Assembly: GCF_000317085.1 (NCBI RefSeq)
Contig: NC_019702.1
Location: 2,820,394 to 2,884,393, forward strand
Length of the DNA stretch: 64,000 nt
From: Synechococcus sp. PCC 7502
GTDB lineage: Bacteria > Cyanobacteriota > Cyanobacteriia > Pseudanabaenales > Pseudanabaenaceae
Reading direction: 5' to 3'
Shown: piece by piece, positions 1-64,000 of the stretch
Layout: the number at the start of each line of letters is the position of its first letter
Position numbering within the stretch: the first letter of the stretch is position 1
Notes under the pieces: generated by a model
What the model saw: the letters and a program-made list of their open reading frames with translations, nothing else
The model's database searches: none
Told to the model about the DNA's origin: nothing
Program-made: the position numbers and the translations under genes

Positions 1-213
1 GTATCCGATGGCAGATTGGTGGGAGCCATGTTAATAGGCAAACAAAGACGCACTAATATTCTGCGTAAAATTATTGAGGGTAATTATATTATTACTGGAC
101 ATGAACTAGAACTTATGGATACTAAGTTTAAGCCCACAGGTTTACCTATAGCCGATATTGCGAGGGCTGGAGATGCGGATGTAGGGGCAAAACTTGCTGC
201 CTATGCCAACTAA
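1..213 (+). CDS. C-terminal end of a flavin-type oxidoreductase (partial)
   Basis: The reading frame is open from the first base of the window and stops at 211-213, so only the last 70 residues are present. The tail begins with a DGRLVGAMLIG segment followed by a basic stretch. That pattern is common near the C-terminus of FAD/NAD(P)-dependent pyridine-nucleotide oxidoreductases of the rubredoxin/nitrite reductase type. The FAD- and NAD-binding motifs would lie upstream and are not visible, so the family call is an inference. It is followed by gatC on the same strand after an 84-bp gap. Confidence 0.4.
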   Translation, partial: VSDGRLVGAMLIGKQRRTNILRKIIEGNYIITGHELELMDTKFKPTGLPIADIARAGDADVGAKLAAYAN

Positions 214-297
214 GCTTGTTGACTTTAATATTTAGCTGATCCCTAGCTGGTATATTGGGAAGTAACTTAGGAATAATCAACTTTTTAAAATCTAACC

Positions 298-588
298 ATG
301 ATCGATCGCTCTCAAGTTCAGCACATTGCCCGTTTAAGCAGATTACAATTAACTGAGACTGAAGAAATTGCTTTTACCACTCAGCTTGGGAATATTTTGA
401 CCTACTTTGAGCAGTTAAATGAACTAGATGATCTACTTGTTGGAGTAGAACCAACCACAAGAGCGATCGCCACAGTAAATATCACTCGTCCCGATGACTC
501 TAAACCCTATCCCGATAAAGAGGCTTTGTTAAACTGTGCGCCCGATCGCGATGATGAATTTTTTAAAGTTCCCCAAATTATGGGTTAG
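298..588 (+). CDS. gatC: Asp-tRNA(Asn)/Glu-tRNA(Gln) amidotransferase subunit C
   Basis: 96 residues, the usual length for GatC. The N-terminus (IDRSQVQHIARLSRLQLTE) and the C-terminal segment with the conserved DDEFFKVPQI ending are typical of the family. GatC is the small linker subunit that holds GatA and GatB together in GatCAB, which converts mischarged Glu-tRNA(Gln) and Asp-tRNA(Asn) by transamidation in the cytoplasm. gatA and gatB are not in the window, as is usual in cyanobacteria where the three genes are scattered. The gene converges on the kinase gene downstream, with 39 bp between the stops. Confidence 0.93.
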   Translation: MIDRSQVQHIARLSRLQLTETEEIAFTTQLGNILTYFEQLNELDDLLVGVEPTTRAIATVNITRPDDSKPYPDKEALLNCAPDRDDEFFKVPQIMG

Positions 589-604
589 TGACAATTAGCA
601 AACC

Positions 605-620
605 TTTACGTACGGGTAAA
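605..620. repeat. Small hairpin just beyond the kinase-FGE stop codon
   Basis: TTTAC and GTAAA form a 5-bp inverted repeat around a 6-base loop between the convergent gatC and kinase genes. It is too weak to call as a rho-independent terminator with confidence. It is recorded because the kinase gene ends in a possible variable region and hairpins lie next to such regions in some diversity-generating retroelement targets. Confidence 0.3.
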
Positions 621-627
621 ACCTTTA

Positions 628-2439
628 TTAAATCGAAAAGGCGATCCTAAATCCACAGCGATCAAAGCGACTATCGGGAAAATAGCCATTCCGAAAAGCA
701 GATCGACAATTACTAGGATTGGAGTTCCATGCTCCCCCCCGTAGCACACGACTGCGATTACCCGTACCACTACTATTAACTCCCTCCCAAGCACTGCCAT
801 CGATGGGGGCATTACGATAGTGATCATGAGCCTCATCTTGGCACCACTCCCACACATTACCGTGCATATCAAACAGTCCAAAGGCATTGGGAGGAAACAC
901 ATTCACCTCAGTGGTTTGCATACGGTACTTACTTTTGGGTGAGTTAGCATAGCTGACCTGTCCATTAAAGTTAGCAAAATCAGCCGTAATCACTTCGCCA
1001 AAGTAAAAAGGTGTGATTGTCCCCGCTCTACAGGCATATTCCCATTCCGCCTCACTGGGCAGACGATAGGGTTTACCCGTTACTTCCGCTAGCTTATGAC
1101 AAAAGTCCTGAGCATCATGCCAAGATACATTTTCTACGGGTAAGTTTGCTCCCTTAAAGCGAGATGGGTTATTGTCCATGACCATTTGCCACTGTGCCTG
1201 AGTCACTGGATACTTACCCAGAAAAAAGGTAGGGACATTCACTAGGTGCTGGGGAGTTTCATCCTTTGATTGTTCTTCCTCTGTAAGGGACGAACCCATG
1301 AGAAAGTTACCTTCGGGGATTTTAATCATCTCAATCAAGAGATCATCAACTGGGGCATCAATAAAATACTCAACTTGACAGGTACGCTTCTCAATCGTGA
1401 TATTGCTATCAGTAAGAATTTTACGAGAGAGTAAATTTACTTGCTTATTGCTAGGGACTTTAAGTCTAACCGTTTCAAATTTGAATTTTTTAAGCTTGAT
1501 CAAAAGGGACTTAGAACTTGGGATAGAGATCGCTTTAGAGCTATTTTTTTTGATAGTTTGTTGTCCACTATTTAAGTCTTTAATTACCTCTGTGGCGGAA
1601 GTATAGCGTTGTTTAACCGAAGCATGGATCATTTTATCTAAAACTTGGGCAAGGCGATCGCTAACTCCATCGGTGCGATGTCTCCAAACAAATCCTTCCG
1701 AAACATCAAATAAGTTATAGGGTTCCACCCCAGTCAAGAGGTAAATACAGGTTACACCTAGACTATAAATGTCACTGCTGAAGATAGCTTTACCCAAACT
1801 CTGCTCAGGGGAGGCATAACCAACGGTACCAATAGTAGTACCCACCTTAGCCAAACTGGTAGCCGTGGCAAACTTAGCCGCACCAAAATCAACTAATACA
1901 GGTTTACCATCAGACCTACGCCGAATAATATTATCGGGTTTAATATCACGGTGAATTACCTGAGCATCGTGCATAAACTGCAAAACTGGTAGCAGATCAT
2001 TTAATAGTTTACGAATTTTGACTTCATCAAATACGCCTTCCTTGCTCAGTTCTTTCCCCAGATTATTGCCATTAACAAACTGTTGTACTAGATAAAGACG
2101 ATTTTCCTGTTCTGTATAGGCATATAATTCGGGAATTTGCGAATGCTTACCCAAGTCATCCAGTCTGACCGCTTCTTGCTTAAATAACCGTCTTGCTTCA
2201 TGGACAAACTCATTTTCGACGGGGAGAAATTGCTTAATTACACAGGGAGGACGAGAGGGCTTAGCTTCATCGATCGCTAAAAAGGTTCGACCAAATCCAC
2301 CCCGCCCCAGTACTTTTAACGCCCGATAGCGATCATTAACAAGCAACTGCGAACCACAATTTTCACAAATCTTCAGTGTTTCTGGGTTCTGATGATTGCA
2401 GATGGGATTCAGGCAGTAGCTTATATTTCGCAAAGACAA
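628..2439 (-). CDS. Ser/Thr protein kinase with N-terminal zinc ribbon and C-terminal FGE-sulfatase domain
   Basis: 603 residues in three parts. A zinc ribbon uses C9, C14, C25 and C28, as in cyanobacterial SpkB-type kinases. A complete protein kinase domain follows: glycine loop GRGGFGR at 45-51, ATP lysine K69 in VIKQF, catalytic HRDIKPDN at 163-170 and DFG at 184-186. After a basic linker a formylglycine-generating-enzyme-like (SUMF1, C-type-lectin fold) domain starts near residue 365 with IPEGNFLMGSS and ends in RVLRGGAWNSNPSNCRSAFR...GFRI. All catalytic kinase residues are present, so it should be active. The FGE-like domain more likely binds ligands than makes formylglycine, which is an inference. 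The last 35 residues resemble variable regions of diversity-generating retroelement targets. It stands alone, convergent with gatC. Confidence 0.9.
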   Translation of the reverse strand: MSLRNISYCLNPICNHQNPETLKICENCGSQLLVNDRYRALKVLGRGGFGRTFLAIDEAKPSRPPCVIKQFLPVENEFVHEARRLFKQEAVRLDDLGKHSQIPELYAYTEQENRLYLVQQFVNGNNLGKELSKEGVFDEVKIRKLLNDLLPVLQFMHDAQVIHRDIKPDNIIRRRSDGKPVLVDFGAAKFATATSLAKVGTTIGTVGYASPEQSLGKAIFSSDIYSLGVTCIYLLTGVEPYNLFDVSEGFVWRHRTDGVSDRLAQVLDKMIHASVKQRYTSATEVIKDLNSGQQTIKKNSSKAISIPSSKSLLIKLKKFKFETVRLKVPSNKQVNLLSRKILTDSNITIEKRTCQVEYFIDAPVDDLLIEMIKIPEGNFLMGSSLTEEEQSKDETPQHLVNVPTFFLGKYPVTQAQWQMVMDNNPSRFKGANLPVENVSWHDAQDFCHKLAEVTGKPYRLPSEAEWEYACRAGTITPFYFGEVITADFANFNGQVSYANSPKSKYRMQTTEVNVFPPNAFGLFDMHGNVWEWCQDEAHDHYRNAPIDGSAWEGVNSSGTGNRSRVLRGGAWNSNPSNCRSAFRNGYFPDSRFDRCGFRIAFSI

Positions 2440-2495
2440 GAGACTTATATTCCTTTTAATTCCTTAAACTTTCTTGGATTTCTTGAGATTTTTCC

Positions 2496-3347
2496 TTAGA
2501 CTTTAGTGCGATCGGTAAAGATTTCATAGCCATCTTTAGTGACTAAAACCGTATGCTCAAACTGTGCCGAAAGTTTATGATCCACTGTGACTGCCGTCCA
2601 CTTATCCGATAAAATTCTCACACGATTGGAGCCTTCATTAATAATTGGTTCGATCGCCAAGGTCATGCCCGCTCTCAATCTGACATTAGGTAAAGGATTT
2701 TTGCCCGTGATGGCACTGCGATTATTAAATACCGAGGGTTCCTCATGGAGATTTCTGCCCACCCCATGCCCTGTAAAGTCTTCAACTACGGTATAGCCAT
2801 TGTTCCTTACATAATCATCCACAGCCCCCGCAATATCCAATAGATAATTACCTTCTTTAACCTGTTCAATGCCCTTATATAAAGCTGTTTCTGCCACTTG
2901 GACTAATCGGGCAATGCGATCGCTGACGGGGGGAACCATTAACGTAATGCAGGAATCTCCATGAAAGCCATTTTGAAAAGCACCCACATCTACCTTGACT
3001 AAATCTCCCGCCTTAATCACTTTTTTAGCATTGGGAATCCCGTGGACAACTTCATTGTTAACACTGACACACAAAGTGGCGGGAAATTTGTGATAGCCCT
3101 TAAAACTAGGAATAGCTCCCATTTCTCGCACCCGCTTTTCAGCATAGGTATCCAGATCAAGGGTAGTCATGCCGGGAGCAATAATTTGCGAAATTTCCTT
3201 CAACACCGTAGCCACGATGCGAGAGGACTCACGCATGATTTCAAGTTCACGTTTCGATTTGATTTCAATGCCTTTTGTTGCTTTTGTAACAACTTCAGCT
3301 TGGGGTTGAGATTTAGACTGCGATCGCAAGGTAGTAAGAATATTCAT
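2496..3347 (-). CDS. map: Methionine aminopeptidase, type I
   Basis: 283 residues. It removes the initiator methionine from nascent proteins. The dinuclear metal site is complete: D120 and D131 in [16 protein letters not shown]194 in GHGVG, E233 in IEPIINEGS and E264 in FEHTV. H102 in VVHGIP is the usual substrate-side histidine. The first 28 residues, before the family start at [10 protein letters not shown], are a variable polar extension. A shorter start is possible, but the upstream ATG is in frame and no better start is seen. It is followed by the kinase gene on the same strand after a 56-bp gap. Confidence 0.95.
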
Positions 3348-3437
3348 GAATTGACTTTACATTAATGAAAGCATAAAAGTTAATATAGTCTCTAGTCTAG
3401 CAATATAATCCACAGAGTAATTCCATAGAGGTCGTGT

Positions 3438-4691
3438 ATGTCTGGTATTCCACCCCTTCCCCAATCTAGAGTGCCTTCCCCGTTAACTGGTCCCTTAACT
3501 GGTTCATTAACAGGAGCCGTACCACCACCTCTAAGTAGAGCATCGGATACCCAAATTCGCACTCCTGTAAGACCAGGTCCACCACCTCTGGTTGCCAATG
3601 CTCCTAATCGTAATACCCGTGGTGCGGGACAGCCTACCCTAGAACACTTAGTTAAGGATGCCTACGAGCAGGGATGTTCGGATTTACACCTAGGTGTTAA
3701 TGAAAAAATTAGGTTTAGGTCTAGGGGGTTAATGGTAGTGCAAGAGAATTACCCTATACCAGACGAAGCCACTTTTTATTCATGGCTAGGGGAAGTGATG
3801 GATGAAAAGCAAATTCAAGGCTTTAAAGATACCTTTGAGTTTGATGGTGCGACCCAGTACGAGTTTGCCCGTTGTCGGATTAATGTGTTTGACACCTTAA
3901 AAGGTCCAGCCATGGTCATGCGGTTAATTCCATTGAAGATTTTGACCATAGACCAGTTAAATTTACCCGAAGTCTTCCGTGAACTTTGCTATACCCATAA
4001 GGGCTTAATCTTAGTTACAGGACCCACTGGTTCTGGTAAGTCCACAACCCTAGCGGCAATGGTGGATTTTATCAACTCGGAAATGCCTAAGCATTTAATC
4101 TCCATCGAAGATCCCATAGAATTTGTTCATCCCAGTAAAAAGGCTTTAATTAAGCAACGGGAAGTGGGAATCCATACCCATAAATTTGATAACGCCCTGA
4201 AGGCATCTTTACGGGAAGACCCAGATATTATCCTAATTGGGGAAATGCGCGATCGCGAAACTGTAAATACTGCCCTCAAAGCGGGACAAACGGGACACCT
4301 TGTATTTGGAACCTTGCACACCAATAGTGCAGTTAAAACAATCGAGCGGATTTTAAACCTCTACGAACCTGATCAACAGGCACCGATGCGGGATCAAATT
4401 GCCGAAACCCTAGTGGCTGTAATTGCCCAAACCTTAGTGCGGACTACTGATGGTAAGCGTGCCGCCGCCCATGAAATCATGATTAATACCGATGCCATTC
4501 GTGACTATATCAAACGGGGAGAAGTTGACGAAATTGAATCAATTATTCCTAAATCCAGCTTTGATGGTATGTGTTCGATGAACCAATCATTATTAAAACT
4601 GTATGAAGATGGTCGGATTACGGAAGAAACTGCCGTAGAAAATTCACCCAAACCGAACGAAATGGCGCAGTACCTTCGTGGTCGTGTCTAG
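3438..4691 (+). CDS. pilT: Type IV pilus retraction ATPase, PilT-like
   Basis: 417 residues. A proline-rich, probably disordered N-terminus of about 65 residues precedes the PilT N-domain (SDLHLGVNEKIRFRSRG). The secretion ATPase core follows: Walker A GPTGSGKS at 195-202, Asp box around 222-226, Walker B DIILIGEMRD at 263-272 and a His box GHLVFGTLHT. PilT depolymerises pilin fibres to drive twitching motility, and phototaxis and DNA uptake in cyanobacteria. The length is greater than the classical 340-370 because of the N-terminal extension. No pilB or pilC is adjacent. The gene runs into the AEC transporter after 14 bp. Confidence 0.9.
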   Translation: MSGIPPLPQSRVPSPLTGPLTGSLTGAVPPPLSRASDTQIRTPVRPGPPPLVANAPNRNTRGAGQPTLEHLVKDAYEQGCSDLHLGVNEKIRFRSRGLMVVQENYPIPDEATFYSWLGEVMDEKQIQGFKDTFEFDGATQYEFARCRINVFDTLKGPAMVMRLIPLKILTIDQLNLPEVFRELCYTHKGLILVTGPTGSGKSTTLAAMVDFINSEMPKHLISIEDPIEFVHPSKKALIKQREVGIHTHKFDNALKASLREDPDIILIGEMRDRETVNTALKAGQTGHLVFGTLHTNSAVKTIERILNLYEPDQQAPMRDQIAETLVAVIAQTLVRTTDGKRAAAHEIMINTDAIRDYIKRGEVDEIESIIPKSSFDGMCSMNQSLLKLYEDGRITEETAVENSPKPNEMAQYLRGRV

Positions 4692-4705
4692 GTAGCTTAT
4701 AACCT

Positions 4706-5623
4706 GTGATTGCTCAACTTGCTGAAATCTATCTGCCCTTGGTGCTTTGGGTCTGTGTAGGGCTGGTATTTTTGCGCTCTGTTCCAGATTTCATTCCTAA
4801 GCTCATCGGGCGATCGCTTTACTGGATTGGGGTACCCCTTCAGGTGCTGGCGTTCATGCAAAAGTCAGAGATTAATATCAATCTGTGGGTTGTTCCCTTA
4901 ATCGTAATTTTAAGCTTGGCAGGTGGTGCCACGGTAGCATGGTTTCTCAGCCGAGATTTTACCCAATCCGCAGAACGGGGAGATTTCTTATTAGCAGCTA
5001 TTTTAGGAAATACGGGCTTTGTGGGTTTGGCAATTACTCCCAATCTCATTGCTAATAGTGCCTTAAGTTGGGTAGTACTATTTAGCCTTGCCCATAATAT
5101 TATTGGTAGTTATGGAATCGGGGTGGCGATCGCTTCTTATTATGGCGAACATAGTATTAAAGTTAATTGGACTACTCACCTTAAATCCGTAATTACTACT
5201 CCCTCTCTATGGGCTTTTGGTTTAGGCTTATATTTGCAAATTAATCATATTGAACTTAATCAAACCCTTGGAATTTATTTGCAAGAGTCCATTACAGTAG
5301 TTGTGCCTTTAGCCCTTTTACTAGTGGGAATTAGACTTAAATCAATTAACAGTTGGGAGAGTCTGAGACATGCTATTCCAGCTACTGCAATTAAGCTCAT
5401 ATTACTGCCCCTAAGCGTAGGTGTGATCATGGGTATGATGGGAATTAGTGGCTCCGAACGTTTATCTATGGTTCTACAGGCGGGTATGCCCACTGCCTTA
5501 GCGGGAGTAATTCTGGCGGAAGAATATAACCTGCGCCGAGACACAATTATTTTAAGTATTGCCCTTAGCAGTATTGGCGTACTTTTGACTATTCCCCTGT
5601 GGTTGTGGCTATTTCAGCCTTAA
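4706..5623 (+). CDS. AEC-family (auxin efflux carrier-like) permease
   Basis: 305 residues beginning at GTG, 14 bp after pilT. The protein is almost entirely hydrophobic with about ten membrane segments in two halves, the AEC/BART fold. The segment LLAAILGNTGFVGLAITPNL in the first half and GMPTALAGVILAEEYNL in the second half are typical of the family. AEC members export or import small organic acids and amino acids, and the substrate here cannot be told from sequence. The tight spacing suggests cotranscription with pilT, but I see no functional link. Confidence 0.85.
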   Translation: MIAQLAEIYLPLVLWVCVGLVFLRSVPDFIPKLIGRSLYWIGVPLQVLAFMQKSEININLWVVPLIVILSLAGGATVAWFLSRDFTQSAERGDFLLAAILGNTGFVGLAITPNLIANSALSWVVLFSLAHNIIGSYGIGVAIASYYGEHSIKVNWTTHLKSVITTPSLWAFGLGLYLQINHIELNQTLGIYLQESITVVVPLALLLVGIRLKSINSWESLRHAIPATAIKLILLPLSVGVIMGMMGISGSERLSMVLQAGMPTALAGVILAEEYNLRRDTIILSIALSSIGVLLTIPLWLWLFQP

Positions 5624-5722
5624 TAAATCAATATAAAAAATTAATAAACTACTCACTTTGTATTAATAGCTATATGATTGCCACATATATAAAGTAAGAA
5701 AACTAAAGTAAGAAGAAGCATA

Positions 5723-7867
5723 ATGACGGCAACAGAAAAAACAATCTCATTCTATGGCAGAGAGATTAAGTTAAGAATTGGCTTGTTGGCACCACAGGCA
5801 GGTGGATCGGTATTAATACAATGCGGCGAGACTGCAGTTTTGGTTACAGCCACACGGGGAGAAGCAAGGGAAGGCATAGATTTTTTACCTCTAATGGTTG
5901 ACTATGAGGAGAGACTATATGCAGCAGGCAGAATACCCGGTGGATTTCTAAGACGAGAAGGTCGTCCACCCGAAAAGGCAATCTTAATTTGTCGGTTGAT
6001 TGATCGCCCCATGCGTCCTCTATTTCCTAACTGGATTCGGGATGATATTCAGATTGTAGCAACAACAATGGCATTAGATGAAAAGTCTCCACCTGATGTT
6101 TTGGCAGTAACTGCGGCTTCGATCGCTGCTTTAGTAGCTGGATTACCCTTTAATGGTCCGATGGCGGGCGTGAGAGTTGGTCTAGTGGGTGATGAATTTA
6201 TTATCAATCCCACCTATGCAGAAGTGGAAGCAGGAGACCTCGACCTAGTGGTTGCAGGCACCCCTGAAGGCATCATTATGGTAGAAGCGGGAGCCAATCA
6301 ACTGCCAGAACAGGACATGATCGAGGCGATCGAATTTGGGTATGAGGCGGTGCAAGAGCTAATCAAAGCACAGCAGATAATTATGGCAGAACTGGGTATT
6401 GCTCCAGTCGATTTAGTACCACCACCCGTAGATTTAACCCTACAAAGCTTTATTAATGAGCAAGTTGGCACCAAAATTCAACAGGTAGTCGCTAGTCTTG
6501 AAAAAAATCGCACCGTTAGAGATGCCGCCCTCGATCAAATTAAAAAAGAACTCAAAGCGGCGATCGCTAACCTCGAAGAAACTGATCCGATTAAGCTTGT
6601 AGCTACCGATAAAGTCGTGAGCAGCACTTTTAAAGAAATCACTAAAATTTATATGCGCCGACAGGTGATTGAAGACAGCATCAGAATTGATGGACGTAAA
6701 CTAGATGAAGTTCGTCCCGTTTCTGCGGATACAGGTATTCTTCCCCGTGTGCATGGCAGTGGTTTATTTAATCGTGGTCTAACTCAGGTCTTATCCATTG
6801 CTACCTTGGGTTCTCCTTCCGATGCTCAAGAAATGGATGATCTGCATCCCGATGAGAAGAAAAGATACTTGCACCACTACAATATGCCTCCCTATTCTGT
6901 TGGTGAAGTTAAACCCATGAGATCCCCCGGCAGAAGAGAAATTGGGCATGGGGCTTTAGCTGAACGGGCAATTGTGCCTGTACTGCCACCCGCCCAAAAG
7001 TTCCCCTATGTGCTTAGAGTCGTATCCGAAGTTCTATCATCCAATGGTTCCACATCTATGGGTTCCGTTTGTGCTTCGACATTAGCTCTGATGGATGCAG
7101 GGGTGCCAATCACCAAACCCGTAAGTGGTGTTGCTATGGGATTAATTCAAGAGGGAGATCAGACTCGCATCTTAACGGATATACAGGGAATTGAGGATTT
7201 CTTGGGAGACATGGATTTTAAAGTCGCAGGCACCGATACTGGAATTACAGCCTTACAAATGGATATGAAAATCACTGGTATTGCCATGAGTACTATTCGG
7301 GATGCGATTATTCAAGCTAAAGCAGGAAGAATGCACATACTAGACAAAATGATGGAAGCGATTCCTACCTCAAGGCTAGAACTATCACCCTATGCGCCAA
7401 GGCTATTAACTTTGCAGATTAACCCCGATCAAATTGGACTAGTGATTGGACCTGGTGGTCGTAACATCAAAGGCATTACCGAAGAAACAGGGGCAAAGGT
7501 TGACATCCAAGATGATGGTACTGTAACCATTTCATCCACTAATGGTGATGGAGCTAAACGTGCCAAAATACTAATCGAGAGTATGACTCGTCGGGTCAGT
7601 GCAGGCGATGTCTATGTCGGCAAAGTCATGCGGATAATTCCCATTGGTGCCTTTGTCGAATTCTTGCCCGGCAAAGAAGGAATGGTACATATCTCGCAAC
7701 TGGCAGAGGGACGAGTCGGGAAAGTTGAAGATGAAGTTGCGGTCGGCGATGAGGTCATTATCAAAATTCGTGAAGTTGACCAAAGGGGACGCTACAATCT
7801 AACTCGCTTAGGAATTCATCCTGATGAAGCTGCTGCTGCTAAAGCCGCTTTTGAGTCTGCTAATTAG
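5723..7867 (+). CDS. pnp: Polyribonucleotide nucleotidyltransferase (PNPase)
   Basis: 714 residues, full length. Two RNase PH domains flank a helical domain: the first starts at the N-terminus with [20 protein letters not shown], the second near residue 325 with [12 protein letters not shown]. The catalytic-side segments [12 protein letters not shown] and [11 protein letters not shown] are intact. A KH domain ([14 protein letters not shown]) and an S1 domain ([26 protein letters not shown]) close the protein. It is a phosphorolytic 3'-5' exoribonuclease for mRNA and tRNA turnover, and cyanobacterial PNPase can also add heteropolymeric tails. A purine-rich ribosome site (AGAAGAAG) lies just upstream of the ATG. 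Confidence 0.97.
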
Positions 7868-7903
7868 TTACTTTTAACTTGACTTTAACTTGAGTTTATA
7901 GTA

Positions 7904-7925
7904 AAGGGGACAAAATTATCCCCTT
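7904..7925 (+). terminator. Probable terminator after pnp
   Basis: AAGGGGA and TCCCCTT form a perfect 7-bp stem around an 8-base loop, 37 bp after the pnp stop. The following T-run is weak (ACGTTTAAAAT), so termination may be partial. Confidence 0.5.
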
Positions 7926-7956
7926 ACGTTTAAAATCGGCAGTTTTCGATGTACAG

Positions 7957-8331
7957 CTAACTAAATCGAATTATAGGTAATTGTAAACCCCATGCGATCG
8001 CCAATATTCGTAAAGAGGCAATTGTGATCAAACTACAACCAAATGCCCATGATCGCTGCATTACTAACGCCTGTAAAAGTTGATATAAAATGATAGCGAT
8101 AAACACAAATGGATAATTATTAGGCTGTCCCTCTGCTCTCCCAAAACGCCCAGATATGGCGTCAGAAAAACTGGTAACAGAGATTTTAATAAGCCTTGTC
8201 GATGGCTCTAGCGTTAAGGTTGTCGGATTAGTAAAACTACCTAGTGAATAACTTTCTAACTCCGCTTTTTCACAGATAAAATCTTCAATAGCTGTTAATT
8301 TATCCTCTATCGCATTAAGGAAAGATGGCAA
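7957..8331 (-). CDS. Hypothetical protein with hydrophobic C-terminal half
   Basis: 124 residues, not recognised. The first 80 residues are polar and mixed. The C-terminal part has one clear hydrophobic segment (YPFVFIAIILYQLLQALVM) and a second weaker one, so it may be membrane attached. It converges on pnp and lies at the edge of the transposon-rich patch, so it may itself be a remnant or a recent arrival. Confidence 0.4.
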   Translation of the reverse strand: MPSFLNAIEDKLTAIEDFICEKAELESYSLGSFTNPTTLTLEPSTRLIKISVTSFSDAISGRFGRAEGQPNNYPFVFIAIILYQLLQALVMQRSWAFGCSLITIASLRILAIAWGLQLPIIRFS

Positions 8332-8370
8332 ATCGGAAGTACTCCTAATCTGGGATTCATAGGTAGTGCA

Positions 8371-8529
8371 TCAAAGTAAAGTAGAGTAGGTGGAAACATT
8401 ATCCCAAGTCCACTTTCTATTGGTTAAATTAGCTCTCTGGGCAGCAGTTGTCTTTTTTCGAGAGTGAATCCATATCCAATTAAAAAATGTGACTAATAAT
8501 CTGACTGCTATTTCATTCCACTCCCATAA
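8371..8529 (-). pseudogene. Transposase-like C-terminal remnant cut by the IS630 element
   Basis: The minus strand reads from the IS630 junction into WEWNEIAVRLLVTFFNWIW, then RKKTTAAQRANLTNRKWTW, and stops at 8371-8373. The TAAQRAxLTxRxWxW ending is familiar from cyanobacterial DDE transposase tails. There is no start codon because IS630 sits where the rest should be. Family identity is by resemblance only. Confidence 0.45.
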
Positions 8530-9661
8530 TACCAAATCGAAGAGTATAGGCTACAGATGGTATAAATATATAAACCGAGTTCAAAGAAAAAAATGGCAGG
8601 AGTATACAAATTAGAGATCAGCGAAAGTGAAGAAGAGCTAAAACATATGCTGAGAGTGCAAAAGACCGCATCAGATAAAGAAAGAATTCAGATGCTGTAT
8701 CTGTTAAAAACAAAACAAGCAAGCACAATCCAGACAGCATCGACAATACTGGGACGGCATCGAGTTACATTGCAAGATTGGTTAGGGAATTATCGCAAAG
8801 GGGGAATAGTAGGACTAAACCTAGAACAGGGCGAAAACAGAGTATTCCACAATGGGCGCAGAAAGCATTGATAAAAAAGCTGGAAGAAGCAGAAGGCTTT
8901 GAAAGTTATGGGCAGATCTGCCAATGGTTAGAGAACCAATTAGGAATCAAATCAAACTATAAAACTGTGCATCATCTAGTCCGATATCGGCTGAAAGCCA
9001 GACCGAAAGTGACACGTCCAGTCAGCGCAGGAAAGTCAGAAGAGCAAGTAGAAGCATATAAAAAAACCTTGCCAGTATTATAAGCATGATTGCCTGGTTC
9101 GGCATTAATATAATCGGACTAAATGGCAAAGTGAGATTCTTTTGTCAAGATGAAACACGAATTGGGTTAAAGACAATTAGTGGAAGGAAGATCACAGCAA
9201 GAGGAGTCAAACCCAAAGGTAAAGTTCAGTGGCAGTTTAAGGCAACTTACCTCTATCGAATTGTAGAACCATCAACAGGGGAAAGCTTTTTCTATGAATT
9301 TACTCACCTTAATAGTGAATGCTTCCAAGTATTTCTGAACTTAGTAAGCGCATATTTTCAAGGTGACATCATCGTTATGCAAGTGGATCAAGCAGGAGCA
9401 CACAGAGCAAAACGGTTAAAGATTCCTAAAAATATTATTTTGCTATTTCAGCCTGCCCATGCACCTGAGACTAATCCCATTGAAAGAGTGTGGCAGCATT
9501 TCAAATTAGGGTTGAGGTGGAAACTGCCAAAAGATCTTGACCAGTTGCGTGCATTAATGCGGGAAAGGTTAGAAGTTATGACTCAAGAGGTAATTGCTTC
9601 GATTGTTGGGTGGGATTATATTTTAGAGGCTTTATCTGTAGCTCGTATTTAAAGTTTGGTA
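8530..9661 (+). mobile_element. IS630-family insertion sequence
   Basis: The left end reads TA-CCAAA...GCTACAGAT and the right end reads ATCTGTAGC...TTTGG-TA, an imperfect terminal inverted repeat with TA at both outer edges, as expected from IS630/Tc1-type insertion at TA. Between the ends lies one split transposase gene. The first 34 bases of the left end occur again, perfectly, at 31047-31080. The element interrupts an accessory locus: transposase-tail DNA lies on its left and the 3' part of an excisionase-like gene on its right. Confidence 0.88.
8593..9652 (+). pseudogene. IS630 transposase, split by two -1 frame changes
   Basis: Three consecutive frames together make one IS630 transposase. 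8593-8871 encodes the helix-turn-helix domain (TASTILGRHRVTLQDWL). The second frame, which stops at 9083, continues with RTGRKQSIPQW and SYGQICQWLENQLG. The third, to 9652, carries the DDE core with QDETRIGL, VDQAGAHRAKRL and ETNPIERVW supplying D, D and E. The second change lies at an A-AAA-AAC heptamer (9060-9067), a classic -1 slippery site, so that one could be programmed. The first, near 8815-8850, has no evident slippery motif and looks like decay. The catalytic triad itself is intact. Confidence 0.85.
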
Positions 9662-9888
9662 TAACAGGCTTCTCTTGGCGGACTCTTCGTAACTGGAGAC
9701 TACAGGGTAATTTAAACGAAGGTATCCATTACAAGCGAATTAACAAGCGTAATGATGTTTACTATAACCATGAATTGTTGAATGACTACATTGCAAATAT
9801 AGGCGACTCAAACGCACATCAAGTTGCTATCGATAACTATCTGCGATCGCTACCAAGCAATCAAAAACGTAAACGTAAAGTGTCTTAA
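9660..9888 (+). pseudogene. Excisionase-like DNA-binding protein, 3' part only
   Basis: Just right of the IS630 end, the frame reads GFSWRTLRNWRLQGNLNEG, then a VYYNHELLNDYIANIGD segment and NYLRSLPSNQK, ending at 9886-9888. This resembles small cyanobacterial excisionase or integrase-associated proteins, but the N-terminus is missing and is not found left of the IS. A tRNA 3' end follows 90 bp downstream, the usual setting for the attachment end of an integrated element. The family call rests on remembered resemblance. Confidence 0.55.
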
Positions 9889-9978
9889 GAATTAGTATAA
9901 AATTGGTATACCTAATTATTGACAATAGCAAGAGCTTTTAATATCAATCGTTTTAGATAGGTGATTCCTACCATCGCA

Positions 9979-10014
9979 CCGCAGAGGTCAGGGGTTCGAG
10001 TCTCCTATTCTCCA
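9979..10014 (+). other. tRNA 3'-end fragment, candidate attachment site remnant
   Basis: The sequence has a complete T arm (stem AGGGG/CTCCT around loop TTCGAGT), an acceptor strand ATTCTCC and a discriminator A. A variable loop AGGTC precedes the T arm. No matching GGAGAAT strand, D arm or anticodon arm lies upstream, so this is not a working tRNA gene. A 3' tRNA piece of this size is what site-specific integration into a tRNA gene leaves at the far end of an element. The neighbouring excisionase-like fragment supports that reading. Confidence 0.6.
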
Positions 10015-10212
10015 TATATTCAAAATTTCAATTTGTCTAGCCATTTAGGAACTTTAGCTACTTTGTTGTAGTGATCTAGCTCATAGGAGAGAGTTAGATT
10101 GTTTGTAGCGATTGTAGCGATGGATTGGATTTTGGATCCAAAAATATTGATTTTTAGGTTGTTGCTCTACAAACGTAAAACGTAAAAACACCACTGCCAG
10201 AACTTAAAGTGA

Positions 10213-10656
10213 TTGTTAATCGAACAGGGTAAAGAAGTTCAGGGACAAACATTGGAGACTCCTGATAGTGGTTTGGTGGTCTATCTCACAGAATTTGGCT
10301 GGGTTAAGGTATTTTGTCAGGACTTCAAAAATAAAGCCCGATATTACATCCTCCACCTCAAAGATTTAGAATTACTCAAACAAGTCACTCGGCTAAAGTT
10401 CAAATAAATCAATGATAGACATTGGCAAATTGAATATTTCCACAAAGCTATCAAGCAGGTTTGTAATCATTTCTTTTGCTCCCACTATGCTTTACCAAGT
10501 TACAAAAAATGCGAATTGATGGCTTAATCACTAATTTGTATCAGATATCGAGGGACTTATTTATACCTGTCATTCGTCAATTTATCTTGGAAAATCTCAC
10601 GCAATCTGTTTCAGTTTGACTTCATATCTCGCTATTTCTGTCAATGCGTAAGTCCT
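10213..10656 (+). pseudogene. IS701/IS4-like transposase remnant
   Basis: The frame contains YLTEFGWVKVFCQDFKN and YYILHLKDLELLK, then an in-frame TAA at 10405-10407. It continues with HWQIEYFHKAIKQVCNHFF, the W-IE-x-FH-x-x-IKQ-x-C block typical of IS701/IS4 DDE transposases. Frame is lost after about 10480. The right edge CTATTTCTGTCAATGCGTAAGTCCT matches, in reverse, the edge at 32799-32823, so this is the end of the same IS family. The upstream stretch 10015-10200 holds nothing I recognise. Confidence 0.6.
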
Positions 10657-10669
10657 ATAAACTTAAAAC

Positions 10670-12355
10670 CTACTTAATTACCGCAAAGCTCGGAGCCACG
10701 TCAGATTTAGAGATGGTTGGTGCCCAAAATCCCTTAGCGTAGATATTACCTTTCGCTTGAGCAATTTGGGTATAGGCTTCCTTAATTTGAGTGTTAATTG
10801 CCATAGTCTTAACATCATAGAACTGGGTTGCTAACTTAGGATAAAAGCCTATGCCTAATACTGGTAAAAGAAAAACGAAAGCGATCGCTAATTCCCGTGG
10901 TTTAGCATCACTAAAAATTACTTCCGCAGGCAAGGAGCAATTGGTACCAAAACATACTGCTTCCTGTTCACCCATTCCCCTTTCTTTGTAGGCATCAATC
11001 ACGCAAGCAGGAAATACGCCCGTATTGTAAAACAATTGTCTGAGCATCGATAGCAAATAAACTGGAGTTAATATCAAGCCCACTGAGGCTAAAATGACAG
11101 TACCAAACCTGAAGGGAGAGCTATAAACCTCGCTAGTTGCCAAACCAATAAAAATCGATAATTCACTGGCAAATCCGCTCATACCAGGTAAAGCCAAGGA
11201 AGCCATCACCCCTGCGGTAAATAAAGCAAATACTTTGGGCATAAGTTTACCAATTTCACCCATTTCTTCCAAAATTAGAGTGTGGGTGCGATCATAGGTA
11301 ATACCTGCCAAGAAAAATAAAAGAGCGGCAATTAAACCGTGGGACAGCATTTGTAATAATGCCCCATTAATACCTAGGTCGGTAAATGCTGCTATTCCAA
11401 TTAATACAAATCCCATGTGCGAAACTGAAGAATAAGCTAAGCGTCGCTTCATATTGGGCTGGGCAAAGGAATTTAATCCACCATAAATAATATTAACAAC
11501 CCCAAGAATGGCAAGAATCGGCGCAAAGTAAACATGGGCATTGGGTAACATTTCCAAATTAAAGCGAATTAAGCCATATCCACCCATTTTTAACAGCACA
11601 CCAGCCAAGATCATAGATATAGGAGCAGAAGCCTCGCCGTGGGCATCGGGTAGCCAAGTGTGCATTGGAAAGATCGCTAGTTTAACCCCAAAGGCAATTA
11701 GTAAGCCTGCATAGAGTAGGAGTTCGATGCCAAGAGGATAGTCCTTCATTCCCAGTTCCACCATATCGAAGGTGACGTTATTTCCATAAAAGGCCATACC
11801 CAAGGCTGCTAATAGGATAAATATTGAAGCTCCCGCCGTATATAGTAAAAACTTCGTAGCGGCATAACGACGATTTTGTCCACCCCAAATTGATATCAAC
11901 AAATAAACTGGAACTAGCTCTAATTCCCACATAATGAAAAGTAGAAGAGCGTCTTGAGCCACAAATACGCCAACTTGGGCAGCATACAGCAGCAGAATTA
12001 AAAAGAAAAATAGTTTGGGCTTGCGATCTACTTGCCACGCCGATAGTATTGCCAAAGTTGTTACTAATCCAGCTAATAGGACTAAAGGCACAGAAAGACC
12101 ATCTACAGAAAGCGACCAGTTTAAGCCAAGTTGTGGAACCCAAGCATACTTTTCAGCAAGTTGAAAGGTCGAATCATTTGGATTATAATTCTGCCAAAAG
12201 GCATAAACCATTAGTAAAAAGTCTGCGAGTCCAACCCCTACGGCATACCATCTCACAAACTTACTATACTTATCGGGAATTAAAGGGATGACCAACGCAG
12301 CAATAAGTGGTAAGAGGATGATTGTGGTCAGCCACGGAAATTGATTTGTAATCAC
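10670..12355 (-). CDS. ndhD: NAD(P)H-quinone oxidoreductase subunit 4 (NdhD)
   Basis: 561 residues with about 14 membrane segments. The proton-channel core motifs of the ND4/NuoM family are present: the glutamate in [14 protein letters not shown] and the lysine in the segment [20 protein letters not shown]. NdhD is a membrane-arm subunit of the thylakoid NDH-1 complex, which serves respiration, cyclic electron flow and, with some paralogues, CO2 uptake. The long C-terminal loop is typical of cyanobacterial NdhD, but I cannot tell D1/D2 from D3/D4 types with confidence. It stands alone, with no ndhF or cupA/B adjacent. 12356-12558 upstream is AT-rich and presumably holds its promoter. Confidence 0.95.
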
Positions 12356-12558
12356 AGCTATTTGCGCTCCATATTCAGCAACTTCTATTTTATTAAACTT
12401 TGTAAAGTATTTATAAAAAACTTTAACTAATCTTTAACATTTGCTGCTAATTTAAGATTTTCATGTAACAGGTTAGTTAATAAAGTATAAATACTTACTG
12501 TTCTTCTTAATTTTAGTTAATTCCTGCATCTTAAAATCTTTATTTTTCTTTATTTAAA

Positions 12559-13311
12559 TTAACTACGAAAGAGCCGACTGTACAGATATTCATGTTGCAT
12601 TGAGGCGAGCGCCAAGCCCCAATTACAACTTTCTAACTGATCATCCCTAAGATTTAGGACTTCTAAAGCAGTTTGAGCAATTTGAGTGCCGAGGTTAAAG
12701 ATTATAGTCTGTCCCGCAGTTTGACCAAGGGGGATTAATTTTACTCCCGCACTAACTAGGTTGCCAACCCAAGTTTGCAGATAGGCAGAAACTATAATAT
12801 TTTTGTCAATCTTCCAAGTAGCAGCAGCAATACCAAAGGCGATCGCTAAGTTGCAAACACCCACGGGATAACTGGCATCGTAAATATTTTTAAATGTTTG
12901 AGTAAAGTCTGAAGGAGAAATATCCGCTAAGAGTTTACCTAGGGAAGTTCCCATCTGCCAACTAGATGCTCGGAGTTCAGCCGTTTCGCGAGATGCGGAA
13001 AACCAGTTGTTCCAATATTTCAAGGTTTCTAAATTTGGTGCAAAGCTTACAGGATTAATCGCATCGTAGGCACGAACTAGCACGGCTGTTTCAACGCGAA
13101 TAGAACCATACTTTAATTCCTGCTCTAGCCAATGGATTAAGGTGATTGGATCAGATATTACTTGGCGATCGCACAAAGTTTCCAGCCCTTCAGAATAACT
13201 ATAAGCTCCTATGGGTAGGGTAGGACTGCATAACTGCAATAAACGTAAAAGATTAGTGACTATGCCCGTATGCTCCTGATTCTGGTTGAAAGGGGGCAGT
13301 TTCTTGAACAA
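12559..13311 (-). CDS. ureF: Urease accessory protein UreF
   Basis: 250 residues. UreF is part of the UreD-UreF-UreG chaperone assembly that delivers nickel to apo-urease. The family block LLRLLQLCSPTLPIGAYSYSEGLETL is near residues 22-47, and the C-terminal MQHEYLYSRLFRS ending is typical. The longest start is TTG at 13309-13311, which overlaps the ureE end by 59 bp. No ATG or GTG lies before the conserved block, so TTG is likely. It is cotranscribed with ureE. Confidence 0.92.
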   Translation of the reverse strand: MFKKLPPFNQNQEHTGIVTNLLRLLQLCSPTLPIGAYSYSEGLETLCDRQVISDPITLIHWLEQELKYGSIRVETAVLVRAYDAINPVSFAPNLETLKYWNNWFSASRETAELRASSWQMGTSLGKLLADISPSDFTQTFKNIYDASYPVGVCNLAIAFGIAAATWKIDKNIIVSAYLQTWVGNLVSAGVKLIPLGQTAGQTIIFNLGTQIAQTALEVLNLRDDQLESCNWGLALASMQHEYLYSRLFRS

Positions 13312-13702
13312 GCTCTAATCCTAGATGCTTCAGCATATCTTCTAGGACTGAATCTGGGGCAAGGCGCAGATAGGTTGGTTTAACTTCTAACGGCACATGA
13401 CGATTACCTAAATGATAGGCGGCTCGCAATAAATCCAAGGGAGAATTAGCTTTAACTGTAATGATGGGTTCAGGCTTGGCAATTACTTTGACACATTTAT
13501 CCTTAGAAGCTGTTACTAATAAATCCCCATTATGTAAAACCGTACCTCTGGGTAGTTGTAATTGCAGCATTTCTCCTTCGATCGCTTCATAGCGTAATCG
13601 ACTACGGGTACGTTCGTCAGCAGTCAGGGCAAGGGTATATGCCGATGTGTAACTATGGAAATTGGGTGAATGGTGGTCAATAACTTCAGTTAAAACAATC
13701 AT
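13253..13702 (-). CDS. ureE: Urease accessory protein UreE (nickel metallochaperone)
   Basis: 149 residues. UreE binds nickel and passes it to the urease assembly complex. The N-terminal domain (LTADERTRSRLRYEA) and the C-terminal metal-binding domain with LGNRHVPLEV are recognisable. The tail has a short GHSH instead of a long His-rich stretch, as in many cyanobacteria. It overlaps ureF by 59 bp. The structural genes ureABC and ureD/ureG are not in the window. Confidence 0.93.
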   Translation of the reverse strand: MIVLTEVIDHHSPNFHSYTSAYTLALTADERTRSRLRYEAIEGEMLQLQLPRGTVLHNGDLLVTASKDKCVKVIAKPEPIITVKANSPLDLLRAAYHLGNRHVPLEVKPTYLRLAPDSVLEDMLKHLGLELVQETAPFQPESGAYGHSH

Positions 13703-13798
13703 GCTTGAGTATTTCGGCGGCGGTAATCTTGAGTTCAGGAAGGAGCTTAGAAATTATGGTTTCATTTCTTTGTTCAGGTAGTCAATTCAAATATACAG

Positions 13799-13910
13799 TT
13801 AGATTGATTCCTGAGCTCCATGTTTTCTTAATATTTCAACCATTTCATAGTTCTCTCGCTCCATTGCTATTAAAAGTGGTGTTTTTCGATCAAAGCTTTT
13901 TGCATTTATA
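13799..13910 (-). pseudogene. Ankyrin-repeat gene remnant, C-terminal part
   Basis: The minus strand reads NAKSFDRKTPLLIAM, then NYEMVEILRKHGAQESI and a stop at 13799-13801, a clear ankyrin repeat. The reading frame runs into the left end of IS5-A. Removing the IS and one copy of its TATA duplication joins it in frame to LFENGYSVPSF on the far side (16218-16245), with a TAG just before that. The gene was therefore already a fragment, or has since decayed. Confidence 0.7.
13907..13910. repeat. TATA target duplication, left of IS5-A
   Basis: TATA directly abuts GAGCC at 13911 and recurs at 16218-16221 just after GGCTC. It is the target duplication of the outermost IS5 element. Confidence 0.75.
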
Positions 13911-13950
13911 GAGCCTATTTGACATCTATAAATGTTAGTATAGAGCTAAA

Positions 13951-14697
13951 ATGCAGTACACAAGCAGCTTAACAGGTAAAGAATGGGAAATCATAGAGCC
14001 ACTGTTACCAGAGAGAAAGAAGACCCGACCTTCAAATTGGACAAAAAGGGAAATTGTTAACGGTGTTTTATATCAACTCAAGAATGGATGTAATTGGATT
14101 GACCTATCCAAAGATCTACCACCAACTCAACCGTATTCTGGCACTACAAGCAATGGCGAAATGAAGGCGTAATTAAACTTCATAGCATGGTGCGTGTACA
14201 GACTAAAAGAAAGAATATGGACAACATTAATCATGGTTGATTCTCAGGCAACAAAGAATACTTGTAATGCTGAAGGATTTTGTGTTTACAAATGTATTAA
14301 TGGGATTAAAAGACACTTAGCCGTTGATAGCCTAGGATTTCCATTTTTTACCCATTGCACCAAAGCTAGTGTTACTGATGACCAAGGATTAATCGAAATG
14401 TTTACTGAAAACATAGATTACTTCAAAGCTAAGCCTATGAATATTCCCAAGATTACAATACTTGTAGATGATGGTTATCATCCTAAGAAGACTATGGAGG
14501 AACTAGAGAAAATCTACCCAAAGATCATGAGTAAGATTAAGTCTGAGCAATCTCCTAAACTAACAAAGGCAGAAAAAACAGCAGCAGGTAAGTCAGGCTT
14601 TGTACCCCTAAAGATGCGATGGATAGTAGAAAGGTCAAATGCTTGGGTTGAGAGATGTAAAATCTTAGTTAAGAACTATGAGAGGACTCTTTTTAAT
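13951..14697 (+). pseudogene. IS5-A transposase, frameshifted and interrupted
   Basis: 13951-14172 gives the N-terminal part (SLTGKEWEIIEPLLPERKK, then LYQLKNGCNW). It drifts out of frame after LPP, where a single base is missing relative to STVFWHYKQWRNEG in another frame. The catalytic half reads MVDSQATKNTCNAEGFCVYK, GIKRHLAVDSLGFPFF and WIVERSNAWVERCKILVKN. The two-frame layout is normal for this IS5 (IS427-type) group, but the extra frameshift, a short deletion next to NTCNA and the IS200/IS605 insertion make it dead. The last codons lie at 16141-16200. Confidence 0.8.
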
Positions 14698-14962
14698 CTC
14701 TTGGGTAAATTCCCCGCCCGTTGGGGCGGCTTTCGATTAACATTCAGGAATGAGTGAATATATACACAAAAAACATAACGTAAGTGTATTGATATATCAT
14801 CTTGTATTTCCAGCAAAATATTGAAGGGCGGTATTTGATCAAGAAGTAGATCAGGTACTAAAAGAAGTTTGTTTAGAGATAGAGAAACGATATGAGGTTA
14901 AATTTTTAGAAATAGGAGTAGATAAAGATCATGTTCATTATCTTGTTCAATCAGTACCGACA

Positions 14963-14966
14963 TATA
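14963..14966. repeat. TATA target duplication, left of IS5-B
   Basis: TATA precedes GAGCC at 14967 and recurs at 15873-15876 after GGCTC. Excision of the element with one copy restores the tnpA reading frame. Confidence 0.8.
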
Positions 14967-15872
14967 GAGCCTGTTTCATATCTCATGAGTAGCAATTGTT
15001 TTTAGCATCAAACGAATAAAGCAAAGATTGAGTTTAGCTGTAGCATTAACGAGAGTTCTCTCAAAGTTCTTAACTAAGATTTTGCATCTTTCAACCCAAG
15101 CATTTGACCTTTCAATTACCCACCTTGTCGGCACAACTACAAACCCAGACAGACCTTTTTCTGCCTTCTGTTGCTTTGATACCTTAGGAGAAATTTCAAA
15201 CCTAATCTTAGTCATAATCTCAGGATAAACCTTCTGTAAATCAGTCGTCAATTTTTCGATATGATAACCACTATCCAGCAATATCGTAGTTAGGGTAATG
15301 TCATCTGGCTTCGATTTGAAGTAATCAATGTTAAACGTTAACATCTCAATCAGTCCTTGGTCATCTGATACATTTGCTCTTGTTAAATAGGTGAAAAAAG
15401 GAAATCCCAGTATGTCAACGGCTAAATGTCTTTTGATCCCGTTAGTTGCTTTGTAGGAGCAGAAGCCCTTGGATTCTATACTTGCATTACAGGTATTTTT
15501 CACTGCTTGTGAGTCAATGATGATTAAAGTTGTCCATTTTGATTTTTTTTGACTGTTCACGGGCTGTTGCATGCAAAGCTTCCATAATCGCAGTAAATGT
15601 ACCTGTATCTTTCCACTCCTTGTAGTATCGATACACTGTAGAGAATGGTGGTAAGTCTCGGGGCATATCTCGCCAATTACAACCGTTTTTAAGTTGGTAG
15701 AGTATGCCGTCTAAAATTTGTCTTTTTGTCCAAGTTGGTGGTCTAGTTTGCTTTTTCTTTGGGAGCAATGGTTCTATAATTTCCCATTCTTTATCTGTTA
15801 GGCTACTTGAGTATGGATTTAGCATTTTCTAAGCATCATACATCTTGCTCATAATAGATATGAAACAGGCTC
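14967..15872 (-). mobile_element. IS5-family element B, innermost, apparently intact
   Basis: 906 bp with matching ends GAGCCTGTTTCATATCT, flanked by TATA on both sides. It carries an uninterrupted two-frame transposase on the minus strand. It is related to IS5-A but not identical, since its terminal repeat reads GCCTGTTTCAT where IS5-A reads GCCTATTTGA. It is the youngest of the three nested insertions. Confidence 0.9.
14976..15825 (-). CDS. IS5-B transposase, orfA/orfB with -1 frameshift
   Basis: orfA (15825-15514, 103 residues) carries SLTDKEWEIIEPLLPKKKQ and YKEWKDTGTFTAIMEALH. orfB (15572-14976) carries the catalytic part: IIDSQAVKNTCN with the first Asp, GIKRHLAVDILGFPFF, the second Asp in LLDSGYH, and WVIERSNAWVERCKIL with the Glu. 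The two frames overlap by 59 bases around a run of eight A residues (sense strand, 15542-15549), a typical site for programmed -1 frameshifting in the IS427 group. The fused product would be about 280 residues. No stop codon or deletion is seen outside the programmed shift, so this copy may be active. Confidence 0.85.
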
Positions 15873-15876
15873 TATA
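15873..15876. repeat. TATA target duplication, right of IS5-B
   Basis: Partner of the TATA at 14963-14966. Confidence 0.8.
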
Positions 15877-16140
15877 GCGTTACAAAATTGGTAAGACTGA
15901 TCAAAAGTCTAACAGCAAGAGAAATATTTAAGAAATGCCCATGGGTCAAGAAAAAATTGTGGGGAGGTGAATTTTGGAGTGACGGGTATTACGCAAGTAT
16001 AGTTGGAAAGCATGGAAACGAAGGAATAGTTAAAAAGTATGTAGAAGCTCAAGGAAAAGATTACACAGGCTTACACATAAATAATCAGCTAGAACTCTTT
16101 TAAGTTGGATACCCCGCCGCTTGCGGCGGGGTTATTCATT

Positions 16141-16221
16141 GCTAAAACGAAATTGAACCTCTGTTTCCTAAGGCTAATGCTCATACATCTTGCTCATAAT
16201 AGATCTCAAATAGGCTCTATA
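16141..16221 (+). other. 3' end of IS5-A and its TATA duplication
   Basis: The frame AKTKLNLCFLRLML at 16141-16182 is the missing C-terminus of the IS5-A transposase. The terminal repeat ends with GGCTC at 16213-16217 and TATA at 16218-16221. Downstream, 16222-16245 on the minus strand continues the ankyrin remnant. Confidence 0.75.
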
Positions 16222-16294
16222 AAAGAAGGCACAGAGTAACCATTCTCAAACAGCTAAACAGAGTGATAGTGATATAGCTAAGGTATATCATTAA

Positions 16295-17293
16295 TTAATT
16301 TGCTTTCATTAAATTTTCTTCCCATTTTCTGGGTGGGCTGGCTCTACGAATATTACGCCATATTTGGGTAGCTGCTAAGGTACCATCGGCAACTGCAATC
16401 GAAACTTGATTTAAGCCTTTTTTCAGATCACCCACGGCAAAAATTCGTTCATGGCTAGTTTGACACATATCATTGGTAACGAGGTTTTCTCCATCCCAGG
16501 TTAAGCCTTCAATGCCTTTAAGGTAATGGTTATGGTAATGAGAACCCATATTTACCAGACCAGTAGTTGCTTCTACCACCGTGCCATCGACTAGTTCTAC
16601 ACCACTAAGATGATGATCTTCTCCAAGGAATTTAGCGATCGCCGACTCATACAAAGGATAACCATGATCAGCTAGTTTTTGTTTCATGGCATCACTCACA
16701 GAAAATAACCCGTTGGTCAGTACAGAAATATAGGGAGTAAACCAGTTCATGACAAAAGCAGCATTGATCTGAGATTCGGAGGCAGCAATTAGAATCGCTT
16801 TTTGATCCCACATATCAAAACCATCACAGATCATACAAACGTGTAAAGTATAGCCTGCATAATCATAAACATTCTGCATATCGTCCAATTGGGGCAGATA
16901 ATCCATAATTCCTGTAGCAGCTATTAAATATTTGCTATGAAATATGGGATAGGTACTGTTAGTTTTGCCAACTTTAACCTTGACAGCAAAGCGATCGCCC
17001 AGATCAGTTACATCTTCCACATAGGCTCGTAGGTAATCAGCACCCCAATTGAGAGATTGTTCCATGCCGTGCTTTTGAATATCTCGACCGGGAGTATCTG
17101 GATCAAGCCCCACATAGTTCCGCAAATCCTGCATCCAGAATGAACGCCCTTTTCCTTTTTCGATCACTAGGGTTTTCAGCCCATAGCGAGCCAGATAAAT
17201 TGCCGCAGACAAGCCACCGGCTCCACCGCCAGCAATGATCACATCATAGAGAGTGTCAATGCGCTCATTTAAGTTTTTACTAGTGAGTTTCAT
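16295..17293 (-). CDS. Thioredoxin reductase-like FAD protein without an evident NADPH motif
   Basis: 332 residues. An N-terminal FAD-binding motif GGGAGG is at 22-27 and a redox-active CMIC (C153, C156) precedes DGFD, as in low-molecular-weight thioredoxin reductases. The second nucleotide-binding region, where NADPH reductases have GGGxSA, reads LIAASESQINAAF, so pyridine nucleotide binding is doubtful. The C-terminal GDLKKGLNQVSIAVADG is the usual FAD-contact segment. This pattern resembles cyanobacterial TrxR relatives that do not use NADPH, such as the ferredoxin-linked (FFTR) or DDOR groups. It lies 105 bp downstream of a peroxiredoxin gene on the same strand. Confidence 0.85.
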   Translation of the reverse strand: MKLTSKNLNERIDTLYDVIIAGGGAGGLSAAIYLARYGLKTLVIEKGKGRSFWMQDLRNYVGLDPDTPGRDIQKHGMEQSLNWGADYLRAYVEDVTDLGDRFAVKVKVGKTNSTYPIFHSKYLIAATGIMDYLPQLDDMQNVYDYAGYTLHVCMICDGFDMWDQKAILIAASESQINAAFVMNWFTPYISVLTNGLFSVSDAMKQKLADHGYPLYESAIAKFLGEDHHLSGVELVDGTVVEATTGLVNMGSHYHNHYLKGIEGLTWDGENLVTNDMCQTSHERIFAVGDLKKGLNQVSIAVADGTLAATQIWRNIRRASPPRKWEENLMKAN

Positions 17294-17398
17294 AATATTG
17301 ACTCCATATTGACTCTTAAACTTAGAGACAAAAATTTGAGGCGGAACTTATCACCGCCCCTGTATTTATTTAAACTTTGATCTTAATTAAGCTAACCT

Positions 17399-17971
17399 TT
17401 AACCAACAAATGCTAGGCGAGGAGTTGATACGCCAGCAGGCTCTGCACCCTTGAGATAGGCTAAAACAGTATCAGCATCAGAGACTTCAAAAGGATCACT
17501 ATCAGCATTGTCACTGAAACCAGGTTCTATAAAGAGTTTTTCGATTTTGCGATCGGTGATTACAGCAGCATAACGCCAAGAGCGATAGCCAAATCCAAGA
17601 TTGGACTTATCAACTAAGAAACCAAGCTTACGGGTAAATTCGCCATTACCATCGGGTAGTAAGAATACGTTTTTAGCTCCGATTTCTTTACCCCACTTAA
17701 ACATAACGAAAGCATCATTTACGGAAACACAGATGACTTCATCAACCCCAAGGGCTTTAAATTCATCATAAAGCTCTTCATAGCGAGGGAGGTGATTAGA
17801 AGAACAGGTGGGGGTAAATGCACCGGGTAGCGAAAACAAAACAACCTTTTTACCGCCAAAAATTTCTTCAGTGGTGCGATCTTGCCAACGGAATGGGTTA
17901 GTACCTTCTACGGATTCGTCACGGACACGGGTCTTAAATGTTACGTCTGGTAAGGTATCTATAACTGCCAT
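17399..17971 (-). CDS. Type II (Prx5-like) peroxiredoxin
   Basis: 190 residues. The peroxidatic cysteine is C56 in PGAFTPTCSSNH, followed by LPRYEELYDEFKALGVDEVICVSVNDAFVM in the normal PrxII pattern; the segment is intact. It reduces hydrogen peroxide and alkyl hydroperoxides using thioredoxin or glutathione/glutaredoxin. No second conserved cysteine is evident, so an external reductant resolves the sulfenate. It is divergent from a PerR-like regulator, and a candidate operator lies between them, so peroxide induction is likely. Confidence 0.93.
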   Translation of the reverse strand: MAVIDTLPDVTFKTRVRDESVEGTNPFRWQDRTTEEIFGGKKVVLFSLPGAFTPTCSSNHLPRYEELYDEFKALGVDEVICVSVNDAFVMFKWGKEIGAKNVFLLPDGNGEFTRKLGFLVDKSNLGFGYRSWRYAAVITDRKIEKLFIEPGFSDNADSDPFEVSDADTVLAYLKGAEPAGVSTPRLAFVG

Positions 17972-18015
17972 AGTAATTTATTAGTTAGTAAACGATTTGA
18001 ATATAACTAAGAATA

Positions 18016-18031
18016 ATTCTAAGTTAAGAAT
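18016..18031. promoter_or_regulatory. Candidate Fur/PerR operator between peroxiredoxin and perR
   Basis: ATTCT-AAGTTA-AGAAT is a perfect 5-bp dyad, and an overlapping AGAATAATTCT lies just to its left at 18010-18020. Both resemble the A/T-rich Fur-family box. It sits 45 bp upstream of the peroxiredoxin start and about 100 bp from the regulator start, in a position to control both. Assignment is by pattern and context only. Confidence 0.5.
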
Positions 18032-18132
18032 TTGTCAATAATAATATTTAATATAAAAAAAGAACTAATATTACTTATATATGTTATTGTAGTAAGCTAT
18101 TTAGATGATCTAGTTAAAATACCGTTAAAGCC

Positions 18133-18555
18133 ATGGATACAAGCACTATTACTGAAATCATGAAATCTAAGGGCTTAAGAATTACACCCCAGAGGTTTTC
18201 TGTATATGCGAATTTGCTTGCACGTTGTGATCACCCCACCGTAGAGCAGATTTGGGGGGATTTAAACCAAGATTTTTCTATGTCTTCTAAGGCTACGGTT
18301 TACAGCACTTTAACTGCGTTAAAAGATGTAGGTTTGGTACGAGAAGTTTTGCTCCAAGATGGGGTATCTCGGTTTGATGCCAATGTTAGAGAACATCATC
18401 ACTTTTTTTGCTTGAATTGTAAGGCGATCGAGGATTTGGATTGGGAAGTATTTCATCCCCCATTAGTTAAACTTTTGCGATCAGGGCTTAAGGTCACAGG
18501 TTATGAATCTACTATTTACGGGCTTTGCGATCGCTGTAATACAGAGACAAATTAA
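18133..18555 (+). CDS. Fur-family regulator, PerR type
   Basis: 140 residues. A winged-helix domain (KGLRITPQRFSVYANLL, then SKATVYSTLTALKDVGL) is followed by a metal-binding dimerisation domain. HHHFFCLNC supplies histidines 88-90 and C93/C96, and C132/C135 (CDRC) complete the structural zinc site. In PerR, H2O2 oxidises a metal-ligand histidine and derepresses peroxide genes. Divergence from PrxII favours PerR over Fur or Zur, as an inference. The 3' end overlaps the stop of the convergent ABC permease gene by 4 bp. Confidence 0.88.
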   Translation: MDTSTITEIMKSKGLRITPQRFSVYANLLARCDHPTVEQIWGDLNQDFSMSSKATVYSTLTALKDVGLVREVLLQDGVSRFDANVREHHHFFCLNCKAIEDLDWEVFHPPLVKLLRSGLKVTGYESTIYGLCDRCNTETN

Positions 18556-19367
18556 CCCTTTACACCCGCAGCCACATTATTCGGCACAAAGTAACGTTGT
18601 AGAAATATAAAAAATATAAAAATTGGTAAAATCGAAATTACTGAACCTGCGGCAATAAGTCGCCAGTCTTCGGAAAATGCACTGGCTAAGTTAGCTACTC
18701 CCAAAGGTAAAGTATAAAATTGGGGCTGATCTAAGATAATCAGGGGCCATAGGAAATCCCCCCACATCCCTACAAAGGTAAATACCGCAAGGGTAGTTAA
18801 AGCGGGTTGAATAGCTGGAATCATCACGAACCACCAAATCCCCAAGGGAGAACATCCATCCATCCGACCTGCTTCCTCTAGTTCTTTGGGAACTCCCTGA
18901 AATGCCTGACGCAGAAGAAACACGCCAAAGGCTGAAACTATATAGGGAAAAATCAAGCCGAAATAGGTATTTTTAAGATTTAACTGCACTGCCAAAATAT
19001 ATAGGGGAATCATCGTAATTTGAAACGGAATCATCGTAGTACCAACGATCACCCAAAAGAATACCGTTTTACCCCGAAAGTTCAGCCGAGCCAATGGAAA
19101 AGCTGCCAACGAACAAAACACCAAATTCAAAACTACTGTTACCCCAGATACAAGGATGCTATTGAATAGATATAAATAAAATGGATTATTTTGCCAAACC
19201 TTAATAAAGTTATCTAGGGTAGGATGGGCAGGAATAAATTGGGGCGGAAAGCTAAAAATATTTTCGTCACTACCTTTTAGTGATGTACTAACTAGCCACA
19301 GTAAGGGGGCAATCATTAGTATGGCAATCAAGCTAGGCAAAAAGTATCGGGATAGGTTTTTAATCAA
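18552..19367 (-). CDS. Sugar ABC transporter permease, MalG/UgpE type
   Basis: 271 residues with six membrane segments. The EAA loop that contacts the ATPase is present as EEAGRMDGCSPLGIWWFVMIPAIQPAL. It is the second-permease type of CUT1 sugar importers, with an N-terminal segment followed by SLKGSDENIF and FPPQFIPAHPTLDNF. Partner genes for the first permease, the binding protein and the ATPase are absent here, so it must assemble with subunits encoded elsewhere, a common arrangement in cyanobacteria. Its substrate cannot be read from sequence. Confidence 0.9.
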   Translation of the reverse strand: MIKNLSRYFLPSLIAILMIAPLLWLVSTSLKGSDENIFSFPPQFIPAHPTLDNFIKVWQNNPFYLYLFNSILVSGVTVVLNLVFCSLAAFPLARLNFRGKTVFFWVIVGTTMIPFQITMIPLYILAVQLNLKNTYFGLIFPYIVSAFGVFLLRQAFQGVPKELEEAGRMDGCSPLGIWWFVMIPAIQPALTTLAVFTFVGMWGDFLWPLIILDQPQFYTLPLGVANLASAFSEDWRLIAAGSVISILPIFIFFIFLQRYFVPNNVAAGVKG

Positions 19368-19465
19368 TGTAAATTTTATTAGGCTAATTTTATTTGTATA
19401 TTTTGCTTCGGATTGGCGAATATTTGCGATTTCAGTATAGATAGTTTCACGGGAGCCTAAAAATC

Positions 19466-20218
19466 TTAATTCAAAGCTAGCAGAGAATTTACCTTAGAGA
19501 TCAAATCTTGCATACTACTAATTGTGAAATTTAAAGAATTAATAGAGCGATCGCTGACTTCAGAACTAGAATAGCGATTGAGCCAGATTCCAACTAAATT
19601 GGCTTTAATAGCTCCCTCATAGTCTTCTTTGTAGCTGTCTCCAATATGCCAATGGCTTTGATCAGGATTAACTTCTTGATGTTTAGCGATCGCTGCTTGG
19701 AAAATCTGAGAATCGGGTTTTGCGGCTCCGACTTGGGTGGAAATCGTTATTGATGCAAAAAAATTATGAAGCTCTAAGCTTTCTAAAACAGCATAAATAC
19801 GGTGATCAAAGTTAGAAATTATACCTAGAGTTACGCCTTGATTTTGCAAATATGTTAGAGTAGGAACAACATCTTCATATATATACCAAGCTTCAGGTGT
19901 AGCAAAAAAGTCATACATTTCCTGAAAATAGGCATCAAAATCTTTAAAGTCCTGTAATGCTCCGACTTGGTTAAATGTCGATTTAGCAATATTTCGCCAC
20001 CATTGATATTCATATTCAGGAATTTGCGATCGATCCACATCAGGAAATGCCATCTTTGGGGCAGTCTTAAAATCGTGAAAAAATGCTTGATCTAAATCTT
20101 CAAACTTAGCATTAACACCATATTTGTGAGCGATCGTGCTATAAATTGTTCCTACACTACCTTGCACTCCAAACAAAGTACCGACAGCATCAAAAAAAAT
20201 CACTTTCGGAAAAAGCAT
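19466..20218 (-). CDS. HAD-superfamily hydrolase
   Basis: 250 residues. Motif I is FFDAVGTLFG (the second Asp of the usual DxD is replaced by V-G, as in REG-2/HDHD3-like members), motif II SNFDHR, motif III the lysine in AAKPDSQIF, and motif IV GDSYKEDYEGA. The helical cap sits between motifs I and II. Such enzymes hydrolyse phosphate esters or C-halogen bonds, and the substrate is unknown. It has no evident operon partner. Confidence 0.85.
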   Translation of the reverse strand: MLFPKVIFFDAVGTLFGVQGSVGTIYSTIAHKYGVNAKFEDLDQAFFHDFKTAPKMAFPDVDRSQIPEYEYQWWRNIAKSTFNQVGALQDFKDFDAYFQEMYDFFATPEAWYIYEDVVPTLTYLQNQGVTLGIISNFDHRIYAVLESLELHNFFASITISTQVGAAKPDSQIFQAAIAKHQEVNPDQSHWHIGDSYKEDYEGAIKANLVGIWLNRYSSSEVSDRSINSLNFTISSMQDLISKVNSLLALN

Positions 20219-20375
20219 TAGTTGGTAATATACATAAAGTGAAAATCGACTTTAAGCATATACTGCAACATAAACAAATTAGAACAGTATCCTTATAATT
20301 AGCTTGTGGTTAGCTTGAACCTAATTAACATCCTGAATTAATATCTTGATTAATATAAAGTGGTGATGAGAAATT

Positions 20376-21842
20376 ATGAATAAATACACTTACCTGACTA
20401 GCTTGGTGTTGGCAACATTACCAATATTTCCATCCTCCACTACTGCTCAGCCTGTAGTTCCCCTCGGTACCCCTACAACTCCCGCCGCCCTCAACTCTAA
20501 CTTTAATCCTCTTGTCAATGTCACCCTACCAGAAGACATAGGTAAATACACGCTAGGTGCAGGAGATGGAATTCAAATTGCAGTTTTTAATGTACCTGAA
20601 CTTAGCGGAACTCAAACAATTGCACCCGATGGCACCATCACCCTTGCGCTTATTGGTGGTATTAAAATTTCAGGTTTAACCATTGAAGAAACTGCACGAC
20701 TACTAGAGAAAAAATTAGCACCATACCTAGTTCGTAAAATCGTTAATGTTGTTTTGGTTCAACCTCGTCCTTTGAATATCGCCATAGTTGGAGAAGTGAA
20801 TAGACCCGGTACCAGAATTATCCAAGCATCATCTACAGGTAGTAGTAATACTCAAGCTACGACCTTGACATCAGCAATCAATTTGGCGGGTGGGGTCACC
20901 CAGCAAGCGGATGTCAGTAATATTCAAGTTTCCCGCTTGGCTCCTGGAGGACAGAGACGCATTATCAAAGCCGATCTCCTAAACTTACTACGTCAAGGAG
21001 ATATTAATCAAGACCTGAAGTTACTGGATGGGGATTCAATTTTTGTCCCCGGATTAAGTGATCCGACCGCCACACAGCCAAGACAAGTGGGCGCTGCATC
21101 CTTTGCCCCTGATACCTTTTCCATTCAGATTGCGGTATCTGGAGAAGTTAATCGCACTGGGCCACAAACCTTAACCTATTCTCGTAATGGAGGTGCTTTA
21201 GTTTCTGCAGTCGGACAAACTGCCGTTAGTAATCTTCTCCCTACCTTAACCAGAGCCTTACAGCAAGCGGGGGGAATTACCCAAAGAGCAGACGTGCGGA
21301 ACATTAAGATTATTCGCAGTGGTGTAGGGGGCGAACGAATTGTCATTAATGCTAATCTATGGGAACTAATAGATAAAGGCGATTTAGCACAGGATATTCG
21401 ACTAATTGACGGAGATTCCGTGGTTGTTTCCATCGCACAAGCTCCAAATACGGCGGAATTTGGTCAGATTGCCAAAGCTGTATTTTCTCCATCGGTAATT
21501 AATGTCAGGGTTGTGGGCGAAGCTAAGTCCCCTGGCACTATTACCCTAACCCCTAATGCTCCCTTTACCGAGGCTATCGCTGCCGTCGGGGGGTTAACAA
21601 GTGATGCCGATTGGCGTAGTGTCGAGTTATATAGAATTAATCCCGATGGTTCCCTAACTCAACGCAAGTTGGTTGCCAATTTATCCTCACCTGCCAACGA
21701 GGATACTAATCCTAGCCTTAGAGATCGTGATGTGATCGTGATCCGCACGTCTTTTGGTGCTAGTTTATTAAATTCTGCCCAAAAAGCAGTGAACCTAATT
21801 GCGCCATTTATTACCCTTTCCAACTTATTTAACAAAAATTAA
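20376..21842 (+). CDS. Wza-type polysaccharide export protein with SLBB domains
   Basis: 488 residues with an N-terminal signal peptide (about residues 1-24, ending TTAQP). The polysaccharide export (Poly_export) domain starts near YTLGAGDGIQIAVFNVPELSG. At least two soluble-ligand-binding beta-grasp (SLBB) repeats follow, recognisable as IAIVGEVNRPGT, SGEVNRTGPQTL and RVVGEAKSPGTITL. It is a periplasmic/outer-membrane translocation protein for capsule or exopolysaccharide. It is followed immediately by UDP-xylose synthase and UDP-glucose dehydrogenase on the same strand, so the three probably serve one polysaccharide. Confidence 0.9.
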   Translation: MNKYTYLTSLVLATLPIFPSSTTAQPVVPLGTPTTPAALNSNFNPLVNVTLPEDIGKYTLGAGDGIQIAVFNVPELSGTQTIAPDGTITLALIGGIKISGLTIEETARLLEKKLAPYLVRKIVNVVLVQPRPLNIAIVGEVNRPGTRIIQASSTGSSNTQATTLTSAINLAGGVTQQADVSNIQVSRLAPGGQRRIIKADLLNLLRQGDINQDLKLLDGDSIFVPGLSDPTATQPRQVGAASFAPDTFSIQIAVSGEVNRTGPQTLTYSRNGGALVSAVGQTAVSNLLPTLTRALQQAGGITQRADVRNIKIIRSGVGGERIVINANLWELIDKGDLAQDIRLIDGDSVVVSIAQAPNTAEFGQIAKAVFSPSVINVRVVGEAKSPGTITLTPNAPFTEAIAAVGGLTSDADWRSVELYRINPDGSLTQRKLVANLSSPANEDTNPSLRDRDVIVIRTSFGASLLNSAQKAVNLIAPFITLSNLFNKN

Positions 21843-21862
21843 TTTAATAAATAGTAAAGCGT

Positions 21863-22804
21863 ATGCGGATTTTAGTTACTGGTGGTGCTGGCTTTATTGG
21901 TTCTCATCTTTGCGATCGCCTGATTGAAGCAGGAAATGAAGTTATTTGTTTAGATAATTTCTACACAGGACATAAGCGCAATATTCAACATCTACTTGAG
22001 CATCCTCGATTTGAGTTGATTCGCCATGATATTACTGAACCAATCACCTTAGAAGTCGATCAAATTTACCACCTTGCCTGTCCAGCCTCTCCTGTGCATT
22101 ACCAATCCAATGCGATCAAAACCATTAAAACCAATGTCATCGGTACTATGAATATGCTAGGGCTGGCAAAACGACTAAAGGCAAGATTTTTATTGGCATC
22201 TACCTCTGAAGTTTACGGTGATCCTGAAATTCATCCTCAATCGGAAGACTATTGGGGGAATGTTAATCCCATCGGTATTCGTAGCTGCTACGACGAAGGT
22301 AAGCGTATATCTGAAACCCTAGCCTTTGATTATCATCGCCAAAATGCAGTTGATATTCGAGTTGCCCGTATATTCAATACCCACGGTGCCAGAATGCTAG
22401 AAAATGATGGGCGGGTTGTCAGTAATTTTGTGGTGCAGGCATTAAAGGGTATTCCCCTAACGGTGTATGGTGATGGTTCTCAAACTCGCAGTTTTTGCTA
22501 TGTTTCCGATTTGGTTGAAGGTTTGATCCGCCTGATGAATGGCACTTACATTGGACCTGTAAATTTGGGGAATCCGGGAGAGTATACAATTTTACAATTG
22601 GCATCGACAATTCAGCGTATGGTTAACCCCGATGTCGATATTGTATTTAAGCCTTTGCCCCAAGATGATCCCCGTCGCCGTCAACCTGATATTTCTAAAG
22701 CTAAGCATTGGTTAGATTGGGAGCCTAAGGTGCAGTTAGAAGAGGGACTAGCGATGACGATCGCTTACTTTAGGGAATTTTTAAGAAATACTCAAGCTCA
22801 ATAG
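21863..22804 (+). CDS. uxs: UDP-glucuronate decarboxylase (UDP-xylose synthase)
   Basis: 313 residues. It is an extended short-chain dehydrogenase with the NAD motif [15 protein letters not shown] at the N-terminus, STSEVYGDP, the family-specific SCYDEGKR that holds the catalytic Tyr and Lys, and [10 protein letters not shown]. It converts UDP-glucuronate to UDP-xylose. The gene lies between the exporter and the UDP-glucose dehydrogenase that makes its substrate, which supports the call. Gaps of 20 and 39 bp indicate an operon. Confidence 0.92.
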
Positions 22805-22843
22805 TTACATCTCTACTCAAGAAAAATAGGAACATAGGATAAT

Positions 22844-24190
22844 ATGAAAGTTTGTGTAATTGGCACAGGATATGTGGGGTTAGTTACTGGTGCGTGCTTG
22901 GCATATATCGGTCATGATGTCATCTGTGTTGATAACAATGAAACTAAGGTTAAATTAATGGCATCAGGGCAGTCCCCCATCCACGAGCCGGGGCTACCAG
23001 AAATTATGCAAGCGGCGATCGCTCAACAGAAAATTAACTTTACCACTGACATTGCCGCAGGAGTGGATCACGGTGATGTTTTATTTATTGCTGTAGGTAC
23101 TCCATCTTTACCAGACGGGCAGAGTGATACCAGGTATGTAGAGGCTGTAGCTCGTAGTATTGGTTCCCATCTAAAACAGGGCTATAAAGTCATTGTCAAT
23201 AAATCAACGGTTCCCATTGGTTCTGGGGATTGGGTACGGATGATTGTTTTAGAGGGCATGGCAGAGACTCAAGCTCAGGCTGAATTTGATATTGTCAGTA
23301 ATCCCGAATTTCTACGCGAAGGTGTGGCAGTTGACGACACGTTTAATCCCGATCGCATCGTTTTAGGCAGTACTAGTTCTCAAGCGATTGAGTTAATGGA
23401 ACAGCTATATGCCGATATTATTAACCGTAAATTTGCTAACCCTGCTAACCAAGGACTACCACCTGTACCTGTTGTCAAAACCGATATTAGTTCGGCGGAA
23501 ATGATTAAGTATGCTGCTAATGCGTTCTTGGCAGTGAAAATTAGCTTTATTAATGAAGTGGCAAATATTTGCGATCGCGTTGGTGCTGATGTCAAAGAAA
23601 TTAGCCGTGGGATTGGCTTAGATTCTCGCATTGGACAGAAGTTTCTCCAAGCTGGGATTGGTTGGGGTGGCTCCTGTTTTGGTAAAGATGTCTCCGCTCT
23701 GATTCACACCGCCTCTGACTATGGCTATAGTACGGAAATTCTTAAGTCCTGCGTTAAAGTTAACCAACAGCAACGTTTGGTGGTCTTGGAAAAGTTGCAA
23801 CAGGTTTTGAAAATCCTGAAGGGTAAAACCATTGGGCTGTTAGGAATTACTTTTAAGCCCGATACCGATGATCTGCGGGATGCTCCAGCTTTAACTTTAA
23901 TTGACCAACTTAATCGGCTGGGAACTCGGGTTAAGGCTTACGACCCAATTGTTTCCCAGTCTGGACTGCGAGATGGGCTATCCAACGTGATTGTCGAAAC
24001 CGATCCCGAACGCTTGGCTGATGGTTGTGATGCCTTGGTGTTAGTTACTGACTGGAAGCAATTTCAAGACCTAGACTATGGCAAGATGCTAACTCTGATG
24101 AATAATCCTGTAATTGTTGATGCGCGTAATTTCCTAGATCGCACAAAATTGGAAGCTCTAGGCTTTAAGTATGTGGGGATTGGGCGGTAG
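22844..24190 (+). CDS. ugd: UDP-glucose 6-dehydrogenase
   Basis: 448 residues. The N-terminal NAD motif is GTGYVGLVTGACLA. The catalytic cysteine lies in GIGWGGSCFGKDV, and GITFKPDTDDLRDAPAL marks the C-terminal UDP-binding domain. It oxidises UDP-glucose to UDP-glucuronate in two NAD+-dependent steps, feeding the uxs product upstream. It is convergent with rlmD, 17 bp apart, with no clear terminator between them. Confidence 0.95.
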   Translation: MKVCVIGTGYVGLVTGACLAYIGHDVICVDNNETKVKLMASGQSPIHEPGLPEIMQAAIAQQKINFTTDIAAGVDHGDVLFIAVGTPSLPDGQSDTRYVEAVARSIGSHLKQGYKVIVNKSTVPIGSGDWVRMIVLEGMAETQAQAEFDIVSNPEFLREGVAVDDTFNPDRIVLGSTSSQAIELMEQLYADIINRKFANPANQGLPPVPVVKTDISSAEMIKYAANAFLAVKISFINEVANICDRVGADVKEISRGIGLDSRIGQKFLQAGIGWGGSCFGKDVSALIHTASDYGYSTEILKSCVKVNQQQRLVVLEKLQQVLKILKGKTIGLLGITFKPDTDDLRDAPALTLIDQLNRLGTRVKAYDPIVSQSGLRDGLSNVIVETDPERLADGCDALVLVTDWKQFQDLDYGKMLTLMNNPVIVDARNFLDRTKLEALGFKYVGIGR

Positions 24191-24207
24191 CCTCAATAAT
24201 TAAAATA

Positions 24208-25578
24208 TTAAACCTTAGTTAAAAATGCCACCGTTTCCACATGGGCAGTCTGGGGAAAAAAGTCTAGGGGCTGTAGCTTAGTAATTTTATAACTGCCCTC
24301 CCTCACTAAACTGCGTAAATCCCTAGCTAGGGTCGCAGGGTTACAACTGACATAAACTAAACGGGGAATTTCTGATTGACATAGATAGGCGATCGCTTCA
24401 GGGTGACAGCCTTTGCGTGGTGGGTCTAAGAGAATCACATCGGGCTTTAAGTCCAATTGCGGTAGTAACTCTTCTACGGTGCCTGTATGAAATCTAACAT
24501 TACGAATTCCATTCAGTTTGGCATTTTGTTCAGCTTGGATTGTTGCCTGTGGTTGAATTTCAAGGGCGATCGCCTGTTTAACTTTTTTAGATAGGGGTAG
24601 GGTTAAAGTTCCCACACCTGAGTAAGCGTCAACAATCACATCGGTTTTTTGGAGTTGTAATTCCCTTTGGATTAAATTAACCAGAGCCTCTGCCTGTTCC
24701 GTATAAACTTGAAAAAACGTATCTGCCCGTAATTGAAATCTTAAACCTGCAAATATTTCCTCAATATAATCCCGTCCGGCAATACAACGGGTTTCTTCTC
24801 CTAAGATTGTATTTGTGCGATCGCCATTACGATTTAACATCACACCCACAAGATTAGGATATGCCTCAAGCCATAGAGGAGCCTGTAGTTCTAGCTTAGG
24901 AACTTCCCAGTCCTTGGCAACTAAAGTTAAAAGAATTTCCCCCGTATTTCTGCCAATGCGAAGGCTAATGTGCCGTAAAAGACCTCGGTGGGTATTCTCA
25001 TCATAGATTTGCCACTCTCGCTTACGAATATCTCGTTTTAGTCCCGCTAGAAATGGGTCTAGGCGTTGATCTTGCACAGGACATTGATTGATATTGACAA
25101 TTTTGTGACTGCGCTTTTGATAATAGCCAATTTTTAATCTATGTTCATTTTTACTATTGTCCATTGCTAGGGGATAGGACACCTTATTGCGATATTGCAA
25201 AGGATCGGGAGCAGGAATAATCTCAGAAATTACAGAACTAATTTCCGTAGGTGAAAATCCACCAATTCTTTGTAATGCCTGTACTACTTGATTTTGCTTT
25301 GCTTCTAGTTGATATTCATAACTAACTACCTGCCACTGACAACCGCCACATTTATCGGCAACAATACAGCTAGAACGCACACGATGGGGGGATGGGGATA
25401 AAATTTTTTCCAGACGAGCATGTGCCAAATTAGGTTTAACAAAGGTCAGTTTTGCTTCAATGCGATCACCTGGTACAGTATCAGCGACAAAAATAGCTAG
25501 ATCTTGGTAACGACCAACTCCATCTCCACTATCGGATAGGTCAGTGATTTCAAGGGAGATGATTTGATCCTGTTGCAT
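24208..25578 (-). CDS. rlmD: 23S rRNA (uracil-5)-methyltransferase, RlmD/RumA family
   Basis: 456 residues. An N-terminal TRAM domain leads to the [4Fe-4S] cluster cysteines in SSCIVADKCGGCQW plus a later cysteine in INQCPVQDQ. The methyltransferase domain has DAYSGVGTLTLPLS, LLDPPRKGC and the catalytic cysteine in YVSCNPATLARDL. It makes m5U in 23S rRNA; whether at position 1939, 747 or both cannot be read from the sequence. It stands alone. Confidence 0.9.
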   Translation of the reverse strand: MQQDQIISLEITDLSDSGDGVGRYQDLAIFVADTVPGDRIEAKLTFVKPNLAHARLEKILSPSPHRVRSSCIVADKCGGCQWQVVSYEYQLEAKQNQVVQALQRIGGFSPTEISSVISEIIPAPDPLQYRNKVSYPLAMDNSKNEHRLKIGYYQKRSHKIVNINQCPVQDQRLDPFLAGLKRDIRKREWQIYDENTHRGLLRHISLRIGRNTGEILLTLVAKDWEVPKLELQAPLWLEAYPNLVGVMLNRNGDRTNTILGEETRCIAGRDYIEEIFAGLRFQLRADTFFQVYTEQAEALVNLIQRELQLQKTDVIVDAYSGVGTLTLPLSKKVKQAIALEIQPQATIQAEQNAKLNGIRNVRFHTGTVEELLPQLDLKPDVILLDPPRKGCHPEAIAYLCQSEIPRLVYVSCNPATLARDLRSLVREGSYKITKLQPLDFFPQTAHVETVAFLTKV

Positions 25579-25645
25579 TGCTTAAAATTTACTTAACACT
25601 AAATAGTACAACGATTAGTCCTTAAATTTTGAACACAAATCGCAA

Positions 25646-26065
25646 TTAACTTTTAAGGCTTTGAGCTTTTGAACTCGGCTTAGTATTAGCTCTATGATCC
25701 ATAAATCCCACCAGCATTACCCCACAGGTAATTAAAATTGTCCCGATCCATCTAGTCACAGACACCCGATCGCCTAAAACCAACCAAGCTGCAAAAGTAG
25801 TTAATACATAATTTGAGGCAATTAGTGGCAGTACATAACTTAATTCCAGCCGTGACAAAGCCACTAGATAAAAAGTTAAAGAAGAAAGTAACAAAAGTAG
25901 TGCCAGCCAAATCCAAGGGCTATGAATAATCTGCCACCCAAACTGTAATAACACTAGCGGATTTATAGTGTTAATTTCCCCTAGCTCCTTAATCCCTTTA
26001 CCCAGACAGAGATTACCTGCGACTTGAGGGATAACTACCATTGCTAAAATGATAAAGTTGATCAA
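25646..26065 (-). CDS. Small drug/metabolite transporter (EamA/SMR-like) protein
   Basis: 139 residues with four membrane segments, half the size of a full EamA transporter. The motif pattern LSYVLPLIASNYVLTTFAAWLVLGDRVSVTRWIGTILITCGVMLVG is typical of a single EamA-like half, which would work as a dimer. The last 20 residues are polar. Substrate unknown. Confidence 0.8.
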   Translation of the reverse strand: MINFIILAMVVIPQVAGNLCLGKGIKELGEINTINPLVLLQFGWQIIHSPWIWLALLLLLSSLTFYLVALSRLELSYVLPLIASNYVLTTFAAWLVLGDRVSVTRWIGTILITCGVMLVGFMDHRANTKPSSKAQSLKS

Positions 26066-26247
26066 AACAAATACCTAACGATTTTCTGCTATATTAACTC
26101 TGCGTGAGACTACTGGAAAAGGTCAAATATTTGCGTAAATTAAATTTGGAATTTTCGACTTGAGATTTTCAATTTATGATCTTCGTTTATAATCTTTTAA
26201 GAAAATCTCCGTAGGTTTGTGAGAGATACTTGTGAAAGGAGTGAGAA

Positions 26248-28224
26248 ATGAAAAGTGCTATAGCAGCCATAGGGAGTTTAGGTATCGTTTTGCTATCAAG
26301 TCAGGCAGCGATCGCTCAACCAATCAGGTCAGTCATCGAAATCCCCAAATCTAATTTCTTTCCTAACTCCACGCCCAGTCGTTCATCAGCCCCATCGGCA
26401 CCCGCTTCTAATTCTGCCTCCGATCTACAAAAAACTCCAGACACTAAGCTGCCCGAACCAGTAGCCAATAAACCCAAAGAAACGAAACTTTCACCTCTCC
26501 AACGCCCCCTATTCAGATTATTTGGATTTGAAACTGCCTATACTCTCAAGCAGCAGGAACTAGTCTTTTATATAGCAGGCATATCTTTTAACAACCCTAA
26601 AGACTTTCGAGGAGATTCTAACCGTAGTAATGACACTAATATTGGACTTGCCTACGGCATTTCGGACAACTTACAGGTGAGTATAGGAGCGGCGGGTAAA
26701 AATGACACGATTTTTAGGAACCTAGTTCGACCCTCCAGTGATATTCAGCTATTGTATTCAAATTTCCCACTTAACGTTAAGTGGCAATATCTTGATCAAG
26801 ATCGACTAGCGGCAGCAGTAGTGTTGGGGGTAGAGTTTTCTTCCCCTGTTCCAATCATACAACAGCCTGGGCGCAGTGTTTTCTTTAGTATTCTTAATAA
26901 TAATGGTACTAGAACTAATCAATTTGAGGCTAAGGATAATACCCCATACTTGAGCTTAGCTTTTCCCCTTGCCTATAAAGTAACAGATCAGTTAAGCCTC
27001 CACCTTAATCCCCAAGTTAGCTTTTTCCCAAGCAGTATTCCCGCTACAACCACCATTGGCAGTACTGGGGCATTAATTGATCAAAATGTTGGCTTTAATG
27101 GCGATCGCCTTGATTATTATGGCACCGTTGCCGGGATTGGCATTGGGGTTAATTACACGGTTACGCCCAAATTACAGATTGCAGCGGATATTACCCCAGT
27201 ATTTTCAGGTAGGAACTCAGTTGGTGTCAGTGATGATTCTTTATTTGTGAGAAGAGCCGTCTGGAATATCGGCTTACAATTTGCCCCTAATAGTCGAACA
27301 GCTGCCAGTATCTATGCTACAAACCGCTTTGGTCCCAGTTCTTCCGCTGCATCTAACCTATTAGTGCAGCCCAATGGCGAGTATGCGATCGGCGCCCAGT
27401 TCACATTCTTACCCGATATTACTGGTAACTACCAAATTGAAAATAGGGAATCCTATCCCAAGGCTGCTGCCTTTTTTACTAATTTGAATGGCTTACCCAG
27501 TGCTGTGCTACCCAACAATAGTATTTTGTATCAACTATCCTTTGGTACCAATGGCAGAGTTAACCCCACAGTCAGACTAGGTATTCTGGATGACTTAGAA
27601 CTGGCTATTAATTACAGCAATAATAATGTGGAAGTTCTTCCTACTGAAAATTCGATTACCGCACGATATGCCCTAGTTCAAGATGAAGGTAAAAATTACT
27701 CCTATTCCTCAGCTTTAGGTATTGGCTTAATCTTAAATGTAGTCTCTAAAGAAAGAGACCAAGGGAATAATCTAGCCCTTTACGCCGATCTTCCCACAAG
27801 TTATCGTGTTGATGATTGGGGCATTGACTTCAAGGTAACCCCGAAACTAATTATTCCCGCCCAGTTTCAAGGTGTTCAAAATATATTAGCTGTGACTGTG
27901 GGGGCAAATGTCAAACTTGCGGAAAATACCCAGATTATTGGCGAATACACGCCGATTATTTCTGGAAATAACCAACTCCAAACTTCATTCACTAGTAGCG
28001 GCTTTCAGACGATTCCGCTTTCAGGTAAAACAGGAATTTATAATATCGGCTTACGGCAGTTATTTCCCAATGGTAATTCTGTATATGCTCTTGATCTATA
28101 TTTCACAAATTCCAGTGGTGACTATGGATTACAGGGGGTTTCGGCTCTATCCAATGGTGGTAGTCAAGTGGGACTACGGTTCAACATCTTGAATGGGGTA
28201 CCAGAATCTCGTAAACCTGATTAA
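26248..28224 (+). CDS. Large secreted beta-rich protein, probable outer-membrane barrel
   Basis: 658 residues, family not recognised. A signal peptide ends near QAAIAQP (residue 25). A Ser/Pro-rich linker (PSRSSAPSAPASNSASD) runs to about residue 90. The rest alternates hydrophobic and polar residues in short strands with repeated glycine-rich turns such as NIGLAYGISDNLQVSIGAAG, a pattern expected of a beta-barrel, and it ends SQVGLRFNIL. There is no C-terminal aromatic OmpA-type signature that I can name. It might be a porin-like or secretin-associated cyanobacterial protein, but I do not assign a function. Confidence 0.8.
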   Translation: MKSAIAAIGSLGIVLLSSQAAIAQPIRSVIEIPKSNFFPNSTPSRSSAPSAPASNSASDLQKTPDTKLPEPVANKPKETKLSPLQRPLFRLFGFETAYTLKQQELVFYIAGISFNNPKDFRGDSNRSNDTNIGLAYGISDNLQVSIGAAGKNDTIFRNLVRPSSDIQLLYSNFPLNVKWQYLDQDRLAAAVVLGVEFSSPVPIIQQPGRSVFFSILNNNGTRTNQFEAKDNTPYLSLAFPLAYKVTDQLSLHLNPQVSFFPSSIPATTTIGSTGALIDQNVGFNGDRLDYYGTVAGIGIGVNYTVTPKLQIAADITPVFSGRNSVGVSDDSLFVRRAVWNIGLQFAPNSRTAASIYATNRFGPSSSAASNLLVQPNGEYAIGAQFTFLPDITGNYQIENRESYPKAAAFFTNLNGLPSAVLPNNSILYQLSFGTNGRVNPTVRLGILDDLELAINYSNNNVEVLPTENSITARYALVQDEGKNYSYSSALGIGLILNVVSKERDQGNNLALYADLPTSYRVDDWGIDFKVTPKLIIPAQFQGVQNILAVTVGANVKLAENTQIIGEYTPIISGNNQLQTSFTSSGFQTIPLSGKTGIYNIGLRQLFPNGNSVYALDLYFTNSSGDYGLQGVSALSNGGSQVGLRFNILNGVPESRKPD

Positions 28225-28250
28225 CACTGATTAGTCATAACTGATTAGTT

Positions 28251-28374
28251 ATAGTTGATGCCGAGCGATCGCATTTTTGCTTCTAATTCTTGTAACCCAG
28301 CCTGAGCTTGATTGGGATACAGGGAATTTAGCAAAAGATCAACCTCCTGCTTTAGGGGTGGACTTCTTAAATGT
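28251..28374 (-). other. Short open frame without a start, possible gene tail
   Basis: The minus strand has a 43-codon open frame between a TAA and the stop, reading RSPPLKQEVDLLLNSLYPNQ then AGLQELEAKMRSLGINYN. It looks protein-like (amphipathic), but the only initiators are internal. It may be the C-terminus of a lost gene, or chance. It overlaps the upstream part of the annotated mnmA frame. Confidence 0.25.
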
Positions 28375-28427
28375 TCTTAGTGTTTGATTTGATAGACTGT
28401 AGTAAGAAAGTAGTCTTAAATGAAGTC

Positions 28428-29492
28428 ATGGCGGAAAAAATCGTAGTAGGTCTATCAGGTGGTGTAGATAGCTCTGTGGCAGCAGCATTGTTGCATAGTC
28501 AGGGCTACGATGTGACAGGACTAACCCTATGGCTGATGAAAGGTAAAGGACAGTGCTGTTCAGAAGGAATGGTGGATGCTGCTCGGATTTGTGAACAATT
28601 GGGAATTCACCATGAAATTGTTGATAGTCGCGATCGCTTTACCGAAAGTGTAATTAACTATTTGGTGGCTGGCTACGCCGATGGTTATACTCCTCTACCC
28701 TGCTCTCGCTGTAACAAGGCGGTGAAGTTTATGCCGATGCTTGATTATGCTCAAGAGCTTTTTGGCATTGATCGCATTGCCACTGGACATTATGCAAGGG
28801 TAAATTTTGATCCAACCACAGGCAGGTATCAGTTACACCGCGCCGTTGATCGCACTAAAGATCAATCCTATTTTTTGTATGAAGTCGGGCAGGTAGAATT
28901 TAGTAGATGTGTATTTCCCTTGGGCGATCGCACTAAAACTGAAACCCGTCAAATTGCCCAAGAGTTGGGATTAGTTACGGCAGAAAAGCCTGAAAGTCAA
29001 GACCTATGCTTAATTGAAGCACATGGCTCCATGCAGGGATTTTTAGATCAGTATATCCATGCTCGTACAGGTAATATTATTGATCGCCAAGGTAACATCT
29101 TGGGAACCCATGAAGGTAGTCACCATTACACCATTGGTCAACGCAAAGGATTAGGTATAGCGGCTGCAAACCCCCTGTATGTTTTGGCAATTAATGCGGG
29201 TAAAAATGAAGTGGTGGTAGGCGATCGATCCGAGGCTCAAGATCAAGAATGTTTAATTGATCAAATTAATTGGGTATCTTTAGCTCCAACTACTACTCCC
29301 TTTAAGTGTGAAGTCCAAATTCGCTATCGTTCACCTGCGGCATTAGCCACAATTGTGCCGCTAGAGGGCAATCGGGCAAGGATTATTTTTGATGAACCCC
29401 AGTTTAGTATTACCCCCGGACAGGCAGCGGTATGGTATGACGGTGATTTGGTATTAGGTGGTGGATTAATTACCGAAGTTGTGAGGTACTGA
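28428..29492 (+). CDS. mnmA: tRNA-specific 2-thiouridylase MnmA
   Basis: 354 residues from the ATG at 28428. An in-frame ATG at 28371 would add 19 poorly conserved residues, while [16 protein letters not shown] matches the family start, so I choose 28428. The PP-loop motif SGGVDSS is followed by [12 protein letters not shown] with the first catalytic cysteine and [10 protein letters not shown] with the second. [12 protein letters not shown] belongs to the central domain. It makes s2U34 in Lys, Glu and Gln tRNAs. Confidence 0.95.
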
Positions 29493-29496
29493 TTAG

Positions 29497-29886
29497 TTAG
29501 CTAAATATTAACTGATTCTGACTTTGTAGCCATAGGTTATAAAGACTTTGCTCAAGGCGATCGCCTAGATTAGTTGCGAAAATCCCTGATACCACTTCAC
29601 TATTGGGATTACTGCTAATCCATGTACCGCAAAAGCTAACTTCTAAATAGTCGCAGTCAGCATTGCCCAGAGATACATTTGGAGAATTGAAGTAGGCGAT
29701 CGCTAATTGTAAAGATGCCAACTGCACAGGATCGACCGCAAGCAATATTGAAGCATACCCCAGCTCAATATGAATACTTTGGGCAATTCTCGTAGCAAAA
29801 ATCTTGCGCTCAGCTATAAACTCAGCCACGGAAATAGGTAGCCACTCCATATGCAGACTAGATTCAAGATAAGTAAGTTTTAACAT
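29497..29886 (-). CDS. Hypothetical protein, 129 residues
   Basis: Not recognised. It is a mixed alpha/beta-type sequence with no signal peptide or membrane segment. It contains MEWLPISVAEFIAERK near the N-terminus and FCGTWISSNPNSEVVSG in the second half. It is convergent with mnmA, 4 bp apart. A terminator for upstream minus-strand transcription lies 38 bp before its start, so it probably has its own promoter between 29887 and 29923. Confidence 0.6.
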   Translation of the reverse strand: MLKLTYLESSLHMEWLPISVAEFIAERKIFATRIAQSIHIELGYASILLAVDPVQLASLQLAIAYFNSPNVSLGNADCDYLEVSFCGTWISSNPNSEVVSGIFATNLGDRLEQSLYNLWLQSQNQLIFS

Positions 29887-29923
29887 TTCTGTTACGGTTA
29901 CCTTTTAGTAAAAATAAATTAAT

Positions 29924-29954
29924 AAAAAAATCCCCACTTTGGATGAAGCGGGGA
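29924..29954 (-). terminator. Rho-independent terminator for minus-strand transcription
   Basis: TCCCC and GGGGA form a strong stem that extends, after one mismatch, with CTT/AAG around a GGAT loop. On the minus strand it is followed by seven Ts. It would end a transcript coming from the right, which implies transcription across 29983-30237. Confidence 0.65.
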
Positions 29955-29982
29955 CAGAAAATCATGGGATTTATGCTTGTCG

Positions 29983-30183
29983 TTATGTAGTTATTACCGC
30001 TTTACTGCAATTATTAATAATTCTGCTGCCATCATTTGGGCGTAAATCTCCAAAGCAAATTACCATTTCTCCGACTTCAAAAAGTTGGGTTAGGGAGAAG
30101 TTAATAAAATGCTGTGGATACCAATAGGCTTTCATCGTGAGCAGATTTGAATTTTTGAGGTTTAGATAATACACTTGTAGCAT
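29983..30183 (-). CDS. Possible small protein, 66 residues
   Basis: No family recognised. The frame is open from 30237, but a start at 30183 (MLQVYYLNLKN) is preceded by AAAAGG at a proper distance and would avoid overlapping the divergent gene at 30232. The best reason to keep it is the terminator just beyond its end in the same direction. Another start at 30135 (MKAYWYPQHF) is possible, and the frame could be chance. Confidence 0.3.
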   Translation of the reverse strand: MLQVYYLNLKNSNLLTMKAYWYPQHFINFSLTQLFEVGEMVICFGDLRPNDGSRIINNCSKAVITT

Positions 30184-30231
30184 ATACCTTTTGGTTTTGT
30201 AAATATCAAAAAAGAATAAACAGGAGTAATC

Positions 30232-30573
30232 ATGCAAACACTACATCAGCCCCTTTCCACTACAGAGATGGAAGTTACGAGTATTCGGTTAGAACGAGAG
30301 CTAAAGGAAAAACTAAAAGCCCTATCTGGGAATCAGGGTTATCAGGCTCTGATCCGAGATGTGTTGTGGAATTTTATCGAAACTCAGAGTGCAAATGCTA
30401 AATCGCAAATCGATCGCAGTGAAATTCGTGCCACCGTCCCAGCTACCGCCGCCCAAGAACAATACTGCATGCTTACGGGTAAGCTAATTCAAGCACAGGA
30501 ATCGATGCTATTAGGTTTAACTGCAAAGGGAGTTTTGGTGCCCCTCAGTATAGGAAGTATAGGCAGTTTCTAA
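30232..30573 (+). CDS. Hypothetical protein with ribbon-helix-helix-like segment
   Basis: 113 residues. Residues 15-50 (EVTSIRLERELKEKLKALS, then ALIRDVLWNFIET) fit a ribbon-helix-helix DNA-binding pattern as seen in CopG/MetJ-like proteins. The rest (MLTGKLIQAQESMLLGLT) is helical. It may be a small cyanobacterial regulator. No toxin gene is adjacent. Just downstream begins a run of gene remnants. Confidence 0.6.
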   Translation: MQTLHQPLSTTEMEVTSIRLERELKEKLKALSGNQGYQALIRDVLWNFIETQSANAKSQIDRSEIRATVPATAAQEQYCMLTGKLIQAQESMLLGLTAKGVLVPLSIGSIGSF

Positions 30574-30623
30574 TTCCTCCAAACTGTCATGCGCAAATAA
30601 TCGCTTAATCCTGAAGAAATGCG

Positions 30624-30878
30624 ATCACTAATCAATACGGAACCTGTCGCTTTGGTAATGCTCCTTCAACTTCCGTTTTAGACCACGATTGCCGCGCCCA
30701 CGATCTCCATAATCTTTATGTAGTAGATGGCAGTTTCTTTCCTTCTAATGCGGCGGTGAGTCCTGCTTTGACGATTATTGCTAATGCTCTAAGAGTAGGC
30801 GATCAGTTAATCGAGAGGTTAAAGTCACTACATATATGGCTTAATTGCATAGTACAGGGTGTTTGGTATTATTCTTAA
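30624..30878 (+). pseudogene. GMC oxidoreductase, C-terminal remnant
   Basis: The frame reads GTCRFGNAPSTSVLDHDCR, then HDLHNLYVVDGSFFPSNAAV, PALTIIANALRVGDQLIERL, and a stop at 30876-30878. This is the C-terminal domain of glucose-methanol-choline family flavoenzymes, including the conserved active-site region VDGSFFPSNAAVSPALT. Nothing upstream codes for the FAD domain and no start exists, so the gene has been lost except for its last 80 codons. Confidence 0.75.
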
Positions 30879-30946
30879 TACCCTTACTTAGACTAACCTC
30901 AAAGCAAAATGCAAACAATACATAATCAAGATTACCAAAAACTTAT

Positions 30947-31046
30947 ATGAATCTCGATAAAGCACTTGTTGAGTTAGTACGCAAAATATTTGCACTTGGC
31001 GTTCCTGCCATTGTTTTGGTCATTTTTATGGCTACTACTGGTTTAC
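30947..31046 (+). pseudogene. Small membrane protein gene cut by an IS630 end
   Basis: An ATG-start frame reads MNLDKALVELVRKIFALGVP, then VLVIFMATTGL, and is broken by TA-CCAAATCG, the IS630 left end. The N-terminus and the ATTGL ending of the hydrophobic segment look like a small cyanobacterial membrane protein whose glycine/alanine-rich remainder is missing. The name is unknown to me. Confidence 0.55.
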
Positions 31047-31082
31047 TACCAAATCGAAGAGTATAGGCTACAGATGGTATAA
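31047..31082 (+). repeat. Solo IS630 left end, identical to the IS at 8530
   Basis: The first 34 bases, from the TA onward, are identical to 8530-8563. The similarity stops after GGTATAA, and neither a transposase nor a right end follows. It marks an IS630 insertion whose body was replaced by IS1-like DNA, or a one-ended remnant. Confidence 0.85.
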
Positions 31083-31240
31083 GGCTGTGGGCAAAGAAAT
31101 CATATTGAAAGGCTCAACTGTACTTTAAGGCAAAGGGTTGCTCGTCTGGGCAGAAAAACTCTTTCTTTTTCTAGGAAATTAAAGAATTATATTGGAGCTA
31201 TTTGGTTATTTATCCATCACTACAATTCTGAAATTCAATC
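31083..31240 (+). pseudogene. IS1-family transposase remnant
   Basis: The frame from 31083 reads NHIERLNCTLRQRVARLGRK and TLSFSRKLKNYIGAIWLFIHHYN, the conserved C-terminal part of the IS1 InsB-type transposase. The N-terminal half and terminal repeats are missing. The frame stays open to 31355, but similarity to IS1 ends near 31240. Confidence 0.75.
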
Positions 31241-31264
31241 TAAGCTCTGCATCATGCCCTCTTG

Positions 31265-31483
31265 CATCACTACCTGTTTTTGGATTATGCTTCTCAATAT
31301 TGGTAACAGTTGCAGACTTACAAAATCCCTTATGATCGCAGTAACTACCACATGACTTCTTCCACTCATGATAAGTATCCACTTAATCTCCTCCTCTGTA
31401 AATACTCAACTACTGTGATTAAGAATATAGAAAAGTGCTGAAGCATCAATAAATAACACCTCACCTTTGCGATCGCCATAGTT
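31265..31483 (-). pseudogene. Type I restriction methylase (HsdM) remnant
   Basis: The minus strand reads GDRKGEVLFIDASALFYIL, then a TGA stop at 31406-31408, VFTEEEIK, and after a frame change DTYHEWKKSCGSYCDHKGFCKSATVTNIEKHN. These are the C-terminal blocks of HsdM (KGEVLFIDA, the FTxEEI...DTYHxW region and xKGFCKSATxxxI). No NPPY or AdoMet motif, hsdS or hsdR is present. It is a relic with at least one stop and one frameshift. Confidence 0.65.
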
Positions 31484-31523
31484 ATCAACTAACCCTTAGT
31501 CCTAGCATTAGTTCTAAGAAACT

Positions 31524-32696
31524 CTAGGCAAACTTGATTTTAAGATAGTCATCCTCTATTTTTGCCCCACTGGGATTGAGTAGGGATAAAGCCTGAGGTA
31601 GAACCAGATTACGGCGATGGTTGCCAATCCGAATATTTAACTCATCTCCCGTTTTAGTAAGTTCAACATTCTCTTTGGGAACTCCAGGTAGATATAAATC
31701 TAGTCGATATAATCCATTCTCTTCAACTACTCTGAGCGTGGTTTCCTTATAGTAAATTTGGGTTGGGTCTTCATTCCCGCATAAATTATCTTTTAAGCGT
31801 TCCAATGCTTCTAAGCCACACATCTCTTCAGAATACAAAGGAATCTCTTTGACTGGTAAAGGATGAAAATCATTATGGATCATCTCACGATATTGCTTTT
31901 GAGATTTTTTCCACGACTGAAAAAATGGGTCTTGCACAGAATCTGGAATAATCCGATTAGCGATGACTAAATCTGTAGCAACATTGTATAAACTTAGATA
32001 GGAATGCGCTCTTAAGGATTCTTTAATTACCATCTTTTCGGGATTTGTCACCAACCGAACTGTTGTGATGGCGTTGTTAGTTAGAACTTTTTCTAGTGCC
32101 TCTAGTTCTTCATAAAATTCGTAGGGAGCATCCATGACATCCTGATTTGGTAGTGAGAACCCAGTAACTCGCTTAAAAATTGGTTCAAATACTGGACTTA
32201 ATACCTGTGCCATTCCCTGTAACGGCTTATAAAATTTGCGCATATACCAACCTGCCACTTCGGGTAAGGAGAGTAGTCTAAGGGCAGTTCCGGTGGGAGC
32301 AGAGTCAATAATTAAAATATCAAAATCCTTGGCATCATAGTGACGCTTAACTCTAACTAAGCCAAAAATCTCATCCATCCCAGGAAGAATTGCCAGCTCT
32401 TCAGCTTGCACACCTTCTAAACCTCTTGCCTGTAATACTTCACTAATATAACGTTTGACTGCACCCCAGTTACCTTCAAGTTCGCGTAGAGCATCGAGTT
32501 CAGCACCGTAAAGATTAGGACGAATTAATTCTGGTTCATGTCCAAGGGGGCGATCGAAGCTATCGGCAAGGGAGTGAGCAGGATCGGTACTTAAAACTAG
32601 GGTTTTATAGCCTAATTCAGCGCAGCGTAACCCAGTAGCTGCAGCTACAGATGTTTTTCCAACTCCACCTTTCCCAGTCATTAAAATAATTCGCAT
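31524..32696 (-). CDS. ArsA/Get3-like ATPase with C-terminal HSP20-like domain
   Basis: 390 residues. The deviant Walker [10 protein letters not shown] is at 8-16, followed by [14 protein letters not shown] and the segment [21 protein letters not shown] of Get3/ArsA. The last 90 residues match the small heat-shock-like (ArsA_HSP20) domain, ending in [21 protein letters not shown]. Cyanobacterial members of this type are not arsenite pumps. The domain layout suggests a targeting or chaperone role, which is an inference. No CxxC zinc motif for Get3-like dimerisation is evident. It is followed by a gene graveyard and preceded by an IS remnant. Confidence 0.88.
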
Positions 32697-32798
32697 TGCA
32701 GTTTTGTTGGTTAATTAAGTTTAAATGAATTGTTAAGAAGTTTATATTTTTACTAGCTTAACATTAAACCAAAAGTAACTATTTAATCGCAAATGATC

Positions 32799-33128
32799 TA
32801 GGACTTACGCATTGACAGAATAGCAAAGAAATGTAGTGCAACAGCATGGGATTTAGACAAATTTAGGACTTAGGCAAGATTCATAGGAATAGAAGGATTT
32901 ATGAGTTGAGATTTTAAGTAATCCGACAAAAGCCCAAGCTTGAGTTGGTAAAACTATTTACCAACTTGAAAAGCTAAACGCTTGAGCTGATTCCATACCA
33001 GCATGGCACAAGCAATATGATTACGTTGAATTCTGGACTTGGGGCATTGGCAAGCCTCAACACCAGTCAATTGTTTGAATTCACGATGAAATTCCTCAAT
33101 ATTCCACCTGATGTTTTGCGTAAGTCCT
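32799..33128 (-). mobile_element. Internally deleted IS701/IS4-like element
   Basis: Ends AGGACTTACGCA (32800) and TGCGTAAGTCCT (33117-33128) are perfect inverted repeats, 329 bp apart. The left end continues ATTGACAGAA, as at 10632-10656. Inside, the minus strand keeps only the transposase C-terminus: RWNIEEFHREFKQLTG, then ACQCPKSRIQRNHIACAMLVW, and a stop. The right repeat is fused straight to this tail, so most of the gene was deleted. No transposase activity is possible, but both ends are intact, so an autonomous relative could still mobilise it. Confidence 0.7.
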
Positions 33129-33168
33129 AAATAGAATATTTAAAGCTAGTTCTAGAGATTAAGCTCTT

Positions 33169-33852
33169 ATGAAAACTACAGAGCAGAATTCAACCAAAGA
33201 AGATATCTTACGTTACCTACTTAAACAAGGACAAGCCACTGCTCAAGAATTAGCTGAATGTTTTACGATCAGCCCCCAAGCGGTGCGTCGCCACCTTAAG
33301 GACTTGGAGTCTGAGAACTTAATTCAGCACCAAGTAGAGCCGATCATTATAGGTCGTCCTCAGCATATTTATCAACTTAGTATAGAAGGCAGAAAGTGGC
33401 TAAGACATAGCTACAATGAGCAATCTGAGAGTCATGATAAGTTTGCCGTTACTCTACTAGATAATTTGATTGAAACCCTAGGCGTGGAGCAGGTAACTCA
33501 AGTTTTACACAAACAATGGCAGCGCAAAGCGGTTAACCTTTATGAAAATATGGGCAATGGTACTTTGGAAGAACGCATCGCTAATCTGGCAAAAATTCGA
33601 CGAGCTGAGGGCTATGTTGCCGAGTGGCACAAAGAAGGTGATGGTTATATATTTACTGAATATAACTGTGCTATTTCCGAGGTAGCCGAATCTTTCCCTA
33701 GTGTCTGTAGCCATGAATTAGAGATGTTTGGTGAAGCTCTCCCCGATTGTGATGTGGTACGTACCCATTGGTTAGCAGATGGTCAACATCGTTGTGGCTA
33801 TTTAATTAAAACTAAAACAGGGAAAAAACTCGCAACCCAAAATGTTAAATAG
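33169..33852 (+). CDS. sufR: SufR-type iron-sulfur regulator
   Basis: 227 residues. A DeoR/ArsR-like winged helix (ATAQELAECFTISPQAVRRHL at 23-43) is followed by a C-terminal cluster-binding domain. The four cysteines C167, C180, C194 and C209 fit the SufR pattern CX12CX13CX14C exactly. SufR represses the suf operon in cyanobacteria. Usually sufR is divergent from sufBCDS, but here its neighbours are an IS remnant and a fabF fragment, so the suf genes are elsewhere. The IS remnant ends 40 bp before the ATG and may have replaced its native promoter. Confidence 0.92.
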   Translation: MKTTEQNSTKEDILRYLLKQGQATAQELAECFTISPQAVRRHLKDLESENLIQHQVEPIIIGRPQHIYQLSIEGRKWLRHSYNEQSESHDKFAVTLLDNLIETLGVEQVTQVLHKQWQRKAVNLYENMGNGTLEERIANLAKIRRAEGYVAEWHKEGDGYIFTEYNCAISEVAESFPSVCSHELEMFGEALPDCDVVRTHWLADGQHRCGYLIKTKTGKKLATQNVK

Positions 33853-33926
33853 AACTAGTTCCTTTCTGCCCATTGCCTTGTCAATTCAATTGATCAAACT
33901 TTTTCTAGCACAAATAAGTTTTGCTA

Positions 33927-34010
33927 TCACTTCTTAAAAGCTACTACCGCATTCTGTCCCCCAAACCCAAAGCTCAAGTTGAGGGCAGTTTTAATTGAAC
34001 TAGTGTTAGC
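33927..34010 (-). pseudogene. 3-oxoacyl-ACP synthase (FabF) C-terminal remnant
   Basis: The minus strand reads SSIKTALNLSFGFGGQNAVV then AFKK and a stop at 33927-33929. This is the FabF/KasB ending with the Phe-Gly loop SFGFGGxNA, where FabF normally has histidine (GGHNA) and here has Gln. Only the last 30 codons survive and no start is present. Confidence 0.7.
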
Positions 34011-34117
34011 TGATCTAACAAAATTCAAATCAAACGCGGGCGATGAGAGGGTACAAATTTTGTTAAAAGGCACAAGAACTGTAATTTTACAGGAAGAACC
34101 CTAATCTGGGTTACAAG

Positions 34118-34663
34118 CTAGTTTACACTCTCTAAAGGTAATCGTGTTCCTAAAATACTCAAATTTAAGATATGTCCACCGGTAACCAGATATACGGGAT
34201 TAGCAAAGCTGCCAACTTTTCTAACCAATAAACCCAAGCGATCGCGAAATAACCTTCCCATGGGATAGGCAGGAACTACACCCCATCCGACTTCTTCGGC
34301 AACAAGAATTACACTAGACTTGGTGATCTGGAGACTAGTTAAAAACCCAGATAAAATTTTCTCCCACACAGAATCTTCCACATCTAAAAGATTTGCAACC
34401 CATGTGCCAAGGGAATCCACCAATAGGCAAGTATGAGCATGACTTGATTCTAAAGTTTGGGCTAACTCTCTTTCCACCTCTAAAGTTTGCCAAGTTTCAG
34501 GACGGCGATCGCTATGTTGTTTTATCCTTTGCAGCCATTCCGTATCACTTGGATCAATACGAGCAGTAGCGATATAAATTACAGGTTGCCCTGACTGAGA
34601 TGCTAAAGTCTCTGCCCATTCACTTTTACCAGATCGTGAAGCTCCCGTTATCAAAGTAATCAT
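34118..34663 (-). CDS. cobU: Adenosylcobinamide kinase / adenosylcobinamide-phosphate guanylyltransferase
   Basis: 181 residues. The P-loop GASRSGKSEWAE at the N-terminus, IYIATARIDP, the segment HSDRRPETWQTLEVE with the GMP-accepting histidine, and LVDSLGTWVANLL identify CobU/CobP. It phosphorylates adenosylcobinamide and forms AdoCbi-GDP in the late cobalamin pathway. It overlaps cobT by 4 bp (ATGA), so the pair is translationally coupled. No cobalamin riboswitch is seen upstream. Confidence 0.93.
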   Translation of the reverse strand: MITLITGASRSGKSEWAETLASQSGQPVIYIATARIDPSDTEWLQRIKQHSDRRPETWQTLEVERELAQTLESSHAHTCLLVDSLGTWVANLLDVEDSVWEKILSGFLTSLQITKSSVILVAEEVGWGVVPAYPMGRLFRDRLGLLVRKVGSFANPVYLVTGGHILNLSILGTRLPLESVN

Positions 34664-35784
34664 GGCTGTAATCCCATTTGCTTAAGAATTTCCTCAATAG
34701 TACTTAAAAGTTGATTTTGATCCCAGTTGCGATAAAGACTGGCAGCGATCGCACAGCCCCCAGCCCCCACTCCTTCTTTGACAAATCCCTCCTCATATCG
34801 ACGAAGTTGTGAATATTTAGATTGGGTAAAACTTAACTTTGTGGCTAATAAAATTGGTTCTGGGCTAATTGCCTGTGCTAGTCCAACGGTGTCACCTGTG
34901 AGGTCTTCAGCTACCCATTTAGTTGTTCCCACTGCAATATTCTCTGGTTGCCAAGTTAGATGTTCAAACTCAGCGATCGCCTTAATCAGGGCATAAACCG
35001 CTAACATTTGCGTTCCTCCTGCTAATAAAACTCCAATCTTGTGGCTAGCAGTGATCGCCATTCCTGCCACTACAGGTTGCATGGGATCACCTACGGCAGC
35101 AATTAAATCTAAGGGATTCTGATTACCTAAATTTATTAAATTTAAATCATCAAATTTTGCTAATCCTAATTTCACCAATTCCGCTTTTTGGGCATGATTG
35201 CACTGAGCGTGACTGCTATTAATTTTACCTGTGGCATTAATTCCTAAACCTGTAAATATGCCTAGGGCTGTAGTTGTGCCGCCGACCACACATTCCCCAA
35301 TCACGATATAGCTATTTTCCTCTTCAGCAAATTTTTGTCCCCAAGTCAAACCTTGATTAAATAAATATCTAACCACCTGAATGGGTAAAGCTTTACCAGT
35401 TTCAATTGAGTTGGCAGGTATTCCCCCTAAGTCTATACAGGGAACATTTGGAGCTTTAGGTAAACCCGCATTAAATATTTGTAAAGGCAATTGCAGATTT
35501 TCAATCACTGCCCGCCCAATGACTACGGGTGACACTCCCGCCGTTAAAGGTGGTAACGGATAGGAACAAATATATTCCCCTCCATGCCATAGGAACTCTG
35601 CATCAGCCAAAGCTGTATATTGCCGATCGCTAGGAGTTGCCCCCGCTGCCGAAATATTCGGAATTAAACCTGTAGCTGTAAAGCCCAGCACACAAGCAAT
35701 ACTGGGACGTAATCCTTTATATTTTTGGAGCCAGCGATCGCCCATTTGAGAATTTGTATAGCATTTAATTAATCCATACTCCAT
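34660..35784 (-). CDS. cobT: Nicotinate-nucleotide-dimethylbenzimidazole phosphoribosyltransferase-like protein
   Basis: 374 residues of the cyanobacterial CobT-like family (longer and divergent from enteric CobT). Recognisable are FNAGLPKAPNVPCIDLGG, VIGECVVGGTTTALGIFTGLG, and VVAGMAITASHKIGVLLAGGTQM. It should supply the lower-ligand nucleotide for cobalamin or pseudocobalamin; which base is used is not decided by the sequence. It lies 21 bp downstream of a methyltransferase gene and is coupled to cobU. Confidence 0.85.
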   Translation of the reverse strand: MEYGLIKCYTNSQMGDRWLQKYKGLRPSIACVLGFTATGLIPNISAAGATPSDRQYTALADAEFLWHGGEYICSYPLPPLTAGVSPVVIGRAVIENLQLPLQIFNAGLPKAPNVPCIDLGGIPANSIETGKALPIQVVRYLFNQGLTWGQKFAEEENSYIVIGECVVGGTTTALGIFTGLGINATGKINSSHAQCNHAQKAELVKLGLAKFDDLNLINLGNQNPLDLIAAVGDPMQPVVAGMAITASHKIGVLLAGGTQMLAVYALIKAIAEFEHLTWQPENIAVGTTKWVAEDLTGDTVGLAQAISPEPILLATKLSFTQSKYSQLRRYEEGFVKEGVGAGGCAIAASLYRNWDQNQLLSTIEEILKQMGLQP

Positions 35785-35805
35785 TTTTCTTACTTGATTA
35801 ACTTA

Positions 35806-36516
35806 TTAAGATTTCAGGTTGGGAGATTTAGTAAATATCAGCAAATGTTGTTGGGAAATATCTCCTCTGGTTTCCTGTAAATCTAGCCCAACTGCCTGCA
35901 TTTCTCTAATTACCTGTCGAGTTGTCATTTTATGCAGGGGTTTAATGGCAATAAATGGATTCTCAGCTTTGTACTCTACTAATGCAACTCTACCATTTGG
36001 CTTCAAGGCTTTGACTATGCCCTTCATCATTTCTTGAGGATAATCAAATTCATGGTAAGCATCCACCATCAAAGCTAAGTCTATACCGACGGTTGGTAAA
36101 TTCGGTGAGGTGTTGGTGCTAAGGATCGGCTCCACATTAAGATTATTTTTTTCAGCTTTGAGAAGAGTCAAAATCTCAATCATTTCTGGCTGAATATCTA
36201 CGGCATAGACTTTATTAACCGATGGAGCAATGCGAAAACTAAAATATCCTGTTCCTGCGCCAATATCAGCTACGGCATCTGAAGATTTAAGTTTCAAGCT
36301 ATCTATAACCTTTTGTGGTTGTTCTTCTTTTTCCCTTGGCGATCGCTCTAACCAACTTGCCCCTTGATGTCCCATAACTTGAGCAATTTCTCGACCCATA
36401 TAAAACTTGCCAATGCCATCTGGATTGTGGTTAGCTCTGAATTGATAGGAATCGGCATAGGCTGGAGAAATCAGGCTAAGAGCAATTACTAAACTAAAAA
36501 TTATTTTTTTGAGCAT
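35806..36516 (-). CDS. Exported or membrane-anchored class I SAM methyltransferase
   Basis: 236 residues. The N-terminus has a signal-like segment (KKIIFSLVIALSLISPAYADS). The AdoMet motif I is VADIGAGTGYFSFRI, followed by VYAVDIQPEM and LALMVDAYHEFDYPQEMMKG. It belongs to the general Methyltransf_11/25 fold and its substrate is not readable. A methyltransferase with a predicted leader is unusual, though similar cyanobacterial and proteobacterial examples exist. It is the first gene of a possible run with cobT and cobU. Confidence 0.8.
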   Translation of the reverse strand: MLKKIIFSLVIALSLISPAYADSYQFRANHNPDGIGKFYMGREIAQVMGHQGASWLERSPREKEEQPQKVIDSLKLKSSDAVADIGAGTGYFSFRIAPSVNKVYAVDIQPEMIEILTLLKAEKNNLNVEPILSTNTSPNLPTVGIDLALMVDAYHEFDYPQEMMKGIVKALKPNGRVALVEYKAENPFIAIKPLHKMTTRQVIREMQAVGLDLQETRGDISQQHLLIFTKSPNLKS

Positions 36517-36531
36517 TGTATCTAGTAGTTG

Positions 36532-37119
36532 CTAAGCCTCAAAAACAATACCGTCAAAGAGTTGCTCAATGGGAAAAGTTAAATTAATACTTTGAAGTTC
36601 CACTAAATTTGTAGTCTCACTCCCAGCCACATAGTTAATAATTTCCCATCTACCCTGATGATTTTTGCGATACAGATCGATTTCCATTTTGTCTGAGCTT
36701 ACCAAAACATAATCCTGCAAACTATCAGACCGCCGATATAGATTAAATTTTCCACCACGATCATAACCTTCGGTGCTTGGGGATAAGACCTCCACGATTA
36801 AGGATGGATAAGTAATGAATTTTGTGGCAGTCTTGTCTCGATCATCACAGGTAACACTAACGTCTGGATATACAAATTCTCGAGATTTATGAATTTCTAC
36901 TTTGACATCAGAAGTAAGCACTCTGCAACTTTTACCTCTCAAGTGATTACCAAGAAGGGTAATAAAATTTGCAGCAATCTGTCCATGATTCACTGAGCCC
37001 CCAGTCATGGCAAAAACTTGACCATTAAGGTACTCATGCTTAATTGGTTGGGTTTCTTCCCACACTAAATATTCTTCGGGAGTGAATTTCTGCGGTGGAT
37101 TTTCGTAGGCAGCAACCAT
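36532..37119 (-). CDS. Uma2-family (DUF820) PD-(D/E)XK protein
   Basis: 195 residues. Typical start (FTPEEYLVWEETQPIKHEYLNGQVFAMTGG), YPDVSVTCDD, then LIVEVLSPSTEGYDRGGKFNLYRRS, which contains the Asp and Glu-x-x of the PD-(D/E)XK core and the YRR. Uma2 proteins are abundant in cyanobacteria, have a restriction-endonuclease fold and no settled function. A second, divergent Uma2 lies 58 bp upstream on the same strand. Confidence 0.9.
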   Translation of the reverse strand: MVAAYENPPQKFTPEEYLVWEETQPIKHEYLNGQVFAMTGGSVNHGQIAANFITLLGNHLRGKSCRVLTSDVKVEIHKSREFVYPDVSVTCDDRDKTATKFITYPSLIVEVLSPSTEGYDRGGKFNLYRRSDSLQDYVLVSSDKMEIDLYRKNHQGRWEIINYVAGSETTNLVELQSINLTFPIEQLFDGIVFEA

Positions 37120-37177
37120 AATTTATGTCCTCATTAAAAAGTAATCTGAAAACTATGATCTGGCTCCAATTTATTGC

Positions 37178-37822
37178 TTAATGGCATGATCTGATGGATG
37201 CTTGTAAATTTTTTAGGGCTTGGGATTCACCTAGATTTTTACAATCGCCGAGAAGTTGATATAAATTTTCCTTAGAGAATTTTGGTAATGCTGAACTGGA
37301 TTCAACCTCAGTATAGCCAGTTTCACCCAAGTGATAAATGCCTAGGAATTTGCCGTTGTAACGCCATAGTTCAGGGATGCCCATACTGCCATAGAGATTA
37401 AATTTATTGATGTCAGAGTGGGTAATATCTACCTCCACTACTAAATCAGGTTGCGGGTCTTGATTTAAATCAACGGTTTTCCCCCTCACCAACGGCTCAT
37501 TTTGAATGTAATGGCACTTATCAGGTTCTGCACCTTTTTGCAAATTGGGGAAGTTAAGAGTGGTCGATCCCATACTTTTAAGGTTATATCCCGACTCTAG
37601 GGCGAAAATAGCAATATATCTAGTAATTAATTCATTACTACGCTCATGTTCTTCAGTGGGCATGGTGATTTCTAGTAAACCTGCATCATAAATTAAGCGG
37701 GAGGAGCGATGATCTCCCAATATTTGCAAAATTTGCTCATAGCCAGACCATGAAATATTCTGTAAAACTACTCTTTGCTCTGCCTGTGTAGTCTCTGTTT
37801 GGGAGTGAGTGAGTATAGGCAT
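37178..37822 (-). CDS. Second Uma2-family protein
   Basis: 214 residues if started at the internal ATG at 37820-37822; the longer frame from 37846 would overlap acs by 14 bp. It has the Uma2 core (LEITMPTEEHERSNELITR, DLVVEVDITHSDINKFNLYGS). The catalytic Asp and Glu (PDLVVEVD) are present. It differs from its neighbour in most positions, so the pair is not a recent duplication. Confidence 0.88.
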   Translation of the reverse strand: MPILTHSQTETTQAEQRVVLQNISWSGYEQILQILGDHRSSRLIYDAGLLEITMPTEEHERSNELITRYIAIFALESGYNLKSMGSTTLNFPNLQKGAEPDKCHYIQNEPLVRGKTVDLNQDPQPDLVVEVDITHSDINKFNLYGSMGIPELWRYNGKFLGIYHLGETGYTEVESSSALPKFSKENLYQLLGDCKNLGESQALKNLQASIRSCH

Positions 37823-37832
37823 AGGATTTTGC

Positions 37833-39803
37833 TTAAATATCTTCACGCAATTTATCTAAAATTGTTCTGTCCTCTAGAGTAGAAGTATCACTGGTAATTT
37901 CTTGACCAGCAGCGATCGCTCGCAGTAATCGCCGCATAATTTTTCCCGAACGGGTTTTAGGCAGAGCATCAGTAAATCTAATTTCCCCGGGACGGGCGAT
38001 CGCCCCAATTTCTTGGACAACGTGCTGTTTGAGTTCCTTCGTTAATTCAGGACTGGAGGTAAATTCTCGTTCTAGGGTGACAAAGGCAAAAATATCTTCC
38101 CCTTTAACCTCATCGGGCTTACCGACTACCGCCGCTTCAGCTACCGCGGGGTGAGAAACAAGGGCAGACTCAATTTCCATAGTGCCAAGGCGATGACCTG
38201 CCACGTTAATTACATCATCAACCCGACCCATGACCCAAAAATAGCCATCCTCATCCCTTCTGGCTCCATCCCCCGCAAAGTAAACGTATTTACCATCCTG
38301 GGGCGGAATATGTTCCCAGTAGCTCTTACGGAAGCGATCGCTATCTCCATAGACAGTTCGCATCATACCGGGGTGAGGATACTTAATTACTAAATAACCG
38401 CCTTCATTATCCGCCGCAGGATTACCGTCTAAATCAACCACATCGGGAATAATACCGGGGAAAGGTAAAGTCGCAGAACCGGGTTTAGTGGGTATGGCAC
38501 CGGGCAGTGGGGTGATCATAATGCCTCCAGTTTCAGTTTGCCACCAGGTATCGACAATGGGACAGCGATCGCCTCCAATTACATCTTTGTACCACATCCA
38601 AGACTCAGGATTTATTGGTTCCCCCACGGTGCCAATTAAACGCAAAGACGATAAATCACGGGCATTGGGCAGTTGCTCCCCCATTTTAATAAACGTGCGA
38701 ATGGCAGTGGGTGCCGTATAAAAAATTGTCACCCCATGTTTTTCAATGATGTCCCATGTACAACCAAAATTGGAAGGTCGGGGCGCACCTTCATACATCA
38801 AAGTTGTAGCACCATTGGAGAGGGGACCATAGACTATATAAGAATGTCCAGTGATCCAGCCCACATCAGCAGTACACCAAAATATATCCGTATCTTTTAG
38901 ATCAAAAATCCATTTACTCGTAATGTGACTATAAAGGTTATAGCCGCCTGTGGTATGAACGATTCCCTTAGGTTTGCCCGTACTACCACTGGTGTAGAGG
39001 ATAAATAGCATATCTTCACTATCCATTGGCTCTGGATCGGATTTGGCGGATACTCCAATCTTTAAATCATCTAACCAGCGATCGCGACCTTCAAGCATTT
39101 GAATATCCTGTTCCGTACGCTTAACCACAATTACATTAGTTACAGAAGGAACTACGTCATTTGCTAAAGCTTTATCCACCTGTTCTTTTAATGGCACGAT
39201 CGCATCTTTGCGCCAACCACCGTCGGCGGTAATTACCAACTTAGCTTGAACATCTATTAAGCGATCGCGTACAGCTTCGGCACTAAATCCACCAAAAATG
39301 ACAGTATGAGGCGCACCAATTCTGGCACAGGCAAGCATGGCAATCATAGCTTCAGGAATCATCGGTAAATAAATGCCAATGCGATCGCCTTTTTGAATAC
39401 CAAGGGATTTTAAGACATTAGCAAATATACAAACTTCTCGATGCAGTTGAGCATAGGTCAAGGTGCGACTATCACCTGGTTCACCTTCCCAAATTAGGGC
39501 AGCTTTATTTTTACGATCAGTTAATAAATGGCGATCGAGGCAGTTATAGGTAATATTAATTTTGCCACCATCAAACCACTTTGCCACAGGCGGTTGCCAA
39601 TCTAGGACTGTATGCCATTTTTGAAACCAGTCTAATTCCTGCTCAGCTAACTCCGCCCAAAATGCTTCAGGATTTGCCTTGGCTTGGTTGTAAATTTGTT
39701 GATATTGGGCAAAACTTTTAATATGTGCAGATGCGGAAAACGCTTCAGAAGGGCTAAATAGGCGATTTTCGGCAAGAATAGACTCGATCGCAGGCTGGGA
39801 CAT
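37833..39803 (-). CDS. acs: Acetyl-CoA synthetase
   Basis: 656 residues, full length. ANL-family motifs: the phosphate-binding [35 protein letters not shown], the hinge [22 protein letters not shown] and the acetylatable lysine in [14 protein letters not shown]. It makes acetyl-CoA from acetate and ATP. In cyanobacteria it supports acetate assimilation. It is convergent with no one and has the two Uma2 genes downstream on its strand. Confidence 0.97.
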
Positions 39804-39935
39804 AGAATAAAAAATTTAGATAAAAATTTTGGATATTAACGTATTTCTCAGTATAAATTGATTTACCTTAGATATGAGGTTGATCTGACTTAGGCAGTGA
39901 CAACTTTTAGAAATCATAGAAATTAGTGAATTAGC

Positions 39936-40295
39936 ATGAATCTATACTCTAGTTCTCCCGCCAGTTTTGAAGAAAAACTAGACAAATTATGCACAGCGAT
40001 CGCCTTGATTGCCACCAGCATTGACGAGTTAAAAACTGTGACTATTGAACAGGGTAAAATCGTTGAAAAGGCATTACAACTAGCTGCTAATCAGCAAACG
40101 GGTATGGATAAATTTGTTGATGCTTTTTACGAGCAAGCCAAATCGGTAACGGAATTACTTCTAGCTTTAAAAGAATCCACCGAAGCTGCCAGACAATTAG
40201 CCAAAGCGGGTGAATCTTCCCAAGCGATCGCTAAATCCCACCAAGAAGCAATCCGAGACTTACTGCAAGAGCTTCGCCAAAGCCGCAATAATTAA
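39936..40295 (+). CDS. Hypothetical coiled-coil protein
   Basis: 119 residues, mostly helical. It has heptad-rich segments (FEEKLDKLCTAIALIATSI, SVTELLLALKESTEAARQLA) and no membrane segment. It lies 26 bp upstream of a phosphatase gene on the same strand and may be cotranscribed. No family recognised. Confidence 0.6.
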   Translation: MNLYSSSPASFEEKLDKLCTAIALIATSIDELKTVTIEQGKIVEKALQLAANQQTGMDKFVDAFYEQAKSVTELLLALKESTEAARQLAKAGESSQAIAKSHQEAIRDLLQELRQSRNN

Positions 40296-40321
40296 ATTTT
40301 AGTTTTTATTTAGTTTTTAGA

Positions 40322-40813
40322 ATGTCCGACAATATACCCCAAGTACCCCAAAAACTTTTATTTGTCTGTTTAGGAAATATCTGTCGCTCTCCTTCGGCGG
40401 AAAATATTATGAATCACTTAGTTGCAGTCCAAGGAAAAAGCGATCGCATTATGTGTGATTCTGCAGGTACTGCCAGTTATCATACGGGGGCAGCCCCAGA
40501 TCGACGCATGGCAATTGCTGCAAAAAAACGAGGTATTACCCTACATGGCAGAGCCAGACAATTTTCTCAGCAAGATTTTCAGCAATTCGATCTAATTTTG
40601 GCAATGGATCGCTCCAATTATCAAAATATATTGGCACTAGACCCCGAACAGAAATATCGAGATAAAGTAAAAATGATGTGTGATTTTTGTACGTCTTATC
40701 CAGACAAAGAAGTTCCCGATCCCTACTATGGCGGTGTAGATGGCTTTGATTATGTAATTGATTTGTTGTTTGATGCCTGTAACGGTTTATTAGCATCTGA
40801 ATATTTAACCTAA
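40322..40813 (+). CDS. Low-molecular-weight protein-tyrosine phosphatase
   Basis: 163 residues. The CX5R signature is CLGNICR at 16-22, followed by SPSAENIMNHLV, and the general acid Asp lies in VPDPYYGG. It hydrolyses phosphotyrosine. In cyanobacteria members of this family also act on phycobilisome and kinase substrates or on polysaccharide-biosynthesis kinases. The catalytic site is complete. Confidence 0.94.
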   Translation: MSDNIPQVPQKLLFVCLGNICRSPSAENIMNHLVAVQGKSDRIMCDSAGTASYHTGAAPDRRMAIAAKKRGITLHGRARQFSQQDFQQFDLILAMDRSNYQNILALDPEQKYRDKVKMMCDFCTSYPDKEVPDPYYGGVDGFDYVIDLLFDACNGLLASEYLT

Positions 40814-40832
40814 GCTTTGATTAAATTTACGG

Positions 40833-42125
40833 CTAGTTTTTACTAGTTACAGATAGTCCATCTACAATTAACGACGGTGTATAGAGTGATCCCTGCCAAG
40901 AGCGATCGCTTCCCAGTTGGATAACATGATTTAAGGCGGTGAAAGCATTGCCAGAAACCATAGTATCCTTAACCCTGCCGAAAATTTTCCCCTGTTTAAT
41001 CCGATAACCGAGGTCAACATTAATAGCAAAATCTCCTGACAGATCGGGACTATCGCCCAAAATTTGATCAATGAGAATACCATCACTAATGCTTGAGATC
41101 AGGTCAGTTAAATTTCCAGAACCACTATCAATAATTAAATTAAACAAACTAGGGCTGGGATAGCTACCTAAACCACTGCGAAATCCATTGCCTGTAAGTT
41201 CAAGATTTAGTTCCGCAGCCGTGCGCCGATCGCCATAAAAAGCTTTGAGCATACCCTGATCAATCCAAGTCACAGTTTGAGTAGGAGTTCCTTCATCATC
41301 AAAAGGTAAACTGTGCATCCCAAGGGTAGGATTTTGACTGATGGTAATGGCGGGACTAATTACCTGTTGATTTAACTGATCTAACCAGGGTGTGGTTTTT
41401 TGGCGCACATGACGACCACTGCAAGCTTCAGCCACTATACCCCACAAAGTATCCGCAGCTTTGGCTGTAAACAAAATTGGTACTTTACCATTACCTGATG
41501 TGGCATTGCGATCTGACCATTCTAGGTGTTGTAGTATGGGTGCCGTTAACAGATGTGGGGGAAAACTTGATCGGTCAGAATGACTTTGCCAAATATTCAA
41601 AAAGTCCTCATCTTTGATTAACTCAGCACTGATCGAACCATCAAGACTGCGATCGCTATAGCTACAGTCTAGTCCCAATGAATTAATCAGCCGCATACTT
41701 TGAGTACCATAATCCCACTGGCTTGAGCAGATTACGTCAGGATAAATATCCGTAATTTGGGTGATCGCTGCTTCCCCATAGCTAATTAGCTGTGCCTGAG
41801 ATATGGGAAGACATTCTGCATTGCTGGCATAATTAGTAGAACTAGAACTGGAATTAAGATAAATTTCTTCAGGTGCATTCAAATCACTAAGAGCCAATGC
41901 CTTTTCTACTAGGGTCTCAGGAGCTATATCTCCATAGGCAATTGCCAAGCCCGGTTGATGATTTTTCCAAAGTCTGAGGGCAGTGCCTTCAGAACTAATA
42001 TTTTCTATTTGCTTCAGCCGATTTGCCTCAAAATATACGGGCTGAGATTGGGATTGGGAAATATAAACTTCAGCCGCAGTAGCTCCATGCTTAAGGGCAA
42101 GTTCAAGCAGATATTCAGGATTCAT
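40833..42125 (-). CDS. pmbA: TldE/PmbA-family metallopeptidase subunit
   Basis: 430 residues. It belongs to the PmbA/TldE side of the family, with ALKHGATAAEVYISQSQ at the N-terminus and GLGSYPSPSLFNLIIDSGSG, GDFAINVDLGYRIKQGKIFG near the C-terminus. The HEAxGH zinc motif of TldD is absent, as expected for the partner subunit. TldD/E degrades unfolded or modified peptides. No tldD lies in the window. Confidence 0.85.
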   Translation of the reverse strand: MNPEYLLELALKHGATAAEVYISQSQSQPVYFEANRLKQIENISSEGTALRLWKNHQPGLAIAYGDIAPETLVEKALALSDLNAPEEIYLNSSSSSTNYASNAECLPISQAQLISYGEAAITQITDIYPDVICSSQWDYGTQSMRLINSLGLDCSYSDRSLDGSISAELIKDEDFLNIWQSHSDRSSFPPHLLTAPILQHLEWSDRNATSGNGKVPILFTAKAADTLWGIVAEACSGRHVRQKTTPWLDQLNQQVISPAITISQNPTLGMHSLPFDDEGTPTQTVTWIDQGMLKAFYGDRRTAAELNLELTGNGFRSGLGSYPSPSLFNLIIDSGSGNLTDLISSISDGILIDQILGDSPDLSGDFAINVDLGYRIKQGKIFGRVKDTMVSGNAFTALNHVIQLGSDRSWQGSLYTPSLIVDGLSVTSKN

Positions 42126-42157
42126 AGGATTTTAAACTTTATATTAAACTAGCAAAC

Positions 42158-43096
42158 TTAAACTAAAGGAGGAATACCAGCAAGGTCGAGAATTTGCGGA
42201 ATTAAATGTTCAGTTTTGACTGCCATCAGATGTACCCCTTGACAGATTTCCCTAGCAGCTTTAACTTGTTCTGCTGCGATCGCTATCCCTTCTTGGAGGG
42301 GAATTGGGGCTTGAGCTAAGCGGTTAATAATGTGATCGGGAATATGCACACCAGGGACATATTTATTGATAAATTGGGCATTTTTAGCAGATTTCAGCAG
42401 AAAAACTCCCGCCAGAATTGGCTTTTGACTGGGATTTCCTAGTTTTTGCATAAACTTATCTAACAGATCAAAATCTGTAATTAATTGACTTTGAAAAAAC
42501 TCTGCACCTGCTGCCAATTTCCGTTCAAACCGTCTCTGTAAGCCCGACCAACTGGAGGACTGAGGATCAACGGCTGCGCCTGCAAATAAATCCGTAGGTT
42601 GATCAAGTGGACGACCATTAATATCTTGCCCTTGATTCAGTTTAGCGATCGCCTGCAGTAAACGTACCGATTCTAAATCAAACACCGCCCTAGCCTGGGG
42701 ATGATCTCCTGCTTTAACTGGATCACCCGTAAGTGCTAACACATTCTGTAAGCCTAACGCTGATGCCCCTAGTAAATCTCCTTGGAGGGCAATAACATTG
42801 CGATCGCGACAGGCAAGTTGATAAATAGTCGTAATGCCCACTTGATATTGCAAAATTACCGAAGCTGCTAGAGGACTCATTGCCAAAACCGCACGACTAG
42901 AGTCAGTAATATTCACAGCATGAACCCGACCTTTGAGTAATTGGGCTTGGGAAATCATGGGCTGAGGATCACAACCCCGTGGCGGTGCTACTTCGGCGGT
43001 AATTAAAAAGTTTTTGTTGAGAGCGTTAGCTTTAAAGCTGTTGTATAAATTACTTAAATTTGAAAAGTTAGGATAAAAACCAGCAGCAAAACTCAC
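42158..43096 (-). CDS. metF: Methylenetetrahydrofolate reductase family protein
   Basis: 312 residues. A MetF-like flavin barrel: NFLITAEVAPPRGCDPQPM at the N-terminus, AVNITDSSRAVLAMSPLA, NVLALTGDPVKAGDHPQA and QSQLITDFDLLDKFMQKLG. It would reduce methylene-THF to methyl-THF for methionine synthesis, but cyanobacterial versions of this short form may have other partners. The 5' end overlaps the ComFB-type gene by 4 bp, so the two are translationally coupled. Confidence 0.85.
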   Translation of the reverse strand: MSFAAGFYPNFSNLSNLYNSFKANALNKNFLITAEVAPPRGCDPQPMISQAQLLKGRVHAVNITDSSRAVLAMSPLAASVILQYQVGITTIYQLACRDRNVIALQGDLLGASALGLQNVLALTGDPVKAGDHPQARAVFDLESVRLLQAIAKLNQGQDINGRPLDQPTDLFAGAAVDPQSSSWSGLQRRFERKLAAGAEFFQSQLITDFDLLDKFMQKLGNPSQKPILAGVFLLKSAKNAQFINKYVPGVHIPDHIINRLAQAPIPLQEGIAIAAEQVKAAREICQGVHLMAVKTEHLIPQILDLAGIPPLV

Positions 43097-44358
43097 GAAA
43101 TTCTTTCTTCCTCCATTTCCTGTCTTGTATATATTAGCGGATGGGCAAAGACAGGAGATACTAACTTAATTGAGGCGATCGCTGGGAAAATTTGGAGGGC
43201 ATCATTAGCCACAACTTGGGGATTTTCAACCAACAGCCAAAACGCATACTTAGTCAAAGCCTTAATAATCAGAATATTTTCTAAGTCGTCATAGACCAAG
43301 GAGAGGTCAGTGCCATCTAAATGGATTTGAAATACTCGATTAATTTGATCTAGCATTTTGGTGAGGCGATTGGCATCTCCCTTAGCCAGTTCAAAAGCCT
43401 CTTCCAGCAAAGGTACAACATTGCGCCAAGTAATTTCATCACGCTGGAGAATGGGCTTTAATTCCAATAGTGCCTGTTCTTCTTCGAGATCAAATTTATT
43501 AATAGGCAAAGGTCCAACCATCCTTGTCGGTGCCTTACCAAGGGTAAGCAAAGCCTGAATTACAGTTGAGGAAATCTCATCCGCTAGATCGGTTTTAGCC
43601 TTTTGTTGTTGATATTGCAAACCTCCCGCCGAAGTTGCATACATCGTGGGCAGACGGTTGAGGGCATAGGCAGCAGCATCTTCAATTTTAACTGCTCTTG
43701 CTAAGACAGAACCTAACTGCGTCATCTGTTGTTCAACGTTGGTTACTACTAACTTTTCTAGGGCATTGGTAAAGGCGTAGGAAGTCGAAAGCATATAGGA
43801 TTGAAATTCGGACTCCACTCCTAGCTCAGTATTCCCCGGAGTTTTGTGCGTCTTATTAGATGAACTATTAGCGGGATTATACTTGGAACGCTTTAAATAG
43901 TCTTGCAGTTCTGTTACCTCTCGCTTTGATTTAGGTTGATAGGTATAGCCTGCATTTACATCTCGTCTAATTTTTTCTAGGGTTTCTTGAACCACCGCAG
44001 GTACATTTTGCCAAGTGAGGTCGGGCTTACCTAATAGTTTTTGCAGTTTGGCAAGGGAATGGGCAGGAGTCTCGATTTCTTGTTCAGGTAATGGCTCTAC
44101 CTGCCGCAGTGGATCAAATTTGGCACCAAGGATCGCCTGACGCACTGTGGATTGAATTTTACTAATCAGTTCACTATGGGCGCGTTTACGTTGTTGTAAC
44201 CAGCCTCGATCAGTACTCGCATACAATGGTGGTAATCGATTTAAGGCATAGGCTACGATTTCACTCAAATTTGAATGATCGGATTTGTCAATGGCTTTTA
44301 GTTGAGCGATCGCTTCTGATAAAACAATGTCCTCAAGTACGTTTTTAAGGCTTGCCAT
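43093..44358 (-). CDS. Protein with two ComFB-like domains
   Basis: 421 residues. Two copies of the ComFB (late competence) fold can be seen. The first has VLEDIVLSEAIAQL and YALNRLPPLYAS, the second LEKLVVTNVEQQMTQL and YALNRLPTMYATS, each with a following helix (VRQAIL, VIQALL). The linker has a Lys-rich stretch (around 160) and the C-terminal 130 residues are helical. Single-domain ComFB-like proteins in cyanobacteria have been reported to bind cyclic dinucleotides, so this may be a two-site sensor. It is coupled to metF by a 4-bp overlap, a combination I do not know. Confidence 0.78.
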   Translation of the reverse strand: MASLKNVLEDIVLSEAIAQLKAIDKSDHSNLSEIVAYALNRLPPLYASTDRGWLQQRKRAHSELISKIQSTVRQAILGAKFDPLRQVEPLPEQEIETPAHSLAKLQKLLGKPDLTWQNVPAVVQETLEKIRRDVNAGYTYQPKSKREVTELQDYLKRSKYNPANSSSNKTHKTPGNTELGVESEFQSYMLSTSYAFTNALEKLVVTNVEQQMTQLGSVLARAVKIEDAAAYALNRLPTMYATSAGGLQYQQQKAKTDLADEISSTVIQALLTLGKAPTRMVGPLPINKFDLEEEQALLELKPILQRDEITWRNVVPLLEEAFELAKGDANRLTKMLDQINRVFQIHLDGTDLSLVYDDLENILIIKALTKYAFWLLVENPQVVANDALQIFPAIASIKLVSPVFAHPLIYTRQEMEEERIS

Positions 44359-44451
44359 CGTTGGGGTATAAAAATTAGTAGTCTTTTAAGTATAAGGTCT
44401 TTAAATTTTTAAAAAGGTTAAATTTTAACAAAAACTCTATATTCATTAATC

Positions 44452-45099
44452 CTAGTTAAGTGGATAACGCTGTTCTAAGCCAAAGCCCACCAAAGTAACT
44501 TCTACAGGAACAGTATCTCCTTCACGTTTGTAGGTAAGTATTGTCCGTAAGCGCAAATTGGGAGTGATAAACCGCATTTGATCTACGGCGACAGATCGTT
44601 TGTAATAGGTGGTCATTTCTAAGGTTTGACGAGTTGGTTGATAGGTAAAACGTCCAGCGATCGCCCCTGTTTCTGAGTAACCTTCATTGCGTAAATAAAA
44701 TCCTTTAATCACTTCGGCATCATCTAAGACTTCAGCAGCAGTGGGTAATGCTGGCAGAGGTTGGGTTGCACTAGCAGAAGTAACATAGATGTCTGGTACA
44801 AATAATGCTTTTAAGCTCATAGAGACTTTTTCTCCTTTTTCCGAAGTTGTATCAAAGGTGATCGCAAAACCGGGCAGTGTAATCTCTTGGTTATTTTGAC
44901 TATTAAATTGCTGTAAGTCAACTTGAATAGATAAGCGATCGCTTGGGATCAGCAGTTTTTGCTTATCTTCATTGGTTAGGGGTGTGACTTGAAACTCGGT
45001 GTAGGATCGTTCTACTTCATTTTCCGCAGGTGTGTGATAGGTCCTTTCGGTTTTCCATAGCCCTGAACAATTAGAAAAGAACTCTTCTATTCCTAGCAT
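44452..45099 (-). CDS. CpcS/CpeS-type phycobiliprotein lyase
   Basis: 215 residues. The N-terminus (IEEFFSNCSGLWKTERTYH) and the segments GFYLRNEGYSETGAIAGRF, MRFITPNLRLRTILTYKR match the lipocalin-fold S-type lyase family. These attach phycocyanobilin or phycoerythrobilin to cysteine 84-type sites of phycobiliproteins. The usual acidic start of the family is shortened and a 40-residue insertion lies in the middle. I cannot tell the substrate type (CpcS, CpeS or CpcU/CpeU). It has no phycobilisome gene nearby. Confidence 0.75.
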   Translation of the reverse strand: MLGIEEFFSNCSGLWKTERTYHTPAENEVERSYTEFQVTPLTNEDKQKLLIPSDRLSIQVDLQQFNSQNNQEITLPGFAITFDTTSEKGEKVSMSLKALFVPDIYVTSASATQPLPALPTAAEVLDDAEVIKGFYLRNEGYSETGAIAGRFTYQPTRQTLEMTTYYKRSVAVDQMRFITPNLRLRTILTYKREGDTVPVEVTLVGFGLEQRYPLN

Positions 45100-45296
45100 T
45101 TTTAGCTACCTTGATCGCATCTACCTCAATTTTTTACGATAGCATATGACAAATTTGATCCAGTTTAATGTGATCTGATTTGTTACTTGATTAGCCAGAT
45201 TATTGTGATTTTGAAATAATTACGATCAGGGCAAGTGCAAGTATTTTAGTAAATAATTTAGTATTGAGGTTAAGCATATTAATTTCATAATTTCGA

Positions 45297-45794
45297 GTGA
45301 AAGTCATGGCTGATTTTTATGATGAAGAACAAGTAAGCCAAATATTGCGCCATGCTCTAAGCAGTCGTAGCAGTAACCCGCAAAAGCTAAGCCGAGAGCA
45401 GGTTGAAGAAATTGCCACAGAATTAGGTGTAAGTCGAGAAGAGTTTTTAGCTGCAGAACAAAAATGGCGATCGCAGGAATTGCAAAATACCGAATTCACA
45501 AAATTTGATACCTACAAACAGCGAAAATTTCGGGATGGTTTCTTGAAGTATGCGATCGTAAATTCTTTTTTACTTGGGATTAATTTATTTAGCTCTGGCA
45601 GTATTACTTGGGCAGTCTATCCCCTAATGTTTTGGGGCTTAGGTGTAGTGCTGGATGCTTGGGCTACCTATCAAAAAGATAGTAGTGAATATGCTAAACA
45701 GTTTGCAAAATGGCAACGTAAACAACAGCGCGATCGCCTTACTGCTAAACTTACGGATAAAGTTACATCTACAGTTTCAGAATGGCTGAATTAG
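45297..45794 (+). CDS. 2TM-domain protein
   Basis: 165 residues; a start at 45306 (MADFYDEEQ) is more likely than 45297. Residues 15-60 resemble a short helical regulatory segment (VSQILRHALSSRSS, then EQVEEIATELGVSREEF). Two membrane segments, FLKYAIVNSFLLGINLF and WAVYPLMFWGLGVVLDAW, follow in the 2TM-domain pattern. Function unknown. It overlaps plsC by 13 bp. Confidence 0.78.
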   Translation: MKVMADFYDEEQVSQILRHALSSRSSNPQKLSREQVEEIATELGVSREEFLAAEQKWRSQELQNTEFTKFDTYKQRKFRDGFLKYAIVNSFLLGINLFSSGSITWAVYPLMFWGLGVVLDAWATYQKDSSEYAKQFAKWQRKQQRDRLTAKLTDKVTSTVSEWLN

Positions 45795-46429
45795 CAGAGC
45801 GAGAACCCAAAATTAGTCTAGCTTTATATCAACTTTTTAAGTGGTCAGTGGTTAGCCCCCTCCTGCACACTTGTTTTCGTGCCAAAATCTACGGTGCTGA
45901 AAATGTACCAAAACGGGGAGCCTTGATTGTTGTCAGTAATCATGCCAGTGACTTTGATCCACCTATACTTTCCAATTGTGTTGGTCGCCCTGTGGCATTT
46001 ATGGCAAAGGAGGAATTATTTAAGGTACCAGTCCTAAAAACTTTGATTAAACTCTATGGTGCCTATCCAGTTAAAAGAGGAACAGGCGATCGCTCAGCAA
46101 TCAGGGCGGCAGTAGAATCCTTAGAAAACGGTTGGGCAACTGGGGTATTTTTACAAGGCACAAGAACCCCCGATGGCAAAATTACCGATCCCAAATTAGG
46201 GGCTGCTTTAATTGCTGCTAAGACCCACGCCCCATTACTTCCTGTCAGTCTGTGGGGTACTGATCAAATTTTACCTAAAGGTTCTAAATTGCCTCGTTTA
46301 GCTGCGGTTACAGTCAGAATTGGTGAAATTATTCCACCTCCCGATCCCAAAAGCGATCGCACTGAATTACAGGCAATTACTGATCGCTGTGCTAAGGCAA
46401 TTAATGATCTCCATAGCTTGGGACGCTAA
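45782..46429 (+). CDS. plsC: 1-acyl-glycerol-3-phosphate acyltransferase
   Basis: 215 residues. The catalytic HX4D motif is HASDFD in SNHASDFDPP, followed by FMAKEELFKVPV, the substrate-binding block VFLQGTRTPDGK and PLLPVSLWGTDQ. It acylates lysophosphatidate in membrane lipid synthesis. EGTR is LQGTR here, a common change. Translation probably couples with the 2TM gene. Confidence 0.9.
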   Translation: MAELAEREPKISLALYQLFKWSVVSPLLHTCFRAKIYGAENVPKRGALIVVSNHASDFDPPILSNCVGRPVAFMAKEELFKVPVLKTLIKLYGAYPVKRGTGDRSAIRAAVESLENGWATGVFLQGTRTPDGKITDPKLGAALIAAKTHAPLLPVSLWGTDQILPKGSKLPRLAAVTVRIGEIIPPPDPKSDRTELQAITDRCAKAINDLHSLGR

Positions 46430-46519
46430 CGGTTCCCTACTCTAAACTGATAAATCATCATAGTGAAGTTCTACGACGAGGGATTAGACTTGCTTACTAA
46501 TAACTTATCAAATAACTAA

Positions 46520-47374
46520 CTAATGACGTACCTCATCTGCCCAAGGCGTAAGGATACTAGACAAATACTTTAGCCCGTAATCGATCGCTAAACCAATTAC
46601 ACCAATTAAAACAATGCAAAATAGTACTTTTTCAGTTTGGAGAAAGCGTTGTGCCTGAATAATCTTAAATCCCAAGCCATTTTGGGCAGCCAGCAACTCC
46701 GCAATTACTAAAAAGTTCCATGCCCCTGATATATTTACGCGCAAAGTATCAAGAATGCAGGGAAAAGTGGCGGGAATGATCACCTTTACTAAAACATCCC
46801 AACGATTTGCTCCCATCGTATAGGCAACATTAATCATTTCATTGGGAATAAATTTAACCGCATCCGCAACCATAATGGCGTTATACAATACTACCCCTAA
46901 CATAATGATCAGAATCTTTGAAGGCTCCCCTAATCCTACCCAGATGATAATAAGAGGCACAAATCCAGTCACAGGCATGTATCTCACCGTACCGACAATG
47001 GGAGTAAATAGGCTATCCATACTATAAAAAGTTCCCATTGCTAGTCCGATTGGCACACCGATTACTGCTGCCAAGACAAAGCCTGCTAAAACCCTACCGC
47101 TACTGGAGACTATATCTGCCAATAGGTTTGCCTCTGTAAACATTTTATATCCCGCCGCCACGACAGCCCACGGGGTAGGGAGAAAAGTGGGTGAGATTAT
47201 TTGGAGGGAGCTAACTACAGTCCATATCGTTAAAGGAATGATCAGAGATAATCCCACCAGTAATAATGACAGCTTCTGGGGAAATCCTTGACGGATACTC
47301 CAAAATACAGAAGGAGATAGGTACCGATATTGGCGAGGCTCTGAGTCTGGCTTGATAAAACTGGATTCCACCAT
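46520..47374 (-). CDS. ABC transporter permease, NitT/TauT/SsuC type
   Basis: 284 residues with six membrane segments and the permease loop AYTMGANRWDVLVKVIIPATFPCILDTLRVN. It belongs to the nitrate/taurine/sulfonate (BPD inner membrane) importer group. It is the last gene of the five-gene operon that starts at 51622, so its ATPase and binding protein are the genes upstream. Substrate unknown. Confidence 0.9.
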   Translation of the reverse strand: MVESSFIKPDSEPRQYRYLSPSVFWSIRQGFPQKLSLLLVGLSLIIPLTIWTVVSSLQIISPTFLPTPWAVVAAGYKMFTEANLLADIVSSSGRVLAGFVLAAVIGVPIGLAMGTFYSMDSLFTPIVGTVRYMPVTGFVPLIIIWVGLGEPSKILIIMLGVVLYNAIMVADAVKFIPNEMINVAYTMGANRWDVLVKVIIPATFPCILDTLRVNISGAWNFLVIAELLAAQNGLGFKIIQAQRFLQTEKVLFCIVLIGVIGLAIDYGLKYLSSILTPWADEVRH

Positions 47375-47445
47375 TACGACTAACTCCTATTCAATCTAAA
47401 TTTAGCGATAATTGAGTAATAATCAGACTAGAAATAATCAGAACA

Positions 47446-48807
47446 TTAGAAAAATTTCAAATATCTCTGAATTTCCCAATCGGAAACATGGGTGTGATAT
47501 TCTTCCCATTCCTGAGACTTGAAGTTGATATAACTGTTATACATCAATGAACCCATGACCTTCTCACTAAGGCGATCGCTAGCAAATGCCGTGATTGCTT
47601 CACTAAGATTTCGAGGTAAAAACTGAATTCCCATATCAGATAGTTCCTCTAGGGATTTTTTATACATATTTTCCGTATGGGGTTCTCCTGGATCAAGATT
47701 TTCACGAATCCCTTCTAATCCTGCGGCTAGAATCATTGCTGCCCCTAGGTAAGGATTAGTAGAAATATCCGCAGCCCGACATTCCACTCTGCCACCAGCC
47801 AAGGGAATCCTAAGCATATTAGTACGATTATTATTGCCGTAACACACATAAACTGGAGCCCAAGTAAAGCCCGACATACTGCCTCTAGCAATTAAGCGCT
47901 TGTAACTATTTACGGTTGGAGCAATTACCGCACAGATAGCTGAGGCATGTCTTAGCACTCCAGCGATGAACTGATAGCCTAGGGTAGAAAGCTTACAACC
48001 TCGGCGATCGCTAGGATCATAAAATAAATTCTCTCCCGTTTGGATATCCGCTAGGGACATATTAAAGTGGGCACCACTCCCAGTACGATTGGCAAAGGGC
48101 TTAGGCATAAATGTCGCAAAAAAGCCGTGCTTGCGGGCAATTTCCTTTACCATTAAGCGAAAGAAGGTGAACCGATCAGCCATTTTTAGAGCATCACAGT
48201 AGGCAAAGTCGGTTTCAAATTGACCATTGCCGTCTTCGTGATCAAAGGAATAAACATCCCATCCCATCTGATTCATTGCTTCGACAATCTCTGTTACCCA
48301 AGCGAAGTTATCTAATAATCCGGGCAGATCATAACAGGGCTTGGCTAGGGTATCGCGATCGCTAACTGGAACTGGTTTACCATTTTCGTCTTCTTTGAGG
48401 AGAAAAAATTCAGTTTCGATTCCCAGATTAAAGGTAAAACCCATACTGGCAGCTTCAGCTAAAACTCGCTTGAGAATCCCCCGACTACATGCCTCAAAGG
48501 GCTTACCCTCCAGATATAAATCACTGGCAAACCAAGCAATTTCAGAATTCCAAGGCAAGATTGTGGCGGAATTAGGATCAGGGTAGGTGGCAACCTCCTC
48601 ATCACTGACATCTTGGGGAACTCCATCTAGGGCGGCACCTGTAAATAGCTCGGAGCCAGCCATCATTTGGTCAAAATGACTTAGGGGAACTGACTTAGCT
48701 TTACACATACCATGAATATCAACAAAGCTAGCAAGGGCATATTTTACGCCTTGGGATGCAAGAGAGGTTTTGAGGGCTTGAAGTTCAGGTGTTAAAATCT
48801 CAGACAT
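47446..48807 (-). CDS. glnT: GlnT-type glutamine synthetase family enzyme
   Basis: 453 residues. It is of the type III/GlnT group, shorter than GSI. The active-site pieces are visible: YSFDHEDGNGQFETDFAYCDAL for the metal/glutamate-side region, SGAHFNMSLAD, PTVNSYKRLI and NRTNMLRIPLAGGRVECRAADISTNPYLGAAMIL. It probably forms a gamma-glutamyl amide from glutamate and ammonia or an amine. GlnT-like enzymes often prefer other amines, and the importer context fits such a role (inference). Neighbours on both sides are in the same operon. Confidence 0.88.
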   Translation of the reverse strand: MSEILTPELQALKTSLASQGVKYALASFVDIHGMCKAKSVPLSHFDQMMAGSELFTGAALDGVPQDVSDEEVATYPDPNSATILPWNSEIAWFASDLYLEGKPFEACSRGILKRVLAEAASMGFTFNLGIETEFFLLKEDENGKPVPVSDRDTLAKPCYDLPGLLDNFAWVTEIVEAMNQMGWDVYSFDHEDGNGQFETDFAYCDALKMADRFTFFRLMVKEIARKHGFFATFMPKPFANRTGSGAHFNMSLADIQTGENLFYDPSDRRGCKLSTLGYQFIAGVLRHASAICAVIAPTVNSYKRLIARGSMSGFTWAPVYVCYGNNNRTNMLRIPLAGGRVECRAADISTNPYLGAAMILAAGLEGIRENLDPGEPHTENMYKKSLEELSDMGIQFLPRNLSEAITAFASDRLSEKVMGSLMYNSYINFKSQEWEEYHTHVSDWEIQRYLKFF

Positions 48808-48869
48808 TTATACTTCCGTAGTAATTAGTAGTAATTAACAGTGATTGAATTTAGTAATTAAATTTATAG

Positions 48870-49655
48870 CTATGGTGTTTTAGGGAGGAAGCCCACTCGA
48901 TCAGAGGGACAACAGGGCAGTCGGCGCCGATCTAGGTATTCTTGAATAATTTGCTGGTATCGCTCTTGTCCAAACATACTGTAATGCCCCGGATAAACTC
49001 GATCTATGGGTAATTTTTGCAACCGTTCATAGGTGGAAATGTAGGTGGGAATATGACTGCAATGGAGTTCATCTAAAAGTTCGCCATCATAGATCACATC
49101 CCCTGAATATAGCTCCTGCGATCGCTTGTCATATAAGCCAATACAACCAGATGAGTGTCCGGGTAAATGTAGGACTTCTAAACTGCGATCGCCTAGGTCT
49201 AATACATCACCTTCCTCTAAAATTCGAGTTGGTTCTGCGGCTTTAAGGTTGTACTGCTCTACGGTAAATTCAGCATGGGGTAATAATTCAAAGTGATCAA
49301 GATGAACCCAACCTTGAGTGGGATCGCATAGTGCTTCATAGTTATCACCACAAGCTAATGCCTTAGCCTCAGCAGCATGGATGGCACGATGATCAAATTC
49401 ATACATACCACCCGCATGATCAAAGTGAATATGGGAAGCGATCGCTAATAGTGGTTTATCAATTAAAGAGGCAATATACTGACGCAGACTAGAAACCCCT
49501 AATCCAGTATCAATCAGAATATCTTGGGTACGACCTTTAATTAACCAAAGATTGGCACGGTTATACCAATAATAATGAGGCTCAGTGATTAAGTAGAGAT
49601 TATCGCTAATACGCTCGGTTGAAAACCAACTTTCACAAACCGCTTTACTGCCCAT
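48870..49655 (-). CDS. MBL-fold metallo-hydrolase
   Basis: 261 residues. The HxHxDH motif is HIHFDH at 75-80, with further ligands in LHLPGHSSGCIGLY and in PGHYSMFG near the end. It belongs to the glyoxalase II-like branch. The LIKGRTQDILIDTGLG motif is typical of the family start. Its reaction in the operon is unknown; it may hydrolyse the imported compound or a gamma-glutamyl product. Confidence 0.88.
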   Translation of the reverse strand: MGSKAVCESWFSTERISDNLYLITEPHYYWYNRANLWLIKGRTQDILIDTGLGVSSLRQYIASLIDKPLLAIASHIHFDHAGGMYEFDHRAIHAAEAKALACGDNYEALCDPTQGWVHLDHFELLPHAEFTVEQYNLKAAEPTRILEEGDVLDLGDRSLEVLHLPGHSSGCIGLYDKRSQELYSGDVIYDGELLDELHCSHIPTYISTYERLQKLPIDRVYPGHYSMFGQERYQQIIQEYLDRRRLPCCPSDRVGFLPKTP

Positions 49656-49677
49656 AATTTCAGCTTATAATTTTTAG

Positions 49678-50694
49678 CTAAGAAGCTTTGGCGATTGAAT
49701 CATCGTATAGTGATTCTACAGCTAGGGGTTTGGAGACAATTTTAAACTCGTATGCTGCCTTTGCCGTCAGATCAAGGTTACCAATTAAACTATTGGGATT
49801 ATCCTTATTGAAGCCAACGGTTTTATTCCCATCAAGGTCAAATAGCTTTACCCCTTCAAGTTGAGATTTTACTTCATCCGAGGAAACACCTAACTTGTCT
49901 GCAGATATTTTTAATGCTTCGGGGTCTCTAGCATCCAGTAACTTCACTGCTTTATCTACAGCTTTGAAATAAGCTTCTAGATCTGCCTTACGGGTTTGAA
50001 TTAGTTTTTCTTTTACGGCAATCACATCAGCAATGAGGTTAGTATCCTTAGTTGAGAATATAACCTTACCTCCACCCTGGGCAGCCGCCTTAGTTAAATA
50101 GGGTTCATAGGTTACAGCTATATCTACTTGTTTAGAAGCAAAGGCAGTGGCAGCATCCGCAGCAGCAATATCTTTCACGCTTGCATCTTTTTCAGTTAAA
50201 CCAGCTTTCTTGAGATAAGCCTGTAAAAGCACTCTTTCAAACAAAATATTTTCCCGAGCAATAGTTTTTCCCTTAGCATCGGCTGGGGAATTAATATTAC
50301 GCCCAAGAATGCCATCAGAGCCATTGGAGTAATCTATTAGATAAATCATTTTAATCGACGGGTCTTTCTCTACCATTTGAATGGCATCTCCAGATGTGAC
50401 CCAAGCAATGTCAACCTTACCTGCCAAAAAAGCTGTGATTTCTTCGCTAGCACTCTGAAAAAACAAGTCTTGCACTTTTAAACCAGCTTGAGTAAAAAAG
50501 TCCTTGGCAACAGCCACATGATGTCCAGAATAACCAACCCAATTATTCGTGGCGGAGACTAAAGGCTCAGATGAAGAGGTCGGCGCAGTAGCATTAGGGG
50601 CAGTGGCATTAGGTTGTTGAGTGCAGGCAACAGCTAAAAATAGAGAGACAAATCCTAGGGTAATCCAGCGTATCCAAGCAGAAAATTTGATCAT
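49678..50694 (-). CDS. ABC importer periplasmic binding protein, NitT/TauT type
   Basis: 338 residues. The signal peptide ends in a lipobox (LAVACTQQ), so the mature protein is a lipoprotein. The SBP_bac domain begins WVGYSGHHVAVAKDFFTQAGLKV and contains SASEEITAFLAGKVDIAWVTSGDA, the usual NMT1/TauA pattern. The ligand cannot be named. It lies between the ATPase and the MBL gene in the operon. Confidence 0.9.
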   Translation of the reverse strand: MIKFSAWIRWITLGFVSLFLAVACTQQPNATAPNATAPTSSSEPLVSATNNWVGYSGHHVAVAKDFFTQAGLKVQDLFFQSASEEITAFLAGKVDIAWVTSGDAIQMVEKDPSIKMIYLIDYSNGSDGILGRNINSPADAKGKTIARENILFERVLLQAYLKKAGLTEKDASVKDIAAADAATAFASKQVDIAVTYEPYLTKAAAQGGGKVIFSTKDTNLIADVIAVKEKLIQTRKADLEAYFKAVDKAVKLLDARDPEALKISADKLGVSSDEVKSQLEGVKLFDLDGNKTVGFNKDNPNSLIGNLDLTAKAAYEFKIVSKPLAVESLYDDSIAKAS

Positions 50695-50779
50695 AGAAAC
50701 TTAGTCCGTGTAATTAATTTAATGGGAAATTTAATCAGACTTGAAACAATCCAACCATAGTTTATATCTCAACTTATGC

Positions 50780-51622
50780 TTATTCCTCAACTAAAGTACT
50801 GAGAGAGTCTCTTCGCAATAGGTTTATGACCCGTCGTTTAATCTCAACGAAATCCGTGGAAAGCTTAATATCAAGTTCACGATTTTCTGGAAGTGGAATA
50901 TTCACCTCTGCTTTAATTTGTCCGGGAGAAGCACTCATCACATAAATACGTTGGGATAGATAAATTGCTTCTTCGACATCATGGGTAATCATCAGTACAG
51001 TTACATGGGTTTGTTTCCACAGTTCGAGTAAAAACTGCTGCATTTGTTCTTTAGTTTGAGCATCCAATGCCCCAAATGGCTCATCCATCAAAAGTACTGC
51101 GGGTTCATTTGCTAAAGCCCGAGCGATCGCTACTCTTTGTTTCATCCCTCCCGATAGTTGCTTAGGATAGTTATTAGCAAAATTTAATAGCCCCACCACA
51201 TTCAAGAAATAAGACACTCGTTCGCGCCTTTCCGCCTTAGACATTTTTTGAAACTGCAACCCGAAAGCGACATTTTGGGCTACGGTCAGCCAAGGGTAAA
51301 GGGTATAGCCTTGAAAAACCATGCCACGATCCGACCCCGGTCTGCCAGTCACAATTTGTTGATCGACTATTACTTGCCCAGAAGATGGTGGTAAAAGTCC
51401 CGCAATAATATTCAGCAGGGTCGATTTTCCACAGCCTGACGTCCCTAGAAGGCAGATGAATTCATGGGAGAAAATTTGGAAGTTAATGTCTTGAAGAATA
51501 ACTAACTTTTGTTTATTGTTACCTTGGTAGGACTTAAACAGATTTTTGACCTCTAGCTTAGGACTGGCAATCAATGAAGATTGATTCGTCAATTCTTGAA
51601 TATTCTGAGGTTGCAGTTGCAT
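50780..51622 (-). CDS. ABC importer ATP-binding protein, NitT/TauT/SsuB type
   Basis: 280 residues. Walker A GTSGCGKS at 60-67, signature LSGGMKQR at 156-163, Walker B VLLMDEPFGALD at about 176-187, and the switch histidine in MITHDVEEAI. The Q-loop is VFQGYTLYPWL. First gene of the operon, so it carries the likely promoter in 51623-51810. I see no clear NtcA (GTA-N8-TAC) site there. Confidence 0.95.
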   Translation of the reverse strand: MQLQPQNIQELTNQSSLIASPKLEVKNLFKSYQGNNKQKLVILQDINFQIFSHEFICLLGTSGCGKSTLLNIIAGLLPPSSGQVIVDQQIVTGRPGSDRGMVFQGYTLYPWLTVAQNVAFGLQFQKMSKAERRERVSYFLNVVGLLNFANNYPKQLSGGMKQRVAIARALANEPAVLLMDEPFGALDAQTKEQMQQFLLELWKQTHVTVLMITHDVEEAIYLSQRIYVMSASPGQIKAEVNIPLPENRELDIKLSTDFVEIKRRVINLLRRDSLSTLVEE

Positions 51623-51815
51623 ACAAAGCTTTAAGGGAACATTAGCAGAAACTTTTAGAAGTTAAATTTAAATAGTTGAAAGTATATGAACTTGTATTAA
51701 GACCCATTTATAGCCCTTCAATATCCGACTAATTGTATTTAATAATACTAAACATCTCAGTATTTGCGATCGCCGATGGTTGAATTTTTCTCAATGAAAC
51801 TCTTACTCAAGTGCA

Positions 51816-51890
51816 ATGGCTAGGACTGAAACATCTATAGTGAATCATCAGCAAGCCCCGATTTTAGAAGCGATCGCCAAGCTAAACTAA
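51816..51890 (+). pseudogene. Orphaned 5' end of the decarboxylase gene
   Basis: An ATG at 51816 reads MARTETSIVNHQQAPI, then LEAIAKLN and a TAA at 51888-51890. From VNHQQ onward it is identical to the start of the decarboxylase at 53479 until the repeat ends, after which it diverges into two codons and a stop. The upstream 8 residues exist only here, so this is the original start of the decarboxylase before the insertion. Confidence 0.8.
51836..51881. repeat. 46-bp direct repeat, left copy
   Basis: It begins TATAGTGAATCATC and ends GCGATCGCCAAG, identical to 53475-53520 at all 46 positions. Bases immediately outside (C/T on the left, C/T on the right) differ. It is a target duplication of the decarboxylase 5' end and contains one HIP1 site. 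Confidence 0.93.
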
Positions 51891-53474
51891 AGTAGCTGTA
51901 AATTAAGTGAGGTTAAATCTGACTAGCAAGGTCTAAGAAATATAGATCTGAGGATGGGTTTATATTTTCCTCTTCATTTGAAAAGAAAACTTCTATATTT
52001 TTATCAGTACCAACAGGAATGTCTAATATTTTAGAAAACCTTAGGGCTAAATCCTCAACTAATTTTCTAGCTGAGTCTTCAGATTTGGCTGGATTTACCC
52101 ATATGATTAAAGGTATGAATGGTAGTCTTTGCCACTTATATTTACTAAGAGCTTTTTGGGCTTTCCCTAAACTTGACTTAATTTGTAGTGGATAAACAGT
52201 ACTATTAACTTTGAAAAATAGATCCCATTTTAATTTTATGTCAGCATCGCTATCATGATATGAACTCCAAGCAGTTACCCCACTTAATCTTTCAAGAGCC
52301 GCCTTTACATTATTTATCGCAATGCTTCCTAGTTTATGTTCAGGCGTGTCCATCTCATAAGACTTATGAGAACTAAACCTGTGTGAGTAGTAATCTGCTC
52401 TCGACTCTGTTATTGGATAAATTTTATTGCCTAGACAACCAAATCTACTGTATTGATCTTCTAACCATTTAAACTCTATCGAATTGCCAGCTTCTTTTAA
52501 GCAATAGATATCCTCAGATATCTTAAATTTTTTGACTTCAATAGGTATTTTAAGTTTGGCTAAATTGTTTTTATCCCTACCAATACGCTTTTCAATAGAG
52601 TTTGGATGCTCTACTATATAGTTACTCTCTCTAATTTTAGTTTCATCTACAAAGATTGATAAATGATAGTAAGATAATGCGTCATTTTCTTCAGAGCTAA
52701 AAAAATCGTCAATTTTCTCTGTTACGCAGTCCCAAAATTCTGGGTTAGCTTCTAAACGATATAATATGTTTGAAGATGAATACTCCTGACCTTGATAGCT
52801 TATTGAATCAGGAATACTTAAAGTCTTTCCATTCTTAATTTTGACAAGAGATTTCTTTTGTTGGTTTCTTAGGTAGATTGATGCTGGATAAGGATACCAA
52901 TAGCTACCATCCTTCGTTCTTTTAATGATATTACCAAATCCTAAGCTATAGGAATATTCGGTTGTTTCACCATCTCTAAGTATTTTTTCTGTCACTCTGT
53001 TAAAAGGCAGCCTAATTTCAGTAAGATTACACTTGTCTTCTTCAGAAGGATAATAAAGCCCATCAGCTTCACTAGAAACTACTGGAAGTTTGTTGATTTT
53101 TAATTGATTAAGTAATTTACTAGTTATAGGTAGTTGACTACTACTTTTTTGAGCTTGAATCTGATTTTTATTTTCCTTATCTGATAAGTCAATTATCTGT
53201 AGTATTTGACTATGCTTAGAAATGTAATCCTTGTAGCATCCTTCCCATTCAAGAATAATGTTTCTGAGAGGCAGTTTTAACTCAGATGATTTTACTTTAG
53301 TATCAATACTGAACATTTGTTCTGATGAAATACCAAACCGATACTCATATATGCCTAATTTTTTTGCGAGAGCAGTTAATTCATCTAAGCATGAACTTAC
53401 AGAAGAACTGGTCATCCTTTTAAAAATTCTTGATTTTTATAATTATTATAGGGTATCTGAATTACTAGTAAATT
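51882..53474. mobile_element. 1.6-kb insertion carrying one predicted nuclease gene
   Basis: The DNA between the two 46-bp copies holds a single gene and short flanks. I find no HIP1 octamer in it, although HIP1 recurs every few hundred bases on both sides, and it is visibly more AT-rich, so it is foreign. No terminal inverted repeats, transposase or recombinase gene are present. Left and right flanks inside the repeats are about 30 bp and 60 bp. Confidence 0.78.
51913..53415 (-). CDS. Predicted PD-(D/E)XK nuclease-like protein in a long-duplication insertion
   Basis: 500 residues, no family recognised. The C-terminal third has the arrangement of a PD-(D/E)XK fold: a helix with Glu residues (EHKLGSIAINNVKAALERL, 359-377), then D398 in KWDLFF, a strand, and QIK at 411-413 (D-x12-QxK). 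A hydrophobic strand (LPFIPLIIWV, 431-440) follows. The N-terminal 350 residues may recognise DNA or another partner; a segment FVDETKIRESNY lies at 255-266. No signal peptide or membrane segment is seen. It stands alone without a methylase. The setting between long target duplications and the lack of HIP1 fit an orphan restriction-type enzyme, but this is an inference. Confidence 0.6.
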   Translation of the reverse strand: MTSSSVSSCLDELTALAKKLGIYEYRFGISSEQMFSIDTKVKSSELKLPLRNIILEWEGCYKDYISKHSQILQIIDLSDKENKNQIQAQKSSSQLPITSKLLNQLKINKLPVVSSEADGLYYPSEEDKCNLTEIRLPFNRVTEKILRDGETTEYSYSLGFGNIIKRTKDGSYWYPYPASIYLRNQQKKSLVKIKNGKTLSIPDSISYQGQEYSSSNILYRLEANPEFWDCVTEKIDDFFSSEENDALSYYHLSIFVDETKIRESNYIVEHPNSIEKRIGRDKNNLAKLKIPIEVKKFKISEDIYCLKEAGNSIEFKWLEDQYSRFGCLGNKIYPITESRADYYSHRFSSHKSYEMDTPEHKLGSIAINNVKAALERLSGVTAWSSYHDSDADIKLKWDLFFKVNSTVYPLQIKSSLGKAQKALSKYKWQRLPFIPLIIWVNPAKSEDSARKLVEDLALRFSKILDIPVGTDKNIEVFFSNEEENINPSSDLYFLDLASQI

Positions 53475-53520
53475 TATAGTGAATCATCAGCAAGCCCCGA
53501 TTTTAGAAGCGATCGCCAAG
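53475..53520. repeat. 46-bp direct repeat, right copy
   Basis: Partner of 51836-51881. The GTG at 53479 within it is now the first possible start of the decarboxylase. There is no good ribosome-binding site, and an in-frame TGA lies at 53458-53460, just upstream. Confidence 0.93.
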
Positions 53521-54897
53521 TATTTAGCCATCGATCACGCTCCTTTTTATATGCCTGGTCATAAGCGAGGGGTAGGGATTGATCCAGACTTTATAGCAAT
53601 GATGGGTACAAATCTCTTTCGCTTAGACTTACCAGAATTACCCGGATTAGATGAACCAATCTATGAAGCTGAAGTCCTTGCCGCCAATGCCTATGGAAGC
53701 AACCGCACATGGTTTTTAGTGAATGGTTCTACCTCTGGAATTGCCGCCATGATGTTAGCTGTAGCGGGGATCGGAGACAAAATTTTAATCGGGAGGAATT
53801 GCCATAAAGCGGCGATCGCTGGACTGGTTTTATGTGGAGCTACCCCAATTTATGTAGAAACTGATTACAATTCCGATTTTGATTTAGATTGTGGCATTAG
53901 TCCGCATAGTTTGCAAACAGCCCTAGAAAATAATCCTGATGCAAAGGCAGTACTTTTAGTTAGTCCCAATTACTTTGGTATCTGTGGTGATCTGGAAAAA
54001 TTAGTAGAGATCGCTCACTCTTTCAATGTTCCAATTTTAATCGATGGGGCGCATGGTGGACATTTACGCTTTCATCCCGATTTACCAATGGATGCTGTAA
54101 CCGCAGGGGCAGATGTGGTAGTGCAGTCAATTCACAAAATGGGATCAAGCCTAACTCAAACAGCAATGTTACATATTCAGAGTAAAAGAGTTAATAGCGA
54201 TCGCCTCGATCAAGCCGTACAAATGCTCCAAACCACAAGTCCCAATATTTTACTCTTAGCTTCTTTGGATGTGGCACGACGACAAATGGTATTACATGGA
54301 CAGGAATTATTAGATCAAACTATGGCTTTAAGTAATTGGGGGCGATCGCAAATCAATCAAATTCCTCACTTATATTGCTTAGATTACCAAGCTCAAATTC
54401 TCCACCTTGATCCCACGAGACTAACGGTAATGGTCAATCAATTGAGAAAAACTGGCTTTGATATGGATGAAATGTTAGTGCGAGATTTCGATGTGGTTGC
54501 GGAGATGCCGACCCTCAGCCAATTAGTTTTTGCGGTTTCCATTGGTAATACTGTCGCAGATGTACAGAAGTTAGTTCAAGCCTTTCAGAGTTTGGCAAAT
54601 CAGGAAAAATGCCATAATATTTCTATGCCAATCATTCCTAAACTGCCTAAACTCCATCAAAAATTAACCCCAAGATCGGCATTTTTTAGTCCTAGTCAGT
54701 CAATTCCCCTTGTCAATGCGGCAGGACATATATCCACAGAAACGATCTCACCCTATCCACCGGGAATTCCCATAATTTGCCCTGGGGAAGAAATTACAAC
54801 CGAAATTATAGATTTTTTGCAATTAATTAAAAATGCTGGTGGGGTAATTAATGGCTGTAGCGATCGCACCCTAGAGACCATTAAAGTCGTAATCTAG
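53479..54897 (+). CDS. Orn/Lys/Arg decarboxylase (small PLP form), 5' end altered
   Basis: 472 residues counting GTG at 53479. The N-terminus HAPFYMPGHKRGVGIDPDF is the family signature. The PLP lysine is K220 in SIHKMGSSL, and LIDGAHGGHLRFHP supplies Asp189 and His192. It is of the shorter cyanobacterial type that decarboxylates arginine, lysine or ornithine to polyamine precursors. The insertion upstream separated it from its own ATG (51816) and promoter, removing 8 residues. Expression from the GTG with no clear Shine-Dalgarno site may be weak. It precedes rsmG by 15 bp. Confidence 0.9.
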   Translation: MNHQQAPILEAIAKYLAIDHAPFYMPGHKRGVGIDPDFIAMMGTNLFRLDLPELPGLDEPIYEAEVLAANAYGSNRTWFLVNGSTSGIAAMMLAVAGIGDKILIGRNCHKAAIAGLVLCGATPIYVETDYNSDFDLDCGISPHSLQTALENNPDAKAVLLVSPNYFGICGDLEKLVEIAHSFNVPILIDGAHGGHLRFHPDLPMDAVTAGADVVVQSIHKMGSSLTQTAMLHIQSKRVNSDRLDQAVQMLQTTSPNILLLASLDVARRQMVLHGQELLDQTMALSNWGRSQINQIPHLYCLDYQAQILHLDPTRLTVMVNQLRKTGFDMDEMLVRDFDVVAEMPTLSQLVFAVSIGNTVADVQKLVQAFQSLANQEKCHNISMPIIPKLPKLHQKLTPRSAFFSPSQSIPLVNAAGHISTETISPYPPGIPIICPGEEITTEIIDFLQLIKNAGGVINGCSDRTLETIKVVI

Positions 54898-54912
54898 CGA
54901 TATAATCTTGTC

Positions 54913-55569
54913 ATGTTTGCAGAATACTCACCCTACTGGCAAAAAACCCTAAACTGGGAGCTGAACCAAGATCAGGACATAAGTTTCCAAAAAGTCTATG
55001 ACTTGGTAATAGAAGGAAATAAAACTCAAAACCTAACTCGAATTGTTACACCGCCCGATTTCTGGGAAAAGCATATCTGGGATTCACTGCGCGGAGTTTT
55101 ACCTATTTGGAGACAGCAAAATCTTAAGGTCATTGATATTGGCACGGGGGCTGGATTTCCGGGTATTCCAGTAGCGATCGCCCATCCCACTTGGCAACTA
55201 ACTCTCCTTGATAGCACCCTCAAAAAGACAGCCTTTATTGATCATGTCTGCGAGGTGATGTCTTTAAGTAATGTTAAATCTCTAACTGGGCGAGCAGAAC
55301 AATTGCATCATTTAAGTTCCCATCGACAAAATTATGATGCGGTTTTAGTGAGAGCTGTGGGCAATGCAGATTTGTGCACTCAGTACTCTATACCCTTTCT
55401 GAAAAAAGGAGGCGTGATAATTCTCTACCGGGGGCAGTGGTCAGGTGCGGAACAAATAAGCCTTGAACATACTTGTAAATCTCTACGAGCTAAAATTACA
55501 TACCTAGATCAGTTTTTGACACCATTAAGCCTCAGTATGCGTAACTGCATTCACATTTCTTTAATTTAA
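54913..55569 (+). CDS. rsmG: 16S rRNA (guanine527-N7)-methyltransferase RsmG
   Basis: 218 residues. The N-terminal helices include NKTQNLTRIVTPPDFWEKHIWDSL, followed by the AdoMet motif IDIGTGAGFPGIPVAIA and the segment VLVRAVGNADLC. It methylates G527 in the 530 loop of 16S rRNA. RsmG is often beside genes for chromosome partition, but here it is beside the decarboxylase. Confidence 0.93.
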   Translation: MFAEYSPYWQKTLNWELNQDQDISFQKVYDLVIEGNKTQNLTRIVTPPDFWEKHIWDSLRGVLPIWRQQNLKVIDIGTGAGFPGIPVAIAHPTWQLTLLDSTLKKTAFIDHVCEVMSLSNVKSLTGRAEQLHHLSSHRQNYDAVLVRAVGNADLCTQYSIPFLKKGGVIILYRGQWSGAEQISLEHTCKSLRAKITYLDQFLTPLSLSMRNCIHISLI

Positions 55570-55587
55570 AAAATAATTTAAAAAGTC

Positions 55588-55842
55588 CTAACGTTCCAGT
55601 TCCAACTCGTACTCCACTTGATAGGGGGAGCTAAAATTAGAGGCATCGTATAAAAACCTAGCAGCTTCTTCTTCGAGGCGGTGAATTAGGTGCGGCTCTA
55701 GGGCATTCATGGTGCGTAATGCTGCCAAATAACCATCAAGAAACAAACGCAACTCATCTGTACGATACCCCCTGTCCCACATATCGACAAGGGAGTCGGT
55801 AATCTTTTGATAATTGCGAATAGTAGCTGTGTCGTTAATCAT
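55588..55842 (-). CDS. Small cyanobacterial protein, DUF6761-like
   Basis: 84 residues, highly charged and helical (SLVDMWDRGYRTDELRLFLDG, YLAALRTMNALEPHLIHRLE). It matches my memory of the conserved cyanobacterial DUF6761 family. No function known. It lies between rsmG (convergent) and the LapA-like gene. Confidence 0.75.
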   Translation of the reverse strand: MINDTATIRNYQKITDSLVDMWDRGYRTDELRLFLDGYLAALRTMNALEPHLIHRLEEEAARFLYDASNFSSPYQVEYELELER

Positions 55843-55921
55843 AGTTATTATTTTCTAATTAAACATTGAGTTTTAATGCGTATATTAAGTAATATTAACA
55901 TTTTGCCATCTATCTTTACTT

Positions 55922-56299
55922 TTAATCCCAATCATCATCAAAGTCATCATCAAAGTCGGCAATTTTATCTTTTACAGGTGGTTTTGAGGTTTGAGGTTTC
56001 CTAGTTTGAGTATTACCTTTATAGTTACTTTGATAGCTAGGCTGATAACTATTGGAATTTTCAGAATTGTTCTTGATAGAATTAGCGACCTGACGATTAG
56101 CTTGACGATTATTAAGTTGAAGAATTGTTGTTACTATAGTTCCCAATCCTGCACTAAATATCAACACTAAACCCAAAGGTAAATTAATAGATTCTAGGTT
56201 CAGAAATTTTAGAGTAATAATCTGTTGATTTTGGGTAGCAAAAATACTTACTCCTAACAGCAGAATACTTAATAAAAAATATGTGAATGTAAGAATCAT
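55922..56299 (-). CDS. LapA-family (DUF1049) membrane protein
   Basis: 125 residues. Two membrane segments (LTFTYFLLSILLLGVSIFA, LPLGLVLIFSAGLGTIVTTI) around a short periplasmic piece are the LapA pattern. An Asn/Ser/Gln-rich tail with an acidic end (DFDDDFDDDWD) follows. It is probably part of envelope assembly or lipopolysaccharide handling, by family only. Confidence 0.8.
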   Translation of the reverse strand: MILTFTYFLLSILLLGVSIFATQNQQIITLKFLNLESINLPLGLVLIFSAGLGTIVTTILQLNNRQANRQVANSIKNNSENSNSYQPSYQSNYKGNTQTRKPQTSKPPVKDKIADFDDDFDDDWD

Positions 56300-56430
56300 T
56301 TGATATTACTCAGATATATTCATGATTAACTGGAATCTAGATTGGTAAATCAGTAAAATTGATGGTTTAAGTTTACTCTTTATCATCAGCCAGGAAAAAT
56401 GGAGTTCTGGGGAGGAAACCCGCCCAGCCT

Positions 56431-57588
56431 TTAATCCGCATTTCCTTCCATTAACACTAAATTATCCCGATGCACAATTGTATCTGCCCCTTCAAAACCT
56501 AAAATTCGGGAAATATCCTCTGATTGCTGTCCTTGGATTTGTTGAATTTCAGCACTAGTATAATTAGTTAACCCACGGGCAATTTCTTTGCCACTGCGAT
56601 CGCATAAACTCACCGCCTGTTGTGCTTCAAAATTACCTAAAACATCAATAATTCCTGCAGGTAGAAGCGATCGCCCCTTAGTTAAAACTGCCTTAACCGC
56701 TCCTTCATCTAAAACTAATTTGCCCATAGGGATCATGGCATAGGCAATCCAACGTTTACGGGCATTTACGGTGCGAGGTTGTGGTTCAAATTGGGTACCT
56801 AAATTTTCGCCACCGAGGATTTTGATAATGCTTTGGGGTTCGCTACCTTTACAAATTACGGTTTTTACGCCTGCGATCGCCGCAATTTTCGCCGCAGAGA
56901 GTTTTGTTGCCATGCCCCCGGTTCCCCATTGGCTAGAGTTTTGACTGCCATTTTGATTAGAATTTTGATTGGCATTACCTGAACTAGTATCTATATCCAG
57001 ATTCCATAGTTCTTGATGATTAACTGTCATAATTGGGATGGCATCAGGATCAAGACGTGGATTAGCAGAATATAAACGATCTACATCTGTGAGTAAAAAT
57101 AACCAATCAGCCTCGATAATACTTGCCACTAAAGCCGAGAGTGTATCATTATCGCCAAACTTTAATTCCTCCACAGCCACCGTATCGTTCTCATTCACAA
57201 TCGGAACTACGCCTAACTCTAATAACTCTTGAAATGTAGAATAGACATTAATATAGTGTTGCCTTTGGATTAAGTTGGCACGAGTAAGCAAAACCTGAGC
57301 CACAGGCTGGTTAAACAAACCAAAAAAGTCATCATAAATGCCCATGAGTCTGCCCTGTCCCACTGCAGCGATCGCCTGTTTGAGGGAAATTTTACTGGGT
57401 TTTTCTTTGATCCCCAATCTGGCACAACCAATGCCAACAGCACCCGAAGACACTAAAACCACCCGATACCCATCCCGTTGCAGTTTTACCACTACTTCGA
57501 CTAGGGCGGCGATCGCACTAATATGAATATCTCCTGAACTAGGCTGTGTAAGGCTAGAAGTGCCAATTTTAATTACTAAAGTCTGCAT
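56431..57588 (-). CDS. proB: Glutamate 5-kinase
   Basis: 385 residues. An amino acid kinase domain ([58 protein letters not shown]) and a C-terminal PUA domain ([25 protein letters not shown]). First step of proline synthesis. An Asn/Gln/Ser-rich insertion (around residue 205) sits between DIDTSSGNA and [13 protein letters not shown]. The proA gene is not adjacent. Confidence 0.94.
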
Positions 57589-57687
57589 TAATTTCTAAAT
57601 AATTTGCCAGAATAGTCATATATCAGAATGGTTTTTAGGATCACTAAATTCTTGCCTTGCAATTTGTAGCTTTCAAAATTTTTTATT

Positions 57688-58245
57688 ATGACTAGTTATA
57701 GAAATACCCTAAGTTTGATTTGGATTAGCATAGTGAGTTTCCTATGTTTTAGTTTACTCTTTACTGCTCCTGTCTATGCCATTGGTGGCAAGTTACCCGA
57801 CCTAAATCAACCTGCTCCTGCGTTTAGCTTACCAACCAGTACAGGCAGCAAGACGATCGCTCTAGCAGACCTAAGGGGTAAATGGGTAGTTGCCTATTTC
57901 TATCCCAAGGACTTTACGTCGGGTTGTACCCTAGAGGCAAAAAGATTTCAGCAAGACCTAGACCAATATGAAGCTTTAAATACTCAAATCCTTGGCATTA
58001 GTGCTGATTCCGTTGATTCCCATGCCGAGTTTTGCGAGTCGGAGGGTTTAAAGTTTCCGCTTCTTGCCGATGATGATGGAACTGCCAGCCGTGCCTATGG
58101 CTCTTGGATCGGTTTTTTATCAATGCGTCATACATTTATTATTGATCCTGATGGTATTTTGCGGGAACGATTTGTCAAAGTCAGTCCTAGCATCCATAGC
58201 CAGCAAGTATTAACTAAATTGCGGGAATTACAGCAATCCACTTAA
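57688..58245 (+). CDS. Exported BCP/PrxQ-type peroxiredoxin
   Basis: 185 residues with an N-terminal leader (residues 1-32, ending PVYAIGG). The peroxidatic cysteine is in YPKDFTSGCTLEAKRF, and the resolving position after five residues (PrxQ alpha2 type) is not a cysteine, so it may be the 1-Cys form. Periplasmic or luminal location is inferred. The proline codons and segments FPLLADDDGTASRAYG and FIIDPDGIL are typical. Confidence 0.9.
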   Translation: MTSYRNTLSLIWISIVSFLCFSLLFTAPVYAIGGKLPDLNQPAPAFSLPTSTGSKTIALADLRGKWVVAYFYPKDFTSGCTLEAKRFQQDLDQYEALNTQILGISADSVDSHAEFCESEGLKFPLLADDDGTASRAYGSWIGFLSMRHTFIIDPDGILRERFVKVSPSIHSQQVLTKLRELQQST

Positions 58246-58293
58246 TCTATTGCTAGAGTTTAGTGAAATTAAGCTAGGATGGAGCTAAAGACT

Positions 58294-58710
58294 ATGGCAA
58301 CTAATATCGAAGTTAAAGAATATCTTGCCAAGTGGCTGCAAATAGGCAAAAAAATCTCCATTGATGATGTTCAGATTAGTATGCCCCAAGTTATTAGAGG
58401 TGAGGCATATACTCCGGAATTTGAACAACTATGGGATTATGTCCAACAGGCGATCGCCACCCTCAATGGTACGAATGAAACCATCCAAGATTTATTGAAA
58501 CCAGAATGGGAAATTATCACCTGCGCCGTATGTGAAATGCCCATTTCTTCCTTAAGCTCTGGCTATCGTCAGATCAAATCCTGCCCCTGTAGCGACTTGT
58601 CAATGCACCCAAATCTTGAAACCATTGCCCCCCGATCGCCGATTACAACATCAATCTATCTGCAAAATATAAGCGATCGCCTGACTAAATGTGCAAATGG
58701 CTACAACTAG
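58294..58710 (+). CDS. Hypothetical protein, 139-143 residues
   Basis: The frame opens at 58279; an internal ATG at 58294 (MATNIEVKEYLAKWLQ) gives a cleaner start. It is helical at the N-terminus (KEYLAKWLQIGKKISID), has YTPEFEQLWDYVQQAIATL in the middle and a C-terminal cysteine pair with CAVCEMPIS...CPC. It might bind a metal. No family recognised. Confidence 0.6.
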   Translation: MATNIEVKEYLAKWLQIGKKISIDDVQISMPQVIRGEAYTPEFEQLWDYVQQAIATLNGTNETIQDLLKPEWEIITCAVCEMPISSLSSGYRQIKSCPCSDLSMHPNLETIAPRSPITTSIYLQNISDRLTKCANGYN

Positions 58711-59043
58711 ATTCTGAGAACCAGTGTTAAGTGTAAAACTAGGCTATATAATCCTATTTCTCAATTAAAATTCTAAATTCAAAAACAGATCAAAAAATAG
58801 TTCATCACAAGCATAAAAACTAGAATCTATGAGCGGAGTCTGTTAGTATAGGCAGTAAAAGTTTATTAGCTACTAGGTCTTTGACCCAAACTCTATATTG
58901 TTTGTTGCTTAACTTTATGAGTATCGACTGGGTATAAACGCTGTTGACTCTAAATTAGCTCATTAGCTCTAAATCAGCTACAAATAAGCCTTTAGCTATA
59001 TAAATTATTATTTTGGATAAATCGTAAGTGTAGTGATAATACA
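58711..59043. other. Gene-free upstream region of grpE
   Basis: No open frame, tRNA or named RNA is recognised here. It is AT-rich and contains a short imperfect repeat, CTCTAAATTAGCTCATTAG...CTCTAAATCAGCTACAAATAAG, at about 58948-58990. No CIRCE element (TTAGCACTC-N9-GAGTGCTAA) is seen. It presumably holds the grpE-dnaK promoter. Confidence 0.5.
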
Positions 59044-59742
59044 ATGATTGGTGAAGATAGCAAGCCTCAAGAAAATGAAATTATAGAAGAGCTTCGGGAT
59101 GATGAAGACCTTGATCTAGAATCTTTTGGAGAACAATTAACAGACGATCTCTTAGAAGCTTCTGATTCAGCCCCAAGCAAAGATAAATCTCAAGATCAGG
59201 CAACCACAGATTCCAGCCAAATTTCAGATTTAATCGCCCAAATTCTCGCCCTAAAGCAACAAGCTGAGGAAAAGGAAGGGCAGTATAAGCGTTTGTTTGC
59301 TGATTTTGATAACTTCCGCAAACGTACAGAGCGAGAAAAGGAAGAAGAAGAAGCTAAAATCAGTGCTAAAATTCTCAAAAAAATTCTGCCTGTAGTTGAT
59401 GATTTTGAGCGGGCACAGTTGCAACTTAAGCCTAAAACCGATGGTGAAACCTCAATCCATAATAGCTATCAATCCGTGTATAAGCAGCTAGTAAAGAGCT
59501 TAAAAGAAGCTGGTGTCACTAAAATGCGTCCCTTACATGAGCAGTTTGATCCTAATTTCCATGAAGCGATCGCCCAAGAGACAACTAACGAGTATGAAGA
59601 AGGCACAGTTATAGACGAATTGCGATCGGGTTACCTATTAGGAGAAAGAATTTTGCGTCATGCTTTAGTTAGGGTATCAACCCCTTTAACCGAAGATTCG
59701 ATCACAGAGAAAGACTCCGATCATATATCATCTGAAAATTAA
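59044..59742 (+). CDS. grpE: GrpE nucleotide exchange factor
   Basis: 232 residues. The acidic N-terminus (EELRDDEDLDLESF) is followed by the long helix EKEGQYKRLFADFDNFRKRTEREKEE and the beta domain end DELRSGYLLGERILRHALVRVS. It exchanges nucleotide on DnaK. It is 104 bp upstream of dnaK on the same strand, the classical order. Confidence 0.95.
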   Translation: MIGEDSKPQENEIIEELRDDEDLDLESFGEQLTDDLLEASDSAPSKDKSQDQATTDSSQISDLIAQILALKQQAEEKEGQYKRLFADFDNFRKRTEREKEEEEAKISAKILKKILPVVDDFERAQLQLKPKTDGETSIHNSYQSVYKQLVKSLKEAGVTKMRPLHEQFDPNFHEAIAQETTNEYEEGTVIDELRSGYLLGERILRHALVRVSTPLTEDSITEKDSDHISSEN

Positions 59743-59846
59743 CCGAAATTTAACTGAAAATTAACAGGCGATTAGTTTAATTGGTATGATTACACTCAAG
59801 AACGGGTAACTTTAGTTTAAGAAGGCTTTAACTGGATTTTTAATTT

Positions 59847-61697
59847 ATGTCAAAAGTAATTGGGATTGACCTTGGAACTACGAATAGTTGCGTTGCCGTT
59901 CTTGAAGGAGGAAAACCAACGGTAATACCTAGCTCTGAGGGCGGACGTACCACTCCTAGTATTGTTGGGTTTATTAAAGAAGGTACCGAACGTATAGTTG
60001 GGGATGTAGCCAAGCGTCAAGCAATTACCAATGCTCAAAATACCGTATTTAGTATTAAACGCTTTATTGGCAGAAGATGGGATGAAACTGAAGTAGAACG
60101 GCAACGGGTTTCCTATGCTACGGCTTTAGGCAGAGACGAAACTGTTAATGTAGTGATTGGCAAAAAGGAATATTCGCCCCAGGAAATTTCTGCTTTTATT
60201 CTGCAGAAACTCAAACAAGATGCTGAAAACTATTTGGGTGAAAAAGTTATCCAAGCCGTAATTACGGTTCCTGCCTACTTTACCGATGCCCAACGCCAGG
60301 CAACTAAAGACGCAGGGAGAATAGCAGGATTAGAAGTTCTGCGCATTGTGAATGAGCCAACGGCAGCTTCTTTGGCATATGGTTTAGATAAGCAGGGGCG
60401 GGAGCAAACCGTTTTGGTATTTGACCTTGGCGGCGGTACCTTTGATGTCTCTGTATTGCAGCTAGGGGATGGATTTTTTGAGGTCAGAGCCACTTCTGGT
60501 AACAATCACTTAGGTGGTGATGACTTTGATGCTTGTGTTACTGACTGGTTACTCAAAAGCTTTCAGGAGGAGGAAGGCATTGATTTGAGTGAAGACCGCG
60601 TAGCTATGCAACGGATTAGAGAAGCGGCAGAAAAGGCAAAAATTGAGCTTTCGAGCGCACCATTTACTGCCATCAGCTTGCCGTTTATTGCTAATACCGA
60701 AGCTGGACCTAAGACGATTGATGTGGAACTGACCCGTTCTCAGTTTGACGAACTCACAGCCCATCTGGTTAAACAAACCCTTGACCCCACTGCCCAAGCT
60801 TTAAAAGATGCAGGCATCTCTCCCAAGGAAATTAATAAAATTATTCTAGTAGGTGGTTCCACCCGTATTCCTGCTGTGCAAAATGCGATTACCACTTTCT
60901 TTGATGGTAAGAAACCCGACCAAAATGTTAACCCCGATGAGGCAGTGGCGATCGGTGCGGCTGTTCAAGCAGGTATCTTAGCGGGTGAGGTTAAAGACCT
61001 ATTACTATTAGATGTTATTCCTCTATCCATTGGCTTGGAAACTGTGGGCGAGGTTTTCACTAAAATTCTTGATCGCAACACCACAATTCCCAGTAGTAAA
61101 GGGCAAATTTTTTCTACTGCTGTAGATAATCAAGAATCAGTACAAATCCATGTACTACAGGGTGAACGGGCAATGGCAAGGGATAATAAAACCCTCGGTA
61201 AGTTTGAACTAGAAGGAATTCGTCCAGCGGCTAGGGGAGTTCCCCAGATTGAGGTTTCCTTTGATATAGATGCCAATGGTATTCTTAAGGTTACAGCCCG
61301 AGATGTAGATACAGGGATTGAGCAGGGAATTAGTATTACCAATACAGGTGGTCTCAGTCCTAGTGAAATTGAGCGGATGCGGATGGAGGCAGAGGTATAT
61401 GCTGATGAGGATTTGGCACGTCGAGAACTAGCCAACTTCAAGAACCAAGCAAAAAACCTAATTCGGACAATGGAAGACCTATTACGGGATAATGGTCCAA
61501 GTGTGATTACTGAAAGTCTAAGAACTCCAACGCAAAGAAATATTGATAACCTCCTCTCAATTATTAATGAGGCTGACATTACAAGTGAGGAAATTCAAGC
61601 TAAAATCAAGCCCCTGCAACAGTCTTTGTATGAAGTGACTCAGGCGATCGAGCGATATTCTCAAGTGGAAAGAGTAAAGGGTAAAGATGAATATTAA
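59847..61697 (+). CDS. dnaK: Hsp70 chaperone DnaK
   Basis: 616 residues. The ATPase domain is complete: [45 protein letters not shown] and [14 protein letters not shown]. The substrate-binding domain starts near residue 390 ([20 protein letters not shown]) and the lid ends in [16 protein letters not shown]. It is somewhat shorter than E. coli DnaK and has no EEVD-type tail. Position after grpE suggests the DnaK2-type, the essential stress form of cyanobacteria, although dnaJ is absent here. Confidence 0.96.
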
Positions 61698-61719
61698 ATT
61701 GATGTTTTTTTAATTAATA

Positions 61720-62265
61720 ATGTCAATTAGAATTTCAGGGGTGACCTCTGTTAAAACCCTATCAGGACTGGCAACTCGTCCCACCCCGAGCAAGGTTAGA
61801 GCCGCAGTTTTTAATATTTGGCAGTGGAAAGTTAGGCGATCGCACTGGCTTGATCTATGTTCAGGGTCGGGAGCAATGTCAGCAGAGGCTTTGGTTAAAG
61901 GAGCCAGTTTTGTGACAGCAGTTGAGGCTTCTAGGGCAGCTTGTAAAATTATTCAGCAAAATCTCGAAAAAATCTGTAAGCCCGATCAGGGATTTGAAAT
62001 TCATTGTGGCGATGTGGTCAAGGTTTTAGCTAAGCTTAGGGCTAGTAATTACGATCTAATTTATTTCGACCCCCCCTATCAAAGTCAGCTTTACCAACCA
62101 GTTTTACAGGCGATCGCCCCCCTCATGTCTCAAGATGCGGTAATAGCTGTAGAACATGCCCGTGAGCGAAGTTTAGAGGAAATTTCTTATGAATTATTTA
62201 ATCTCAAGTTAATTGATCAGCGTATGTATGGACAAACCTCTGTGAGCTTTTTTAACAAATTTTAG
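61720..62265 (+). CDS. rsmD: 16S rRNA (guanine966-N2)-methyltransferase RsmD
   Basis: 181 residues. The motifs SGSGAMSAEALVKGASFVTAVE (motif I and II) and the catalytic DPPY in IYFDPPYQSQLY (NPPY-type) identify RsmD. It modifies G966 in 16S rRNA. It lies 22 bp downstream of dnaK and may be cotranscribed. Confidence 0.93.
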   Translation: MSIRISGVTSVKTLSGLATRPTPSKVRAAVFNIWQWKVRRSHWLDLCSGSGAMSAEALVKGASFVTAVEASRAACKIIQQNLEKICKPDQGFEIHCGDVVKVLAKLRASNYDLIYFDPPYQSQLYQPVLQAIAPLMSQDAVIAVEHARERSLEEISYELFNLKLIDQRMYGQTSVSFFNKF

Positions 62266-63506
62266 CTAACTTGTCTATATCCGCAGTGATTACAATAGGG
62301 CAGAAATTTATAGGTGGCAGTTTGACAGTTTTCGCAGGTGACATGTTGTTCAAATCCACAGTAGGGGCAATGTAAATCTTGGGAACGAATTTTTTTGGCA
62401 CAGCGAATACATTGGAATTTTTGCACTCTAGTTATGATTTTACCTTTTTGATTTCCAGTAACTTTCTGAAAGAACTTAATAATTAAAAATCCAACTAAGG
62501 GAATTATAAAAATATAAACGTAGCTAATTAAAAATAGTAATTCTCCAAATAAAACTTGAATAACATCAGAAATAAATTTGAATATAATTCCAATTTGCAA
62601 GAATTCAAAGATTTTTAGTAGTAAGGGAATTAAAAAGATTACTAATAAATGCCAACTGATTAAAGATACTAGTCCAAATCCTTTACGACTACTATAGTTA
62701 TTGATTAATACAGCGATCGCAATTAAAGGTAGTAAAAATAATGATTGAAGCCCAATTTGAATACTGGGATACCAAAAATTAGCACGATCATAACCAGACT
62801 CAAGGTCCTTAAATTTTGAAGAATCATTTAATAAGTTAATAAATTCGATGACTTCAGGTTTCGCAAGTAATTCGGTTTTCAAAATGGAAATTTGTTGATT
62901 AAGCTTAGAGATTTGCTTTTGATTTTGCTCTAGCTGCTGTTTAGCTTTTTCAGCTGTAATTTGATTAATTGACTTGGTTTGAGGTTGTTGAGCAATTTTT
63001 TCTAAGAGACTGGAATCATATTGTGATTTGATAGTACGATTAAAGTCTTCTAGCTTATAAATATCTGCATATTTACCATTGATTTCAATAGTAATTTGTT
63101 TATTCTCAGAAGAATTTACCTGATCTTTAATATCAGCATAAATTAAACATTCTTCTGCTACTTGTCCTAAGTGATTTTCCTGCACATATAAATAGCTTTG
63201 TCGATATTGCTGTTGTTGCGAAGTATTAATAATTATTGCTTGATTAGCAAATTCATAATTTTTATTGCTGGCAGTTGAACCTTGATAATTTGCCCATTCT
63301 TGATGGCAGGGATAGGATTCTAAAGGACTTAGGTGCCACCGACTAATATCATATAATCCAGTAAAAACATTAACAAGGATAAAAATATCAACTAGAATTA
63401 TAACAATTAAACTAACTCTATTAACTGGCTCGTTATTAATGGTGCTGGAACGATTTAAGAATGAACTAAAAAACGAATTTAAAAATCGCAATATATTTCT
63501 AATCAT
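62262..63506 (-). CDS. Membrane protein with C-terminal zinc ribbons
   Basis: 414 residues. An N-terminal membrane segment near residue 30 (LIVIILVDIFILVNVFTG) is followed by a long polar domain that includes a coiled coil (EQNQKQISKLNQQISILKTE). Three further hydrophobic segments come next. The C-terminus has two zinc ribbons, CIRCAKKIRSQDLHCPYCG and CENCQTATYKFLPYCNHCG. Function unknown; the layout suggests a membrane scaffold or regulator. Its 3' end overlaps rsmD by 4 bp. Confidence 0.8.
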   Translation of the reverse strand: MIRNILRFLNSFFSSFLNRSSTINNEPVNRVSLIVIILVDIFILVNVFTGLYDISRWHLSPLESYPCHQEWANYQGSTASNKNYEFANQAIIINTSQQQQYRQSYLYVQENHLGQVAEECLIYADIKDQVNSSENKQITIEINGKYADIYKLEDFNRTIKSQYDSSLLEKIAQQPQTKSINQITAEKAKQQLEQNQKQISKLNQQISILKTELLAKPEVIEFINLLNDSSKFKDLESGYDRANFWYPSIQIGLQSLFLLPLIAIAVLINNYSSRKGFGLVSLISWHLLVIFLIPLLLKIFEFLQIGIIFKFISDVIQVLFGELLFLISYVYIFIIPLVGFLIIKFFQKVTGNQKGKIITRVQKFQCIRCAKKIRSQDLHCPYCGFEQHVTCENCQTATYKFLPYCNHCGYRQVS

Positions 63507-63990
63507 TTATCCACAAGTTATAAAGTTATAATTATTTTGGTAGATGCCATAATTATGCAACATAGCAATTAATTAATCTTAAATGCGATAATTTTATAAG
63601 AATAGTTATCAAATCTTAAAATACAGAAATTTAAATACAGAAGCGTTTTACTCTCATTGTCCACACAAACAAGTTTCCCATTACTTCTGATGATCATTTG
63701 TATAGGGAAATGGTTGCTAGAGGAATGAAACAGGTTTTGAGATAAATTAAAATCAGTACTTTTCGTCAAGGCTATATTAATCTTGGATAGATACTAATGT
63801 TTCTCAGTATAAGTACTTATTTAAGATATTCTTAATGTACAAATATTAAAAAGTTAAGATTGAATATTGTTGTGAATTTTACCCTTGTGGGACTCATTCA
63901 TGGTTATTTGGGATAAAATAATAGTCTAACCATTTAGTTTCTACCTTTAGTAAAAAGTTTAATTGGTTAAAGTCTACTAGGATTAGCAAT
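63507..63990. other. Intergenic region before the window edge
   Basis: AT-rich DNA with no gene I can support. A 66-residue frame on the minus strand at 63569-63769 has no recognisable features. It is the upstream region of the divergent zinc-ribbon protein and of the gene that starts at 63991. Confidence 0.4.
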
Positions 63991-64000
63991 ATGTCACAAT
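63991..64000 (+). CDS. Start of a further gene (partial)
   Basis: ATGTCACAAT begins an open frame preceded by AGGATTAGCAAT at a suitable spacing, so translation may start here. Only three codons are visible, so no identity is possible. Confidence 0.35.

Follow-up and report, generated by a model that had tools for sequence, protein, structure and literature searches.

A nuclease-like gene between two copies of a decarboxylase 5' end in Synechococcus sp. PCC 7502: a probable insertion at or next to HIP1

Insertion with a long target duplication is known from restriction-modification genes, according to the passages of PMC1643837 and PMC3031569 that treat it, where Nobusato et al. 2000 is cited for Helicobacter pylori. 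The palindrome HIP1 (GCGATCGC), which is highly abundant in cyanobacterial genomes, is also of interest here. The part of PMC4390886 concerned with HIP1 describes its role as little known and mentions some evidence that links it to site-specific and illegitimate recombination, citing Akiyama 1998 and Robinson 1997. The same part places a repeat module (SDR5) between the third and fourth bases of HIP1. Among open-licence PMC papers, we found none dealing with the insertion of genes at HIP1 together with gene-end duplication.

The locus described here belongs to the 3.58-Mb genome of Synechococcus sp. PCC 7502 (three contigs), and positions refer to the window, the whole stretch of 64,000 nucleotides analysed (C3:2820394-2884393). 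A direct repeat of 49 bp, 98% identical, lies on the plus strand at 51833-51881 and 53472-53520, with 46 bp (51836-51881) identical; as a pattern, the repeat matched twice in the window but never in 100 shuffles. The native 5' end of a decarboxylase gene forms the downstream copy (HIP1 at 53509-53516), and the upstream copy duplicates it (HIP1 at 51870-51877). The segment of about 1.6 kb between them (51882-53471) holds a single gene, P0001 (51913-53415, minus strand), whose 500-aa product has a TumA-antitoxin-like N-terminus and a C-terminal nuclease-like block, as judged by profile matches and alignment. On the other side of the insert the target gene is intact: P0002 (53479-54897, plus strand) is a 472-aa Orn/Lys/Arg decarboxylase frame from its native GTG, matching OKR_DC_1 at E 2e-66 with 224.9 bits, above the Pfam gathering score of 27. 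A relict frame of 24 codons, MARTETSIVNHQQAPILEAIAKLN*, opens at ATG 51816 and crosses the upstream repeat copy (51816-51890, plus strand). The preliminary description had reported an ATG at 51816 and a decarboxylase gene beginning at GTG 53479, with an in-frame TGA upstream (53458-53460, plus strand) and no ribosome-binding site. The ATG, which is in frame with the upstream copy, the GTG, the TGA and the absence of a Shine-Dalgarno-like motif were confirmed.

As in the described insertions with long target duplication (Nobusato et al. 2000), the target repeat is long and direct, and the target gene is intact on one side. Those insertions often involve restriction-modification genes, to go by the same passages, and one insert elsewhere in this genome is such a set. 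In it, PIN, type I specificity and N6-methylase/HsdR_N genes lie between 151-bp direct repeats, 95% identical, from the 3' end of a lipoate ligase gene (L184 3394-7911, C3:143394-147911), and it is likely a mobile restriction-modification set. The window locus differs from the described insertions in that a lone nuclease-like gene makes up the cargo, a methylase being absent between the repeats, and in-gene breakpoints in this genome cluster at HIP1. An IS or composite transposon insertion was ruled out: ORF and Pfam checks showed no transposase in the inserted segment, and the inverted repeats found do not bound it. Elsewhere in the window, transposase-like ORFs occur with IS-end repeats (8778-9652 and 13949-15876), including a 41-bp sequence with about 40 pool copies.

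We consider that an insertion with a 46-49 bp target duplication at or next to HIP1 probably explains the locus. The 1.6-kb segment with P0001 would have moved into the first 14 codons of the decarboxylase, at or beside HIP1, and the event would have left a target duplication spanning HIP1 back to 4-7 bases before the GTG. The downstream copy would then rebuild the full reading frame from the native GTG, and the upstream copy would be a dead relict. Transcription of the decarboxylase would start from the 63 bp that separate it from the divergent P0001. The insertion of the preliminary description is supported to this extent: the event duplicated the decarboxylase 5' end, and what now precedes the intact gene is the right end of the insert. 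It would also mean that a gene can survive insertion within its first codons.

At the same site, a comparable structure is found in G001, the one other genome of the genus compared. A diverged copy of the first 39 bases of its decarboxylase lies 644 bp upstream of the gene. This 39-bp core has 8 mismatches to its own gene, and the relict is equally distant (8/39) from both decarboxylase genes. A Uma2 gene (PF05685, E 4.6e-31) lies between the copy and the decarboxylase, ending six bases before the GTG. Like P0001, it is a nuclease-type gene in this position, preceded by a copy of the decarboxylase 5' end; unlike P0001, it encodes an unrelated protein on the decarboxylase's strand, and the copy is more diverged. 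An empty site was not found in G001, where the insert is different and the flanks differ, and its decarboxylase and rsmG lie on different contigs.

A third copy of the decarboxylase 5' end (88%) stands beside pheA in the present genome, where HIP1 links it to a duplicate of the pheA 3' end, so that one simple insertion cannot account for every copy. The third copy sides with the downstream rather than the upstream copy at 2 of the 4 informative bases before the GTG; this would fit an older downstream context, with too few bases to decide. At this place, two copies of the pheA 3' end (64 bp, 91%) flank a 158-aa gene (L003 1452-1551 and 2186-2249, C3:1886878-1887675). The outer pheA copy, fused via HIP1 to the decarboxylase 5' relict, is 987 kb from the decarboxylase. 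The upstream flanks of the five core copies in both genomes showed no likeness beyond chance.

These joints also bear on a history of tandem duplication and decay, in which unequal recombination between short repeats (e.g. HIP1) was followed by deletions that left one 5' end, the nuclease gene being a former neighbour. The joint of the decarboxylase 5' end to the second pheA 3' end copy (L003 1452-1551) is the novel one that unequal recombination between two HIP1 sites should produce, and in G001 the gene next upstream of the decarboxylase is pheA. In the window, however, the joint past HIP1 enters sequence unlike pheA or any gene found, and such a history needs one more deletion. The window copy is also recent, since 46 bp are identical, which counts against this history. 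Overall, we regard tandem duplication as unlikely.

It is quite improbable that the repeat of 39-45 bp acts as a recombination site at which cassettes –the nuclease here, Uma2 in G001– come and go at the decarboxylase start. Two genomes do share the position and the core with unrelated cargo, and the third core copy adjoins another gene, o158 (L003). Yet the core pattern (<=3 mismatches) has only 3 occurrences here and 2 in G001, against 0 in both for the reversed control. Moreover, the targets of the other insertions in this genome are different sequences, 39-151 bp long, and the inserted segment has no recombinase gene.

That the insertion severed the gene from a true ATG (51816) and its promoter and left GTG 53479 as a makeshift start, as first proposed, can hardly be upheld: the ATG does share the frame of the upstream copy, and the sequence preceding the intact gene is foreign to that of G001, but the aligned residue carries a start codon in 28 of 30 family loci (TTG or GTG in 13), and the ATG lies out of frame within a transporter gene fragment.

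The 30 loci are this one, that of G001 and 28 others of the family, drawn from 35 family matches. The codon aligned to GTG 53479 is ATG in 15, TTG in 11, GTG in 2 and TTA in 2, giving a start-type codon (ATG, GTG or TTG) in 28. The G001 decarboxylase, 78% identical, has its GTG start at the same place, and a stop codon three codons upstream, with an earlier start absent. Since only 2 of the 30 loci have a Shine-Dalgarno-like motif (28 lack it by the same test), the missing motif is uninformative here. From the G001 start and the 30-locus comparison, GTG 53479 is the native start, and a GTG without Shine-Dalgarno motif the normal state of this gene. The claim that the decarboxylase lost its own start codon needs correction, as the duplication would have preserved it, and the absent ribosome-binding site is no sign of damage.

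ATG 51816 falls in a 68-bp fragment of an EamA transporter gene with an internal stop (51758-51825, plus strand), which is 91% identical to C3:2900288-2900355. The whole EamA gene (PF00892) lies in that region, 28 kb from the fragment. Translated in the frame of the transporter, the window gives VFAIADG*IFLNETLTQVQWLG where the whole gene has VFAIIFGRIFLSETLTQVQWLG, and the ATG arises from CAA TGG read out of frame. Its agreement in frame with the relict decarboxylase start can be chance, at one in three. Position 51816 is thus not supported as the original ATG; as a native start, it was rejected on the 30-locus start comparison and the EamA frame. The fragment (window 51758-51825) is inverted relative to the whole gene (L075 15989-16056) and may be the mark of an old rearrangement.

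Under the favored insertion, the decarboxylase protein would be unchanged, and only its 5' non-coding DNA would have been replaced. Its present promoter, if its own, would have to sit in the 63 bp between the divergent genes. A promoter-like site, TTTACT-16-TATAAT, precedes P0001 (53445-53472, minus strand; 10/12), and a weak one, TTAAAA-18-TATTAT, precedes the decarboxylase (53420-53449, plus strand; 9/12). Both are consensus matches only, in a region where the scan gave 11 sites against 8.5 expected by chance. By simple scan, no plus-strand sigma-70-like site was seen in 51600-51840.

A link between the insertion and polyamine metabolism had also been suggested. P0002 is placed among the decarboxylases by its OKR_DC_1 match, with a putative substrate, but the link itself is weak, with another long decarboxylase in the genome: a 658-aa frame with an Orn_Arg_deC_N domain (C3:2038181). 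Because this frame has the length of an arginine decarboxylase, polyamine synthesis need not depend on P0002. In the part of PMC2242806 that gives these lengths, Sll1683 has 483 aa and other Synechocystis arginine decarboxylases have 659 and 695 aa. By length P0002 is nearer to Sll1683, and our guess is that it is of the Sll1683 type.

Regarding the inserted gene, no Pfam domain was found in P0001. Its residues 7-72 resemble TumA (NF045776) weakly, at E 3.2e-5 and 24 bits against an NCBIfam cut-off of 100, and also match PADLOC PDC-M44A (E 2.1e-6). The C-terminal part matches another cyanobacterial protein (37% over 181-466, E 2.8e-36), with a second, weaker match, and D392, W397-D398 and Q411-x-K413 of this block are conserved in all three aligned proteins. 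We take these residues to form a PD-(D/E)XK motif, which would make the block a putative PD-(D/E)XK nuclease, one without a Pfam match. A structure model of P0001 alone had a mean pLDDT of 34 and was unusable.

Compared with the TumE-TumA system (NF045776 TumA, PF20126 TumE), P0001 is alike in residues 7-72, below the curated cut-off, and unlike in being a 500-aa fusion rather than a 76-aa antitoxin. A TumE gene is, moreover, the cargo of another gene-end insertion in this genome, between 65-bp direct repeats and adjoining a PIN gene (L193 5003-5801, C3:655003-655801). On another contig, a 76-aa TumA-like ORF is 36% identical to P0001 residues 7-70 (L005, C1:30445-30621).

Among 38 genomes of the family and 386 of the phylum, the present genome alone has P0001 at full length. 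Partial matches, mostly to the TumA-like end alone, occurred in 2 of the family and 10 of the phylum genomes. Of 23 pattern matches in genome_contigs, none was confirmed as a relative; viral_contigs and phages gave none, and plasmids gave one record with a partial match. Around the relatives in L071 and L072, no convincing pair of flanking repeats was seen.

At the genome level, similar structures were found beyond this locus. We scanned for two-copy direct repeats of 35-250 bp with a spacing of 250-10,000 bp in a discovery set of 64 stretches of the genome (1,298,208 bases, excluding the CRISPR part of L093) and in a held-out set of 400,000 bases, a total of 1,698,208 bases with the window included. 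Dropped pairs were multi-copy, or had both copies coding or lying in one ORF (3 and 4 of the 19 discovery pairs, 16 and 4 of the 22 held-out pairs). Of the 12 discovery pairs kept, 8 duplicate a gene end with the other copy intact, and both held-out pairs kept are of this kind. In total, 14 of 41 pairs were kept and 10 of these 14 are gene-end duplications, the other four being intergenic. In two other cyanobacteria (400,000 bases each), gene-end duplications made up 3 of 13 kept pairs in G013 and 0 of 6 in G059, after dropping 404 and 4 of 421 and 110 and 4 of 120 pairs, respectively.

Five cases concern 5' ends: those of the decarboxylase, CbiD, pirin, a CobQ-like amidotransferase and a 164-aa protein. 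The start points of their duplications range from 7 bases ahead of the called start codon to 6 bases past it. Selection may have kept the duplications that reach the start, as only such events would leave a working gene. In the case of L156, the target is only a 102-aa pyruvate kinase fragment. Nuclease, toxin or restriction-type cargo is present in 4 of the 10 inserts, P0001 counted, and the remaining inserts hold genes for transport or metabolism, or ones that match nothing in Pfam. In G001, different contigs carry the CbiD gene and the genes of its insert, and the same goes for the amidotransferase and the surroundings of its insert; this fits insertion but proves nothing, the assembly being of 230 contigs.

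Among individual loci, the 103-bp repeats of the CobQ-like amidotransferase 5' end enclose TPR and ATPase (STAND-like) genes (L115 14568-16950, C3:3244568-3246950). A DUF5615/DUF433 pair lies between 39-bp repeats (L107 9345-10519, C3:1709345-1710519). L093 contains a large CRISPR array with a 36-bp repeat (6520-10985, C3:2786520-2790985).

The in-gene ends of these duplications tend to lie near HIP1. In the discovery set, this end was <=4 nt from HIP1 in 5 of 8 gene-end cases, against 2.6% of random positions (45,000 draws near gene ends), a limit set after the first cases were seen and applied to small numbers with BLAST ends as boundaries. Using each gene's own affected end, the count of 5 compares with 0.93 expected (P 4e-4). 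When 25 gene-fragment duplications chosen more loosely were examined, HIP1 was near 6 of their 32 in-gene boundaries, compared with 3.2% (P 5e-4), and near 5 of 31 without the window (P 3e-3). The HIP1 test was set down ahead of the held-out sample, which gave 1 of 2 boundaries at HIP1 and brought the gene-end cases in the genome to 6 of 10. In G013, which was already in hand, with one boundary previously seen and the rows not blind, the figure was 1 of 3. For held-out and G013 boundaries combined, the count was 2 of 5; a binomial worked out by hand with a rate of 2.6% puts P at about 0.006. The HIP1 link, in part post hoc, did persist in the small held-out sample.

It is possible, if somewhat doubtful, that HIP1 is a preferred break or junction site where foreign genes –often nuclease, toxin-antitoxin or restriction sets– enter gene ends, with the duplication rebuilding the target, and that the decarboxylase 5' end was hit more than once in the genus. 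If the HIP1 link holds, it would offer a testable role in breakage or recombination and would explain the landing sites of selfish gene sets. HIP1 is likewise the junction in the recombination attributed to it in the cited part of PMC4390886 (Akiyama 1998, Robinson 1997, SDR5); those cases are plasmid recombination, excision and a small repeat, whereas here whole genes come with gene-end duplication. As with SDR5, the boundary at L107 falls inside HIP1, between nt 3 and 4.

Follow-up and report, generated by a model that had tools for sequence, protein, structure and literature searches.

A predicted PD-(D/E)XK nuclease with a TumA-like N-terminal domain in Synechococcus sp. PCC 7502 and its relatives in cyanobacterial defence and mobile-gene regions

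The DREN nuclease of SPARDA is a PD-(D/E)XK protein which has D41 on its second strand and both Q60 and K62 on its third, and which itself resembles I-Ssp6803I (PMC12205087). The D41A and Q60A mutations abolish DREN activity while K62A impairs it, so a D...QxK site can be catalytic (PMC12205087). In the DISARM system, DrmC is dispensable and the way in which DNA is destroyed is an open question (PMC9142583). TumE-TumA is a validated translation-targeting toxin-antitoxin pair, and antitoxin domains fused in cis have been proposed for one TumE cluster (PMC10584680).

The gene described here lies in a stretch of 64,000 nucleotides of the Synechococcus sp. PCC 7502 chromosome (NC_019702.1, positions 2,820,394 to 2,884,393), referred to as the window. 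It is an unbroken reading frame of 500 codons with an ATG start on the minus strand. The preliminary description of this DNA had located it correctly, and its residue numbering (D398, Q411 and K413, also E359 and D392) is right. A promoter-like sequence is oriented into the frame. The features of the gene are as follows:

51913-53415, minus strand: 500-amino-acid reading frame with a TumA-like N-terminal domain, a middle region and a C-terminal predicted PD-(D/E)XK nuclease domain, based on the intact frame and its relatives
53445-53472, minus strand (read from 53472 to 53445): promoter-like TTTACT-N16-TATAAT, 10 of 12, the best in the region and a consensus match only
53191-53397, minus strand: residues 7-75, TumA antitoxin-like domain, from NCBIfam, PADLOC and our own profile
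52381-52977, minus strand: residues 147-345, middle region common to the L002 and L014 proteins only, with no usable model
51976-52500, minus strand: residues 306-480, folded span with a PD-(D/E)XK core at about 356-466, from the predicted model, VIA-align and the alignment
52222-52224, minus strand: codon of D398
52183-52185, minus strand: codon of Q411
52177-52179, minus strand: codon of K413

Folding of the full-length protein from a four-sequence alignment was confident for the C-terminal part only, with pLDDT below 50 for residues 19-309. Residues 306-480 folded alone reached a pLDDT of 80.8 and a pTM of 0.82 (positions in this model convert to protein numbering by adding 305), and the two models agree on the secondary-structure elements. 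These are a helix at about 358-375, strands at 380-384, 399-403 and 406-413, a helix at 416-429, a strand at 436-440 and a helix at 446-464, which gives a core in the order helix-strand-strand-strand-helix-strand. In the predicted model, D398 is placed where the second core strand begins, and Q411 and K413 where the third one ends, i.e., the protein has the acidic residue on strand 2 and the [D/E/Q]-x-K on strand 3 by which the superfamily is recognized.

The same three residues are invariant in the intact relatives (32-45% identity), as are D392, W397, S414 and S415, and the columns invariant in the four-sequence alignment further include G363, A373, L374, L377, A382, S389, A391 and P409. The D-x12-QxK layout that had been noticed in the sequence is thus more than a chance arrangement, as it is kept in divergent relatives and lies in a domain predicted to fold in the PD-(D/E)XK manner, at the place where structure prediction had been suggested as a check. 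The glutamate-bearing helix that was part of the same proposal holds for some members: the window protein, L002, L014 and L013 have the glutamate (E359), whereas L015 and L016 lack it at that position, and it therefore does not belong strictly to the signature.

Comparison of the domain model with solved structures by VIA-align gave SPARDA first (9qcc, Z 5.1, 97 aligned residues, 3.6 A) and I-Ssp6803I second (2ost, Z 5.0, 91 aligned residues, 3.4 A, 20% identity), where a Z near 5 is for each match singly too low to demonstrate a common fold. Several archaeal Holliday junction resolvases (Hjc entries) came next, followed in lower rows by Can2, Bax1, McrC, BstEII, TnsA, LmuA and AvaII; nearly all top rows belong to one superfamily, and none reaches Z 8. 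Foldseek on the domain model returned no match with E below 0.001, and searching solved structures by sequence alone yielded no match or chance matches only. Profile-profile comparison with DUF4365 and XisH found no link, and this genome contains no match to PDDEXK_5 (PF11645). Collectively, the fold prediction, the conserved active-site residues and the class of structures resembled support the assignment, and it is highly likely that the C-terminal domain, as modelled, has the PD-(D/E)XK nuclease fold.

The protein had been called an orphan, which our searches contradict. Among 386 genomes of the phylum, a protein search found a relative in G064, aligned over residues 181-466 with 37% identity, and one in G149, aligned over residues 356-424. 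A plasmid search found one relative, on the Nostoc plasmid pNPM2. While a single-sequence scan of a set of contigs gave no relative, an alignment-based scan of the same set gave three loci, in Aphanizomenon flos-aquae FACHB-1287 (L014), Dolichospermum sp. FACHB-1091 (L015) and Nostoc mirabile (L016); L015 and the G149 match have the same protein and seem to be a single locus. The family is rare, with 3 of 386 genomes positive by profile. The nuclease part has no relative in 57 related genomes, none was found in phage records, and viral contigs scanned with the nuclease alignment, a TumA alignment and the L014 protein gave nothing. For L002 and L014, the overall Ka/Ks is 0.47, with too few changes to carry an argument.

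Every relative with readable surroundings (five loci, a small sample) lies in a defence or mobile-gene region. The relative in Aphanizomenon comes after two genes, one for an AriA-like ATPase and one of DUF4435 that is weakly similar to AriB. In Dolichospermum, the genes before the relative encode an AbiL/PDC-M38-type ATPase and a DUF3226 protein, and a DNA methylase lies farther upstream. The relative in G064 is downstream of a VapC-type PIN gene, and near it is a gene which we take, by eye from its sequence, to be DUF262-like. The pseudogene in Nostoc mirabile follows XisH and XisI genes. The relative on pNPM2 is part of an operon in the order drmD, drmMI, the relative, drmA, drmB and drmC, with gaps of 34 and 8 bases:

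L114 14729-16171 (NZ_CP026684.1 48728-50170): WP_104902231.1, the DISARM-operon relative on the conjugative Nostoc plasmid pNPM2, an extra predicted PD-(D/E)XK gene besides drmC

Since DrmC is dispensable and the destruction of DNA by DISARM is open, this extra predicted nuclease gene can be tested directly. We prefer a defence role for the family because all five readable loci of the relatives are in such regions. The window copy itself is outside any defence island, between an ABC transporter and a decarboxylase, and drmA, drmB and drmM were not found among its neighbours. The earlier proposal that the gene is a defence candidate therefore gains indirect support from the surroundings of its relatives, but none from its own location.

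The preliminary description stated that the N-terminal 350 residues match nothing. This does not hold, as residues 7-75 match the antitoxin TumA and residues 147-345 are common to two cyanobacterial proteins; a BLASTP match covers residues 147-466 (33% identity, E 3e-40). Database matches to residues 7-73 are weak, i.e., PADLOC PDC-M44A at E 2e-6 and NCBIfam TumA at 24 bits, compared to the NCBIfam cut-off of 100 bits. A profile of 29 cyanobacterial TumA sequences, built without the window protein, scored 31.8 bits on residues 7-75, while the best of 2,000 shuffles scored 9.5, and 17 columns are invariant between the window protein and five TumA proteins. Helical matches of residues 40-93 to ribosomal proteins were set aside, as there is no usable N-terminal model in that part.

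The same genome has two further TumA genes (scores 125-141), one of them paired with TumE at G000:C3:655 kb on the chromosome of the window gene. No TumE was found near 51913-53415. At several of the TumA loci examined, TumE is the next gene, which PF20126 confirms for L004. TumA matches occur in 54 of 386 cyanobacterial genomes, and only in the window protein does the match lie on a long frame (507 codons; the next longest is 210). The other of the two further TumA genes of this genome, on contig C1, is without TumE and is immediately followed by a type I restriction specificity gene (L085 1501-2610; G000:C1, about 30.4-31.5 kb). The end of the specificity gene is overlapped by a frame that, judged by eye, is presumably transposase-like.

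The TumA-like piece, found in this copy alone, suggests a possible built-in control switch. The L002 and L014 relatives are without it, and the domain may therefore be dispensable for the function of the family. An alternative is that the protein is a toxin-antitoxin system in a single chain, in which the nuclease would be the toxin and the TumA-like domain would restrain it in cis. The N-terminal position of the domain, the in-cis antitoxin fusions proposed for one TumE cluster and the VapC-type gene upstream of one relative are consistent with this. However, TumA is known to neutralize TumE and not a PD-(D/E)XK nuclease, and as relatives without the domain exist, the nuclease is kept without needing it. 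We consider such a self-contained pair unlikely.

The question of how the gene arrived was previously answered from the absence of HIP1 sites. There is indeed no HIP1 site (GCGATCGC) inside the gene, but this is a weak argument for recent arrival, as one is likewise missing from 10% of all stretches of 1503 bp in the window. Low G+C is the better argument, with 32.4% in the gene compared to 40.4% in the window. The lowest G+C of the window (about 28%) is found elsewhere, at 62262-63506, in a stretch holding a 414-amino-acid frame which by eye we assume to be membrane-protein-like with a zinc-ribbon end. The window gene is further flanked by a direct repeat:

51833-51881, plus strand: left copy of a 49-nt direct repeat, 98% identical to 53472-53520
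53472-53520, plus strand: right copy of the repeat, consisting of the first codons of the decarboxylase gene plus 7 nt
53479-54897, plus strand: Orn/Lys/Arg decarboxylase gene (PF01276, E 2e-66), the start of which is duplicated
51758-51825, plus strand: 68-nt copy (91%) of an internal part of an EamA-type permease gene that lies about 28 kb distant, forming the DNA left of the left repeat copy

The decarboxylase gene has the same start in G386, a genome of the same genus (85% complete), in which no such nuclease gene was found. The gene to the left of the decarboxylase is a different one there, and G386 thus does not display an exact empty site. A third copy of the repeat (88%) is located at C3:1886927-1886977 near pheA, so that the repeat is by itself no proof of a target duplication. 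Read by eye, this copy is presumably joined to a copy of the pheA end beside the intact pheA. Intergenic fragments of the EamA-type permease gene, the decarboxylase start and the pheA end (window 51758-51825 and 51833-51881; L045 2924-2978) are in some cases joined to each other, the junction with pheA falling on a HIP1 site, and intergenic DNA of this genome may carry gene fragments generally. A 39-nt repeat, 97% identical, is also present at window 8527-8565 and 31044-31082. The low G+C and the 49-nt flanking repeat support acquisition of the gene.

The arrangement of the repeat resembles what an insertion with a long target duplication would leave, and the term long target duplication is reportedly used in the literature for restriction-modification genes. 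The gene could accordingly be viewed as a solitary restriction enzyme, either of type II without a methylase or of type IV acting on modified DNA, which was inserted in this manner. The long repeat and the PD-(D/E)XK-type fold of the model would fit. Against it, no methylase adjoins the gene, as had been noted before, and neither PADLOC nor Pfam gave a restriction-family match. Moreover, a TumA-like domain is not known from any restriction enzyme. A solitary restriction enzyme is in our opinion improbable, and nothing in the results supports recognition of modified DNA in particular.

A selfish endonuclease of the homing type would cut its target and be copied into it, as I-Ssp6803I does for its intron. 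The place of I-Ssp6803I among the two best structural matches, the single-gene insert between 49-nt direct repeats and the low G+C all speak for this. On the other hand, there is no Rfam match to a group I intron or any other RNA family in 51000-54500 up to E 1, no tRNA was found near the gene, no second copy was found in its own genome, and related genomes gave no such gene. The relatives are in defence loci, one of them within a DISARM operon, and homing is not known to produce a 49-nt target duplication. We regard homing as distinctly unlikely. Finally, that the gene is decaying or inactive and without function is very improbable, as the rarity of the family and the in-frame stop in the nuclease domain of L016 (5582-6709), which falls between the D and QxK parts with homology resuming after it, are countered by the intact 500 codons of the window frame with all active-site residues kept and a promoter-like sequence upstream.

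The explanation we favour, with a probability of roughly 0.55, is that the window gene codes for a stand-alone effector nuclease which was acquired laterally, belongs to a family from cyanobacterial defence islands and has a TumA-like domain for control. D398 and Q411-x-K413 would bind metal in a site like that of SPARDA DREN. The nuclease would be silent until triggered and would then cut DNA most likely, and perhaps RNA too, in a metal-dependent reaction, with the outcome that either invading DNA is destroyed or the infected cell is killed. The trigger could be read either by the TumA-like domain or by the middle region, which probably senses it or keeps the nuclease inactive. The TumA-like domain is probably a control module that may dimerize the protein and bind its own promoter; alternatively, it may bind TumE, whose gene is elsewhere on the chromosome. 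Computation shows the reading frame, the class of fold, the conserved site, the similarity to TumA, the repeat and the defence surroundings of the relatives; catalysis, substrate, trigger, toxicity and the part played by the TumA-like domain are inferred. In a more specific version, the TumE-TumA balance of the cell would control this DNA-cutting effector, and release or loss of TumE binding would switch the nuclease on during infection, which we hold to be rather doubtful.

Compared to known systems, the window domain is like SPARDA DREN in predicted fold class, in the D...QxK type of site, and in the types and strand positions of its residues. The spacing differs, with D-x18-Q in DREN and D-x12-Q here, and SPARDA has an APAZ domain and a short Argonaute partner, whereas neither accompanies the window gene (from its neighbours and PADLOC on the protein). 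DUF4365 (PF14280), the family name of DREN, has no hmmscan match in the window protein, and hhalign against 15 DUF4365 sequences gave a probability of 0.3%. As there is no sequence-profile link, the relation to DREN is one of likeness and not of membership. I-Ssp6803I, whose structural match ranks second but is tied with the first, is about 150 amino acids long compared to 500 here, and differs from the window protein in that relatives of the latter are found in defence loci. Nearly the whole 76 amino acids of the TumA antitoxin (NF045776, PDC-M44A) align with the N-terminal domain, and the invariant LD, YE, SE, EW and YxxY positions are kept, but the domain is here fused to a nuclease without an adjoining TumE. 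In the DISARM-operon protein of pNPM2, the nuclease domain is homologous to that of the window protein (32% identity over 106 residues) and has the same D, Q and K, while the rest of the protein differs. The predicted nuclease family is new to Pfam, NCBIfam, PADLOC and PHROGs, none of which names the domain, and its members travel in cyanobacterial defence islands, in one case within a DISARM operon.
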